From Lachnospiraceae bacterium (GTDB lineage Bacteria; Bacillota; Clostridia; Lachnospirales; Lachnospiraceae), in assembly GCA_014804795.1 (NCBI GenBank), contig JAAUZC010000043.1, positions 1 to 45,212 on the forward strand: a DNA stretch of 45,212 bases, given 5' to 3'. The translations under genes were made by a program, and so were the position numbers. The notes below the pieces were generated by a model, which did no database searches, was not told where the DNA came from, and saw only the letters and a list, made by a program, of their open reading frames with translations. Position 1 is the first letter of the stretch, and each line of letters starts with the position of its first letter. Positions 1 to 45,212 of the stretch are shown here, one piece after another.

Positions 1-30
1 CAAGGTAGACTTGCCTGAATGAAAGCCTGA

Positions 31-63
31 CCTGTCCGGCGCATGAAATAAGTGCTGGACAGG
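31..63. repeat. imperfect hairpin at the left edge
   Basis: Arms 31-42 (CCTGTCCGGCGC) and 52-63 pair over 12 positions with two G-T wobbles around a 9-base loop, atgaaataa. A T-run starts 11 bases after the hairpin (75-80), which is too far for a standard terminator. The string catgaaataa also occurs in the structured element near 2141, so this may belong to the same repeat family. No gene is supported in 1-164. Confidence 0.35.
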
Positions 64-164
64 GGATGGCAAAATTTTTTACACTTCTATTGCTTCTTTA
101 TCACATCTGAGCAAAATGTCCGGGCTGCTTGTATTAGAAATAAGATTCGCAATGAACGGATATC

Positions 165-1592
165 TCACATATTGGTATCAAACAGTTCATTGAGTCTGAG
201 TAACAGTACTTCAAATTTTTCCTGCGTGTCACTTTCGTTCCAGAGAGTGCAGTCTGTTTCATATTCCGCCCACTGTCTTGTGTATACGAGTGTCAGGGGG
301 CGTTTTTCTTCGTCTGTTTCATCCACCAGCTTAAAGTTTACAATGCCGGCATTTTCAATCAGAGAAAACATGATACAGGCGTTTTCTTCAAGCATAGAGA
401 TTTCCTTTTTAGGGTTTGGAGCATCATGAGCGTACTGTTCTTTGTCTTTTTCGGAGAGTGCGAAGGTTACGGTCACTTCATAAGGTTCGGCAGATGTCTG
501 CAGGGCAAACTGCTGATAAGCCATATCTTCGGGAAAAGTCAGGTTATAGATGATATTTCCCACGGCAGAGTTGTCGCCGATATATTTTGTCCGCCAGGAG
601 TACAGGGATTCATGCGGAAAGCTTTCTTTCTCCGGTGCGGATTTCGGGTTGGTCAGCAGGCAGAAAGCGGCACCGGCGCATAAAATCAGTGCCGGTATCA
701 CGAAAATGAGCGCCGGCTTTTTCCATGTTTTAGCCCGGACGATCCTTTCTTTTAAATCGACTTCTCCAAATGCCAGGGGACAGGCGGGCGCAGGAATCCT
801 TTTCCGGTTTTCCGGCTTGTCATATCCGATCAGGGAAAGTAAATAACTCTTTTTCTCTTCACTGTTGTAGCTTTGCAACACTTTTTCATCACAGGCAAGT
901 TCGATATCCCTGTTAAGCAGGATATAGGCCGCCCATATCAGAGGATGAAACCAGTAAACCGAAAGCAACAGGAAGGCAAAAGCTTTTATATAGTGGTCCT
1001 TTCTCGCGAGATGTGCCTTTTCGTGGGCAAGCACATGGGCAAAGGCCGTATCTGATAACCGGAAGGGAATGTAGATTCTGGGGTTGATCAGACCGAGTAT
1101 AAAAGGCGAATCCACAAATTCACTCTGCCAGATATTATCTTTTAGCCGGACGGCAGTGCGCATTTTCCGGTTCAGGCGCAGATAGCTGAGAAGCAGGTAG
1201 GAGAGCATCAGACATATGCCGGTAAGCCAGAGCAAAACGGCGCCGTTTGCCATGATACGCAGTGCCTCTGCTCCGGATTTTCCTGTGGAGAGCACGGAAA
1301 AAGATAGGTTCGCAGCAGGATTCACTACACGGTCGATAACGGCGATACCGCTGTCTATCTCGGGAAGTGCCCCCGGCTGTATGGTCTCCGGTATGGTTTC
1401 AACGCTTGGAATCAGGCTGAACATGCTCTCCGGGGAAAAGGGAAATACAAGCCGGATACCGACGAAAGCCCAGAGCATACAGGTAAGCTGTTTCGGCATT
1501 TTTTTCAGGATAAGCTGCAGCAGCACAACAACAAGCACGATCCAGCCTGCTGTGATACTCATATTCAAAACTCTTAGAAAAACGGCAGTCAT
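165..1592 (-). CDS. M56 family (BlaR1-like) membrane metallopeptidase with DUF4825-like C-terminus
   Basis: A 475-residue integral membrane zinc peptidase. It begins with hydrophobic segments (about residues 10-28 and 35-55) and has a further segment near 115-135. The gluzincin motif HEKAH at about 189-193 is followed by RKDH, and a membrane segment lies near 205-225. After another transmembrane helix (about 293-313) the extracytoplasmic tail is not a penicillin-binding sensor. It contains LYSWRTKYIGDNSAVGN, which resembles DUF4825. In the BlaR1/MecR1 family an external signal activates the peptidase, which leads to loss of the BlaI-type repressor. The gene lies 5 bases after the repressor gene and has a GAGGTG ribosome site, so the two form an operon. 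The family is clear. The signal is unknown and need not be a beta-lactam. Confidence 0.88.
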   Translation of the reverse strand: MTAVFLRVLNMSITAGWIVLVVVLLQLILKKMPKQLTCMLWAFVGIRLVFPFSPESMFSLIPSVETIPETIQPGALPEIDSGIAVIDRVVNPAANLSFSVLSTGKSGAEALRIMANGAVLLWLTGICLMLSYLLLSYLRLNRKMRTAVRLKDNIWQSEFVDSPFILGLINPRIYIPFRLSDTAFAHVLAHEKAHLARKDHYIKAFAFLLLSVYWFHPLIWAAYILLNRDIELACDEKVLQSYNSEEKKSYLLSLIGYDKPENRKRIPAPACPLAFGEVDLKERIVRAKTWKKPALIFVIPALILCAGAAFCLLTNPKSAPEKESFPHESLYSWRTKYIGDNSAVGNIIYNLTFPEDMAYQQFALQTSAEPYEVTVTFALSEKDKEQYAHDAPNPKKEISMLEENACIMFSLIENAGIVNFKLVDETDEEKRPLTLVYTRQWAEYETDCTLWNESDTQEKFEVLLLRLNELFDTNM

Positions 1593-1597
1593 AAATA

Positions 1598-1954
1598 TTA
1601 CACCTCGCTTTCTATCAGTCTTTTCAGTTCTTCCATTTTTTCGTCAGACAACTTTTTGTGCCGGCCGAAAGCGGCAATGAAAGCCGGCAGAGAGTTTTCA
1701 AATTTCTTTTCGATCAGTTCTTCCATTTCGGCTTCCTGTATCTTGTCTTTGGAAATAAGGGAAGTGACAACAGTATGTTCGTTTTTGAGAATGCCGCGCT
1801 CCGAAAGCCGTTTGATCACGGTGTAGGTGGTTGTGGATTTCCAGCCGAGCTGTTCTTCGCAGAGCCTGACAAGTTCTTTACTTTTTATGGGTTCATGTTC
1901 CCATAGAATTAAACAGAAGCGATATTCACTTTCAAAAATTTTCGGTGTTTCCAT
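1598..1954 (-). CDS. BlaI/MecI/CopY family transcriptional repressor
   Basis: A 118-residue protein of usual family length. The winged-helix N-terminus carries SEYRFCLILWEHEPIKSKEL and the recognition-helix region WKSTTTYTVIKRL, both typical of BlaI. The C-terminal half (about 75-118) is the dimerisation region where the partner peptidase usually cuts. It has a strong AAAGGAGG ribosome site. It is the first gene of a two-gene operon with the M56 peptidase, and its promoter contains two palindromes that are probably its own operators, implying autoregulation. No beta-lactamase gene is nearby, so the regulon lies elsewhere or is limited to this operon. Confidence 0.92.
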   Translation of the reverse strand: METPKIFESEYRFCLILWEHEPIKSKELVRLCEEQLGWKSTTTYTVIKRLSERGILKNEHTVVTSLISKDKIQEAEMEELIEKKFENSLPAFIAAFGRHKKLSDEKMEELKRLIESEV

Positions 1955-1973
1955 AAAAATAGACCTCCTTTTA

Positions 1974-2028
1974 CTCTAACGCGTTAGAGAATATAATTTA
2001 ATCTAACACATTAGAGTAAGGAAGTCAA
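1974..2028 (-). promoter_or_regulatory. BlaI operon promoter with two operators
   Basis: On the minus strand a -35 TTGACT (2023-2028), a 17-base spacer and a -10 TAGATT (2000-2005) are visible. A perfect 16-bp palindrome CTCTAACGCGTTAGAG (1974-1989) covers the expected start region. A second, imperfect copy with arms CTAA/TTAG (2003-2014) overlaps the -10. Two related sites over a promoter fit BlaI-type autorepression. The half-site differs from the TACA core of classical bla operators. Confidence 0.75.
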
Positions 2029-2045
2029 GCGGGTGATTGATTTTT

Positions 2046-2221
2046 ATAAACAGTTTAGCCCTCCCATTCATAAAAGCGGCTGCTTCGCATCCGTCGCCGC
2101 TTGCGCGGCTTAACTTTTATTCATGTGGAGGCGCTTCGCTCATGAAATAATTAGCAATCAGTGCTTTGTGTGCAAGCACCCACACACAGCTTGCCAATTA
2201 TTTCATGGCTAAACTGTTTAT
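2046..2221 (-). repeat. 176-nt multi-hairpin element overlapping the DAHP synthase stop codon
   Basis: Perfect 15-bp outer arms lie at 2046-2060 and 2207-2221. Inside, 2141-2157 pairs with 2191-2207 over 17 positions. The only non-canonical pair becomes a G-U wobble in the minus-strand RNA. A GCCGC/GCGGC stem (2096-2109) has the loop GCAA in the minus-strand sense, a GNRA loop, and a TGC-GAA-GCA mini-hairpin is adjacent. The TAA stop of DAHP synthase lies inside the right outer arm. No T-run follows, so it is not a simple terminator. It could be a 3' UTR RNA structure or a small repetitive element. Confidence 0.7.
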
Positions 2222-3246
2222 TCATACTCTGCAATATCATAGATGAGTCGTTCCGTATCCTCCCAGCCGAGGCAGGGGTCCGTAATGGATTTTCCGTAGA
2301 TGCCGTCGCCGATTTTCTGGCAGCCTTCTTCCAGATAGCTTTCCACCATGACGCCTTTTACGAGCTTATGGATATCGGGATTCAGCTTGCGGCTGTGCAG
2401 CACTTCTTTCACAATACGGATCTGCTGCTTAAACTGTTTGTTGGAATTATTGTGGTTGGAGTCGATGATGCAGGCGGGATTTACCAGATCCCGTTCACTG
2501 TATAATTCCAGCAATGTGTTTAAATCTTCGTAGTGATAGTTGGGCAGGCTTCTGCCGTATTTATTGACAGAACCGCGCAGTACCGTATGGGCAAGTTCAT
2601 TGCCTGTGGTTTTTACCGCCCAACCTCTGTAAATAAAAGAGTGGGGATGCTGCGCCGCATAGACGGAATTTAACATGATCGAAAAATCGCCGCTGGTGGG
2701 GTTCTTCATGCCTGCCGGCACGTCAAAGCCGCTGACAGTCAGGCGGTGCTGCTGGTCTTCCACGGAGCGGGCGCCGATTGCCACATAGGAGAGGATATCG
2801 GAAACATAGCCCCAGTTTTCAGGGTAAAGCATTTCGTCCGCACAGGTCAGTCCGGATTCACTGATGGCCCGGATGTGCATTTTTCGCATGGCGATGATAC
2901 CCGCCAGAAAGTCTTCCTGTTTATTAGGGTCCGGCTGGTGAACGATACCTTTATAGCCGTCTCCGGTGGTTCGGGGTTTGTTTGTATAAATTCTCGGAAT
3001 AAGAATCAGCCTGTCCTTTACTTTATCGTTGAGTCCAGCGAGACGCTCCACATATTCGCAGACGGAATCTTCGTTGTCCGCGGAACAGGGGCCGATGATC
3101 ACTAAAAATTTGTTGCTCTCTCCGGTGATAACGGAACGGATTTCTGCGTCCCTGATACGCTTCAACTCAATTAATTTAGCGGGCAGGGGATATTGCTCTC
3201 TGATCTCATCAGGGGTCGGCAGTAATTTTATAAATTCAAATGACAT
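2218..3246 (-). CDS. aroF: 3-deoxy-7-phosphoheptulonate synthase (DAHP synthase), class I
   Basis: First committed enzyme of the shikimate pathway: it condenses phosphoenolpyruvate and erythrose 4-phosphate in the cytoplasm. The 342-residue protein matches the E. coli AroF/G/H type in length. Visible motifs are IIGPCSADN, the substrate loop RIYTNKPRTTGDGYKG, AIGARSVEDQQHR, KNPTSGDF, the metal-binding DSNHNNSNK, VMVESYLEEG and a C-terminal SITDPC. It has its own promoter and an AAAGGAG ribosome site and is not closely linked to other aro genes. The N-terminal extension of this type normally carries the aromatic amino acid feedback site. The substrate specificity of that feedback (Phe, Tyr or Trp) cannot be read here. 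Confidence 0.96.
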   Translation of the reverse strand: MSFEFIKLLPTPDEIREQYPLPAKLIELKRIRDAEIRSVITGESNKFLVIIGPCSADNEDSVCEYVERLAGLNDKVKDRLILIPRIYTNKPRTTGDGYKGIVHQPDPNKQEDFLAGIIAMRKMHIRAISESGLTCADEMLYPENWGYVSDILSYVAIGARSVEDQQHRLTVSGFDVPAGMKNPTSGDFSIMLNSVYAAQHPHSFIYRGWAVKTTGNELAHTVLRGSVNKYGRSLPNYHYEDLNTLLELYSERDLVNPACIIDSNHNNSNKQFKQQIRIVKEVLHSRKLNPDIHKLVKGVMVESYLEEGCQKIGDGIYGKSITDPCLGWEDTERLIYDIAEYE

Positions 3247-3284
3247 TGTTGTTTATGCTCCTTTATCAATTTTAAACCTTACAT

Positions 3285-3313
3285 ATTATACATGATGGTT
3301 TATAAAGATGCAA
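3285..3313 (-). promoter_or_regulatory. promoter of DAHP synthase
   Basis: On the minus strand TTGCAT (3308-3313), 17 bases and TATAAT (3285-3290) form a good sigma-A promoter. The leader to the start codon is only about 40 bases, too short for a T-box or a trp-type attenuator. Confidence 0.7.
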
Positions 3314-3348
3314 GAATTTTGTTAGGAGCATATCAGCAGAGACAGAAT

Positions 3349-4773
3349 TTACATTTTTAAATAACGCCGCAGAGAAATAAGCTGCAGCACAGAGAGCAAA
3401 AGCTGACTTGCGAGCAGTGCCCACAGATAACCCTTGATACCGAATACAGGAATACAGAAAAACACAAAGGCGAGCCTGACAAGAAGACTTGCGACGCCAT
3501 AAAAAAAGGAAGATATGGTTTTTCCGAGACCATGCAGAATACTGGTAAGTGTGGAGTTCATATAGAGAAAAGGGCATATAAAGCCTAAAATCTGCAGGTA
3601 GCCGCCGGCTTTTTCCTGATGGAAGACAAATTTGCCGAGAACAGGGCCAAAGAGCAAAAAGAACCCAAGGCAGAAAAAACCGAGAAGCAGGCAGTAATGT
3701 ACCGAGCGGTGAACTGCTTTGGCAATAGTATGCTCCTGATGCAGCGCCTGAGCCTCAGAGACCGTTGGCAGCAGCATCACGGCAATGGAACCGGTCAGGG
3801 CTGTGGGGAATAAAATAAAGGGAAGCGCCATACCGGTCAGAATACCATATTCGCTGAGCGCGGAGGCGGTATCCAGACCAAACATGCGGAGTCTGTCGGG
3901 AATCGCAATGGATTCTATGCTTTGCAGAAAATTCTGGATGATGCGTCCGGCAGACAGCGGAATCGCCATCATAAAAAGTTCAGGAAAGAGAGCGGATATA
4001 GAAAATACTTTTGCGGGCACAGGAAATTCTTTTGCCGCCAGGGCGTATTTATCCGCCTTTTTAAAGCAGTACCATAAATATAGAAGAGAAAGCACTGCGG
4101 AAGAAATCTCTCCGATGACCATACCGGTGACAGCAAGAGAAATATCCGGTGTTTTACCTGCGTTTTCCATGAGAAATGCGCGGCATAAAAACAGTACGCT
4201 GCCCACCCGCACAAGCTGCTCAAAAAGCTGGCTGAAGGCGGGGAAACCGGCGGATTTTTTTCCGTAAAAATAGCCGCTTACACAACTGTGTATACTGGAA
4301 ACAGGAAAAGAGAGCGCCAGAATTTTTAAAAGCGGCGCACATCTTTCTTCCAATAAAAAGCGTACTGCAATTTCTTCGCAGTGAAAATAGACAAAACAGG
4401 CGATGAGAAGAGAAAAAAACAGTGAAAGCAGCATGCCGGCAGCAAGAACCGTATAAGCGCGAAAGTTTTCTGAAGGAGTGGAATCTGTTTTATTTTTGGC
4501 GGCAGAATTTCCTGAAACGCCTGCGGTTGCGGTGATCCGGGAAATGGCGGTCTGGAAGCCGACTACGGAAATCGAGTAGGCAAGCGCCATAACAGGGCTG
4601 ATAAGCTGATAAATACCGATGTTTTCCGCGCCAAACATGCGGGATAAGAAGATACGATAAAAAAAGCCGATAATGCGGCTGATCATACCGGCCGCAGTGA
4701 GTAAAAGCGCACCGCTGAGTATTCGGCTTTTTTTTACTCTATGGGAAAGATAAGACAAAGAAAACAGCTTCAT
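3349..4773 (-). CDS. SpoVB-like polysaccharide/lipid flippase (MVF/MATE superfamily)
   Basis: A strongly hydrophobic protein of about 474 residues with roughly 12-14 transmembrane helices. The N-terminal region reads AAGMISRIIGFFYRIFLSRM followed by GAENIGIYQLISPV, which is characteristic of stage V sporulation protein B and related polysaccharide exporters. Family members flip lipid-linked sugar precursors for peptidoglycan or spore cortex. An in-frame ATG lies 18 bases upstream at 4791. I prefer 4773 because AGGAGC sits seven bases before it on the minus strand. The gene stands alone between DAHP synthase and groES. Whether it acts in sporulation or in another export route cannot be told. 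Confidence 0.88.
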   Translation of the reverse strand: MKLFSLSYLSHRVKKSRILSGALLLTAAGMISRIIGFFYRIFLSRMFGAENIGIYQLISPVMALAYSISVVGFQTAISRITATAGVSGNSAAKNKTDSTPSENFRAYTVLAAGMLLSLFFSLLIACFVYFHCEEIAVRFLLEERCAPLLKILALSFPVSSIHSCVSGYFYGKKSAGFPAFSQLFEQLVRVGSVLFLCRAFLMENAGKTPDISLAVTGMVIGEISSAVLSLLYLWYCFKKADKYALAAKEFPVPAKVFSISALFPELFMMAIPLSAGRIIQNFLQSIESIAIPDRLRMFGLDTASALSEYGILTGMALPFILFPTALTGSIAVMLLPTVSEAQALHQEHTIAKAVHRSVHYCLLLGFFCLGFFLLFGPVLGKFVFHQEKAGGYLQILGFICPFLYMNSTLTSILHGLGKTISSFFYGVASLLVRLAFVFFCIPVFGIKGYLWALLASQLLLSVLQLISLRRYLKM

Positions 4774-4942
4774 AAAAGTGCTCCTGATCATGTGGACAGA
4801 TAACTCTGTTAAATATATGCGGCAGGTCTTTCTAAAATAATTATAAAATCACAGAATTCTGAAGAATGAAAGAAAACAAAAGAAAATAAGAGATATATTA
4901 AGAAAACAAGAGAAAAAGTGATAAAACGGTGAATGTTCGGAG

Positions 4943-4971
4943 TTGCAAAGCAAAAAGGATGAAACTAATAT
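4943..4971 (+). promoter_or_regulatory. groESL promoter
   Basis: TTGCAA (4943-4948), 17 bases and TAATAT (4966-4971) form a sigma-A promoter. The start site would fall just before the CIRCE element. The rest of 4774-5060 holds AT-rich sequence without a recognisable gene. Confidence 0.75.
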
Positions 4972-4983
4972 ATGTTTTAGTTC

Positions 4984-5010
4984 TTAGCACTCAATTGAAA
5001 AGAGTGCTAA
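4984..5010 (+). promoter_or_regulatory. CIRCE element (HrcA operator)
   Basis: A perfect match to the canonical inverted repeat: TTAGCACTC (4984-4992), nine bases, GAGTGCTAA (5002-5010). It lies between the promoter and groES, so groESL is expected to be repressed by HrcA and induced by heat. hrcA is not in the window. Confidence 0.98.
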
Positions 5011-5060
5011 CAAATTGACATAACCGCGTAAGCAGGCGGAACATTGAAGGAGGTTTTACC

Positions 5061-6973
<1,913 letters not shown>

Positions 6974-6981
6974 TCATCCAA

Positions 6982-7111
6982 GCCATGCATCAATAAAAAG
7001 GGAAACGCCCGGCGCAAGTTTACTTGCGGCCGGGCATTTCCCTTTTTATTGATATAGGGCGCAGCCCTCATCCGAGGGAAAATGCAAAGCATTTTTCCTC
7101 GGATGCATGGC
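6982..7111. repeat. second closed multi-hairpin element after groEL
   Basis: Arms GCCATGCATC (6982-6991) and GATGCATGGC (7102-7111) are perfect complements and enclose the groEL terminator (6989-7053), a small GGGC-GCA-GCCC hairpin (7057-7066) and a 17-bp hairpin (7069-7085 with 7089-7105, one wobble, 3-base loop). The outer arms overlap the inner stems, so alternative folds are possible. Just outside, 7115-7125 reads GCCTGCCAATT, nearly the same as 2189-2199 in the element after DAHP synthase. Confidence 0.55.
6989..7053 (+). terminator. groEL terminator
   Basis: A long hairpin: ATCAATAAAAAGGGA on the left pairs with its complement ending at 7053, and a GC-rich inner stem GCCCGGC-GCAAG closes on a TTTA loop. 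The AT-rich outer stem supplies the T-run (CCTTTTTATT), and on the minus strand it could also serve the convergent XRE gene. Confidence 0.85.
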
Positions 7112-7132
7112 GTAGCCTGCCAATTGGAATTG

Positions 7133-7600
7133 TTACCTGAGCCTGATTTCATAGTGTTTCGTAAAATAGATAACAAACATTATGAGTCCTACCAATGTAA
7201 TGAAGAGACCTACTCCTGTACCTTTGTTTTCAGGATAATAATAGTTTATAGCAAAATGAATAGGACTCATCAAAACCGCTATTGCCAACCATATTAATTC
7301 AACCCTCAATAAACTTTTTTGTGCTTTATCTTTCTTCTGCTGTAACTCAATAAGATTTTCTTCTGCTTTTTCTCGATAATTTTCCATACTGATCCTTTCT
7401 CCGGAAAGCAGCTCATTTACGGTGATTTCCAAAATATCACACAAACTTAACATAATAGATACATCAGGACAACTTTTCCCGGTCTCCCATTTTGACACTG
7501 CTCTATTGGTAATGTTCAATTTTTCGGCTAACTGTATTTGAGTAAGCCCCTTCTCTTTTCGACAAGTTGAAATAAATTTCCCTATTGCTTCTTGATTCAT
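7133..7600 (-). CDS. XRE-family HTH regulator with C-terminal membrane anchor
   Basis: A 155-residue protein. Residues about 5-62 form a Cro/C1-type helix-turn-helix (KEKGLTQIQLAEKLNITNRA then VSKWETGKSCPDVSIML). A charged, probably coiled stretch follows (about 73-97), then two hydrophobic helices (about 100-120 and 128-147), so the DNA-binding domain is likely tethered to the membrane. This arrangement is common in Clostridia and Bacilli, usually without a known target. It has an AAGGAAGGAGG ribosome site. It lies 136 bases downstream of the Lnt-like gene on the same strand. The gap holds partial inverted repeats (CAACGG/CCGTTG type, 7650-7700) that could be its operator, and a TATACT -10-like box near 7622. 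Confidence 0.85.
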   Translation of the reverse strand: MNQEAIGKFISTCRKEKGLTQIQLAEKLNITNRAVSKWETGKSCPDVSIMLSLCDILEITVNELLSGERISMENYREKAEENLIELQQKKDKAQKSLLRVELIWLAIAVLMSPIHFAINYYYPENKGTGVGLFITLVGLIMFVIYFTKHYEIRLR

Positions 7601-7736
7601 TTTCGCCTCCTTCCTTGCAACCAGTATAACATCAAAAAAATACCATGGAACGAACCAACGGTTGATTTTCGCCGGTTCAACTATCCGTTGACCGTAAAAT
7701 ACCGTTCTTCCAGCTGGGCAAACCGGAATTTGCTTA

Positions 7737-9215
7737 TCACCTTCTATTTAGACATTTTGGAATTATGAAACTTCCTAATACATATATGCCACATAGATAT
7801 ACAAATATATTACCCACATGTGAATATAAGGTAAAACGTCCATTTGTGATGACCTGTGCAGCTAAAGTTTTTGTATCTGATTGAAAATAATTTGTCTGTG
7901 CAAGTATATTCCCCCTATTGTCAGCCACGATCGACATTCCTTTGTTTGTATGCCTGATGATATTGCTTCCATTTTCAACGGCACGTACAATGGCAGTTTT
8001 TGTGGCAAGTAATGTCATTTCCCTCCAGTCAGAAGCCGGAACCAGCAAAATATCCACATTGCTTTTTCCTGCCTGCTGTATCTTTGATGCAAAAGCCATA
8101 TCAGAGCATATGAACGTTGCGAGTTTTCCATATTCCGTATCGAAGCTTTGCAGTTCACCATCGCCTTTTTGACACAGTTCTCCAATAGAACGCCCGTACT
8201 TAAAATATTCTGCAACCTGCTCCCCTTGCGGATTAAATACAGCTGTTTTATTTTCCTTTAAGCTTTCATAAGGCGTTTTCACTAAGAGCGAAACAATCAG
8301 ATAAATTCCTTCTTCTTTTGCAGTAGTTGACGCTCTCTGTAAAAGCGCCGCTTCATCCTGCTTAAGAACTGCTCCATTCAATTCAGACCAGAAAACAATC
8401 TTTGCGCCGGCTTCTGCCTCCTGCTTTGTTTTGATGAAAAGTTCATCCGTCACAGATGCCAGTTTATCCTGCGTGTTTGTCACATTTTCATCAGTAAAGG
8501 TATCTGTATAAAATGTGGCATATACATCTTCATCATCATTCAAAAGATGAGAAACCGGTACTGTCACACCGGCTATTCTAGCACTTTCTTTTGGATTTCC
8601 TACAAAATGATACATGACAATACCATAAATAAATATCAGCCCAATGACCGAAGCAAATACTGCAACATACTTTCTTAATACCTTTTGATTGCTCCTGTTA
8701 TTCCAAATCCATATTACCATTGCCGCAGTCCAATACATGATAAAAGTAATCCCGTAAATCCCGGTTATTGTCACGATTTGCAGCAGGTACAGATTTTGAA
8801 ATTGTGTATAAGCATCAGACAAACCGCCTAAAATCGGATAGATTAAATAAATAATATATTCTATTAACACCATGATACTTGCAACAATAATCGTATCCTG
8901 AAATCTCATTTTGGATTTTATCCAATAGAAATACGGCAAAGCTTTTAAAAGCGCTAATAAAATGCCTACAATAATGCATATTTTTATATCCATTCCAATT
9001 ACTTTCCAAAACTGAATCACAAATCCAAGGGCATAGCAAAGAATTATTGCAGAATACGCTTTTCGTGTTTTATCGAAATAACCCATGCCAAGAAACAGAA
9101 TAGGGTAAACCCATGCAAAAATCGGAATATTCCATTCCCCGTTGGAAAGTACATAAATTAGAAAACTTATGATTATGTATATGAGAAAACTATGTTTTTT
9201 TAAAAATTGTTTCAA
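7737..9215 (-). CDS. Lnt-like apolipoprotein N-acyltransferase / carbon-nitrogen hydrolase
   Basis: A 492-residue membrane protein with about seven hydrophobic helices before residue 205, then an extracytoplasmic nitrilase-fold domain (about 215-455) and a final helix near 470. The three catalytic positions of the family can be matched: Glu in VFWSELNG, Lys in YFKYGRSIGE and Cys in TFICSDMAF. In Gram-negatives Lnt N-acylates the lipoprotein cysteine. Homologues in Firmicutes are less studied and may act on other acyl acceptors. The start is TTG, chosen because GGAGGTGAA lies just upstream. Length and topology fit Lnt (about 500). The exact reaction is inferred from family only. Confidence 0.8.
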   Translation of the reverse strand: MKQFLKKHSFLIYIIISFLIYVLSNGEWNIPIFAWVYPILFLGMGYFDKTRKAYSAIILCYALGFVIQFWKVIGMDIKICIIVGILLALLKALPYFYWIKSKMRFQDTIIVASIMVLIEYIIYLIYPILGGLSDAYTQFQNLYLLQIVTITGIYGITFIMYWTAAMVIWIWNNRSNQKVLRKYVAVFASVIGLIFIYGIVMYHFVGNPKESARIAGVTVPVSHLLNDDEDVYATFYTDTFTDENVTNTQDKLASVTDELFIKTKQEAEAGAKIVFWSELNGAVLKQDEAALLQRASTTAKEEGIYLIVSLLVKTPYESLKENKTAVFNPQGEQVAEYFKYGRSIGELCQKGDGELQSFDTEYGKLATFICSDMAFASKIQQAGKSNVDILLVPASDWREMTLLATKTAIVRAVENGSNIIRHTNKGMSIVADNRGNILAQTNYFQSDTKTLAAQVITNGRFTLYSHVGNIFVYLCGIYVLGSFIIPKCLNRR

Positions 9216-9573
9216 AAGAAATTCACCTCCAAATACCGATTTGTTAGCTTTATTATAACTTTTTTTAGCAGATACACAATATTGAAAAGAGAGTTTTTAC
9301 TTTGCACCCATTTCTCAGTTTTGTGAACGGGAAATTATGTGCAACCGCCAGTATTTGGACTTTGTGGCTTTTTGGGAAGGGCAGTCTCCTTTCGAACTGG
9401 AGAAACTGAATAAACCGTAACGAATTTGATGGATTAGCGGAGTATTGTCTGAATCAGACGCGTATTTTTGAAAACTGGGTGGATTTTGCGGCCAGTCGGG
9501 TATGTGGTATGTGCCGCCTCATCCTTGAAAATAATTCACGCACATTGCGGTGTGTCTGTATCACATAAGGGAA
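9216..9573. other. gene-poor stretch with Lnt promoter and possible coding remnants
   Basis: Minus-strand promoter elements for the Lnt-like gene are visible: TTGTGT (9274-9279), 16 bases, TATAAT (9252-9257). On the plus strand, 9301-9420 reads as a start-less coding-like stretch (QYLDFVAFWEGQSPFELEKL) that ends at TAA. A second one in another frame follows from about 9422 (EFDGLAEYCLNQTRIFENW). Together they look like a frameshifted gene fragment. I could not assign a family. Nothing else is seen. Confidence 0.35.
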
Positions 9574-10248
9574 TCAAAGCAGCGAAACAAAATATCGAAA
9601 CAGCAGCAAAGTATCCGGATGGGAGTTTTTCGGCATCCTCTCAGGGTGCCATTGTGTTCCGAAAACAGGAGCGGAGAGATGGGAGACGGCTTCCGCGGTT
9701 CCATCCGGGGCAAGCTGAATGATCTGCAAATTTTGGCCGATATCGTCAATACATTGATGATGATTGCTGTTGATCAGCATATGGGAGCCAAAAAGTGCAT
9801 GGAGAAAATTGCCGGCCAGATTATCGGCGGGGTGAAACACATCTTTTCTCGGGTGCTGATGCAGCTGCAGATTGGAAACTTCTCGAATAGTACCGTGAAA
9901 ATAGAGATTGATAAGCTGCATACCTTTGCAGATACCAAATATCGGTTTCTTTTGTTCCATAAATAACTGCAAAGAATAAAGTTGTTCTAAAGTGAGACGG
10001 AGATCGGAATGGAAACAATGGTCAGATTCTTTATGGCAGGAGGACAGATTTTCCAAGAAAGGGATATAGCCTGAAAGAGAAGAGAGTACATCGCCGCCGC
10101 CCGGTAAAAGCAGTCCGTCAAAAGTTTCCGAATGCTTTTTCACATAGGAAGAATCAGGAAAGATGACTGCGCTGCCGCCCGCTTTTTCCAGAGCCGCCTG
10201 ATAGTTTTTATGAACTGCGGGAGAACCGATGATAGCAATTTTTTTCAT
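9574..10248 (-). CDS. gamma-glutamyl-gamma-aminobutyrate hydrolase-like class I amidotransferase (peptidase C26)
   Basis: A 224-residue cytoplasmic protein of the PuuD type. The motifs are the GLLLPGGGDVL oxyanion region (about 45-55), the nucleophile elbow FGICKGMQLINL with its catalytic Cys (about 98-109), and QWHPE near 195-199, where the His belongs to the triad. Family members cleave gamma-glutamyl amides such as gamma-Glu-GABA in polyamine catabolism, and others act on related gamma-glutamyl compounds. It starts with ATG after a GGAGGGG ribosome site. No other putrescine pathway gene is adjacent, so the substrate is open. The HxlR regulator lies 68 bases upstream on the same strand. Confidence 0.85.
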   Translation of the reverse strand: MKKIAIIGSPAVHKNYQAALEKAGGSAVIFPDSSYVKKHSETFDGLLLPGGGDVLSSLSGYIPFLENLSSCHKESDHCFHSDLRLTLEQLYSLQLFMEQKKPIFGICKGMQLINLYFHGTIREVSNLQLHQHPRKDVFHPADNLAGNFLHALFGSHMLINSNHHQCIDDIGQNLQIIQLAPDGTAEAVSHLSAPVFGTQWHPERMPKNSHPDTLLLFRYFVSLL

Positions 10249-10316
10249 GGAATCCCCTCCGGGTCACTCTTATATTATGATATGCCGGCAAAAGAGAAAA
10301 TGTGTCTGAAATAGTT

Positions 10317-10652
10317 CTATATCAGCCGGTTTTTATCTCCCCATTCGCACATACCATCCAAAATAGGGATTAAGGACTTCCCCCTTTCCGTTAAACTATA
10401 CTCAACTTTTGGCGGAATCTGCGGGTATTCTTTTCTGTGCACTAATTGGTCGGCTTCCAATTCTTTTAATGTGGAACTGAGCGTTTTATAAGAAATTTCA
10501 CCGATATATTTTTTCATCTCATTAAATCGGACGATACCGAATTCCATAAGTGTATAAAGAATTGTCATTTTATATTTTCCGTTGATCAAAGACAGCGTAT
10601 AGCTGAAACCTGTTGCTTTCAGACATTCCTGTGATATGCAGCGTTCACTCAT
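10317..10652 (-). CDS. HxlR-family winged-helix regulator
   Basis: A 111-residue protein with the HxlR layout: an N-terminal Cys (about 8), GKYKMTILYTLMEFGIVRFNEM, the recognition helix ISYKTLSSTLKELEAD, and the wing VEYSLTERGKSL. HxlR proteins commonly sense electrophiles or oxidants through the N-terminal cysteine and control nearby oxidoreductases. The gene is divergent from the flavin reductase at 10808, and the shared intergenic region carries repeated AAGTA/TACTT half-sites. That reductase is the probable target. Confidence 0.93.
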   Translation of the reverse strand: MSERCISQECLKATGFSYTLSLINGKYKMTILYTLMEFGIVRFNEMKKYIGEISYKTLSSTLKELEADQLVHRKEYPQIPPKVEYSLTERGKSLIPILDGMCEWGDKNRLI

Positions 10653-10670
10653 TTTTACACTCTCCTTTAG

Positions 10671-10719
10671 GTAAGTATATAACTTTTATGTAAGTATCGT
10701 ACTTAAATGTGCGTACTTG
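10671..10719. promoter_or_regulatory. probable HxlR operator region
   Basis: Four related half-sites occur between the divergent genes: GTAAGTA (10671-10677), the inverted pair TAAGTA-tcg-TACTTA (10691-10705), and GTACTTG (10713-10719). The array of GTAC/AAGTA half-sites fits HxlR-type operators. The assignment to this regulator is inferred from position. Confidence 0.6.
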
Positions 10720-10807
10720 TTTTTTGTTTAGTTCATGCTAATATCATAATATGAACTGCAAAACAAGTCAAGGCAGTAAAATGAACAAGCAAAGGAGAGT
10801 ATATTGT

Positions 10808-11353
10808 ATGGGTAAAAAGATTGTTGTGATCACGGGAAGTCCGAGAAAAAACGGAAATAGTTTTGCTATGACGGATGCGTTTATCAAGGCGGCGGAGAGC
10901 AAGGGGCATACGGTGACACGTTTTGATGCTGCCATGAAGAAAGTGGGCGGATGTCACGCCTGTGAGACCTGTTTTAAGACCGGTAAGGCATGTTCTTTTG
11001 ATGATGACTTTAATGAGATCGCTCCGGCTATTCTGGAGGCGGATGCTATTGTATTCACCATGCCGGTCTACTGGTATTCGATTCCGGCACAGATTAAGGG
11101 CGTCATTGACCGGATTTTTTCTTTGGTTGTCGGCGGGAAAGATATTTCCGGCAAGGAATGTGCACTGATCACATGCTGCGAGGAAGAGGATATGTCTGTT
11201 ATGGATGGTGTGCGTATTCCAATGGAGCGTATGTGTGCGCTGAATAAATGGAAGATGGTTGGTGAAGTTTTGATACCCGGTGTGCTGAATGTTGGCGATA
11301 TTGAGAAGACAGACGGCTGTAAAAAAGCGGCGGCATTGGCCGATGTGATTTAA
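10808..11353 (+). CDS. NADPH-dependent FMN reductase / flavodoxin-like NAD(P)H oxidoreductase
   Basis: A 181-residue flavoprotein. The N-terminus KIVVITGSPRKNGNSFAMTD is the FMN phosphate-binding loop. The segment CHACETCFKTGKACSFDDDF (about 49-68) is the Cys-containing loop seen in iron-sulfur flavoprotein-like reductases, and AIVFTMPVYWYSIPAQIKGV follows. I chose ATG 10808, which follows AAAGGAGAG and matches the family N-terminus. An upstream in-frame ATG at 10751 would add 19 non-conserved residues. The protein reduces quinones, azo or nitro compounds or metal ions in related cases; the substrate is not determinable here. It is divergent from and probably controlled by the HxlR regulator. 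Confidence 0.9.
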   Translation: MGKKIVVITGSPRKNGNSFAMTDAFIKAAESKGHTVTRFDAAMKKVGGCHACETCFKTGKACSFDDDFNEIAPAILEADAIVFTMPVYWYSIPAQIKGVIDRIFSLVVGGKDISGKECALITCCEEEDMSVMDGVRIPMERMCALNKWKMVGEVLIPGVLNVGDIEKTDGCKKAAALADVI

Positions 11354-11413
11354 GGAGAAAGGTATGGTTGCCATTAGTCATCTTTTTTCTTTATGTTGAA
11401 TTATTTACGGGGA

Positions 11414-11468
11414 TACGGGAAGCAGGTAATTTGTATGAATTACCTGCTCCCCGTATATTTTTTTTGTA
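11414..11468 (+). terminator. terminator after the flavin reductase
   Basis: A 19-position stem (11414-11432 with 11439-11457, one mismatch, loop tgtatg) is followed by eight Ts. The core GGGAAGCAGGTA nearly repeats the hairpin core at 21871-21881 on the other side of the carbohydrate cluster. Confidence 0.92.
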
Positions 11469-11491
11469 TATAAATATAAAGGAGGCAGTAT

Positions 11492-11554
11492 ATGAAAAAA
11501 TATGCATTTGGAACAGATATTGGCGGAATCCGCAAGCCGCTCACGATTTATTAA
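11492..11554 (+). pseudogene. truncated ROK-family sugar kinase start
   Basis: After a strong AAAGGAGG site an ATG opens MKKYAFGTDIGG, which is the N-terminal phosphate-loop start of ROK kinases (usually followed by T and about 300 more residues). Here it runs into unrelated codons (IRKPLTIY) and stops. Its last bases overlap the 3' end of the opposing RpiR gene. No further ROK sequence follows. The regulatory start is preserved while the body is missing, which points to a deletion or insertion junction near 11530. Confidence 0.7.
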
Positions 11555-12419
11555 AGTGAAGATATTCTTTCGTGTGTTCCAATGCTTCGCGGCAGTGATC
11601 CTGACGCTTTACAAGTAAAAATATGTATAAGACGTCCAGAATACACAGTGCGGGTACTCGCTTTGCAATGATCTCATCCATCATGTCATAGGCGAAAGAC
11701 GCAGTGAGCAAAACAATATCAGAGCTTTTCGTAAGTGGTGAAACCGGGAAATTTGTGATGGAAATGACTTTCACACCCTTTTCGTGAGCAATCTTGGCGA
11801 GGTTACAGACATTTCGGGTTCGGCCGGAGTGAGAGATACAGATGACGACATCATTTTCATTCATTTGAGACAGCGCGAGCAGCTGAGAATCAAAATCACT
11901 GCTGGAGCAGGTTGGAAACCCCAGTCGGGTAAACTTCTGGGCACCGGAAGCTGCGGCGAAATGAGCGTCTCCGGATGCGACAAAAAGAAAACGATTGGCC
12001 GTTAACAGCAGTTCGGCTGCACTTTCCAGACATTCTTCATCAATCGCCTGCAGCGAATCCTGCAAATATAGTATACAGGAATTAAAGACATTTGTAGCAA
12101 TTGAATAAATACTGTCTGTGGCAGAGACATTTACAAAGGCAGTTACATCGTCACATTCCTTGAGCAGGATATTTTCACGTAATTCCGGATAGCCGTTGTA
12201 TCCCAGATGCTTGGCAAGGCGAACCAGAGTTGCCTCGCTGCAGCCGATTTGGGCGGCGGCCTCTCCTATGGTTGAGTTTGTGATGGTTTCCGGATTTTTC
12301 AGGCAGAAATCAGCCGCTTTACGCTCTGCTGATTTCAAATTATTATAAATAAATTGAAATTTTATGAGGCACTGATGAGATATGCCGATGTCTTTTGCGT
12401 CAATTACCGATCGTGACAC
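11541..12419 (-). CDS. RpiR/MurR-family regulator with SIS domain
   Basis: About 292 residues. The N-terminal HTH_6 domain includes LKSAERKAADFCLKNPETI and IGEAAAQIGCSEATLVRLAK. The SIS sugar-phosphate-binding domain follows (about 115-245), with NRFLFVASGDAHFAAASGAQ and DVVICISHSGRTRNV. Such proteins sense a phosphosugar and usually repress adjacent catabolic genes. The reading frame extends to an ATG at 12464 without a ribosome site. I prefer GTG 12419, which has AAGGA about a dozen bases upstream, though the spacing is loose. It is divergent from the transporter and enzyme cluster, which is the likely target. Confidence 0.9.
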   Translation of the reverse strand: MSRSVIDAKDIGISHQCLIKFQFIYNNLKSAERKAADFCLKNPETITNSTIGEAAAQIGCSEATLVRLAKHLGYNGYPELRENILLKECDDVTAFVNVSATDSIYSIATNVFNSCILYLQDSLQAIDEECLESAAELLLTANRFLFVASGDAHFAAASGAQKFTRLGFPTCSSSDFDSQLLALSQMNENDVVICISHSGRTRNVCNLAKIAHEKGVKVISITNFPVSPLTKSSDIVLLTASFAYDMMDEIIAKRVPALCILDVLYIFLLVKRQDHCREALEHTKEYLHFNKS

Positions 12420-12573
12420 AACAAATTCACATCCTTTCTTCTTTGATAAAAATATAACAAACATATTTTATTTATTTTACCCTAAATCGGTGTATAAATC
12501 AATAATAATTTTTGTTTTAAGTTCGCATAATACGGATTTTAGAGGCTTTTGAAGGATTGGAGGAGGAAGATAA

Positions 12574-12603
12574 ATGATTTTGAAAATTATGGAGATACTG
12601 TAA
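12574..12603 (+). CDS. possible 9-codon leader ORF
   Basis: A strong GGAGGAGG (12559-12566) stands seven bases before an ATG that encodes only MILKIMEIL and then TAA. It lies in the divergent intergenic region, upstream of the promoter I prefer for the cyclase operon. It could be a leader peptide, a remnant of an older gene start, or chance. Confidence 0.2.
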   Translation: MILKIMEIL

Positions 12604-12672
12604 GAACAGGAAAATATATTTTGCAGATGGATTTTTGCAAAACAGAATAGAATGATAAAATATAAAATTTCA

Positions 12673-12731
12673 CTTTTATTTTTAAAAAATGAAAATAAAA
12701 GCTTGAATTTCATATTTGACTGTGGTAATAT
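12673..12731 (+). promoter_or_regulatory. cluster promoter with inverted-repeat operator
   Basis: TTGAAT (12703-12708), 17 bases and TAATAT (12726-12731) form a promoter for the catabolic operon. Immediately upstream a perfect 10-bp inverted repeat, CTTTTATTTT and AAAATAAAAG (12673-12682, 12692-12701, nine-base spacer), abuts the -35. A weaker TTTTGCA/TGCAAAA repeat lies around 12620-12643. The 10-bp repeat is a plausible RpiR operator. Confidence 0.65.
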
Positions 12732-12798
12732 GAAATCATCAAAAAGTCGGAAACCAATACGCAAGAGAAAACCGACGAAAAAAGATAGGAGGGTTACT

Positions 12799-13482
12799 AT
12801 GAGATTCAAAAAGGAAGACATTGTCGAACTGAACCATGTGCTTGAATCGGGAAAAGAAAATTTTCCATTTGAGTCATCTTTTAAAGATGTTGTGGAAATG
12901 GATCCCAATGGCAATGCCAGAACACATGCGGAAGGTGTGTGGTACATTGAGAGTGAAGTGCATATGCATTCTCATGTAGGTACACATATTGAAGTTCCGT
13001 TCCATCACAAATATGATGGTCCGGACTGCGCGGATTATCCGGTCGAGAACCTGGTCGGAGAAGCGTTTGTGATGGACTGTACCGGAAAAAAGGCCGGAGA
13101 GTTTATCACTCTTGAAGAGATCAAAAAGTATGAGGACAGACTGCAGCCGGGAGATATGATCTTATTCCATACCGGATTTGACAAGAAGTTCCATGAGCCT
13201 GACTGGGAGCCCTTTCCACATGTGGAAAAGGAAGCGATCCTTTGGCTTCTGGAGAAATACAATCCACCGGTGATCGGAACGGATGCCTCCGGCATTGAAG
13301 TGCCTGATGATGATACACAGCCGAATCATACCAACTGTTTTGAAAATAATACGGCCATCATCGAGTCTTTAACAAATCTGGAGCAGGTAAATGAAGAGCG
13401 GGTTACATTGTTTGTACTGCCTCTGCGGATGAAACGGGTAGATTCCTGTGCATCACGTGTGATCGCGATCAAGAATATGTAA
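12799..13482 (+). CDS. cyclase-family (PF04199) hydrolase
   Basis: About 227 residues, the usual length for the kynurenine formamidase / isatin hydrolase superfamily of metal-dependent amide and lactone hydrolases. The signature appears as HSHVGTHIEVPFHH (about 56-69). The usual HxGTHxD reads HVGTHIE here, a conservative Glu for Asp. The downstream motifs IGTDASGIEVPD and PNHTNCFENN (about 156-185) are typical. I chose ATG 12799 because AGGAGGG precedes it; the frame extends upstream without support. As first gene of a sugar transport and catabolism operon it may open a lactone or hydrolyse an amide or ester of the imported compound. That role is inferred. Confidence 0.85.
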   Translation: MRFKKEDIVELNHVLESGKENFPFESSFKDVVEMDPNGNARTHAEGVWYIESEVHMHSHVGTHIEVPFHHKYDGPDCADYPVENLVGEAFVMDCTGKKAGEFITLEEIKKYEDRLQPGDMILFHTGFDKKFHEPDWEPFPHVEKEAILWLLEKYNPPVIGTDASGIEVPDDDTQPNHTNCFENNTAIIESLTNLEQVNEERVTLFVLPLRMKRVDSCASRVIAIKNM

Positions 13483-13546
13483 GAATCAGAAACGTTTTTT
13501 AAAATTATGAAAAAAGTACTACCAACAGTGGAAAGGAGTATCTGGA

Positions 13547-14587
13547 ATGAAGAAGTTTAGTTCTATTTTATTAGTGGCTGTTATGGTCTGCAGTCTGCTT
13601 GTCGGCTGTTCAGGAAATGCAGCACCGGAAGAGACGAAGGAAAACGAAGTGCAGCAGGAGACGAATGTTGCACAAGAGGAGCAATCTGGCGAAGAGCAAT
13701 CTGGCGAAGGCGGATATACGATCGGATGTGTGATCATAAATGACGCAAATACACATTGTATCGCATTTGCGGATAAATTTAAAGAAATTGTAGAAGAAAA
13801 AGGCGATAAGGCAATCGTTCTGGCTGCAAATGATGATCCGGAATTATTACTGCAGTGTATTAATGACCTGATGGCGGCAGGTGTGGACGGAATCGTTATG
13901 GAATCACCGAATGCGACAGCGCCTGTAGAAGCTCTCCGGGAAGCGGCTGAAAAAGGTGTTGTGATCTCGGCGGCGGACGTATTGCTCGATATTGAGGAAT
14001 CCGAAGGCGTGCTTGTATCTCAGACGGTTTCCGATAACTACGGTGCCGGTGTTCTCTGTGCAAATGACCTGATCAAACGGCTTGATGGAGAAGCAGGTAC
14101 AGTCTGCCATATTATTTATGAAGAGAACGAAGCGGTTACTACCCGTGTTCAGGGCTTCTTAGATACGATCGAAAAGGCAGGAAATATTGAAGTATTGGAA
14201 GGAGCACAGCCTACGCCGGTTACGCAGGAGGCGGAGATGGCACTTGCAGACTCCTGGGCTTCCAAATATGATGAGATCACGGCTGTATTTGGCGGCGGCG
14301 GCCCGATTGCTATTGCGTTTATGCGCGGACTGGAAGCAGCAGGCGTGACCTGCAGCCCGGACGGCGGAACATATATTTACGGTGTGGACGGATCTCAGGA
14401 TGAATATGCATGTATCCTGGACGGCGATTACACAGGTACCGCTCGTCAGCAGCCGGATGAACTGGCAAGAATTGCAACGGAAGATGTTTATACCGTGCTT
14501 GGCGGCGGAGAAATTGACCATGACTGGCTGACATATGTAGATGTAATCTATGTAGATATAGAGAATGTAAATGACTATGTAGAGTAA
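13547..14587 (+). CDS. sugar ABC transporter substrate-binding lipoprotein (periplasmic-binding type 1, RbsB/XylF class)
   Basis: A 346-residue secreted lipoprotein. The signal peptide ends in LLVGC, the lipobox. An acidic Glu/Gln-rich linker contains an exact 15-base tandem duplication (13679-13693 and 13694-13708) encoding EQSGE twice. The two-lobed type 1 fold starts at YTIGCVIINDANTHCIAFAD, with MAAGVDGIVMESPNATAPVE and VFGGGGPIAIAFMRGLEAAG later. It delivers a sugar or cyclitol to the ATPase and permease that follow. A hairpin after the stop probably protects its mRNA and keeps it in excess, as is usual for binding proteins. The ligand is unknown. Confidence 0.92.
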   Translation: MKKFSSILLVAVMVCSLLVGCSGNAAPEETKENEVQQETNVAQEEQSGEEQSGEGGYTIGCVIINDANTHCIAFADKFKEIVEEKGDKAIVLAANDDPELLLQCINDLMAAGVDGIVMESPNATAPVEALREAAEKGVVISAADVLLDIEESEGVLVSQTVSDNYGAGVLCANDLIKRLDGEAGTVCHIIYEENEAVTTRVQGFLDTIEKAGNIEVLEGAQPTPVTQEAEMALADSWASKYDEITAVFGGGGPIAIAFMRGLEAAGVTCSPDGGTYIYGVDGSQDEYACILDGDYTGTARQQPDELARIATEDVYTVLGGGEIDHDWLTYVDVIYVDIENVNDYVE

Positions 14588-14624
14588 TTCTGCATACGAT
14601 ATGCAAAGTAAAGATAGTGTATGA

Positions 14625-14651
14625 CGAAGACCGCAGAAAAAGCGGTCTTCG
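14625..14651 (+). promoter_or_regulatory. intercistronic hairpin between binding protein and ATPase
   Basis: CGAAGACCGC (14625-14634) pairs perfectly with 14642-14651 around a 7-base loop. No T-run follows, so it is probably an mRNA-stabilising or partial-termination stem that favours the binding protein. Its presence also argues against the ATG at 14621 as the ATPase start. Confidence 0.65.
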
Positions 14652-14674
14652 CTTTCAAAGACATGGGGGTCATT

Positions 14675-16177
14675 ATGGGAAATACCATTCTGAAAATGAA
14701 CAATATTACAAAATCGTTTTATGGTGTAAAGGCATTGAAAGGCGTATCCCTGGAACTCGAAGAAGGGGAAGTGCATGCCCTGCTTGGAGAAAACGGCGCC
14801 GGAAAATCTACGCTTATGAAATGTCTTGCAGGTATTTATTCCGTAGACAGCGGTACCATGGAATTTGCGGGAGAAGAAATTCACCTTTCCAGTCCGATGG
14901 ATTCTATGAAATACGGGATCAGTGTCATTCACCAGGAACTGGCATTGGCGGAACAGCTTACGGTGGCGGACAATATGTATATGGGACAGGAACTGTCCAA
15001 TAAACTTGGATTCATTGACCACAGAAAAATGAATAAAAGCTGTGAAGAAGTATTAAAATCCCTGGATGTGGATTTCAATATTTACACGAGGGTATTTTCT
15101 TTAAGTACGGCACAGAAACAGATGCTGGAGATTGCGAAAGCGATCAACAGAAATGTACGGATCCTTGTGATGGATGAACCGACGGCTGCCGTATCAAACA
15201 AAGAGGTTGAAAAAATCTTTCAACTGGTCAGAGATTTAAAAAGAAAAGGTGTGACGATCGTATATATCTCACACAGAATGGATGAAATATTTGAGATCGC
15301 GGATCGGATCACGGTGCTTAGGGACGGTGCCAATGCAGGAACTGTAGATGCCAAAAATATCGGGCAGGAAGAACTGGTCAAAATGATGGTAGGATACAGC
15401 CTGGACAAATATTATGCAAAAAGTAAGAAAACGATCGGCGAGACTATTTTGACAGTAGAGCATCTGACCCGCAAAGACGGGAAAGTACGTGACGCAGGTA
15501 TTTCTTTGAAAAAAGGAGAGATCATTGGTCTGGCGGGACTGGTTGGCTCCGGCCGGACGGAACTGATTGAGACATTATTCGGCCTTGCACCCTTTTCGGA
15601 GGGCAGAGTGTCATTATATGGACAGGAAGTGAGATTTCAAACGCCGGAGCAGGCATTGAAGCATGGTATATGCCTTGTGCCTGAGGACAGAAAGACAGAA
15701 GGCCTGATCCTTCTAAACCATGTGCGTTTCAATTTGAGCATTGGAGTTCTGGAAAAATTTATCGGCTGGAAATGGCTGGGAGTGAATAAGAACAAAGAAA
15801 TGGAGATCGCCGATACATATATCAAAAAACTCTCCATCAAAGCAGCATCCCAGATACAGCAGGTGATCAATCTGTCCGGCGGCAATCAGCAGAAGATCGT
15901 ACTTGGAAAATGGCTGGCGGCCTCAAAAGATATTCTGATATTGGATGAGCCTACCAGAGGAATCGACGTAGGCGCAAAAGCAGAGATATATGCATTGATG
16001 GAGGAACTGACGGAGCAGGGAAAGAGCATTATCATGGTGTCCTCGGAGCTGCCGGAGGTCATCAACATGAGTGACAGAATATACGTGATGCGGGATGGGG
16101 AGATTAAGAAAACATTTGAAGATTCCTCACAGTTTGACCAGGAAGAAATCCTGAGCTATATGATCGGGTTGAAATAA
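14675..16177 (+). CDS. sugar ABC transporter ATP-binding protein (CUT2, RbsA/MglA type)
   Basis: About 500 residues with two fused ATPase domains, as in ribose/galactose importers. Domain 1 has Walker A GENGAGKST (about 39-47), signature LSTAQKQM and Walker B VRILVMDEPTAA. Domain 2 has a degenerate P-loop GLVGSGRTE, as is usual for CUT2, with LSGGNQQKIVLGKWL and ILILDEPTRGIDVG. I prefer ATG 14675 because GGGGGT precedes it and the protein then starts at NTILKMNNITKSF like its relatives. An ATG at 14621 falls inside the hairpin region. It couples ATP hydrolysis to import with the neighbouring permease. Confidence 0.95.
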   Translation: MGNTILKMNNITKSFYGVKALKGVSLELEEGEVHALLGENGAGKSTLMKCLAGIYSVDSGTMEFAGEEIHLSSPMDSMKYGISVIHQELALAEQLTVADNMYMGQELSNKLGFIDHRKMNKSCEEVLKSLDVDFNIYTRVFSLSTAQKQMLEIAKAINRNVRILVMDEPTAAVSNKEVEKIFQLVRDLKRKGVTIVYISHRMDEIFEIADRITVLRDGANAGTVDAKNIGQEELVKMMVGYSLDKYYAKSKKTIGETILTVEHLTRKDGKVRDAGISLKKGEIIGLAGLVGSGRTELIETLFGLAPFSEGRVSLYGQEVRFQTPEQALKHGICLVPEDRKTEGLILLNHVRFNLSIGVLEKFIGWKWLGVNKNKEMEIADTYIKKLSIKAASQIQQVINLSGGNQQKIVLGKWLAASKDILILDEPTRGIDVGAKAEIYALMEELTEQGKSIIMVSSELPEVINMSDRIYVMRDGEIKKTFEDSSQFDQEEILSYMIGLK

Positions 16178-16193
16178 TACGGAGGCAGGGAAC

Positions 16194-17180
16194 ATGGAGA
16201 AAATTAAAATATCAGATAGTGAACGGCTTGGAAAAGCGAAGGAATTATTGAAAGTAAACGGAGGAACCTTTGCGGCGTTTATTTTGCTCTTTATTGTCAG
16301 CTCTTTTCTTAGTCCGAGATTCTGTACCGTAAGCAATATGATGACCATATTGCGAACCAATGCCTGTACGGCATTATGTGCATTTGGAATGACATTTGTA
16401 ATCCTTACAGGAAATATAGACATTTCGATCGGTTCTTTCATGACATTGTGCGGCTGTCTGACCAGTATGCTGATCGCACTGGCAGGAATCGGTACGTTTG
16501 CGGCGATCGGAATCGCTCTGGGAGTCGCGATAATCTGTGGATATGTGAATGGTTTTTTGATCACTGTGTTCAAAATCCCGGCTTTTATTGCAACACTTGC
16601 AACAATGAATATCCTGCGCGGATCTTGTTATGTTATGACAAACGGGAAGCCGGTGGTTTTTTCGAAGGGACTGTTTACAACGATCGGAGGAGGATATCTG
16701 GGACAGGTTCCGCTTCCTGCCATCTATATGATCGTGGCTTTTGTGATCCTGTGGGTTGTTTTGAATAAAACGAAGTTCGGCAAACATGTTTATGCGGTCG
16801 GCGGAAATGCGGTGGCGGCAAGATATTCCGGAATCAATACCAGAAGAACGGTGATTCTCGTCTATATTATATCCGGTATCCTTGCAGCGTGTTCCGGCAT
16901 TCTGCTGATCTCCAGACTTGGATCCGGCCAGCCTACGATCGGCGACGGCGCGGAGCTGGATGCCATTGCCTCCTGTGTAGTCGGCGGAGTGTCTATGAGC
17001 GGAGGAAGCGGGACTTTAGTGGGAACGTTGTTTGGCTGTCTGATCATAGGGATCATCAGCAATATCTTAAATCTGGTCGGAGTAAATTCTTACATTCAGC
17101 TGATCGTCAAAGGTGTGATCATTGTGCTGTCCATATACCTTGATATTGCAAGAAACAGTATTGCGGCAGGAAAAAAATAA
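16194..17180 (+). CDS. sugar ABC transporter permease (RbsC type)
   Basis: A 328-residue membrane protein with about 8-10 helices. The family hallmark is VILTGNIDISIGSFMTLCG (about 65-83). Near the C-terminus come ASCVVGGVSMSGGSGTLVGT and a final hydrophobic region. It forms the membrane channel with the ATPase just upstream (gap 16 bases, GGAGG site). Only one permease gene is present, so it is likely a homodimer as in ribose transporters. Confidence 0.95.
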   Translation: MEKIKISDSERLGKAKELLKVNGGTFAAFILLFIVSSFLSPRFCTVSNMMTILRTNACTALCAFGMTFVILTGNIDISIGSFMTLCGCLTSMLIALAGIGTFAAIGIALGVAIICGYVNGFLITVFKIPAFIATLATMNILRGSCYVMTNGKPVVFSKGLFTTIGGGYLGQVPLPAIYMIVAFVILWVVLNKTKFGKHVYAVGGNAVAARYSGINTRRTVILVYIISGILAACSGILLISRLGSGQPTIGDGAELDAIASCVVGGVSMSGGSGTLVGTLFGCLIIGIISNILNLVGVNSYIQLIVKGVIIVLSIYLDIARNSIAAGKK

Positions 17181-17195
17181 GAGGAGAGATACGAA

Positions 17196-17807
17196 ATGGA
17201 GCGGGAGGATATTTTATATGAGATCCGGCGCTGTCTGCGGATTGAAGCGGATTCGGTGAAAAAACAGCAGGAAGAAATAGACGAAGAAGTAATCTTGAAA
17301 GTGGCGGAGACGATTCAAAACTGCAAGGGAAAGATCATACTGTCAGCCTGCGGGACATCTGCTATGGCGGCAAAAAAAATCGCACATTCTTTAAACTGTA
17401 TTGAGCGTCCGGCATTGTTTCTGACACCCTCCGATGCAGTTCATGGAGGACTGGGTGTGGTACAGTCGGAGGATGTGGTGATTCTGATCAGCAAAGGCGG
17501 AAATACGGAGGAATTAGTCAGGCTTCTGCCCGCCTGTAAGATAAAAAAGGCAACAGTGATCGGAGTATCGGAGAATCCGGATTCAAAATTAGCGGTCAAC
17601 ACGGATATTTACTTAAAAATTAAAGTGGAGCGAGAGCCATGCAGGTTCAACATGCTTGCCACGGCCAGTACCATGGCGGTGATCGCAGTGTTTGACGCAG
17701 TTTGCATTGCATTGATGCAGATGACAGGATACAGCCGGGAGCAGTTTGCGGTCATTCATCCGGGCGGCGCGGTAGGAGAACGTCTGTTGAATGAGGAAAA
17801 AAGCTGA
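17196..17807 (+). CDS. SIS-domain sugar-phosphate isomerase, KpsF/GutQ-like without CBS domains
   Basis: A 203-residue single-domain protein. Motifs match the SIS half of D-arabinose-5-phosphate isomerases: IILSACGTSAMAAKKIAHSL (about 49-68), LTPSDAVHGGLGVV, VILISKGGNTEEL, EREPCRFNMLATASTMAVI and the terminal HPGGAVGERLL. KpsF and GutQ have about 320 residues because of two CBS domains, which are absent here. The fold suggests aldose-ketose isomerisation of a phosphorylated pentose-like sugar. In this operon the substrate is probably the pathway intermediate made by the kinase or dehydrogenase. It follows the permease by 15 bases. Confidence 0.88.
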   Translation: MEREDILYEIRRCLRIEADSVKKQQEEIDEEVILKVAETIQNCKGKIILSACGTSAMAAKKIAHSLNCIERPALFLTPSDAVHGGLGVVQSEDVVILISKGGNTEELVRLLPACKIKKATVIGVSENPDSKLAVNTDIYLKIKVEREPCRFNMLATASTMAVIAVFDAVCIALMQMTGYSREQFAVIHPGGAVGERLLNEEKS

Positions 17808-17841
17808 TGCGAAGGGCGCTGTATTGAAAGGAGGATATACA

Positions 17842-18915
17842 TTGAAAGGGATTATGAAGGCTGCCGTATTTAAAGATGTTGAGCAGATCGTGCTGGAAGA
17901 AAGACCGATTCCGGAATGCCCGGAAGACGGCCTGTTGATCAAAGTACATGCCTGCGGGATCTGTGGAAGTGATGTGAGAAACTATCACAATGGACTAAAG
18001 GACGGGGTCAAGAACCAGATCATGGGGCATGAGATTGCCGGTGAAATTGTAGAAGCCGGAAAAGGGCAGAACTATTTTCGCAAGGGAGAACGGGTAGCGT
18101 TAGCACCGGATGTGAGCTGCGGACATTGTTGGTATTGTAAACGGGGAATGGTAAACCTGTGTGAACATCACCGGATGTTGGGAACACATTATCCGGGCGG
18201 ATATGCACAGTATATTGCACTGCCGGCAGAAGTGCTGCAGCATGGATTTATAGAACGGATTCCGGACGGGATGAGTTATGAGCATGCAGCTTTTGCAGAG
18301 ACCTGTGCCGCGGTCATTGCATGCCAGAAAAGGAACAGGGTATCATTGGGCGATACGGTTGTGATCATCGGGGATGGTCCGGTAGGCTGTCTGCACTGTG
18401 AAACGGCCCGGGCAAGGGGCGCGAAAAAGGTGATCATGATCGGCCGGGATAAGCTGGAACTGGCGCGTTCTTTTATGCCGGATGTATTGCTTGACGGGAC
18501 GGAACCTGTGGAAAAACTGGTGGAAGCCGTTCGGAATGAGACAGACGGAATCGGGGCGGATATTGCAATCTGTGCAGTTCCGGCAGCTATAGTGCAGCAG
18601 GAAGCCCTGGAAATGGTGCGGAAGCAGGGAACGGTAGTGATCTATGGCGGTGTGCCAAAGGACAGAGAGGATACGGTGTTAAATTCCAACCGGATTCATT
18701 ATGGAGAGATTACGGTTACAGGTGCATTTTCATATCCGGCAGTGGGGCTTTCGGATGCGCTTTCGGCTCTGGAAGCGGGCAGCATTCATGCAGAGAAATA
18801 TATCAATGCCAGAGTATCTCTTGGAGATGTGGTAAAAGGAATGGAAATGATTTCGAGAGGTGAGGCGCTGAAGGTGATGATCGACCCATGGATGGATGTG
18901 CCTGAAAAAGAATAA
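17842..18915 (+). CDS. zinc-dependent MDR dehydrogenase (sorbitol/threonine dehydrogenase-like)
   Basis: About 357 residues. The catalytic zinc ligands lie in ACGICGSDVRNYH and MGHEIAGEIV. The structural zinc site is CGHCWYCKRGMVNLCEHH, with four Cys. The NAD(P) fold reads VVIIGDGPVGCLHCETARAR, and the substrate-binding tail is normal. The start is TTG 17842: AAAGGAGG ends seven bases before it, whereas ATG 17854 is 19 bases away and ATG 17791 would overlap the isomerase gene. It most likely oxidises a secondary alcohol of the imported polyol or sugar to a ketone. Specificity cannot be read from the sequence. Confidence 0.92.
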   Translation: MKGIMKAAVFKDVEQIVLEERPIPECPEDGLLIKVHACGICGSDVRNYHNGLKDGVKNQIMGHEIAGEIVEAGKGQNYFRKGERVALAPDVSCGHCWYCKRGMVNLCEHHRMLGTHYPGGYAQYIALPAEVLQHGFIERIPDGMSYEHAAFAETCAAVIACQKRNRVSLGDTVVIIGDGPVGCLHCETARARGAKKVIMIGRDKLELARSFMPDVLLDGTEPVEKLVEAVRNETDGIGADIAICAVPAAIVQQEALEMVRKQGTVVIYGGVPKDREDTVLNSNRIHYGEITVTGAFSYPAVGLSDALSALEAGSIHAEKYINARVSLGDVVKGMEMISRGEALKVMIDPWMDVPEKE

Positions 18916-18971
18916 ACCTTTCGGCATGATAAAGAAATGATTAAAGCAACAGACAGAAAGGAAGATATGCG

Positions 18972-20270
18972 ATGTATGAAATTGATCGGAAACTACTGGA
19001 ATTAGAAGAAAAGCAGACACCAATCCATGTCAGTCTGATAGGCTGTGGACAAATGGGGAAGGATATCATAGCGCAGATCAGTAAAATGAAGGGAATCGTA
19101 TGTGATATTGTCGTGGATATTGATACGGATATCGTATTGGACGGATACAGACAGGCCGGATATTCCGCAGAAGAGATTGTTGTGACAGCGGATTTGAAGG
19201 AAGCGGAAAAAGCAATATGTTCGGGCAAAAAAATAGCGACTGCGGATTATAAAATTGCCGTTTCCGCGGAGCAGACACAGGTCGTGATCGATGCCACAGG
19301 TTCACCGGAGATGGGAGCCCGGGTGACTTTGGAGTGTATTTTCCATAAAAAACATATTGTGATGATGAATGTGGAATGTGATGTCACGGTAGGTCCCATT
19401 TTGAGAAAACTGTGTGAACAGGCCGGAATCGTCTATTCCCTGACAGCCGGAGATGAACCGGGGTCGATCTGTGAGATATACCGTTTTGCAAAAGCACTTG
19501 GGTTTAAAGTGGTGGCAGCAGGAAAAGGAAAAAATAATCCCCTCGATTTTTATGCCACACCGGATACCCCTGAGTGGGCAAAGAAAGCAGAAGAGAGAAA
19601 AATGGCCGCAAGAATGCTGGTAGAATTTGTGGACGGATCAAAAACAATGATTGAGATGGCCGCGGTTTCGAATGCCACAGGACTTGTGCCGGATGTCAGA
19701 GGGATGCATTGTGCAAAATGTAATATCGATGAACTGAAGACAGTATTCAGCCTGAAGAGCCAGGGAGGCGTATTAGAGAAAGAGGGAGTTGTAGATTTTG
19801 CGATAGGCAATGTGGCACCGGGAGTATTTGTCGTGGTGACGACAGACAATCAGAGGATCATAGACGGTCTGGTTCAGCGCGATATGGGAGATGGTCCGAA
19901 TTATCTGCTCTACAGGCCTTATCATCTGTGCTCCATAGAGACTCCGATCACGGCGGCTCAGGCAGTGATTTACGGGGAATCCAGCGGGCATCCGATGGAT
20001 CATCTTACCAGCGAGTGCATCACGATCGCGAAAAAGAATCTGAAAAAAGGAGAAGTGCTGGACGCAATCGGAGAATACTGTTACCGGGCAAGCATAGATT
20101 TACATAGCGTGGCAAAAGAAGGCAATATGCTTCCGGTGGGTCTTGCAAAAGGCGCGATTATGAAATGTGATGTTGCAAAAGATACGGTGATCACATACGA
20201 TATGGTAGAATTATCGGAAAAATCCGTATTGGTACAATTGCGGAGAATACAGGATCAGATGCTGGATTGA
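18972..20270 (+). CDS. homoserine-dehydrogenase-like oxidoreductase with C-terminal SAF domain (COG4091 type)
   Basis: A 432-residue cytoplasmic protein. A Rossmann domain opens with VSLIGCGQMGKDIIAQ (about 20-35), followed by an Asp-rich region VVDIDTD, VVIDATGSPEMG and the catalytic-type domain with LTAGDEPGSICEIYRFAKAL and GKGKNNP. The last 85 residues resemble an SAF domain (AKKNLKKGEVLDAIGEYCYR and later LAKGAIMKCDVAKDTVITYD). Members of this family are found with sugar and acid-sugar catabolic genes and are usually labelled predicted homoserine dehydrogenase. The true reaction of this one is unknown. The gene lies in the middle of the operon, between the MDR dehydrogenase and the kinase. 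Confidence 0.85.
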   Translation: MYEIDRKLLELEEKQTPIHVSLIGCGQMGKDIIAQISKMKGIVCDIVVDIDTDIVLDGYRQAGYSAEEIVVTADLKEAEKAICSGKKIATADYKIAVSAEQTQVVIDATGSPEMGARVTLECIFHKKHIVMMNVECDVTVGPILRKLCEQAGIVYSLTAGDEPGSICEIYRFAKALGFKVVAAGKGKNNPLDFYATPDTPEWAKKAEERKMAARMLVEFVDGSKTMIEMAAVSNATGLVPDVRGMHCAKCNIDELKTVFSLKSQGGVLEKEGVVDFAIGNVAPGVFVVVTTDNQRIIDGLVQRDMGDGPNYLLYRPYHLCSIETPITAAQAVIYGESSGHPMDHLTSECITIAKKNLKKGEVLDAIGEYCYRASIDLHSVAKEGNMLPVGLAKGAIMKCDVAKDTVITYDMVELSEKSVLVQLRRIQDQMLD

Positions 20271-20318
20271 TCCGGGAAAAGTGATTCATGCAGTTATGAG
20301 AGAGGATGGCCTGAAGAA

Positions 20319-21836
20319 TTGGAAAAGCTATATTACATGGGAATTGATGTAGGAACAACAGGGTGTAAAACAGTCATATTTGACCAGGACGGCATCTCTT
20401 TTGGAGAAGCATACCGTGAATACCCGGTGATCTGCACGATGCCTCATCAGGCAGAGCAGGATGCGGAACAGGTATTTGCATTACTTGTTCAAACGATGTC
20501 GGAAGCTGTCTCAAAAGCGGGAGTTAGGTCGGTGGAGGCGTTGAGCATCAGTGTTCAGGGAGACGCGGTCATGCCGGTGGATTCGGATTATCAGGTTCTG
20601 CATCATGTGATACTGGGGATGGATTATCGTCCTCATGAACAATGTGCGGAATACGGGAAGTTCCATGATGAGTGGAAACTATATGAGATAACAGGACAGC
20701 CGCTTCATCCCATTAATATGATGGCAAAAATCATGTGGTTTTATAAAATGAAACCGCAGATTGCAGAACGGACTTATAAATTTATCACATACGCTGAGTT
20801 TATCTTGCAGCGGCTGGGCGGAAACGCGGTGATCGATGATACGATGGCAAGCCGTTCTATGGGGTATGATATTGAGAAACGGTGCTGGTCTGAAGAGGTC
20901 CTGGAGACAATGTGCATTCCAAAAGAAAAACTTTCCGGGGTCTGCCGTTCCGGAAGTCCGGTGGGAAAAATGGACAGTCATCTGGCAGAGCAGATCGGTC
21001 TGAAAAATTGTCCGGTATTGATTGCGGGAGGCCATGATCAGCCAATAGGAGCCGTGGGCGCGGGTGTGATCCGGGAAGGCATGGCGGTAGATTCGACAGG
21101 GACTGCGGAAGTATTGTCAACCACATATCGAGAACCCAAAATCAATCAAGATATGTATCACTGTTATTATTCCTGCTATTATCATGCGGTGCAGGATATG
21201 TATTTTTCCTTTGCACATATGCAGACCGGAGGTATATTGCAGCGCTGGTACAGAGATACATTCGGGCATCAGGAGGAGCAAGAGGCAGAAAAACTGGGGC
21301 GGAATTTTTACGAATATGCCCAGACAAAATGTAAAGCTCAGCCGTCGTCCGTATTAGTACTTCCTCATTTTAACGGCAGCGGCACCCCTTTGTGTGATAT
21401 GGACAGCAAAGGGGCGATTGTGGGATTGACATTATCTTCCACAAGACATGACGTGTTAAAGGGGATTTTGGACAGCCTGTGTTATGAGCTGCGGACCAAT
21501 CTGGATGCAATGCAGAAATCCGGGATTGCGATCCATGAATTGCGTGCGGTGGGCGGAGGTGCCCGTTCTCCCATGTGGCTGCAGACAAAGGCCAATATTA
21601 TGGGAACTGTCATAAAAACGATGGAGAGCAAAGAGGCAGGATGTCTGGGAGCAGCGGTACTGGCCGCGGCCGGAACGGGATATTACTCTTCGCTGGAAGA
21701 AGCATGCGGGAAAATGGTGCGTACTGCGGATTGTTATGAGCCGGAACCGGAAATGCAGAAACGTTACAATGAAAAATATGAGGTGTATCTGGAACTGTAT
21801 GAAAGTCTGAAAGCAATTAACAGGCGTCTGGGATAA
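20319..21836 (+). CDS. FGGY-family carbohydrate kinase
   Basis: A 505-residue kinase of usual length for xylulokinase, ribulokinase and fuculokinase relatives. The ATP/phosphate motif MGIDVGTTGCKTVIFDQDG opens the protein. LIAGGHDQPIGAVGAGVI and DSTGTAEVLS mark the middle, and AVGGGARSPMWLQTKANIMG is the second FGGY signature. It starts at TTG 20319, with GAGAGG about a dozen bases upstream; ATG 20337 is a weaker alternative. It phosphorylates the sugar, ketose or acid made in this pathway. It is the last gene of the operon and is followed by a hairpin. Confidence 0.93.
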   Translation: MEKLYYMGIDVGTTGCKTVIFDQDGISFGEAYREYPVICTMPHQAEQDAEQVFALLVQTMSEAVSKAGVRSVEALSISVQGDAVMPVDSDYQVLHHVILGMDYRPHEQCAEYGKFHDEWKLYEITGQPLHPINMMAKIMWFYKMKPQIAERTYKFITYAEFILQRLGGNAVIDDTMASRSMGYDIEKRCWSEEVLETMCIPKEKLSGVCRSGSPVGKMDSHLAEQIGLKNCPVLIAGGHDQPIGAVGAGVIREGMAVDSTGTAEVLSTTYREPKINQDMYHCYYSCYYHAVQDMYFSFAHMQTGGILQRWYRDTFGHQEEQEAEKLGRNFYEYAQTKCKAQPSSVLVLPHFNGSGTPLCDMDSKGAIVGLTLSSTRHDVLKGILDSLCYELRTNLDAMQKSGIAIHELRAVGGGARSPMWLQTKANIMGTVIKTMESKEAGCLGAAVLAAAGTGYYSSLEEACGKMVRTADCYEPEPEMQKRYNEKYEVYLELYESLKAINRRLG

Positions 21837-21865
21837 AGAAGTCAGAGCGGGAAATAGATAGTCTG

Positions 21866-21909
21866 AAATGGGGAGCAGGTAATCCATATAAGGTACCTGC
21901 TCCCCATTT
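21866..21909. terminator. bidirectional hairpin between convergent kinase and copA
   Basis: A perfect 16-bp stem (21866-21881 with 21894-21909, 12-base loop) lies between convergent genes. The T-run is weak on both sides. The core GGGGAGCAGGTA recurs in the terminator at 11414-11468. Confidence 0.75.
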
Positions 21910-21920
21910 GACTTTAAAAA

Positions 21921-22136
21921 TTAAGCACGAACGATTTCTGTTACCTCATAACCCGCATCAGCGACGGCTTTTTTAAATACATCGTCGGCGATTTCTCTGT
22001 CTGCTTTGATGTAGGCTTTCTTTTCTTCGAGATTTACCTCTGCGGTGACGCCCTCGATCGCATTTAAAGCGTCAGAGGTGTGTTTCTGGCAGTGCATGCA
22101 CATCATGCCCTCAATTGTTAATGTCAGTTCTTTCAT
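21921..22136 (-). CDS. copZ: possible internally initiated CopZ copper chaperone within copA
   Basis: Inside copA and in the same frame, AAGGAG (22145-22150) stands eight bases before an ATG at 22136. Translation from there gives 71 residues, MKELTLTIEGMMCMHCQKH at the start, which is the normal length and composition of a free CopZ chaperone. The strong ribosome site suggests two products: the full ATPase with a tethered chaperone and free CopZ. Whether the internal start is used cannot be seen from sequence. It may be a remnant of two separate genes that became fused. Confidence 0.6.
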   Translation of the reverse strand: MKELTLTIEGMMCMHCQKHTSDALNAIEGVTAEVNLEEKKAYIKADREIADDVFKKAVADAGYEVTEIVRA

Positions 22137-24704
22137 GGCTTGTTCTCCTTTTTCTGATATAGTTGTTTGTAGTGCGTTTTGTTCATCTGCTTCTATCATA
22201 GTTTTTGCAGATGCATTTTGCAATAGATTTTCCTGCGGATCTATTAAAGGCCGGGTGGTGACAGAGGTGTCATTTTTACTTTGCGCAGTCTCTGTCTTCA
22301 GTGGTTTAAAAAACCGAAGGCGCAGTGCATTGGTGACAACACAGACGCTGCTTAAGCTCATGGCAGCCGCACCGAACATCGGATTTAATTTCAGCCCGAA
22401 AGCCGGATAGAGCAGGCCTGCCGCAAGGGGAATGCCGATACTGTTATAAAAGAATGCCCAAAACAGGTTTTCTCTGATGTTGCGGATAACAGACTTGCTG
22501 AGTCTGATTGCATTGACAGCGTCCATCAGGTCATTTTTGATCAGCACGGCGTCCGCGCTTTCTATCGCCACATCGGTCCCGGCGCCGATCGCAATGCCGA
22601 CGTCCGCCCTGGCAAGAGCGGGCGCATCATTGATGCCGTCCCCGATCATTGCAACCTTATGACCGTTTTCCATCAATTCTCTGATCTTTTCCTCTTTCTG
22701 ATGGGGCAGTACCTGCGCAATCACATGTTTGATGTGGAGCCGCTTTCCGATGGCAGCCGCAGTTTTCTCATTGTCGCCGGTGAGCATAACCACATCAATG
22801 CCGAGTTTTTCAAATTGTCTGATCGCTTCAAGGCTGGAGGGCTTTTCCACATCGGCTACAGCGATCATGCCGAGGATGCGGCAATTGTCTCCGGTATCTG
22901 CGGGCTGTGCGGATGAGCTTTTTTCCGCAAACAGCAATACGGTCTTTCCTTCCTCTGAAAGCCTTGTATAGTCCGTTTCGATGGGAGATAAGTCAAATCC
23001 TTCCTCCTGCATCAGTCTCATGTTTCCGGCATAGTAGTGGTTGCCCTGATAAGTACAGCGGACGCCTTTGCCGAAGAGTGCTTCGAAGTTTTCCGCCTGC
23101 AGGAACGCGTCGGTAGTGGTTCCTTTTTCGTTTGTGACATTGGTGTCATTTTTGCCGCTGTCGGAAAATCCCGTCTGCTTTCCTGCATACTGCAAAATAG
23201 CTTCAGCCAAAGGATGTTCGCTCTGTTTTTCCAGCATTACCGCCACATCCAGCAGTTCTTTTTCAGAGATACCGACGGGCAGTATATCTGTCACCTCCGG
23301 TTTCCCCTGTGTGATCGTCCCGGTCTTATCGAGAACTACGGTATCAATGGAGTGAGCGGTTTCCAATGCTTCTCCCGATTTGATCAAGATACCGTTTTCT
23401 GCGCCCTTGCCCGTGCCCACCATGATTGCGACAGGCGTGGCAAGTCCCAGTGCACAGGGACAGGAGATGACAAGGACACATATTCCGATGGACAGTGAAA
23501 ACTCAAAGCCTGCGCCGGAAATCATCCAGATAAGAAAAGCGAGTAAGGCGATACACATCACTGTGGGCACAAAGATTCCCGCTATTTTGTCCGCCAGTTT
23601 TGCGATGGGCGCTTTGGAGGCGCTGGCCTCTTCCACAAGGCGGATGATCTGGTTGATCGTTGTATTTTCTCCGGTTTTTACAGCTTTCATCCGGAAGTAG
23701 CCGCTCTTATTGAGAGAGGCGGAGATCACGGTATCGCCCGCTGTCTTTTCCACCGGAATACTTTCTCCGGTGATAGCGGATTCATCCAGAGAGGAAGAAC
23801 CGGAAGTGATAACGCCGTCCACCGGCACATAAGCGCCGGGCTTTATGATGACGATATCGCCTTCTTTTACCTGATCTGCGGGCACTTCCTGTTCCGTGCC
23901 GTCAGACGTCAGCAGCAGTGCTGTTTTAGGTGCAAGATTTACCAGTTTTTCAATGGCTTTGCTGGTCTGTGATTTGGAACGGCTTTCCAGATATTTGCCG
24001 AGGGTAATCAAGGTCAAAATCGTTCCCGCGGATTCAAAGTAGATTTCCATACCGTAACGTTCCACCAGTTTCATATCCTGATGCCCAAGCCCGTAACTTA
24101 AACGGAAGATAGCGAACAGCCCGTAGATTGCAGCAGCGGCAGAACCCACTGCCACCAGAGAATCCATGTTGGGACTTCTGCGAAACAGATTTTTGAAACC
24201 GTGAATAAAGTAATTGCGGTTTAAGTACATGATCGGCAAAAGCAGTAAAAACTGTGTAAAGGCAAAGGTCACTGTGTTTTCCGGGCCATGGAAAGCGTTC
24301 ATGATAAAAGTGGGCACCGGCAGGCCGAACCACTCATAAAACATGTGGAACATGGATACGTATATGAGCGGAATCCAGAAAACAAAGGAAAAGATTAACC
24401 TTGTTTTCATTTCCTGCTTGGACTTCTGCATGGCAGCCTGCAGGGGATTTTCGTCGGAATGTCCGGTGTTTTTACCGGTGGAAGCAGTGTTCAGGGAGGA
24501 GGCGCCGTAACCGGCTTTCTCCACAGCTGCAATAATGTCACCGGAACTTAGGCGGGTGTCATCGTAGGCAGTCTGCATGCTTCCTGTGAGCAGGTTGACT
24601 TCGCATGTATTGATACCATCCAGGGCGGAGACGCATTTTTCCACCCGGGAAGAGCAGGCGGAGCAGGTCATGCCTGTCACTGCAAATTTTTCTTTTTTGA
24701 TCAT
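21921..24704 (-). CDS. copA: copper-translocating P1B ATPase with fused C-terminal CopZ-like domain
   Basis: A 927-residue Cu(I) export ATPase. The N-terminal HMA domain has GMTCSACSSRVEK (Cys at about 14 and 17). The transmembrane metal site is SCPCALGLATP (about 413). The phosphorylation motif DKTGTITQG is near 457, SEHPLAEAI near 490, and MIGDGINDAPALARADVGIA near 685. After the last helices comes a linker of about 60 residues and then a second HMA domain with GMMCMHCQKH. Usual CopA proteins of this type have 740-820 residues, so the C-terminal domain is an addition. It exports cytoplasmic copper. csoR lies 15 bases upstream, so copper induction is expected. Confidence 0.95.
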   Translation of the reverse strand: MIKKEKFAVTGMTCSACSSRVEKCVSALDGINTCEVNLLTGSMQTAYDDTRLSSGDIIAAVEKAGYGASSLNTASTGKNTGHSDENPLQAAMQKSKQEMKTRLIFSFVFWIPLIYVSMFHMFYEWFGLPVPTFIMNAFHGPENTVTFAFTQFLLLLPIMYLNRNYFIHGFKNLFRRSPNMDSLVAVGSAAAAIYGLFAIFRLSYGLGHQDMKLVERYGMEIYFESAGTILTLITLGKYLESRSKSQTSKAIEKLVNLAPKTALLLTSDGTEQEVPADQVKEGDIVIIKPGAYVPVDGVITSGSSSLDESAITGESIPVEKTAGDTVISASLNKSGYFRMKAVKTGENTTINQIIRLVEEASASKAPIAKLADKIAGIFVPTVMCIALLAFLIWMISGAGFEFSLSIGICVLVISCPCALGLATPVAIMVGTGKGAENGILIKSGEALETAHSIDTVVLDKTGTITQGKPEVTDILPVGISEKELLDVAVMLEKQSEHPLAEAILQYAGKQTGFSDSGKNDTNVTNEKGTTTDAFLQAENFEALFGKGVRCTYQGNHYYAGNMRLMQEEGFDLSPIETDYTRLSEEGKTVLLFAEKSSSAQPADTGDNCRILGMIAVADVEKPSSLEAIRQFEKLGIDVVMLTGDNEKTAAAIGKRLHIKHVIAQVLPHQKEEKIRELMENGHKVAMIGDGINDAPALARADVGIAIGAGTDVAIESADAVLIKNDLMDAVNAIRLSKSVIRNIRENLFWAFFYNSIGIPLAAGLLYPAFGLKLNPMFGAAAMSLSSVCVVTNALRLRFFKPLKTETAQSKNDTSVTTRPLIDPQENLLQNASAKTMIEADEQNALQTTISEKGEQAMKELTLTIEGMMCMHCQKHTSDALNAIEGVTAEVNLEEKKAYIKADREIADDVFKKAVADAGYEVTEIVRA

Positions 24705-24719
24705 GATGTTGCCTCCGTA

Positions 24720-25049
24720 TTATTTCATCAGTTTCTTAAGTGTATCGCAGAGTTCATCCACAACTTCGTCGTTGCCGTTACGTATATTATCCGCAACACA
24801 GGTTTTAATATGCCGGGAGAGTAATTCCTTGTTGAAAGCGTTAAGCGCGGAGGAGATAGCGCTGACCTGTGTAATGATATCCACACAGTATCGCTCATCC
24901 TCCACCATGGCGCGTATGCCGCGCACTTGACCTTCAATGCGGTTTAAGCGGTGAATTAAGTCAAGATATTCTTTTTCTTCTCTGTGTTTATGTTTTAAAA
25001 AGCATTCACTGTCGCAACAGCTGTTTGTCTGATTTTGTTTCGAATTCAT
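24720..25049 (-). CDS. csoR: CsoR-family copper-sensing repressor
   Basis: About 109 residues. The core four-helix DUF156 fold begins at LIHRLNRIEGQVRGIRAMVE. The Cu(I) triad is visible as Cys in ERYCVDI and His and Cys in SRHIKTCV. The N-terminus is Cys- and His-rich (NSCCDSECFLKHKH), an extension that may add metal ligands. I chose ATG 25049, which follows GGGGG by nine bases; the frame extends upstream to 25094. It is the first gene of the csoR-copA operon, 15 bases before copA, with a matching operator over its promoter. Confidence 0.93.
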   Translation of the reverse strand: MNSKQNQTNSCCDSECFLKHKHREEKEYLDLIHRLNRIEGQVRGIRAMVEDERYCVDIITQVSAISSALNAFNKELLSRHIKTCVADNIRNGNDEVVDELCDTLKKLMK

Positions 25050-25120
25050 GATCATTGTCCCCCTGTGTAAAAGCAACGATCGCATGCTTCGCAATCGCTC
25101 TTATGCTAACAACGTCTAAA

Positions 25121-25165
25121 ATACCCCCATGGGGTATATTATACAGAAAAAGAAAGTATTGTCAA
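25121..25165 (-). promoter_or_regulatory. csoR-copA promoter and CsoR operator
   Basis: On the minus strand TTGACA (25160-25165), 16 bases and TATAAT (25138-25143) form a strong promoter. Directly downstream is ATACCCCCATGGGGTAT (25121-25137), the G/C-tract palindrome typical of CsoR boxes. Copper would relieve repression. Confidence 0.88.
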
Positions 25166-25200
25166 GACTGATATAAAAATTCGGGAAAAGATGAAAAGAA

Positions 25201-25228
25201 TTGACGAATGTGCTATACTTGGTAATAA
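25201..25228 (+). promoter_or_regulatory. possible promoter of the amidase gene
   Basis: TTGACG (25201-25206), 16 bases and TAATAA (25223-25228) lie upstream of the amidase start at 25312. The match is moderate, and a TATACT at 25214-25219 is an alternative -10. Confidence 0.45.
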
Positions 25229-25311
25229 GCTTTCAGCGATGATATGTTAAATGAGCATAAGATATACAAGCGGAATTTGATTGCCGCATATGAGGAGGAG
25301 ATGGGGTATCG

Positions 25312-26202
25312 ATGAAGAAGAGTCAATGTATTTTGCTGCTTGCGCTCTGTATGGGGCTTCTCTGTGGATGTGCAGGGAAGGAAGAGGCGGAAACTGTAGT
25401 GACGATGGAACCGATCGTGGGGGAGCCGATACCGGAGCATGAAGAGAAAGAGAGACCGTTGTCTGTGGAAGAATCGGAAGATAACGTGTCGGAAGAGTTG
25501 GAACAGGAGACAGAAGAACCGGAAGATAACATGCCAGAAGAGTTGGAACAGAAAATAGAAAAATCGTCTGAGAATGGTTGTCTGGTTGTGATAGACGCAG
25601 GACATCAGAAAAAGGCGAACACAGAAAAGGAACCAATCGGACCGAATGCTGTAGAGACAAAGATAAAAGTGGCAGGTGGAACAGCCGGGGTTGTGAGCGG
25701 GCTGGCAGAATACGAACTTACTCTGGCGGTTTCCCTGAAACTCGGCACGGAACTGGAGACGAGAGGCTACAAAGTCCTTATGGTGAGAACTTCCAATGAT
25801 GTTGACATCAGCAACAGCGAGAGGGCGGCAGTTGCGAATGAGGCGGGGGCGGATGCCTTCATACGGGTACATGCAAACGGCAGCGAAAATGAAAAAGCAA
25901 ACGGGGCGATGACCATCTGCCAGACGGCGGATAATCCCTATAATGCTGCATATTATGAGGAGAGCAGGCGATTGGCGGACAATGTACTTGATGCGCTTGT
26001 GGCAAAGACAGGCTGCAAAAGAGAGCGTGTCTGGGAGACAGATACGATGAGTGGCATCAACTGGTGTCAGGTACCGGCGACGATCGTTGAGATGGGGTAT
26101 ATGACAAACCCTAAGGAGGATGCGTTAATGGCGACGGAGGAATATCAGGATAAGATCGCAAAGGGAATTGCCGACGGCATAGACGAATATTTTGGACTGT
26201 AG
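25312..26202 (+). CDS. N-acetylmuramoyl-L-alanine amidase (Amidase_3) lipoprotein
   Basis: A 296-residue exported lipoprotein: the signal peptide ends MGLLCGCAG. An acidic Glu-rich linker (about 25-88), with two near-repeats around EELEQ, spans the wall. The catalytic domain starts at [12 protein letters not shown] (first zinc His). It continues with [14 protein letters not shown] (zinc Glu), RVHANGSEN (second zinc His) and [20 protein letters not shown] (catalytic Glu). It cleaves the amide bond between MurNAc and L-Ala in peptidoglycan at the cell surface. It has a strong GGAGG ribosome site. It has no SPOR or SH3 domain and is not linked to other wall genes here. Confidence 0.92.
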
Positions 26203-26246
26203 AAAAACATAGAGATAAACAGGCTGTTTTAAAATGTCAATTTACT

Positions 26247-26275
26247 TTGACGAAAACAGGAAAAAAGAATATAAT
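26247..26275 (+). promoter_or_regulatory. promoter of the apt-rel operon
   Basis: TTGACG (26247-26252), 17 bases and TATAAT (26270-26275) form a near-consensus promoter about 80 bases before apt. Confidence 0.82.
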
Positions 26276-26355
26276 GGTAAACATAGTGCAATTCTCTTGT
26301 AATGATTTACATTGTTGCAATTTTCTATCAATAATAAAAACGGAGGAATACACAG

Positions 26356-26880
26356 ATGAAAAAGTTGGAAGAATATGTAAGAAGCATACCGGATTTTCCC
26401 GAGAAAGGCATTATTTTCAGGGATGTGACAAGCGTATTGCAGGATGCGGACGGCCTGCACCTTGCTATTGAGACGATGCAGAATCTGGTGAAAGATCTGG
26501 ATGTTGATGTAATTGCGGGACCCGAATCGAGAGGATTTATTTTCGGAACGCCGATCGCCTACAATATGCATAAACCTTTTGTACTGATCCGCAAAAAGGG
26601 GAAACTGCCCTGTGAGACCGTATCTATTGATTATGAACTGGAGTACGGGACGGCAACGATTGAAATGCACAAAGATTCCATTAAACCGGGCCAGAAAGTG
26701 CTGATCGTGGATGACCTGATCGCAACCGGCGGCACAACAAAGGCGATGGTCGATCTTGTGGAGTCGCTTGGCGGCGAGGTAGTCGGTATTGTGGTATTGA
26801 TGGAACTTGCAGGACTGGAAGGCAGAAAGAAAATTGAGGGGTACAGATTGGAGTCTGCAATTGTGTATCCGGGTAAATAA
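26356..26880 (+). CDS. apt: adenine phosphoribosyltransferase
   Basis: A 174-residue cytoplasmic enzyme that makes AMP from adenine and PRPP. The N-terminus ends in IPDFPEKGIIFRDVT, the APRT signature. GPESRGFIFGTPIAY is the flexible region, and the PRPP loop VLIVDDLIATGGTTKAMV is intact (about 116-133). It starts the operon with rel 15 bases downstream. This order is standard in Clostridia and links purine salvage with ppGpp control. Confidence 0.98.
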   Translation: MKKLEEYVRSIPDFPEKGIIFRDVTSVLQDADGLHLAIETMQNLVKDLDVDVIAGPESRGFIFGTPIAYNMHKPFVLIRKKGKLPCETVSIDYELEYGTATIEMHKDSIKPGQKVLIVDDLIATGGTTKAMVDLVESLGGEVVGIVVLMELAGLEGRKKIEGYRLESAIVYPGK

Positions 26881-26895
26881 AAAGCGGGAAAATAT

Positions 26896-29205
26896 ATGGA
26901 AGAGAGTAACAAAACGGTTATTGAAGATGGGAAAATGGAACCGGTCGGTGATTATGAAGGGCCTGAAGATCTATATCAGGGTCTGATTTCACGTGTGAGA
27001 AAATATCATCCGTCTGACGATATTACCCTGATCGAAAAGGCTTATCATCTTGCCCATGACGCCCACCAGGGGCAGGTTCGAAAGTCCGGCGAGCCGTATA
27101 TTATCCATCCCTTATGCGTCGGTATTATACTGGCGAAACTGGAGATGGATAAGGAAACGATTGCGGCAGGGCTTCTGCATGATGTGGTGGAGGATACGCT
27201 GTATACGGAAGAGGAATTGAAAGAAATGTTCGGCGAGGATGTGACGCTTCTTGTGGACGGCGTGACAAAACTGCAGCATTTCAACATGGAGGGCACCGGG
27301 AGCGTTGGAAAAGCCACTGATAAAGTGGATATTCAGGCGGAAAATCTGCGGAAGATGTTTCTTGCTATGGCAAAAGACATCAGAGTGATCATTATCAAGC
27401 TGGCAGACAGACTGCACAATATGAGAACGCTGAAATTCATGCCGCCGGAGAAACAGCAGAGGATCGCGAGGGAGACGTTGGATATTTATTCTCCGATCGC
27501 CGACAGGCTTGGTATCAGTAAGATCAAGGTGGAGTTGGATGATCTGTCTCTCAAATATCTGGAGCCGGAGGCTTACTATGATCTGGTGGAAAAGATTGAT
27601 ACAAGAAAAAGTGTGCGGGAGGCTTATATTCAGTCTATCGTGGATGAAGTGAAGACTCATATTGATGCGGCAAATATCAAGGCTTCGGTAGACGGGCGGA
27701 TCAAGCACTTTTTCAGCATCTACCGGAAGATGGTCAACCAGAGTAAGACCCTTGACCAGATTTATGATCTGTTTGCGGTGCGGGTTATTGTGGATTCCAT
27801 CAAAGACTGCTATGCGGTCCTGGGGGTGATCCATGAGATGTATACGCCTATTCCGGGGCGTTTTAAAGATTATATCGCTATGCCGAAGGCAAATATGTAT
27901 CAGTCCCTGCATACAACGTTGATCGGGGCGGAGGGAAAGCCTTTTGAGATACAGATTCGGACGGAAGACATGCACAAAGCGGCGGAATACGGTATTGCTG
28001 CACACTGGAAATATAAGGAAGCTTCCGATGGAAAGAAGATCGGAAAAGATCAGTCCGAGGCGGAAAAGATGGCGTGGCTGCGCCAGATTCTGGAATGGCA
28101 GCAGGATAATACCAATAACAGAGAGTTCATGAATCTGATAAAGAATGATCTGGACCTGTTTTCTGACAGTGTGTACTGTTTTACGCCAAACGGCGAGGTG
28201 AAGACCCTGCCCGCGGGCTCTACACCGATCGATTTTGCATATGCTGTGCACAGTGCGGTGGGGAACCGTATGATAGGCGCAAGAGTTAACGACAGACTGG
28301 TGACCATTGAGTATGAGATACAGAATGGCGACAGGATAGAGATACTGACGTCCCAGAATGCAAAGGGGCCGAGCAGAGACTGGCTGAAACTGGTCAAGAG
28401 CACACAGGCCAGAAACAAGATCAACCAGTGGTTTAAGAATGAATTAAAGGAAGACAATATTGTAAAAGGCAAAGATATGATAGCGGCTTATTGTAAGGCA
28501 AAGGCTATCAATCAGGCCGATATCATGACGTCCGAATATATGGATGCGCTCATGCATAAGTATGGGTTCAGGGACTGGGATTCCGTGCTTGCTGCCGTAG
28601 GGCACGGCGGCTTAAAAGAGGGCCAGATCATCAACCGGATGGTGGAATTTTATGAGCGGGATCATAAAAAGAACATGACCGATGAGGAGGCCATGGCGGC
28701 CATTGAGGAAAATGCAAACAGCCGCAGCCAGCAGACCGGCAGGGGCGGTATTGTGGTCAAAGGCGTACATGATGTTTCCGTGCATTTCAGCAAATGCTGT
28801 TCCCCGGTGCCGGGTGATGAGATCGTAGGATTTGTCACAAGAGGCAGAGGCATTTCTGTCCATCGGACGGACTGTGTCAATGTAATTAATCTGGATGAGG
28901 TGGACAGAGAACGCCTGATTGAAGCGGAATGGCAGATACTGGAGGGAGAAAACGCCGGCCAGGAAAGATATTTCACGGAGATCACAATTTACGGAAACAA
29001 CAGAAGCGGTCTGCTGGCGGATATTTCCAAGGCACTGACGGAAAAAGGGATCGATATCTGTTCCATGAATACAAGGGTGAGTAAACAGGGGATAGCTACC
29101 CTTGTGACAACATTTTATATTTCCGGCAGGGAAGAGCTGAACCGTATTATTGAAAAGATCCGCTTGATAGAAAGTGTGCTGGACGTAGAAAGGACGACGG
29201 GCTGA
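26896..29205 (+). CDS. rel: bifunctional (p)ppGpp synthetase/hydrolase (RelA/SpoT)
   Basis: A 769-residue long RSH protein. The HD hydrolase domain (about 50-190) has AHQGQVRKSGEPYIIHPL and LLHDVVEDTLYTEEEL. The synthetase domain (about 240-355) has YDLFAVRVIV and GRFKDYIAMPKANMYQSLHT. The TGS domain (about 400-460) starts CFTPNGEVKTLPAGSTPIDF. A zinc-finger-like region with FSKCCSPVPGD follows, and an ACT domain ends the protein (about 690-765). Both active sites look intact. It makes and degrades the stringent alarmone in response to uncharged tRNA on ribosomes. Its stop overlaps the start of the MBL gene. Confidence 0.98.
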   Translation: MEESNKTVIEDGKMEPVGDYEGPEDLYQGLISRVRKYHPSDDITLIEKAYHLAHDAHQGQVRKSGEPYIIHPLCVGIILAKLEMDKETIAAGLLHDVVEDTLYTEEELKEMFGEDVTLLVDGVTKLQHFNMEGTGSVGKATDKVDIQAENLRKMFLAMAKDIRVIIIKLADRLHNMRTLKFMPPEKQQRIARETLDIYSPIADRLGISKIKVELDDLSLKYLEPEAYYDLVEKIDTRKSVREAYIQSIVDEVKTHIDAANIKASVDGRIKHFFSIYRKMVNQSKTLDQIYDLFAVRVIVDSIKDCYAVLGVIHEMYTPIPGRFKDYIAMPKANMYQSLHTTLIGAEGKPFEIQIRTEDMHKAAEYGIAAHWKYKEASDGKKIGKDQSEAEKMAWLRQILEWQQDNTNNREFMNLIKNDLDLFSDSVYCFTPNGEVKTLPAGSTPIDFAYAVHSAVGNRMIGARVNDRLVTIEYEIQNGDRIEILTSQNAKGPSRDWLKLVKSTQARNKINQWFKNELKEDNIVKGKDMIAAYCKAKAINQADIMTSEYMDALMHKYGFRDWDSVLAAVGHGGLKEGQIINRMVEFYERDHKKNMTDEEAMAAIEENANSRSQQTGRGGIVVKGVHDVSVHFSKCCSPVPGDEIVGFVTRGRGISVHRTDCVNVINLDEVDRERLIEAEWQILEGENAGQERYFTEITIYGNNRSGLLADISKALTEKGIDICSMNTRVSKQGIATLVTTFYISGREELNRIIEKIRLIESVLDVERTTG

Positions 29206-29837
29206 TGGCAAATTTGAAAATCGGAAGAATTACATTGGGTTCCTGTGCAACGAACTGTTATTTTGTATACCGGGAGGGAGCGAAAAAAGTATTGTTTTTT
29301 GACCCGGCGGATCAGGGGGAGTATTTGTATCAGGCGCTGACGGGAAAGGGTTTTGAGATAGCCGCGATCCTTTTGACACACGGACATTTTGATCATATCT
29401 GGGGAGCGCAGAAACTGCGGGAGCTTTCCGGGGCAAAAATATATGCCTGTAAAGAGGAGGAGAAGCTTCTTTTAGATGCAAACATGAATGTATCGGAGAT
29501 GGCAGGAAGAGCCTGCACGGTGAAAGCAAACGGGTTTCTCGAGGACGGGCAGGAAGAGACGATCGCGGATATGACGTTCCGTGTGATTCTGACACCGGGC
29601 CATACAGGGGGAAGCTGCTGTTACTATTTTGAGGAAGACGGTATTTTAGTCAGCGGTGATACACTGTTTCAGGAATCGGTGGGCAGGACGGATTTTCCGA
29701 CCGGGTCCTATTCGGAGATCATCCGTTCCATCAAAGAGAAGCTTTTTGTGCTGCCGGATGGAGTGAGGGTATATCCCGGGCACGGGGATGCTACTTCGAT
29801 CGGGTATGAGAAGATTCATAATCCGTTTTGTGTTTGA
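29205..29837 (+). CDS. MBL-fold metallo-hydrolase (glyoxalase II-like)
   Basis: A 210-residue protein. The metal-binding motif LTHGHFDHIWG (about 57-67) is complete. TPGHTGGSCCYYFEEDGILV and SGDTLFQESVGRTDF carry the next His and Asp ligands, and YPGHGDATSIGYEK ends the site. Proteins of this type occur after rel in many Clostridia. They hydrolyse thioesters or related bonds, and the physiological substrate is not established. The start codon overlaps the rel stop, implying coupled translation. Confidence 0.92.
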   Translation: MANLKIGRITLGSCATNCYFVYREGAKKVLFFDPADQGEYLYQALTGKGFEIAAILLTHGHFDHIWGAQKLRELSGAKIYACKEEEKLLLDANMNVSEMAGRACTVKANGFLEDGQEETIADMTFRVILTPGHTGGSCCYYFEEDGILVSGDTLFQESVGRTDFPTGSYSEIIRSIKEKLFVLPDGVRVYPGHGDATSIGYEKIHNPFCV

Positions 29838-29930
29838 GAAAGAAATGAATCATTGATAATAAGGGGAGTAGCCGCTTGGTTTTGGAAGGAAATTGAAGCG
29901 GTTATTTTCGTTTCATGCATGGAGACAAAA

Positions 29931-31355
29931 ATGTATATTGTAAAGATAAATAAAGCGAAGTACGAATATGATATTCATTCACTTGTCAAAGCATTTTATC
30001 CGGAGGAGGATGTAAAGGTACTCTCACCGGAATCGGCGGTAAAAGACAGAAAGATTTGGGAGATATCCCCCGGACTGGATATTTTTTTTGAGGAAAACGG
30101 CATAACGATAAACGGAAAAGCAGGCAAAAAGTATGCGCAGATCAGTGAAAAAGATGAGTTCAAGGCGGTGCTTTATCAGTACTTATCCGATCTGACAGAA
30201 AAAAAGCTGCCTTGGGGGAATCTGACCGGTATCAGACCCACAAAGATTGCAATGACCATGCTGGAAGAAGGAAAAAGCGAGGAGGAAATTGCCAATCATT
30301 TGCGGGAAAAGCATTTTGTGTCCGGGGAGAAAGCATTGCTCGGTATAGATATCGCAAAGAGAGAGCGGGATATCCTTGCGCCGCTTGACTATGAGAATGG
30401 GTATAGCTTATATATCGGAATCCCGTTTTGTCCCACCACCTGTCTGTACTGTTCCTTTACCTCTTTTCCGATTGTAAGCTGGAAGAAGAGAGTGGGGGAT
30501 TATCTTACCGCACTGGAGAAAGAGATTGATTTTACGGCGGAAATTTACCGGGATAAAAAGATAGATACAATCTATATCGGGGGCGGAACGCCGACAACAT
30601 TGGAGCCGGAGGAGCTGGAGCGGCTCTTTGACAGACTGGAGGAGGCCTTTGATCTGACGGGAGTAAAAGAGTTTACGGTAGAGGCAGGGCGCGCAGACAG
30701 TATCAGTGCGGAAAAACTGGCTGTTTTGAAAAAGCATGGCGTGACAAGGATTTCTGTGAATCCCCAGACAATGCACGATAAAACATTGAAACTGATCGGC
30801 AGACAGCATACCGTAAAGCAGGTCAAAGAGGCATTTTTTCTGGCAAGGCAGGCCGGGTTTACCAACATCAATATGGATATCATATTAGGGCTGCCCGGAG
30901 AGACAAAAGAGGATGTGGCGGCGACGATAGAAGCGATAAAGGAGCTCTCGCCGGATTCTCTCACGGTACATTCTCTTGCCGTGAAACGGGCGAGCCATCT
31001 GCGGGAATGGGTTGAGGAGCACGGTATTTCCATGCTGTTAAATACGGAAGAGACAATGCGGGTTGCCGCGGATGGGGCAAAAGCGCTTTCCATGAAGCCT
31101 TATTATCTCTACCGACAGAAAAATATGGCGGGTAATTTTGAGAATGTCGGATATGCCAGAGAGGGATGCTATGGTATCTATAATATACTGATCATGGAAG
31201 AGAAACAGACGATTGTGGCGCTTGGTGCAGGGACGATCAGCAAAAGGGTGTATCCCGACGGGCGGATCGAGAGAAGCGACAATGTGAAAGATGTTTCCCA
31301 ATATATCGGGAGAATCGGGGAAATGATAGAAAGAAAACGTGTACTATTGAGTTAA
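29931..31355 (+). CDS. hemZ: coproporphyrinogen III oxidase-like radical SAM protein HemZ
   Basis: About 474 residues. The radical SAM cluster motif CPTTCLYC is present (Cys at 167, 171 and 174). IDTIYIGGGTPTTLEPEEL, EFTVEAGRADSIS, GVTRISVNPQTMHDKTLKLIGR and INMDIILGLPGET follow the HemN/HemW layout. The N-terminal domain of about 150 residues is characteristic of HemZ. I chose ATG 29931, which has GGAG six bases upstream. ATG 29853 would add residues unlike the family. Its role in heme synthesis is proposed for Bacillus homologues. No other heme genes are here, so a different radical reaction cannot be excluded. Confidence 0.9.
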   Translation: MYIVKINKAKYEYDIHSLVKAFYPEEDVKVLSPESAVKDRKIWEISPGLDIFFEENGITINGKAGKKYAQISEKDEFKAVLYQYLSDLTEKKLPWGNLTGIRPTKIAMTMLEEGKSEEEIANHLREKHFVSGEKALLGIDIAKRERDILAPLDYENGYSLYIGIPFCPTTCLYCSFTSFPIVSWKKRVGDYLTALEKEIDFTAEIYRDKKIDTIYIGGGTPTTLEPEELERLFDRLEEAFDLTGVKEFTVEAGRADSISAEKLAVLKKHGVTRISVNPQTMHDKTLKLIGRQHTVKQVKEAFFLARQAGFTNINMDIILGLPGETKEDVAATIEAIKELSPDSLTVHSLAVKRASHLREWVEEHGISMLLNTEETMRVAADGAKALSMKPYYLYRQKNMAGNFENVGYAREGCYGIYNILIMEEKQTIVALGAGTISKRVYPDGRIERSDNVKDVSQYIGRIGEMIERKRVLLS

Positions 31356-31385
31356 GTACAATGTCAGGAGAGGAAACGATCGCGT

Positions 31386-32159
31386 ATGAATCAGACAGAG
31401 AGACGATATTTTCTGATAAAGGAACTTTTGGAAGAACAGCCGGAATACAGGAAAATGAGAATACCACAGGATACAACAGGGCAAAAGCGCCTCCTGCGTT
31501 CTCTTATGAATGTCCGGATGCCGGGGACAGCTACACAGGAGTTTCTGGCCGTTCAGGATGCTTATTTGCAGGAAGAGACTGCGGAGAAAGGAATTGTGGA
31601 TTTGGAAGATCTGGAACCGGTGCAGGAGGGCATTTATCTGTGGCAGGGAGATATCACCAGATTACGGTGTGATGCCATTGTCAATGCGGCGAACAGCGGG
31701 ATGACCGGATGTTATGCACCGTGCCACGGCTGTATTGATAACTGCATTCATACCTTTTCCGGCATACAGCTAAGACTTGCCTGTGCGGAATTGATGGAGA
31801 AACAGGGCCATAAGGAAGAGACGGGAAAGGCAAAGATCACACCGGGCTTTAACCTGCCCTGCAGGTATGTCATCCATACGGTGGGACCGATCGTTTCCGG
31901 AAGATTGACAGACAAGCACAAGGAACTGCTTGCTTCCTGTTATCATTCCTGTATGGAACTGGCAGAGGAAAATAGCTTGGAAAGTATTGCATTCTGCTGC
32001 ATTTCCACAGGTGAATTTCATTTTCCAAATGATACGGCGGCACAGATTGCAGTGCGCACGGTAAAAGAGTTTATGCAAAAAAAGTCCGGTATAAAGAAAG
32101 TGATTTTCAATGTATTTAAGGATATAGACAAACAGATTTATGAGAACTTGTTGATGTGA
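31386..32159 (+). CDS. zinc-containing macrodomain protein-ADP-ribose hydrolase
   Basis: A 257-residue protein with an N-terminal helical extension (about 1-85) and a macrodomain. ADP-ribose-binding motifs are LWQGDITRLRCDAIVNAANS (about 84-103) and CCISTGEFHFPNDTAA. The insertion GCYAPCHGCIDNCIHTFSG carries the Cys/His set of the zinc-macro class known from Streptococcus and Staphylococcus. There these enzymes reverse mono-ADP-ribosylation and sit with a SirTM sirtuin and lipoate genes. None of those partners is present here, so it acts alone or with distant genes. It starts 30 bases after hemZ, with AGGAGAGG before it. Confidence 0.9.
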   Translation: MNQTERRYFLIKELLEEQPEYRKMRIPQDTTGQKRLLRSLMNVRMPGTATQEFLAVQDAYLQEETAEKGIVDLEDLEPVQEGIYLWQGDITRLRCDAIVNAANSGMTGCYAPCHGCIDNCIHTFSGIQLRLACAELMEKQGHKEETGKAKITPGFNLPCRYVIHTVGPIVSGRLTDKHKELLASCYHSCMELAEENSLESIAFCCISTGEFHFPNDTAAQIAVRTVKEFMQKKSGIKKVIFNVFKDIDKQIYENLLM

Positions 32160-32166
32160 CATGCAA

Positions 32167-32202
32167 ACGCCGGAAACTCACATAAAAGTGTGTTTCCGGC
32201 GT
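32167..32202. terminator. hairpin between convergent genes
   Basis: ACGCCGGAAAC and its complement form a stem of about 14 pairs around the loop near TAAAAG, between the macrodomain gene and the convergent secreted-protein gene. No strong T-run follows, so termination is probable but not certain. Confidence 0.7.
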
Positions 32203-32232
32203 CTGGTGGTTTGGATAAAATTCCTTTTTATA

Positions 32233-32904
32233 TCAGTTGGATTCAACAACAGAATCTTCCACTACAGGAGGAACTGTGCTGAAATTGGACTCTTCCGTTT
32301 TAAGAGAACCTTCGTTCACACGGAAAGTATTCTCCGGGAAAGAATAGAGCCGTAAGGTCACCCATTCTTCTACACTTGATTCCACGTAGTCTACTGTACC
32401 GATTACAGCAATTGTCTGATCATCGGCACTGTCTTTTCTGATGTGCAGATTGGTAACATTATTATTAAAATTAACAGTGGCATTATCATATACATAGGCA
32501 TTAACCACATCACCGTTGACAGCGACGGTACTGTCTTTCAACACATATACATCTTCTACGCTGTTTGCGGTAACGACTGCATAAGGGGCATGGCAGAAAG
32601 TGATATTACCCAGACTCACCGGCAGTGTCAAATTCAGCATATGCTCAGAACCGTCAATAACGAGAATATCTCCGTCTTTGATAGACTGTGTCATATAATA
32701 CAGTTCTCTGTGGGAAACTTTATCCCGCCAGTAGTAATCGCCTGATTGATAGCGCCAGCCGCCTGCACTTTCTATATATTTTACAACATAAGTGACAGGT
32801 TCACTTTCTTCTTCAGCGGAAACCGGCAGTTTGTTTACATCAGTCATCAGAACTAATAAAACAGCAATGACAAGCAGGGAAACGATGGTTTTGATTTTTT
32901 TCAT
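32233..32904 (-). CDS. secreted protein of unknown function, beta-rich
   Basis: About 223 residues. I chose ATG 32904, which follows AGGAGG; the longer frame to 33009 has no ribosome site. The signal peptide is KKIKTIVSLLVIAVLLVLMT, probably cut after VSA. The mature part has short alternating hydrophobic strands (DILVIDGSEHMLNLTLPV, VYVLKDSTVAVNGDVVNAYV, VNFNNNVTNLHIR) with a rhythm of about 18-22 residues. This resembles the coils of a right-handed beta-helix or a bactofilin-like sheet. The C-terminus is acidic and rich in Thr, Pro and Val. No catalytic motif is seen. It is divergent from the first hybrid kinase. I do not recognise the family. Confidence 0.8.
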   Translation of the reverse strand: MKKIKTIVSLLVIAVLLVLMTDVNKLPVSAEEESEPVTYVVKYIESAGGWRYQSGDYYWRDKVSHRELYYMTQSIKDGDILVIDGSEHMLNLTLPVSLGNITFCHAPYAVVTANSVEDVYVLKDSTVAVNGDVVNAYVYDNATVNFNNNVTNLHIRKDSADDQTIAVIGTVDYVESSVEEWVTLRLYSFPENTFRVNEGSLKTEESNFSTVPPVVEDSVVESN

Positions 32905-33062
32905 GTTTATATCCTCCTGATTATAGTTTGCAATGTGTTGCTTTTTAAACGGGTGTATTGATTTCTGTTTAACGTATTTATTATACAATAAAGTATATGG
33001 CTGATGCAACAGGTTAATAAAAATATAAGAAATTTGATTTTTATCATAATATTCAATCTTCC

Positions 33063-33091
33063 TTGAAAGTAAATTTCATATATACTATAAT
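33063..33091 (+). promoter_or_regulatory. promoter of the first hybrid kinase
   Basis: TTGAAA (33063-33068), 17 bases and TATAAT (33086-33091) lie about 75 bases before the kinase start, in an AT-rich intergenic region shared with the divergent secreted-protein gene. Confidence 0.8.
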
Positions 33092-33167
33092 AGGCATATA
33101 TGCAAATATCTGTATGAGTCAGAATATCAGTGGATAATTTGATCATTACTTTCGGGAGATAGAAATC

Positions 33168-35735
33168 ATGGAAAAAAGAACAACACGATTTCTGAATGTG
33201 AGCCTTGTTCTGGTATCGTTCTTTTGTATGTTTATATTTATTATTCAGACAGTATGCATGAATCTTATGGGAGAAGATACCATAAGACAGTTGGGAGTTT
33301 TTTATATATCGGGAATCAGCGAGCAGATATCATCTCATTTTGGGACAGCCATGGAACTTCGGCTGTCTCAGGTGGAATCACTTGTGGATTCTGTTCCGCC
33401 CGGCCGCTATAGCGGCGAAAGTTCCATGAGGATAGAGCTGGCCTATAATGCCCGCTCATCAGGATTTGAATATCTGGCCTTTTATACGGAGGATGGAAAC
33501 TTTCACATGATCTACGGCTCCCAGGTGACGGCGGATGTCCCGGAGGACCTGCACCGTTCTGTTCAGGGAGGGAGATATAATGTCTGTGCAGGAAAAGATG
33601 CCGACGGGACGTCTGTTGTTTTAATGGGGGTGCCGGCTGTGTATCCCATGAGTGACGGCAATACGAGCATTGCATTGGTTGCGGGACTGCCAAGCAGTTA
33701 TCTCGATGATACATTGGAAAACAATATTCGCAGCGACAGTATGGAGTATTATATTATCCGCGAGGATGGCAGCTATGTCTTGAACAACAATGATGTGGAA
33801 GAAAATAATTATTTTGAGCGGGTTGAGACACTTTATGAAACCTACAATGGAAAAGAACCGGCCGAGTACGCAGAAGAACTTCGTGACGCGTTGGAAGCCG
33901 ACAGAGATTATACCAGTGAAGTCCGGATTTCGGGCGAGTACTGGAATATCTATTGTACGAGCCTTCCGAATTCGGAATGGCATCTGATTTTGAAAATTTC
34001 TCATAGTACGATGAATGAGACGGTAAATCTCCTTCAGAAAAGATGGCTCCGTGTCTCTATTGTCGGAGGCGGACTGATCATCTGTGCGCTGCTTCTTGTC
34101 TTTTTCGGATATCATCGTCTGACAAAACTGCAGATGAATGAGCTGGAGGAGGCAAGGAAAACGGCAGAACAGGCAATGCAGTCAGCGGAACGCTCTAACA
34201 GAGCGAAAAATGAGTTTCTCTCCAATATGAGCCATGACATCCGAACACCGATGAACGGGATCATGGGAATGACTTCCATTGCCATCAGCAGTCTGGATAA
34301 CCCGTCCAGGGTGCATTCCTGTTTAAAAAAGATACATATATCCAGCAGACATCTGATGGGACTGATCAACGATATGTTGGATATGTCCAAAATTGAGGGA
34401 GGGAAGCTTGCATTAAACATGGAGCCGCTCTGTATTCGTGATATTATGCAGAATATTGAGACGGTTATCCAGCCGCAGGTTCAGGAGAAAAAGCAGCATT
34501 TCAATATTTATGTGCATGATATCTATCATGAAAATGTGTGCTCGGACAGAGTCCGGTTATGCCAGATTCTATTGAACATTCTGGGCAATGCTGTTAAATT
34601 CACCCCGGAAGGCGGCACCATTGAGGCCGATTTGTATGAAGAACCTTCTTCGAAAGGGGATGGATATGTCTGTTCTCATCTGCATGTCAGGGATAACGGC
34701 ATAGGCATTTCCAGAGAATTTCAGGAGAAAATATTTGACGCATTTGCCAGAGAAGATAATGCCCGTGTGGATAAAACATCCGGTGCCGGAATGGGGCTGA
34801 CCATTACCAAACGTATTGTAGATGCAATGGGCGGCACTATCACTGTAGAAAGCGAACAGGGAAAGGGCAGTCATTTTCATATTGCGATCGATATGGAAAA
34901 AGCGGTGCACCAGGAGAAAGAGCTGTCTTTGCCGAAGCGGCATGTTCTGGTTGTAGATGACGATGAAAAGGCAGGAAAACTCGCCGTTTCTACGCTGGAA
35001 TCTATCGGGCTTGAGGCGGATGCCGCAACAGATATCAAACAGGCTTACCGGATGATAGAGGAGCGCCGCGGCAGAAACGGGCGCTATCACATGGTTCTGA
35101 TGGATTGGGATATACAGGGGCAGGATGGGATACAGGCTGCAGGAGAACTGTCTGAGCGTTTTGACCGGGAACTGCAGATCGTGCTTATCACGGAAGGTGA
35201 GTGGGATGAGCTGGAGATAAAAAGCGAAAAAACCGATATCTGCGGCTTTATTTCAAAACCTTTGTTCCGCTCCGGTCTTTATTATGGGCTGCGCCGGTTT
35301 ATAGAAACAGAGGCAGCGCAGCAGGAACAGGAAGAGGAATCTGACATTGGATTAAAGGGGAGACGTATACTTATAGCGGAAGATAATGAATTGAACTGGG
35401 AAATTGCCAATGAATTATTTGGTGAATTTGGTCTGGAAACGGAGTGGGCAGAAGACGGCCGGATGTGTGTGGAAATGTTTAAACAGTCTGCTCCGGGATG
35501 GTATGATGCCATATTAATGGATCTTCGAATGCCTGTTATGACAGGCTTTGAAGCATCCGAAGCGATCCGAAAGCTGAAACGCAAAGATGCGCAGACTATA
35601 CCGATCATTGCAGTCAGCGCAGATGCGTTTGTGGAGGATATTCAAAAATGTCTTGACTATGGTATGGATGCCCATACGGCGAAGCCCTTGGATACAGAGG
35701 AAGTTTTCTCCCTGCTAAAGCGGTATGTTCGTTAG
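33168..35735 (+). CDS. hybrid sensor histidine kinase with extracellular sensor and two receiver domains
   Basis: An 855-residue membrane kinase. Transmembrane helix 1 (about 11-31) and helix 2 (about 293-315) frame an extracellular region of about 260 residues that looks like a double Cache-type sensor. A coiled linker leads to HisKA with the phospho-His in SNMSHDIRTPMNGIMGM (His 356). The ATPase domain has NILGNAVKFTPEGG, DNGIGIS and GAGMGLTITKRIV. Receiver 1 has Asp 646 (LMDWDIQGQDG) and KPLF. Receiver 2 has Asp 785 (LMDLRMPVM) and KPL. No HPt domain and no DNA-binding output are present, so a separate phosphotransfer protein or regulator must complete the relay. The ligand is unknown. Confidence 0.93.
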   Translation: MEKRTTRFLNVSLVLVSFFCMFIFIIQTVCMNLMGEDTIRQLGVFYISGISEQISSHFGTAMELRLSQVESLVDSVPPGRYSGESSMRIELAYNARSSGFEYLAFYTEDGNFHMIYGSQVTADVPEDLHRSVQGGRYNVCAGKDADGTSVVLMGVPAVYPMSDGNTSIALVAGLPSSYLDDTLENNIRSDSMEYYIIREDGSYVLNNNDVEENNYFERVETLYETYNGKEPAEYAEELRDALEADRDYTSEVRISGEYWNIYCTSLPNSEWHLILKISHSTMNETVNLLQKRWLRVSIVGGGLIICALLLVFFGYHRLTKLQMNELEEARKTAEQAMQSAERSNRAKNEFLSNMSHDIRTPMNGIMGMTSIAISSLDNPSRVHSCLKKIHISSRHLMGLINDMLDMSKIEGGKLALNMEPLCIRDIMQNIETVIQPQVQEKKQHFNIYVHDIYHENVCSDRVRLCQILLNILGNAVKFTPEGGTIEADLYEEPSSKGDGYVCSHLHVRDNGIGISREFQEKIFDAFAREDNARVDKTSGAGMGLTITKRIVDAMGGTITVESEQGKGSHFHIAIDMEKAVHQEKELSLPKRHVLVVDDDEKAGKLAVSTLESIGLEADAATDIKQAYRMIEERRGRNGRYHMVLMDWDIQGQDGIQAAGELSERFDRELQIVLITEGEWDELEIKSEKTDICGFISKPLFRSGLYYGLRRFIETEAAQQEQEEESDIGLKGRRILIAEDNELNWEIANELFGEFGLETEWAEDGRMCVEMFKQSAPGWYDAILMDLRMPVMTGFEASEAIRKLKRKDAQTIPIIAVSADAFVEDIQKCLDYGMDAHTAKPLDTEEVFSLLKRYVR

Positions 35736-35765
35736 GGGTAATGTCAGCGGAAAGGAAATATTACT

Positions 35766-35943
35766 ATGAAAAAAATATATGCTTTGGCAGGTCCCCTGTT
35801 GTTGGCAGTTTTTTATGTTCCTGCAGCGGCAAAACCCCCGATATTTCAGAAGCGGTGAAGGATTTTCCTTCTCCGGACTGATCGTTGGAGTAACAGATGC
35901 TGTTTTTGCGGGAGGCTCTTTTACGGAGCCGAAGCGATATTGA
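35766..35943 (+). pseudogene. frameshifted lipoprotein gene between the two kinases
   Basis: After AAAGGAAAT an ATG opens KKIYALAGPLLLAVF, a lipoprotein signal. The frame then runs out. Restoring one T in the T-run at about 35809-35814 would give FLCSCSGKTPDISEAVKDF, with a proper lipobox (LCSC). That frame stops at 35881, and a third frame continues GLIVGVTDAVFAGGSFTE to a stop at 35943. This looks like the decayed start of an exported binding or sensor lipoprotein. The homopolymer break could also be a sequencing error, but the second break and the short length argue for real decay. Confidence 0.6.
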
Positions 35944-35979
35944 TAAAAGGATAGAAACAGAAGGGAAGAAAGACGAAGA

Positions 35980-38900
35980 ATGTGGAAAGTAAATGCATGG
36001 AACAGAAAAAGAATCATTGCTCTATTGGTATGCTTTTTGCTTGTTTTACCGGATTTTGTGGTAAGAGCGGAGGAAAATAACAGGACGGTGAGAGCGGGCG
36101 TTTTTTATTTTGACGGCTACCACATGGAGGATGAGGACGGCGATCTTACGGGGTATGGTGTGGAATTTCTGGACCTTGTTTCCCAATATTCGCACTTGAA
36201 TTTTATATACAGCGGATATGACCGGTCCTGGGACGATATGCAGGCCATGCTGGATAGTGGAGAGATTGATGTGGTGACATCCGCAAGGAAAACGCCTGAC
36301 CGGGAAGAAAAATACGATTTCTCACTTCCCATCGGAAGAAACAGCACAGTTCTGTCCATCCGGGCAAATGACACCCGTCTGCGCACCGGTAATTATACTA
36401 CCTATGACGGGATGACGGTGGGTGTTCTGACCGGGAGCAGTCAGAATGAGAGTCTTGCTGCATTCGCGGAGGAGAACGGTTTCTCTTATCAGACAGTGGA
36501 GTACGCTGATGCCGGCAGGCTGGCGGAGGATTTGCAAAACGGCGAGATTGATGCTATTCTCTCCAGTAATCTGCGAAGACCGGAAAATGAAAAAACGTTA
36601 GACACGATCGAAACGGATTATTTTTACGCTATTGTCAGAAAGGGCGATACGGAACTGCTTAACGAAATCAATTATGCCATTGACCAGATGAACATCAATG
36701 AAGGGGATTGGTCAAACAGCCTGTATTACAAATATTACGGAAGTGTCTCCTCCGTTTTTTCGTTCACCGACAGGGAGCTTGCCTATATTCAGGATGTAGT
36801 TTCCGGAAAGAAAAAGATTACCGTTACTTCCATGGGTGACAGAAAGCCCTATTCCTATGTGGAGGACGGTGAATTAAAGGGAATCCTGCCGGAATATTTT
36901 GCAGGACTTATGGAGTTCGCCGGATTGCCTTATGAGATTGTGGTACCGGAGGACCGGACGGACTATTACAATCTTGCAAATAACAACGGTGTGGATGTAG
37001 TCATTGACTGGCGGCAGTTCCAGGCGAAAGCGGAGAACCATCAGGACAGCGGGTTTTATACTGAGACCTATATGAATACGGGCATAGCGCTGGTGACCAG
37101 AAAAGATTTTGACGGTGAAATTTCCACTTTGGCGGTGGCAGATGTGCAGGGTGAAATGCCCATTGAGAAAGACCTGATAGGAGATGCCCTGATCATGAAC
37201 TGCCCAACCAGAGAAAGCGCTTTGGAAGCCGTTCTTGCCGGAGATGCGGATGCCACGTATGTTTACACCTACACGGCACAGTCATTTGTAAACAACGATT
37301 TTACGGCTTCGCTGCAGTTCAGCACGGTCGATTCCATGCGCTTTGAATTCAAAATGTATGTCAGAAACAGCTGCGACCACGAGCTGATTACCATACTGAA
37401 CAAATGTATCCGCCAGATGCCGGATGATTTCATGAACCATCTCATCACAAATTATACCGCAAGCATGCCCGGAAATGTGTCGCTTGGTCAGTACATGCGG
37501 GCTCACCCGGGAGTGATGGCGTTAGTGGTGCTGCTGTTTTCCTCGGGGCTTGGTGTAATTATAATTCTTTGGCTGCGCTCGTGGTGGAGAAAAAAAATTA
37601 TTTATACCACCGAACGCGCAAACAGAGAATTGGAAGAGCAGCTTGCTATTGTCAACATTCTGAGCCGTGACTATCTTAATGTTTATACAGTCAATGCCCG
37701 GAGTGGGACTGCCGGAATTATAAAAATGACTGACAGTGATTCTGCCGGATCAGAGCAGGATTACCAGAAAGAAGTGCCCTATGCCGGGATTATTCGCCAG
37801 TATATCGACGATTGTGTTTTTCCCGAAGACAAACAGGAGCTGACAGAGGCTCTTGCGTTGGAAAAAGTTATAGAAAAACTGAATTCCGGTGCAGAATATT
37901 CCGGAACCTATCGGGTGTTTAACAACGATGTAATACAGATTTATCAGTTTACCTGCATAACATACCTGACAGATAACGAAGAAAACGGCAGCAGAGGTGA
38001 CTTTTTCCTTGTCGGATTCCGGAATATTGACGAAATTGTCCGCAAGGAGCAGGAACAGAAAGTGATCTTGGAGGAGGCTCTTGCGGCAGCGCAGCATGCG
38101 AACATTGCAAAGACTACATTCCTGAACAATATGTCCCATGATATCCGGACACCGATGAATGCGATCATCGGATTTACATCTTTGGCGGTCAACCACATCG
38201 GCAATGAGGAGCAGGTAAAAAGTTATCTGGGAAAAATTCTCACATCCGGCAAGCATTTACTGAGCCTGATCAACGATGTATTGGATATGAGCCGCATTGA
38301 GAGCGGTAAGGTCAGGATTGAAGAAGACGAGGCCAGTCTGCCGGAAATTATGCATGACTTAAAGACCATCGTGCAAAATGACGTCAGGGCAAAACAGCTT
38401 TCCTTCTATGTCGATACGCTGGATGTCACAAATGAGACGATTATCTGTGACAAACTCCGGCTGAATCAGGTGCTGTTAAATATCCTCAGCAATGCTATGA
38501 AATACACAAAGCCCGGGGGAACCGTCAGCGTACGCATTATTCAGACAGATGACGCACCGGAGGGGTACGCCTCCTATCAATTTAGGATCAAGGATACCGG
38601 CATCGGTATGAGTAAAGAATTCCTGGCGCACGTGTTTGAACCATTTGAGCGGGAACAGACCTCTACCGTCAGCGGTATTCAGGGGACCGGACTGGGACTT
38701 GCCATTACCAAAAATATTATTGACCTGATGAACGGAACGATCAGCGTGACCAGCGAAGAGGGAAAGGGCTCGGAGTTTGTAGTTTCTTTCCAATTCCGCA
38801 TCAACAGCGATACAGATGATGCAGATGCAGAGTATGTGGAGCATCTGAAAGATTTGCATGCGCTGGTCGTGGATGACGATGTTAATACCTGCACAAGTGT

Positions 38901-39657
38901 GAGCAAAATGCTCTCCACTATCGGTATGCGCTCCGATTGGACAACGCATGGGAAAGAGGCTGTCATCCGGACAGAATTTGCCATGGAGCAAAACGATCCT
39001 TTCAATGTGATTCTTATTGACTGGCAGATTCTTGACCTTGACGGGGTTGAGACAGCAAGACGCCTGCGCAGGATCGTTGGAGATGAGGTCATTATTATTC
39101 TTCTTACCGCGTATGACTGGTCTGATATTGAGGCGGAAGCAAAGGCGGCGGGTGTCACGGCATTCTGCTCAAAGCCGTTGTTCCTGTCGGAACTTAAAAA
39201 TATCCTGACAGCACCGTACAGAGATAAGGAAGAAGTGGAAGAACAGGATGAATCCATGCAGTTTCTTGTCGGTAAAAAGTTCCTTCTGGCAGAAGACAAC
39301 GAGTTGAATCAGGAAATTGCCAGAGCGATTCTGGAGGAAGTCGGGACGAGTATTGATGCGGTGAGTGACGGAACTGAAGCTGTCGAGACCATCCGGCAGG
39401 TACCGGCAGGCACCTATGACCTGATCCTTATGGATATTCAGATGCCGGTGATGGACGGTTACGAGGCTGCCAGAACGATCCGCGCTATGGATGACCCTGC
39501 CAAGGCCAATATCCCGATCGTGGCAATGACTGCCAATGCTTTCGAGGAGGACAGACAACGGGCATTCAGTGCCGGCATGAACGGTCATGTAGCGAAGCCG
39601 ATTGATGTGTCGGAGCTGATGGAAACTCTGCAGAAGATTTTGGAGGGTGAAGGGTAG
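35980..39657 (+). CDS. hybrid sensor histidine kinase with two periplasmic-type solute-binding domains (BvgS/EvgS-like)
   Basis: A 1225-residue kinase. A signal/anchor segment (about 10-28) is followed by two SBP_bac_3 domains. The first is about 33-245 (VRAGVFYFDGYHMEDEDGDL, EIDVVTSARKTPDREEKYDF). The second is about 270-495 (KITVTSMGDRKPYSYVEDGE). A transmembrane helix is near 511-532, followed by a PAS-like region. HisKA has His 720 (NNMSHDIRTPMNAIIGF), and the ATPase domain has NILSNAMKYTKPGG and GTGLGLAITKNII. Receiver 1 has Asp 1014 and receiver 2 has Asp 1152 (LMDIQMPVMDGYEA). It resembles BvgS/EvgS but lacks an HPt domain. It is probably co-transcribed with the first kinase. Confidence 0.94.
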   Translation: MWKVNAWNRKRIIALLVCFLLVLPDFVVRAEENNRTVRAGVFYFDGYHMEDEDGDLTGYGVEFLDLVSQYSHLNFIYSGYDRSWDDMQAMLDSGEIDVVTSARKTPDREEKYDFSLPIGRNSTVLSIRANDTRLRTGNYTTYDGMTVGVLTGSSQNESLAAFAEENGFSYQTVEYADAGRLAEDLQNGEIDAILSSNLRRPENEKTLDTIETDYFYAIVRKGDTELLNEINYAIDQMNINEGDWSNSLYYKYYGSVSSVFSFTDRELAYIQDVVSGKKKITVTSMGDRKPYSYVEDGELKGILPEYFAGLMEFAGLPYEIVVPEDRTDYYNLANNNGVDVVIDWRQFQAKAENHQDSGFYTETYMNTGIALVTRKDFDGEISTLAVADVQGEMPIEKDLIGDALIMNCPTRESALEAVLAGDADATYVYTYTAQSFVNNDFTASLQFSTVDSMRFEFKMYVRNSCDHELITILNKCIRQMPDDFMNHLITNYTASMPGNVSLGQYMRAHPGVMALVVLLFSSGLGVIIILWLRSWWRKKIIYTTERANRELEEQLAIVNILSRDYLNVYTVNARSGTAGIIKMTDSDSAGSEQDYQKEVPYAGIIRQYIDDCVFPEDKQELTEALALEKVIEKLNSGAEYSGTYRVFNNDVIQIYQFTCITYLTDNEENGSRGDFFLVGFRNIDEIVRKEQEQKVILEEALAAAQHANIAKTTFLNNMSHDIRTPMNAIIGFTSLAVNHIGNEEQVKSYLGKILTSGKHLLSLINDVLDMSRIESGKVRIEEDEASLPEIMHDLKTIVQNDVRAKQLSFYVDTLDVTNETIICDKLRLNQVLLNILSNAMKYTKPGGTVSVRIIQTDDAPEGYASYQFRIKDTGIGMSKEFLAHVFEPFEREQTSTVSGIQGTGLGLAITKNIIDLMNGTISVTSEEGKGSEFVVSFQFRINSDTDDADAEYVEHLKDLHALVVDDDVNTCTSVSKMLSTIGMRSDWTTHGKEAVIRTEFAMEQNDPFNVILIDWQILDLDGVETARRLRRIVGDEVIIILLTAYDWSDIEAEAKAAGVTAFCSKPLFLSELKNILTAPYRDKEEVEEQDESMQFLVGKKFLLAEDNELNQEIARAILEEVGTSIDAVSDGTEAVETIRQVPAGTYDLILMDIQMPVMDGYEAARTIRAMDDPAKANIPIVAMTANAFEEDRQRAFSAGMNGHVAKPIDVSELMETLQKILEGEG

Positions 39658-39711
39658 AATCTGTTTACAGCATATTGAACAGGCAGTTATATACAACTAA
39701 GGAGAAAAAAA

Positions 39712-41055
39712 TTGAAGATTAAGACAGCCAGGATGAGTTATGAGAAGGTGCTTGCACTTCCGGCGCCGGTTCATAAAAAACCGATGAAGCAGCATTTTGT
39801 TTTCAGAATGATACTTGTAATGTTATCTGTCTGGGATCTGTGGATGACACATTTTACATACCGGATGATTCATATGGAGCGGTTAAAGAAAGATGAGCCA
39901 TGCCTGGTGCTGATGAATCATTCCAGTTTTATCGATCTGAAGATTGCCGCAAGACTTTTGTGGGGCAGACCTTTTCATATTGTCTGTACTCTGGACGGAT
40001 TTGTGGGAAAAAGATGGCTGATGCGAATCATTGGCTGTATTCCTGCAAGAAAGTTTATGACAGATGTGTCACTTGTGCGCGATATGATTTATGCGGTCAG
40101 AGACTTAAAAAGTTCGGTACTCATGTATCCGGAGGCAAGCTACAGCTTTGACGGGACGCAGACACCGCTGCCCGAAAGCATCGGGAAATGTATTAAGCTT
40201 CTCAAAGTTCCGGTAGTCATGATACGTACGCATGGGGCGTTTGCGAGAGATCCTCTGTATAATAATCTGCAGCTTCGCAAGGTAAAAGTGTCCGCCGATG
40301 TGGAATATCTGCTTTCGCCCGAAGAAATTGCTGCAAAGTCGGTGCAGGAGCTGAATGATTTATTACAGGAAAAATTCACCTTCGATTATTTCTGCTGGCA
40401 GCAGGAGAACCATATCAGGGTTAAGGAGGCTTTCCGGGCGGACGGACTCAACAGGATGCTGTATAAATGCCCGCGCTGCAAAGCAGAGGGACAAATGTCG
40501 GGGCAGGGGACAAAGATATTATGTAAACAATGCGGAAAGGAATATGAACTGACAGAGTACGGATATCTTCAGGCGTTGGAAGAAAATTTACAAAAGCAGG
40601 ATACGGGGAAAGTGCAGAGTAGTGTAGAGGCCGGCAATCATGAGACAGAAGAGATGGAATTTACCCACATTCCGGACTGGTATAAATGGGAGCGGGAATG
40701 TGTCAGACAGGAACTGCTGTCCGGGACATACAGGTTAGAAGTTCCGGTTTCAATCTATATGATGGTAAATACAGACAAAATCTATCAGGTGGGCGAGGGG
40801 GTGCTGACCCATTCACGGGAAGGATTTCATCTGACGGGTTGTGAGGGGAAATTGGATTACGTACAGAAGCCGCTTGCTTCCTACAGCCTGTATTCTGATT
40901 TTTACTGGTATGAGATCGGGGATATGATCAGCATTGGGGACGACAAAGTACAATACTATTGTTTCCCTAAAGAATGCGGCGATATCGTGGCGAAGACACG
41001 GCTTGCCACGGAGGAACTCTATAAGTTGGTGAAAGCAGAAAAAAGACAGGGATAA
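39712..41055 (+). CDS. PlsC-like acyltransferase with C-terminal zinc ribbon
   Basis: A 447-residue protein that starts at TTG after AAGGAG. The acyltransferase domain has the HX4D motif NHSSFIDLK (His 70, Asp 75) and the substrate motif YPEASYSFDG (about 137-146), where the usual EGTRS is changed. The second half carries a four-Cys zinc ribbon, CPRCKAEGQM and CKQCGKEYELTEYG (about 247-280), then about 165 residues without a clear family. Typical PlsC enzymes have about 240 residues and acylate lysophosphatidate at the membrane. The role of the added half is unknown. The alpha/beta hydrolase gene lies 15 bases downstream, so a lipid-related pair is possible. Confidence 0.85.
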   Translation: MKIKTARMSYEKVLALPAPVHKKPMKQHFVFRMILVMLSVWDLWMTHFTYRMIHMERLKKDEPCLVLMNHSSFIDLKIAARLLWGRPFHIVCTLDGFVGKRWLMRIIGCIPARKFMTDVSLVRDMIYAVRDLKSSVLMYPEASYSFDGTQTPLPESIGKCIKLLKVPVVMIRTHGAFARDPLYNNLQLRKVKVSADVEYLLSPEEIAAKSVQELNDLLQEKFTFDYFCWQQENHIRVKEAFRADGLNRMLYKCPRCKAEGQMSGQGTKILCKQCGKEYELTEYGYLQALEENLQKQDTGKVQSSVEAGNHETEEMEFTHIPDWYKWERECVRQELLSGTYRLEVPVSIYMMVNTDKIYQVGEGVLTHSREGFHLTGCEGKLDYVQKPLASYSLYSDFYWYEIGDMISIGDDKVQYYCFPKECGDIVAKTRLATEELYKLVKAEKRQG

Positions 41056-41070
41056 GAAGAGAGGTAGATT

Positions 41071-41898
41071 ATGTTTTATCATGCCAGGAACGGAAGTGTC
41101 CGTGTTGAAAATTCCGAAATGGATTACATATGTTTCGGAAATGGAAATAAAAATCTGATCATGCTTCCCGGATTGGGAGATGGACTGACTACCGTGAAGG
41201 GAAAGGCCCTTACCCTTTCAATACTATACAGAATATATGCGAGAGAATTTACAGTATATGTATTCAGCCGGAAAAATTATCTGCCGGAAGGGTATTCTAC
41301 AAGGGAAATGGCAAAAGATCAGGCGGAAGCTATGGAAGCTCTCGGCATTTCTAAAGCAGATATTTTAGGCATATCTCAAGGCGGCATGATTGCCCAATAT
41401 CTGGCCATTGACTATCCTGATCTGGTTGACAAACTCGTATTGGCCGTAACAAGTTCAAAGCCGAATGAAATAATAGAAAAGGTTATTGGCGATTGGATTG
41501 AAATGGCAACGCAGGGAAATTATAAGGATTTGATGATAGATACAGCAGAAAGATCATATTCAGACAGTTACTTAAAAAAATACCGATGGCTTTATCCGCT
41601 GCTTGGAAGAATGGGAAAACCGAAAAGCTTCAGTCGTTTTCTGGTACAGGCAGTTTCCTGTATTGAGCACAATGCGTATGCCGAATTGGATAAAATAGTA
41701 TGCCCTGCATTAGTTATTGGCGGGGATTGCGATAAAATTGTAGGAACAACATGTGCTTCCGATATAGCTGATAAAATCAATGGAAGCGAATTGTTTATTT
41801 ATAAGGGCCTTGGTCATGCGGCGTATGAAGAAGCAAAAGATTTTCATGAACGAATTTTGAAATTTTTAGTCCCGGAAAGTTTTATTTTGACAAATTGA
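41071..41898 (+). CDS. alpha/beta-fold hydrolase
   Basis: A 275-residue protein. The nucleophile elbow is GISQGGMIAQYLAI (Ser near 104), the oxyanion region LIMLPGLGDGL is near 30-40, the acid lies in LVIGGDCDKIVG and the final His in GLGHAAYEEA. Its closest look is that of lipase/esterase or BioH-like carboxylesterases. It follows the acyltransferase by 15 bases and is probably in the same operon. The substrate is unknown. Confidence 0.9.
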   Translation: MFYHARNGSVRVENSEMDYICFGNGNKNLIMLPGLGDGLTTVKGKALTLSILYRIYAREFTVYVFSRKNYLPEGYSTREMAKDQAEAMEALGISKADILGISQGGMIAQYLAIDYPDLVDKLVLAVTSSKPNEIIEKVIGDWIEMATQGNYKDLMIDTAERSYSDSYLKKYRWLYPLLGRMGKPKSFSRFLVQAVSCIEHNAYAELDKIVCPALVIGGDCDKIVGTTCASDIADKINGSELFIYKGLGHAAYEEAKDFHERILKFLVPESFILTN

Positions 41899-41954
41899 TT
41901 TTATTTGTTTTTCCGTATATCACGGCAGTGTATAAACGGAGGCCGGAAAGATAA

Positions 41955-42719
41955 ATGATACGACAAATCAGATATTTTCAGTCTGTTGTCCGCAACAACA
42001 GCTTTTCAGAGGCGGCACAGGAGTGCCATATCTCACAGTCTGCCATTTCGCAGCAGATACAGGCATTGGAGCGTGAACTTGGTTTTGATCTGCTGGAGAG
42101 AAAAAACCGCAGATTCATACTTACTCCGGCAGGAGAATATTTTTATAAAAAGAGCCTGGTGCTGATTGCTGACTATGAGCGGATGCGCCGGGAGGCGGGC
42201 AAGCTCGCAAAAGAGGATAAAGACACTTTGACGATCGGTTATCTGCGCTGTTACAGCGGACAGGAGTTCCATCTTGCCCTGGAAGAGTTTTCAGACCAGT
42301 ATGTCAATCTCATTCTGACCGTTGGGAATGAGTATATTGAAATTTCGTCCAGAAACCCGATTGCTTCATTGCCGTCCATTACGCCACAGGAATTGAAGAA
42401 TATTCCCTGTATCCTTGTGGCGTCAAGGGAGCAGAGGGAAAATGAACAGGAATATTATCAGGGTGTGATAGGATTTCAGGGAGATTTCCTTTATGCGGAA
42501 AATCTGGAGGAAGCCCGCCTGATGGTGATCGGAGGGCAGGGCTTCATGCCGGTGGAAGGCGTGAAAAGAGCAGAAAACTTTGGTTCCTCCATCAGTCGTA
42601 TCCCGCTGTTTTGGGGAGATTCGCAGATTACCCGTAACTATTGTGCTTTCTGGAAGCAGGAAAATTCCGGTTACTATGTCAAAGAATTTGCAGATATATT
42701 AAAAGGAAAATTTCAATAG
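41955..42719 (+). CDS. LysR-family regulator with shortened effector domain
   Basis: A 254-residue protein. The DNA-binding domain is intact: SFSEAAQECHISQSAISQQI, ALERELGFDLLERKNRRFIL and TPAGEYFYKK. The effector-binding domain is about 40 residues shorter than normal (LysR proteins have about 290-300). After LALEEFS the sequence jumps to DQYVNLILTVGNEYIEISS, so most of the first subdomain strands are missing. The remaining part (SITPQELKNIPCIL, EEARLMVIGGQGFMPVEG) is well kept. It probably controlled the flavodoxin gene downstream. The reading frame is open, so the loss is in frame, and activity may be altered. Confidence 0.88.
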   Translation: MIRQIRYFQSVVRNNSFSEAAQECHISQSAISQQIQALERELGFDLLERKNRRFILTPAGEYFYKKSLVLIADYERMRREAGKLAKEDKDTLTIGYLRCYSGQEFHLALEEFSDQYVNLILTVGNEYIEISSRNPIASLPSITPQELKNIPCILVASREQRENEQEYYQGVIGFQGDFLYAENLEEARLMVIGGQGFMPVEGVKRAENFGSSISRIPLFWGDSQITRNYCAFWKQENSGYYVKEFADILKGKFQ

Positions 42720-42734
42720 ATAACTTGGCCGAAC

Positions 42735-42770
42735 GGGTCGTCCTGATATTTGGCAGGGCGGCTCATTTTC
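42735..42770 (+). terminator. probable terminator of the LysR gene
   Basis: GGGTCGTCCTG and CAGGGCGGCTC pair with two wobbles and one mismatch around an 8-base loop, then ATTTTC follows. Confidence 0.5.
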
Positions 42771-42808
42771 ATATCAGTTTTACTTATAAGAATATCCTGA
42801 AAGTCAAA

Positions 42809-42837
42809 TTGATTTAAATGAGAGTTTTTTTTATAAT
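42809..42837 (+). promoter_or_regulatory. promoter of the flavodoxin operon
   Basis: TTGATT (42809-42814), 17 bases including a run of eight Ts, and TATAAT (42832-42837) lie upstream of the flavodoxin gene. Confidence 0.7.
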
Positions 42838-42850
42838 AAATACAGAATTT

Positions 42851-42874
42851 GAAAATCGCTGAGCAGCGATTTTC
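42851..42874. repeat. leader hairpin before the flavodoxin gene
   Basis: GAAAATCGCT and AGCGATTTTC pair perfectly over 10 positions with the loop gagc. It sits just after the -10, so it would lie at the 5' end of the mRNA. The following TTTCATGAGC (42871-42880) is also present in the element after DAHP synthase (minus strand), which suggests a shared repeat family. Confidence 0.6.
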
Positions 42875-42937
42875 ATGAGCAAGTAGCAAAGCGAACCCGG
42901 AATGTCCGCAGATAATTTTGAAATGGAGGAATAGAAA

Positions 42938-43438
42938 ATGGCAAAGTTAGTAGTGTTTTATTCAAGGGCGGATGAGAATTATTTCAGCGGGAGTTACCGC
43001 TATATCTCTGTAGGGAATACGGAAAAAGTGGCAAATATGATAGCAGAGACAGCAGGGGCCGATTTGTTTAAGATTGAGCAGAAGGTTCCTTATGCTGCAG
43101 ATTACGATACCTGTATCGCGCAGGCGAAAAAGGATCTGCAGGCAAAGGCAAGGCCGGAGCTGGTTTCCATGCCGGACAGTCTGGAGGATTATGATGAGAT
43201 TTATCTGGGTTACCCGAACTATTGGGGAGATATGCCGATGGCGGTATATACTTTTTTGGAACATTTCGACTGGAACGGCAAAGTGATCCATCCGTTCTGT
43301 ACCCATGAGGGCAGCGGCCTTAGCGGGACAGAAGGTAAGATTCGAAATGTCTGCAAAGGCGCGACGGTAACAGGCGGTCTTGCAATCCAGGGTGGTTTGG
43401 CGGATCATGCCGGATCGAATGTTGAAAGATGGGTTTAA
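42938..43438 (+). CDS. flavodoxin
   Basis: A 166-residue protein of long-chain flavodoxin length. The phosphate loop region is VVFYSRADENYFSGSYRYIS followed by VGNTEKVANMIAE. FMN-contact regions are GYPNYWGDMPMAVYTFLEHF and THEGSGLSGTEG. It carries electrons as a soluble FMN protein. It has a strong AGGAGG-type site. It starts an apparent operon with the CMD protein and a decayed aldo/keto reductase, a redox-related grouping that in related Firmicutes lies beside a LysR regulator. Confidence 0.93.
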   Translation: MAKLVVFYSRADENYFSGSYRYISVGNTEKVANMIAETAGADLFKIEQKVPYAADYDTCIAQAKKDLQAKARPELVSMPDSLEDYDEIYLGYPNYWGDMPMAVYTFLEHFDWNGKVIHPFCTHEGSGLSGTEGKIRNVCKGATVTGGLAIQGGLADHAGSNVERWV

Positions 43439-43462
43439 GTTAAAAGGTAAAGGAGACGGAAA

Positions 43463-44239
43463 ATGGCAATTACTGAATTCTCAAAAAACTATCATGAAAA
43501 AATGTTTCCGGGGTACCATTCCACACTTTTGGAAACCGATCCGGAATTTATTGAGCGGTTTGACAATTTTGCTTTTGACGAAGTGGTTAATCAGGATGAT
43601 CTGGATGGAAAGACGCGGTTTATGGCGATTCTTGCAACACTGCTTGGGTGTCAGGGGACAGATGAATTTCGGGCAATGGTGCCTGCTGCCCTGAATTTTG
43701 GCGTGACGCCTGTGGAGATCAAGGAAATCGTCTATCAGGCGACGGCATATCTTGGGATAGGCCGTGTGTTTCCGTTTTTGAAAATCACCAATGAGGCGCT
43801 GAAAGAGCGCGGTGTTGCCCTGCCGCTGCCGGGGCAGGCAACCACAACGACAGAAAACCGCAGGGAAGCAGGGACGCAGGTGCAGGTGGATCTCTTTGGA
43901 GAAGGGATGAGGGACTTCTGGAAATCCGGATCGGAGGAGAGCCGCCACATCAATTTATGGCTGGCGGATAACTGCTTCGGCGATTACTATACCCGTACCG
44001 GTTTAGACTATAGACAGAGGGAAATGATCACATTCTGTTTTCTGGCCGCGCAGGGCGGCTGTGAGCCGCAGCTTACCAGCCATGCGGCAGCGAATATGGG
44101 GATTGGAAATGACAAGGCATTCCTGATCAAGATCATATCCCAGTGCCTGCCTTATATCGGATATCCGAGAAGTCTGAATGCACTGCGCTGTGTAAACGAT
44201 GCAGCAGCAAAAATGGAAAAAGAAGCGGAGGGAAAATAA
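43463..44239 (+). CDS. carboxymuconolactone decarboxylase (CMD)-family protein, two domains
   Basis: A 258-residue protein with two alpha-helical CMD/AhpD-like repeats. The first spans about 35-110 (MAILATLLGCQGTDEFRAMV, GVTPVEIKEIVYQATAYLGI). The second spans about 150-250 (LDYRQREMITFCFLAAQGGC, QLTSHAAANMGIGNDKAFLI). Such proteins either decarboxylate aromatic lactones or act as peroxidases. The CxxC motif of AhpD is not present, so the enzyme role is uncertain. It ends in TAATG, overlapping the start of the aldo/keto reductase remnant. Confidence 0.88.
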   Translation: MAITEFSKNYHEKMFPGYHSTLLETDPEFIERFDNFAFDEVVNQDDLDGKTRFMAILATLLGCQGTDEFRAMVPAALNFGVTPVEIKEIVYQATAYLGIGRVFPFLKITNEALKERGVALPLPGQATTTTENRREAGTQVQVDLFGEGMRDFWKSGSEESRHINLWLADNCFGDYYTRTGLDYRQREMITFCFLAAQGGCEPQLTSHAAANMGIGNDKAFLIKIISQCLPYIGYPRSLNALRCVNDAAAKMEKEAEGK

Positions 44240-44926
44240 TGGAGTACCGTAAACTTCCCCATGGAAAATATGGAGAGAAACTGAGCGTATTGGGACTTGG
44301 CATGGGCGGTATCCAAAAATGTCCCGACACAGAAATAGAACAGGTTATCCGAACAGCGTGATAAAGTGTTTTTCCAGCTCCATTTCGGAGCAGTTTATAA
44401 CAAAAACGGCGAATACGGCTGGTCAAGGGATCCCCGGCATTTTCGATTATATCAAAAAGATGAAAAAAGCGGGAAAAGTACGGTATGTTGGATTTTCGTC
44501 CCATACTCCTTCCGTAGCGGAGCGTATTTTGGATACAGGTGTTGCAGATATGATGATGTTTTCCATCAATCCGGCGTATGATCTGGAACAGGGAGACGCA
44601 TATGGGATCGGTTCTGTGGCAGAGAGGGCAAAGCTGTTTCGCAGATGCGAGGCAGAGGGTATCGGTATTTCTGTCATGAAGCCGCTATGGGTAACTGTGT
44701 TTACTGCAACCACTGTAAGCCCTGCCCGGCAGGAATTGATGTGGGACTGGTAAATAAATATTATGACCTGGCTCTTGCGGGGGATGCCATGGCGGCAAAA
44801 CATTATGAAAAACTTACAGTGAAGGCGGATGCCTGTATCGGCTGCGGGCTTTGTGATGATCGTTGTCCGTTCCATACAGCGCAGAGCGCGAGAATGAAAG
44901 AAATTGCGGCTTATTTTGCAAAGTAA
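44239..44926 (+). pseudogene. decayed aldo/keto reductase with C-terminal 4Fe-4S domain
   Basis: Four pieces in different frames correspond to one reductase of normally about 370-390 residues. They are MEYRKLPHGKYGEKLSVLGL (44239-44361), FFQLHFGAVYNKNGEYGWSR (about 44361-44432), IKKMKKAGKVRYVGFSSHTP through GIGISVMKPL (about 44433-44690) and GNCVYCNHCKPCPAG with CIGCGLCDDRCP (about 44690-44926). The junctions coincide with missing protein segments, so at least three internal deletions have occurred. The start overlaps the upstream stop (TAATG). The last piece carries the ferredoxin-like Cys motifs and could be translated alone, though I see no good ribosome site. Confidence 0.85.
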
Positions 44927-44955
44927 TGCAAATGTGGAAAGGAGAATGATTTGAA

Positions 44956-45048
44956 ATGAAGGATGTAATGATCTTGACCGGAGCCGGACAGATTGGAGAC
45001 AGCGCCTGTGGAAGTCAGGAGGGAACCGCCGTTACAACCATATTTTGA
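44956..45048 (+). pseudogene. start of a short-chain dehydrogenase, truncated
   Basis: AAAGGAG lies upstream of ATG 44956, which opens MKDVMILTGAGQIGD, the cofactor-binding start of a short-chain dehydrogenase (normally about 250-280 residues). After about 15 residues the homology is lost and a stop follows. The break lies near 45000. It continues the redox gene series of the flavodoxin operon in a broken form. Confidence 0.55.
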
Positions 45049-45114
45049 GCGCGATATCGAAAAAGACATTGTCATTTGTCCGATGGGTCAGATGGAATTG
45101 TTCCCGATGCTGTA
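45001..45114 (+). pseudogene. possible transposase scrap
   Basis: In a second frame from about 45001 the sequence reads REPPLQPYFERDIEKDIVIC, then PMGQMELFPML and a stop (45112-45114). The pattern of a charged stretch, KDxxICPxGQ, resembles the start region of some DDE transposases (IS1182-like). The match is short and from memory. It could explain the truncated dehydrogenase. A perfect 10-bp hairpin TTTGGTTTGC/GCAAACCAAA follows at 45163-45188. Confidence 0.3.
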
Positions 45115-45212
45115 AATTGAATAAGTATAAGCCGGATTACTGGAACAATGCGAATAATTTGTTTTGGTTTGCTTTACTGCAAACCAAATAGTAGCTGACA
45201 TTGAACTCCGGA

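Follow-up and report, generated by a model that had tools for sequence, protein, structure and literature searches.

The window analyzed here, a stretch of 45,212 nucleotides from a Lachnospiraceae bacterium (contig JAAUZC010000043.1), carries a copA gene whose reading frame ends in a CopZ-like domain, which raises the question of whether a copper pump and a free copper chaperone can both be obtained from a single gene. The question bears on a puzzle described for the gut Firmicutes, for which PMC4938975 describes CsoR as controlling CopA but no CopZ-type chaperone, calls this absence notable, and considers that some distant HMA proteins in the CsoR regulon might be chaperones. The initial annotation of the window proposed that one message gives the chaperone in tethered and in free form, and this reading is supported by the sequence comparisons reported below. 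The gene, denoted copA(Z), is very probably a two-product gene from which tethered and free CopZ-like chaperone would arise by internal initiation at Met857.

Structure of the copA(Z) locus

The fused gene lies on the minus strand, a strand not given in the initial annotation, and its 927 codons are interrupted by no stop other than that at the end of the frame. The continuation of the ATPase frame through a linker into a CopZ-like domain, as first read, was thereby confirmed, with the order N-terminal HMA, ATPase core, linker, and C-terminal CopZ-like HMA in one frame (Table 1). Pfam matches included E1-E2_ATPase (PF00122), Hydrolase (PF00702), and HMA in two stretches, and the protein passed the NCBIfam copper-translocating model TIGR01511 with 583 bits (cut-off 397) while also scoring above the cut-off of the broad cadmium model TIGR01512 (405 vs. 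313.5). The P-type ATPase core motifs DKTGT and GDGINDAP were present. CopA proteins are recognized by a CPC motif in the membrane together with YN and MxxSS in the last helices, and copA(Z) showed this signature as SCPCALG, FFYN, and MSLSS. The linker comprises about 60 residues, beyond which the second HMA domain (GMMCMHC) reaches the stop.

Exactly 8 nt lie between positions 22145 and 22136, in agreement with the initial placement of a Shine-Dalgarno (SD) sequence AAGGAG eight bases before an ATG. The 71-residue domain that this ATG was proposed to open was matched by the HMA model PF00403 with 40.1 bits (cut-off 24.8). It carries the motif MMCMHC, fits a single HMA domain of ~70 residues with MxCxxC, and its sequence matches in the PDB include the CopZ structures 6ff2 and 1k0v. 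The product is named CopZ-like because its scores remained below the cut-offs of the NCBIfam CopZ models (NF047957, 56.4/85 bits; NF033795, 49.7/91 bits; and NF033794, 45.2/95 bits). Start codon and ribosome binding site (RBS) are situated within the longer ORF, whose frame and stop they share, and are conserved. The RNA fold energy at the internal site did not differ from that of shuffled sequences (z 0.53), with no notable fold.

Upstream, the stop of csoR lies 15 nt ahead of the copA ATG, and the likely csoR start, judged from the sequence, is the ATG at 25055. The promoter is followed by a palindrome that we take to resemble a CsoR operator. Given csoR upstream, a perfect promoter, and this operator-like palindrome, copA(Z) probably belongs to a csoR-copA(Z) copper operon.

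The genome of the window contained one other HMA ORF above the cut-off, which was of the DLDCANC (Zn/Cd-like) type and located ahead of another metal ATPase; as this genome is 95 % complete, a missed copZ is possible. No CopZ type was present among the 13 standalone HMA ORFs read of the 16 listed in the genus, all of which carried DLDCANC or EVDCANC. Further small HMA ORFs occurred, among the matches listed, in some other genomes of the family.

Table 1. Features of the copA(Z) locus and its upstream region (positions in the window).
Feature	Position	Strand	Basis
copA(Z), 927-residue Cu+-type P1B ATPase with C-terminal CopZ-like HMA	21921..24704	-	Pfam, TIGR01511, ORF reading
N-terminal HMA domain (GMTCSAC)	24507..24686	-	PF00403, 55.6 bits
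Linker from last ATPase helix to C-terminal domain	22137..22316	-	ORF reading, genus alignment
Internal Shine-Dalgarno AAGGAG	22150-22145 (22145..22150)	-	Sequence; codon-level selection and conservation in relatives
Internal ATG start (Met857 in the 927-residue protein)	22134..22136	-	ATG at domain start in relatives (see text)
CopZ-like product, 71 residues, MxCxHC motif, predicted free chaperone	21921..22136	-	Pfam, PDB sequence matches
CsoR-family copper repressor gene	24720..25094	-	PF02583, 107 bits
Promoter TTGACA-16-TATAAT of the csoR-copA(Z) operon (putative membership)	25138..25165	-	12/12 consensus matches
Palindrome ATACCCCATGGGGGTAT, directly after the -10 box	25121..25137	-	Sequence

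Related loci and distribution of the fusion

Most related loci were top-ranking matches obtained with two fused queries, including places chosen by hand from the match lists. They were supplemented by 20 sample places picked for an unfused-looking gene (three already present as tails), and 20 loci already in the sample were taken again as longer pieces for the tree. From 320 anchored loci, 268 were left after dropping those identical in the last 330 nt, comprising 240 fused and 28 split loci, a proportion that does not represent prevalence because the loci were mostly best matches to fused queries. Genus labels, a mixture of codes and a few NCBI names, covered 258 of the 268 loci. The fused loci spanned 193 of these labels and the fused loci with a kept start (defined below) spanned 181.

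All nine genomes in the sample of the window's genus (L004-L012) contained the fusion and none of them was among the lost-start loci. Near relatives of the window's genome, by name, were Bacterium 1XD8-76 and Lachnospiraceae MAGs. The pump was matched at E<=1e-150 in 359 of the 397 sampled genomes of the family. Outside the family, 24 of the 29 loci read in the class sample were fused, with 23 of the 24 keeping the start, spread over 18 family codes. The fusion was also identified in named members of the Selenomonadaceae, Acidaminococcaceae, and Veillonellaceae and in the cultured Anaerovibrio lipolyticus DSM 3074.

Conservation of the internal start and selection on its RNA

The domain began with ATG in 229 of the 240 distinct fused loci. 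A start was scored as kept when the best in-frame ATG near the domain start had a pairing with the 16S tail of <= -7 kcal/mol, and such an ATG with its SD was kept in 227/240 fused loci, so that the conservation of the internal site asked about in the initial annotation was found. Across 66 full-length fused genes, including the window's own, the homologous internal ATG had the strongest anti-SD pairing among ~31 internal in-frame ATGs in 47 genes (2.2 expected). Its median SD energy was -10.8 kcal/mol, compared with -10.4 kcal/mol for gene-start ATGs (n = 60; each taken as the best ATG ahead of the first HMA motif) and -3.6 kcal/mol for other internal ATGs (n = 1959). Of 167 distinct linkers analyzed in a first set, 161 had the ATG; an SD word was present in 158 of these 161, the first G of the SD register was located 12-13 nt ahead of the ATG in 141 of these 158, and the motif was read in three codon registers (117, 39, and 2 loci).

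Synonymous recoding weakened the site from an observed mean of -10.9 to a recoded mean of -7.9 (sd 0.22, z -13.9). Single loci were rarely decisive in this comparison (P<=0.05 in 14/161) because the peptide already favors purines. Shuffling of the linker codons gave a mean of -4.2, with P<=0.05 in 132 of 154 loci. The lysine codon at the site was AAG in 92/108 loci where glutamate follows (AAG GAG) and AAA in 38/38 where glycine follows (AAA GGA G), both choices rebuilding AAGGAG, with a linker background for lysine of 679 AAA and 317 AAG. The following residue was similarly biased, glutamate at the site being GAG in 96/108 cases vs. 166/593 in linkers and glycine being GGA in 37/38 vs. 101/276. 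Linkers are otherwise poorly conserved, differing in length and sequence among seven close genus members with 84-86 % protein identity to the window, and GAAAAAGGAGAA and ATGAAAGAA were kept in 7/7 of these members despite the linker variation. By these codon patterns, it is on the RNA of the internal site, beyond the peptide, that selection acts.

The second HMA domain of tandem N-terminal pairs provided a small control, with no Met at the matching place in 3/3 proteins. AAAGGA was observed near the matching place in L198, a protein with tandem N-terminal HMA domains.

Split relatives and loss of the internal start

Comparison of separate and fused genes, which had been proposed together with the initial reading, revealed relatives with a separate copZ straight behind copA and carrying its own SD, with gaps of, e.g., 8, 22, 28, 64, and 178 nt. 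An HMA-like ORF started within 500 nt in 17 of the 28 split loci, some of these ORFs being without a clear CopZ type, and the search of 800 nt downstream returned no HMA-like ORF for 11 of the 28. L262 was counted as split, with its contig ending 53 nt beyond. For the split loci L210 and L211, HMA-like ORFs start at distances of 709 and 726 nt.

An unrooted quick tree of 92 pump cores, with some weak inner forks, placed one split clade of 13 apart and nested seven split rows among 69 fused ones. It showed seven changes between the fused and split states, of which five were forced by starred branches. As the nested splits stand on long branches, the fused state is likely old, and the tree suggests that several separate splits followed. 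Interruption of the linker by a stop or a frameshift would be tolerated only where CopZ already had its own start.

Loss of the internal start went together with a CopZ-like gene standing separately in the 800 nt downstream, which was present in 7/13 lost-start vs. 2/219 kept-start fused loci (p 9e-9), these counts using 232 of the 240 fused loci after eight with <300 nt downstream were left out. With one locus per genus label, the downstream gene occurred in 7/12 lost vs. 1/181 kept (p 3.5e-9). Over all 232 loci, but with GTG and TTG starts allowed, the contrast fell to 5/10 lost vs. 4/222 kept (p 5e-6). An earlier pass had given 3/6 lost vs. 2/156 kept (p 2.8e-4), one of its two kept-start positives being a Zn/Cd-type HMA later removed by motif. 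The internal start was lost or weak in seven of the nine loci with a downstream gene, and for 9/9 the nearest relative without that gene keeps a strong start. The near-duplicates L249 and L252 combine a strong internal start with a downstream gene, as L116 and L139 do if GTG and TTG are counted; the start of L059 is GTG only, and five loci (L085, L108, L297, L321, and L322) have neither a start, GTG and TTG included, nor a downstream CopZ-like gene. The tree from ~190 ATPase residues contained one independent pair on supported branches for this association, so that kinship is not fully removed from it.

Alternative explanations

An assembly or sequencing error that joined copA and copZ, a concern raised with the initial reading, is next to impossible and was rejected because the same in-frame fusion recurs in 240 distinct loci across 193 genus labels as well as in a cultured strain, and no point in its support was found. 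A chance SD was also rejected, by the synonymous recoding, the ranking of internal ATGs, and the flip of the lysine codon. The C-terminal domain could instead work only in its tethered form, the SD and ATG being left over from an ancestral copZ that was a gene of its own. In several split relatives copA is followed by a separate copZ with an SD, and such a relic would therefore be expected right after fusion; moreover, PMC7558416 describes an extra copper site at the C-terminus of Archaeoglobus fulgidus CopA. However, the SD and ATG persist over the 193 genus labels despite widely differing linkers, and the nesting of split rows among fused ones indicates that the fusion is not recent. The selection at codon level operates in several registers, and the codon flip largely refutes a relic, which is consequently regarded as very unlikely.

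Stretches resembling an SD within genes are thought to slow ribosomes, and the G-rich block might be a signal for ribosome pausing or domain folding or encode a conserved peptide (e.g., a protease site), with no start involved; Lys-Glu is indeed the commonest peptide at the site (108/229). A pause, however, needs no ATG at the fixed spacing observed, and the register of the peptide shifts while the RNA motif stays. The lack of Met in the second HMA domain of the tandem proteins and the loss of the start in company with a separate downstream gene also argue against a pausing signal or peptide, to which extremely little probability is assigned. Free CopZ could also derive mainly from a second, internal transcript, with the internal RBS serving that short mRNA only. 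The sequence TTGCAA-17-TATGAT at 22223-22195 of the minus strand is present in four of the seven close genus members, and 7/8 amino-acid-invariant codons in this block were identical compared with 217/671 (32 %) over the ORF, where windows of eight such codons with at least seven identical make up 1.7 %, in a test that was post hoc. The block is, however, absent in L008-L010, the promoter scan was at chance level (4 found and 4.0 expected), and linkers had no enrichment of promoters (20/219 vs. 16.3 when shuffled), leaving an internal promoter unsupported as a general cause and the short transcript unlikely as the main source. It is a possible second route in the window's genus that is compatible with internal initiation.

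Proposed model and comparison with known systems

For internal initiation at Met857, the proposed model is that copper would lift CsoR so that one csoR-controlled message is made. Ribosomes starting from 24704 would synthesize the copper-exporting ATPase with the CopZ-like domain on its poorly conserved linker, and other ribosomes would bind the internal AAGGAG and start at Met857 to give the free 71-residue CopZ-like chaperone. Pump and chaperone would in this way be supplied together from a single CsoR-controlled message. By reference to the known CopZ and CopA proteins, the tethered copy may supply the pump or act as a copper sensor, and its free counterpart may pick up Cu(I). We infer that ribosomes in living cells use the internal site, and likewise the relative amounts of both products and the control by CsoR, along with any role of the tethered copy and the carriage of Cu(I) to CopA, or its buffering, by the free domain.

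Programmed -1 frameshifting in Escherichia coli copA was reportedly described by Meydan and by Drees in 2017. According to PMC5009743, E. coli copA codes for both the pump and a putative copper chaperone in free form, the latter being the N-terminal part of the protein produced via a -1 frameshift and an early stop. The likeness to E. coli drawn in the initial annotation holds for the outcome, in which one gene gives a pump and a putative chaperone of ~70 residues, the latter being predicted for copA(Z). In contrast, the copA(Z) chaperone would be the C-terminal domain made from an internal in-frame start, in the order of a copA-copZ tandem. The CopA of A. fulgidus resembles copA(Z) in its additional copper site at the C-terminus, and to our knowledge no internal start is known for it. 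The same order of CsoR, CopA, and CopZ as in the window is found in the csoR-copA-copZ operon of Listeria monocytogenes (PMC4938975), where copZ is separate, whereas here it is joined in frame to copA with its own RBS.

Internal in-frame starts are described as the source of shorter C-terminal products in two-polypeptide phage endolysins (PMC9430671) and Rpn L/S (PMC10327210) and of a shorter product in Cas11 (PMC11899642). These proteins are unrelated to the case presented here, in which the two products would be a membrane pump and the soluble donor of its metal. Among the matches listed from the open literature, with subscription journals mostly outside this coverage, no paper was recognized as describing a CopZ domain that is initiated within copA. 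Internal in-frame starts are known as a kind, and their use for CopZ in copA seems new.

Implications for copper handling in gut Clostridia

It is quite likely that the chaperone reported absent from gut Clostridia exists as an in-frame C-terminal gene in copA that is independently translated in the Lachnospiraceae and, within the same class, in at least 18 further families. Old and stable, this arrangement would be a second answer, besides the frameshifting of E. coli, to the problem of obtaining pump and chaperone from one gene, and it would tend to be abandoned where a separate copZ-like gene is available. A chaperone encoded inside copA may be the reason why CopZ has been published as "absent" from gut Firmicutes (PMC4938975), and it offers a simple and testable answer to that puzzle. 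Conserved genes of this kind are overlooked when only whole ORFs are annotated. The comparison further suggests that two distant bacterial groups use different translational routes to obtain both a pump and a free chaperone from a single gene, and the coupled supply of a free chaperone may therefore matter.

Linker and 3' flank of copA(Z)

The linker of copA(Z), the Cu+-type ATPase gene carrying an in-frame C-terminal CopZ-like domain, contained a promoter-like block, TTGCAA-17-TATGAT, with the internal ATG ~59 nt downstream. Conservation of this block at the codon level was identified in four of seven genus members, while the other three lacked it. A further fused-copA variant had a very short linker (loci L030, L032, L058, and L059), with the Shine-Dalgarno sequence within KRFKE(E/D) immediately past the last helix and the internal start 15 codons upstream of the HMA motif, being ATG except in L059 (GTG). 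On the 3' side, an inverted repeat separates the copA(Z) stop from a convergent gene that, judged by eye, looks like an FGGY-type sugar kinase, and this repeat may act as a terminator common to both genes. Its loop exceeds the length permitted in the scan and the repeat was identified solely by reading the sequence.

Coordinates of the features
Feature	Position	Context
Promoter-like block	22195-22223 (-)	copA(Z) linker
Inverted repeat, 16 bp, 12-nt loop	21866-21909	just past copA(Z) stop
Candidate sugar kinase gene	20319-21836 (+)
Short HMA ORF, L002	G000:C53:53981-54127	window's genome

Separate CopZ-like and short HMA genes

The separate genes downstream of several fused copA copies (L139, L141, L190, L249, L251, and L310) belonged to a distinct CopZ-like type, marked by CGMCE(A/S)HxN, VKKVxSS, and, at the loci where the complete ORF was read (L139, L141, L190, and L249), a PY(E/K)KKG tail. 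A closely related type with CGHCEAHVNDAVR was found downstream of split copA (copA without the fused domain) in L209 and L338. Short HMA ORFs containing DLDCANC or EVDCANC were identified at L002, followed immediately by a second metal ATPase gene, and at the genus loci L349, L351-L355, L360, and L362-L366.
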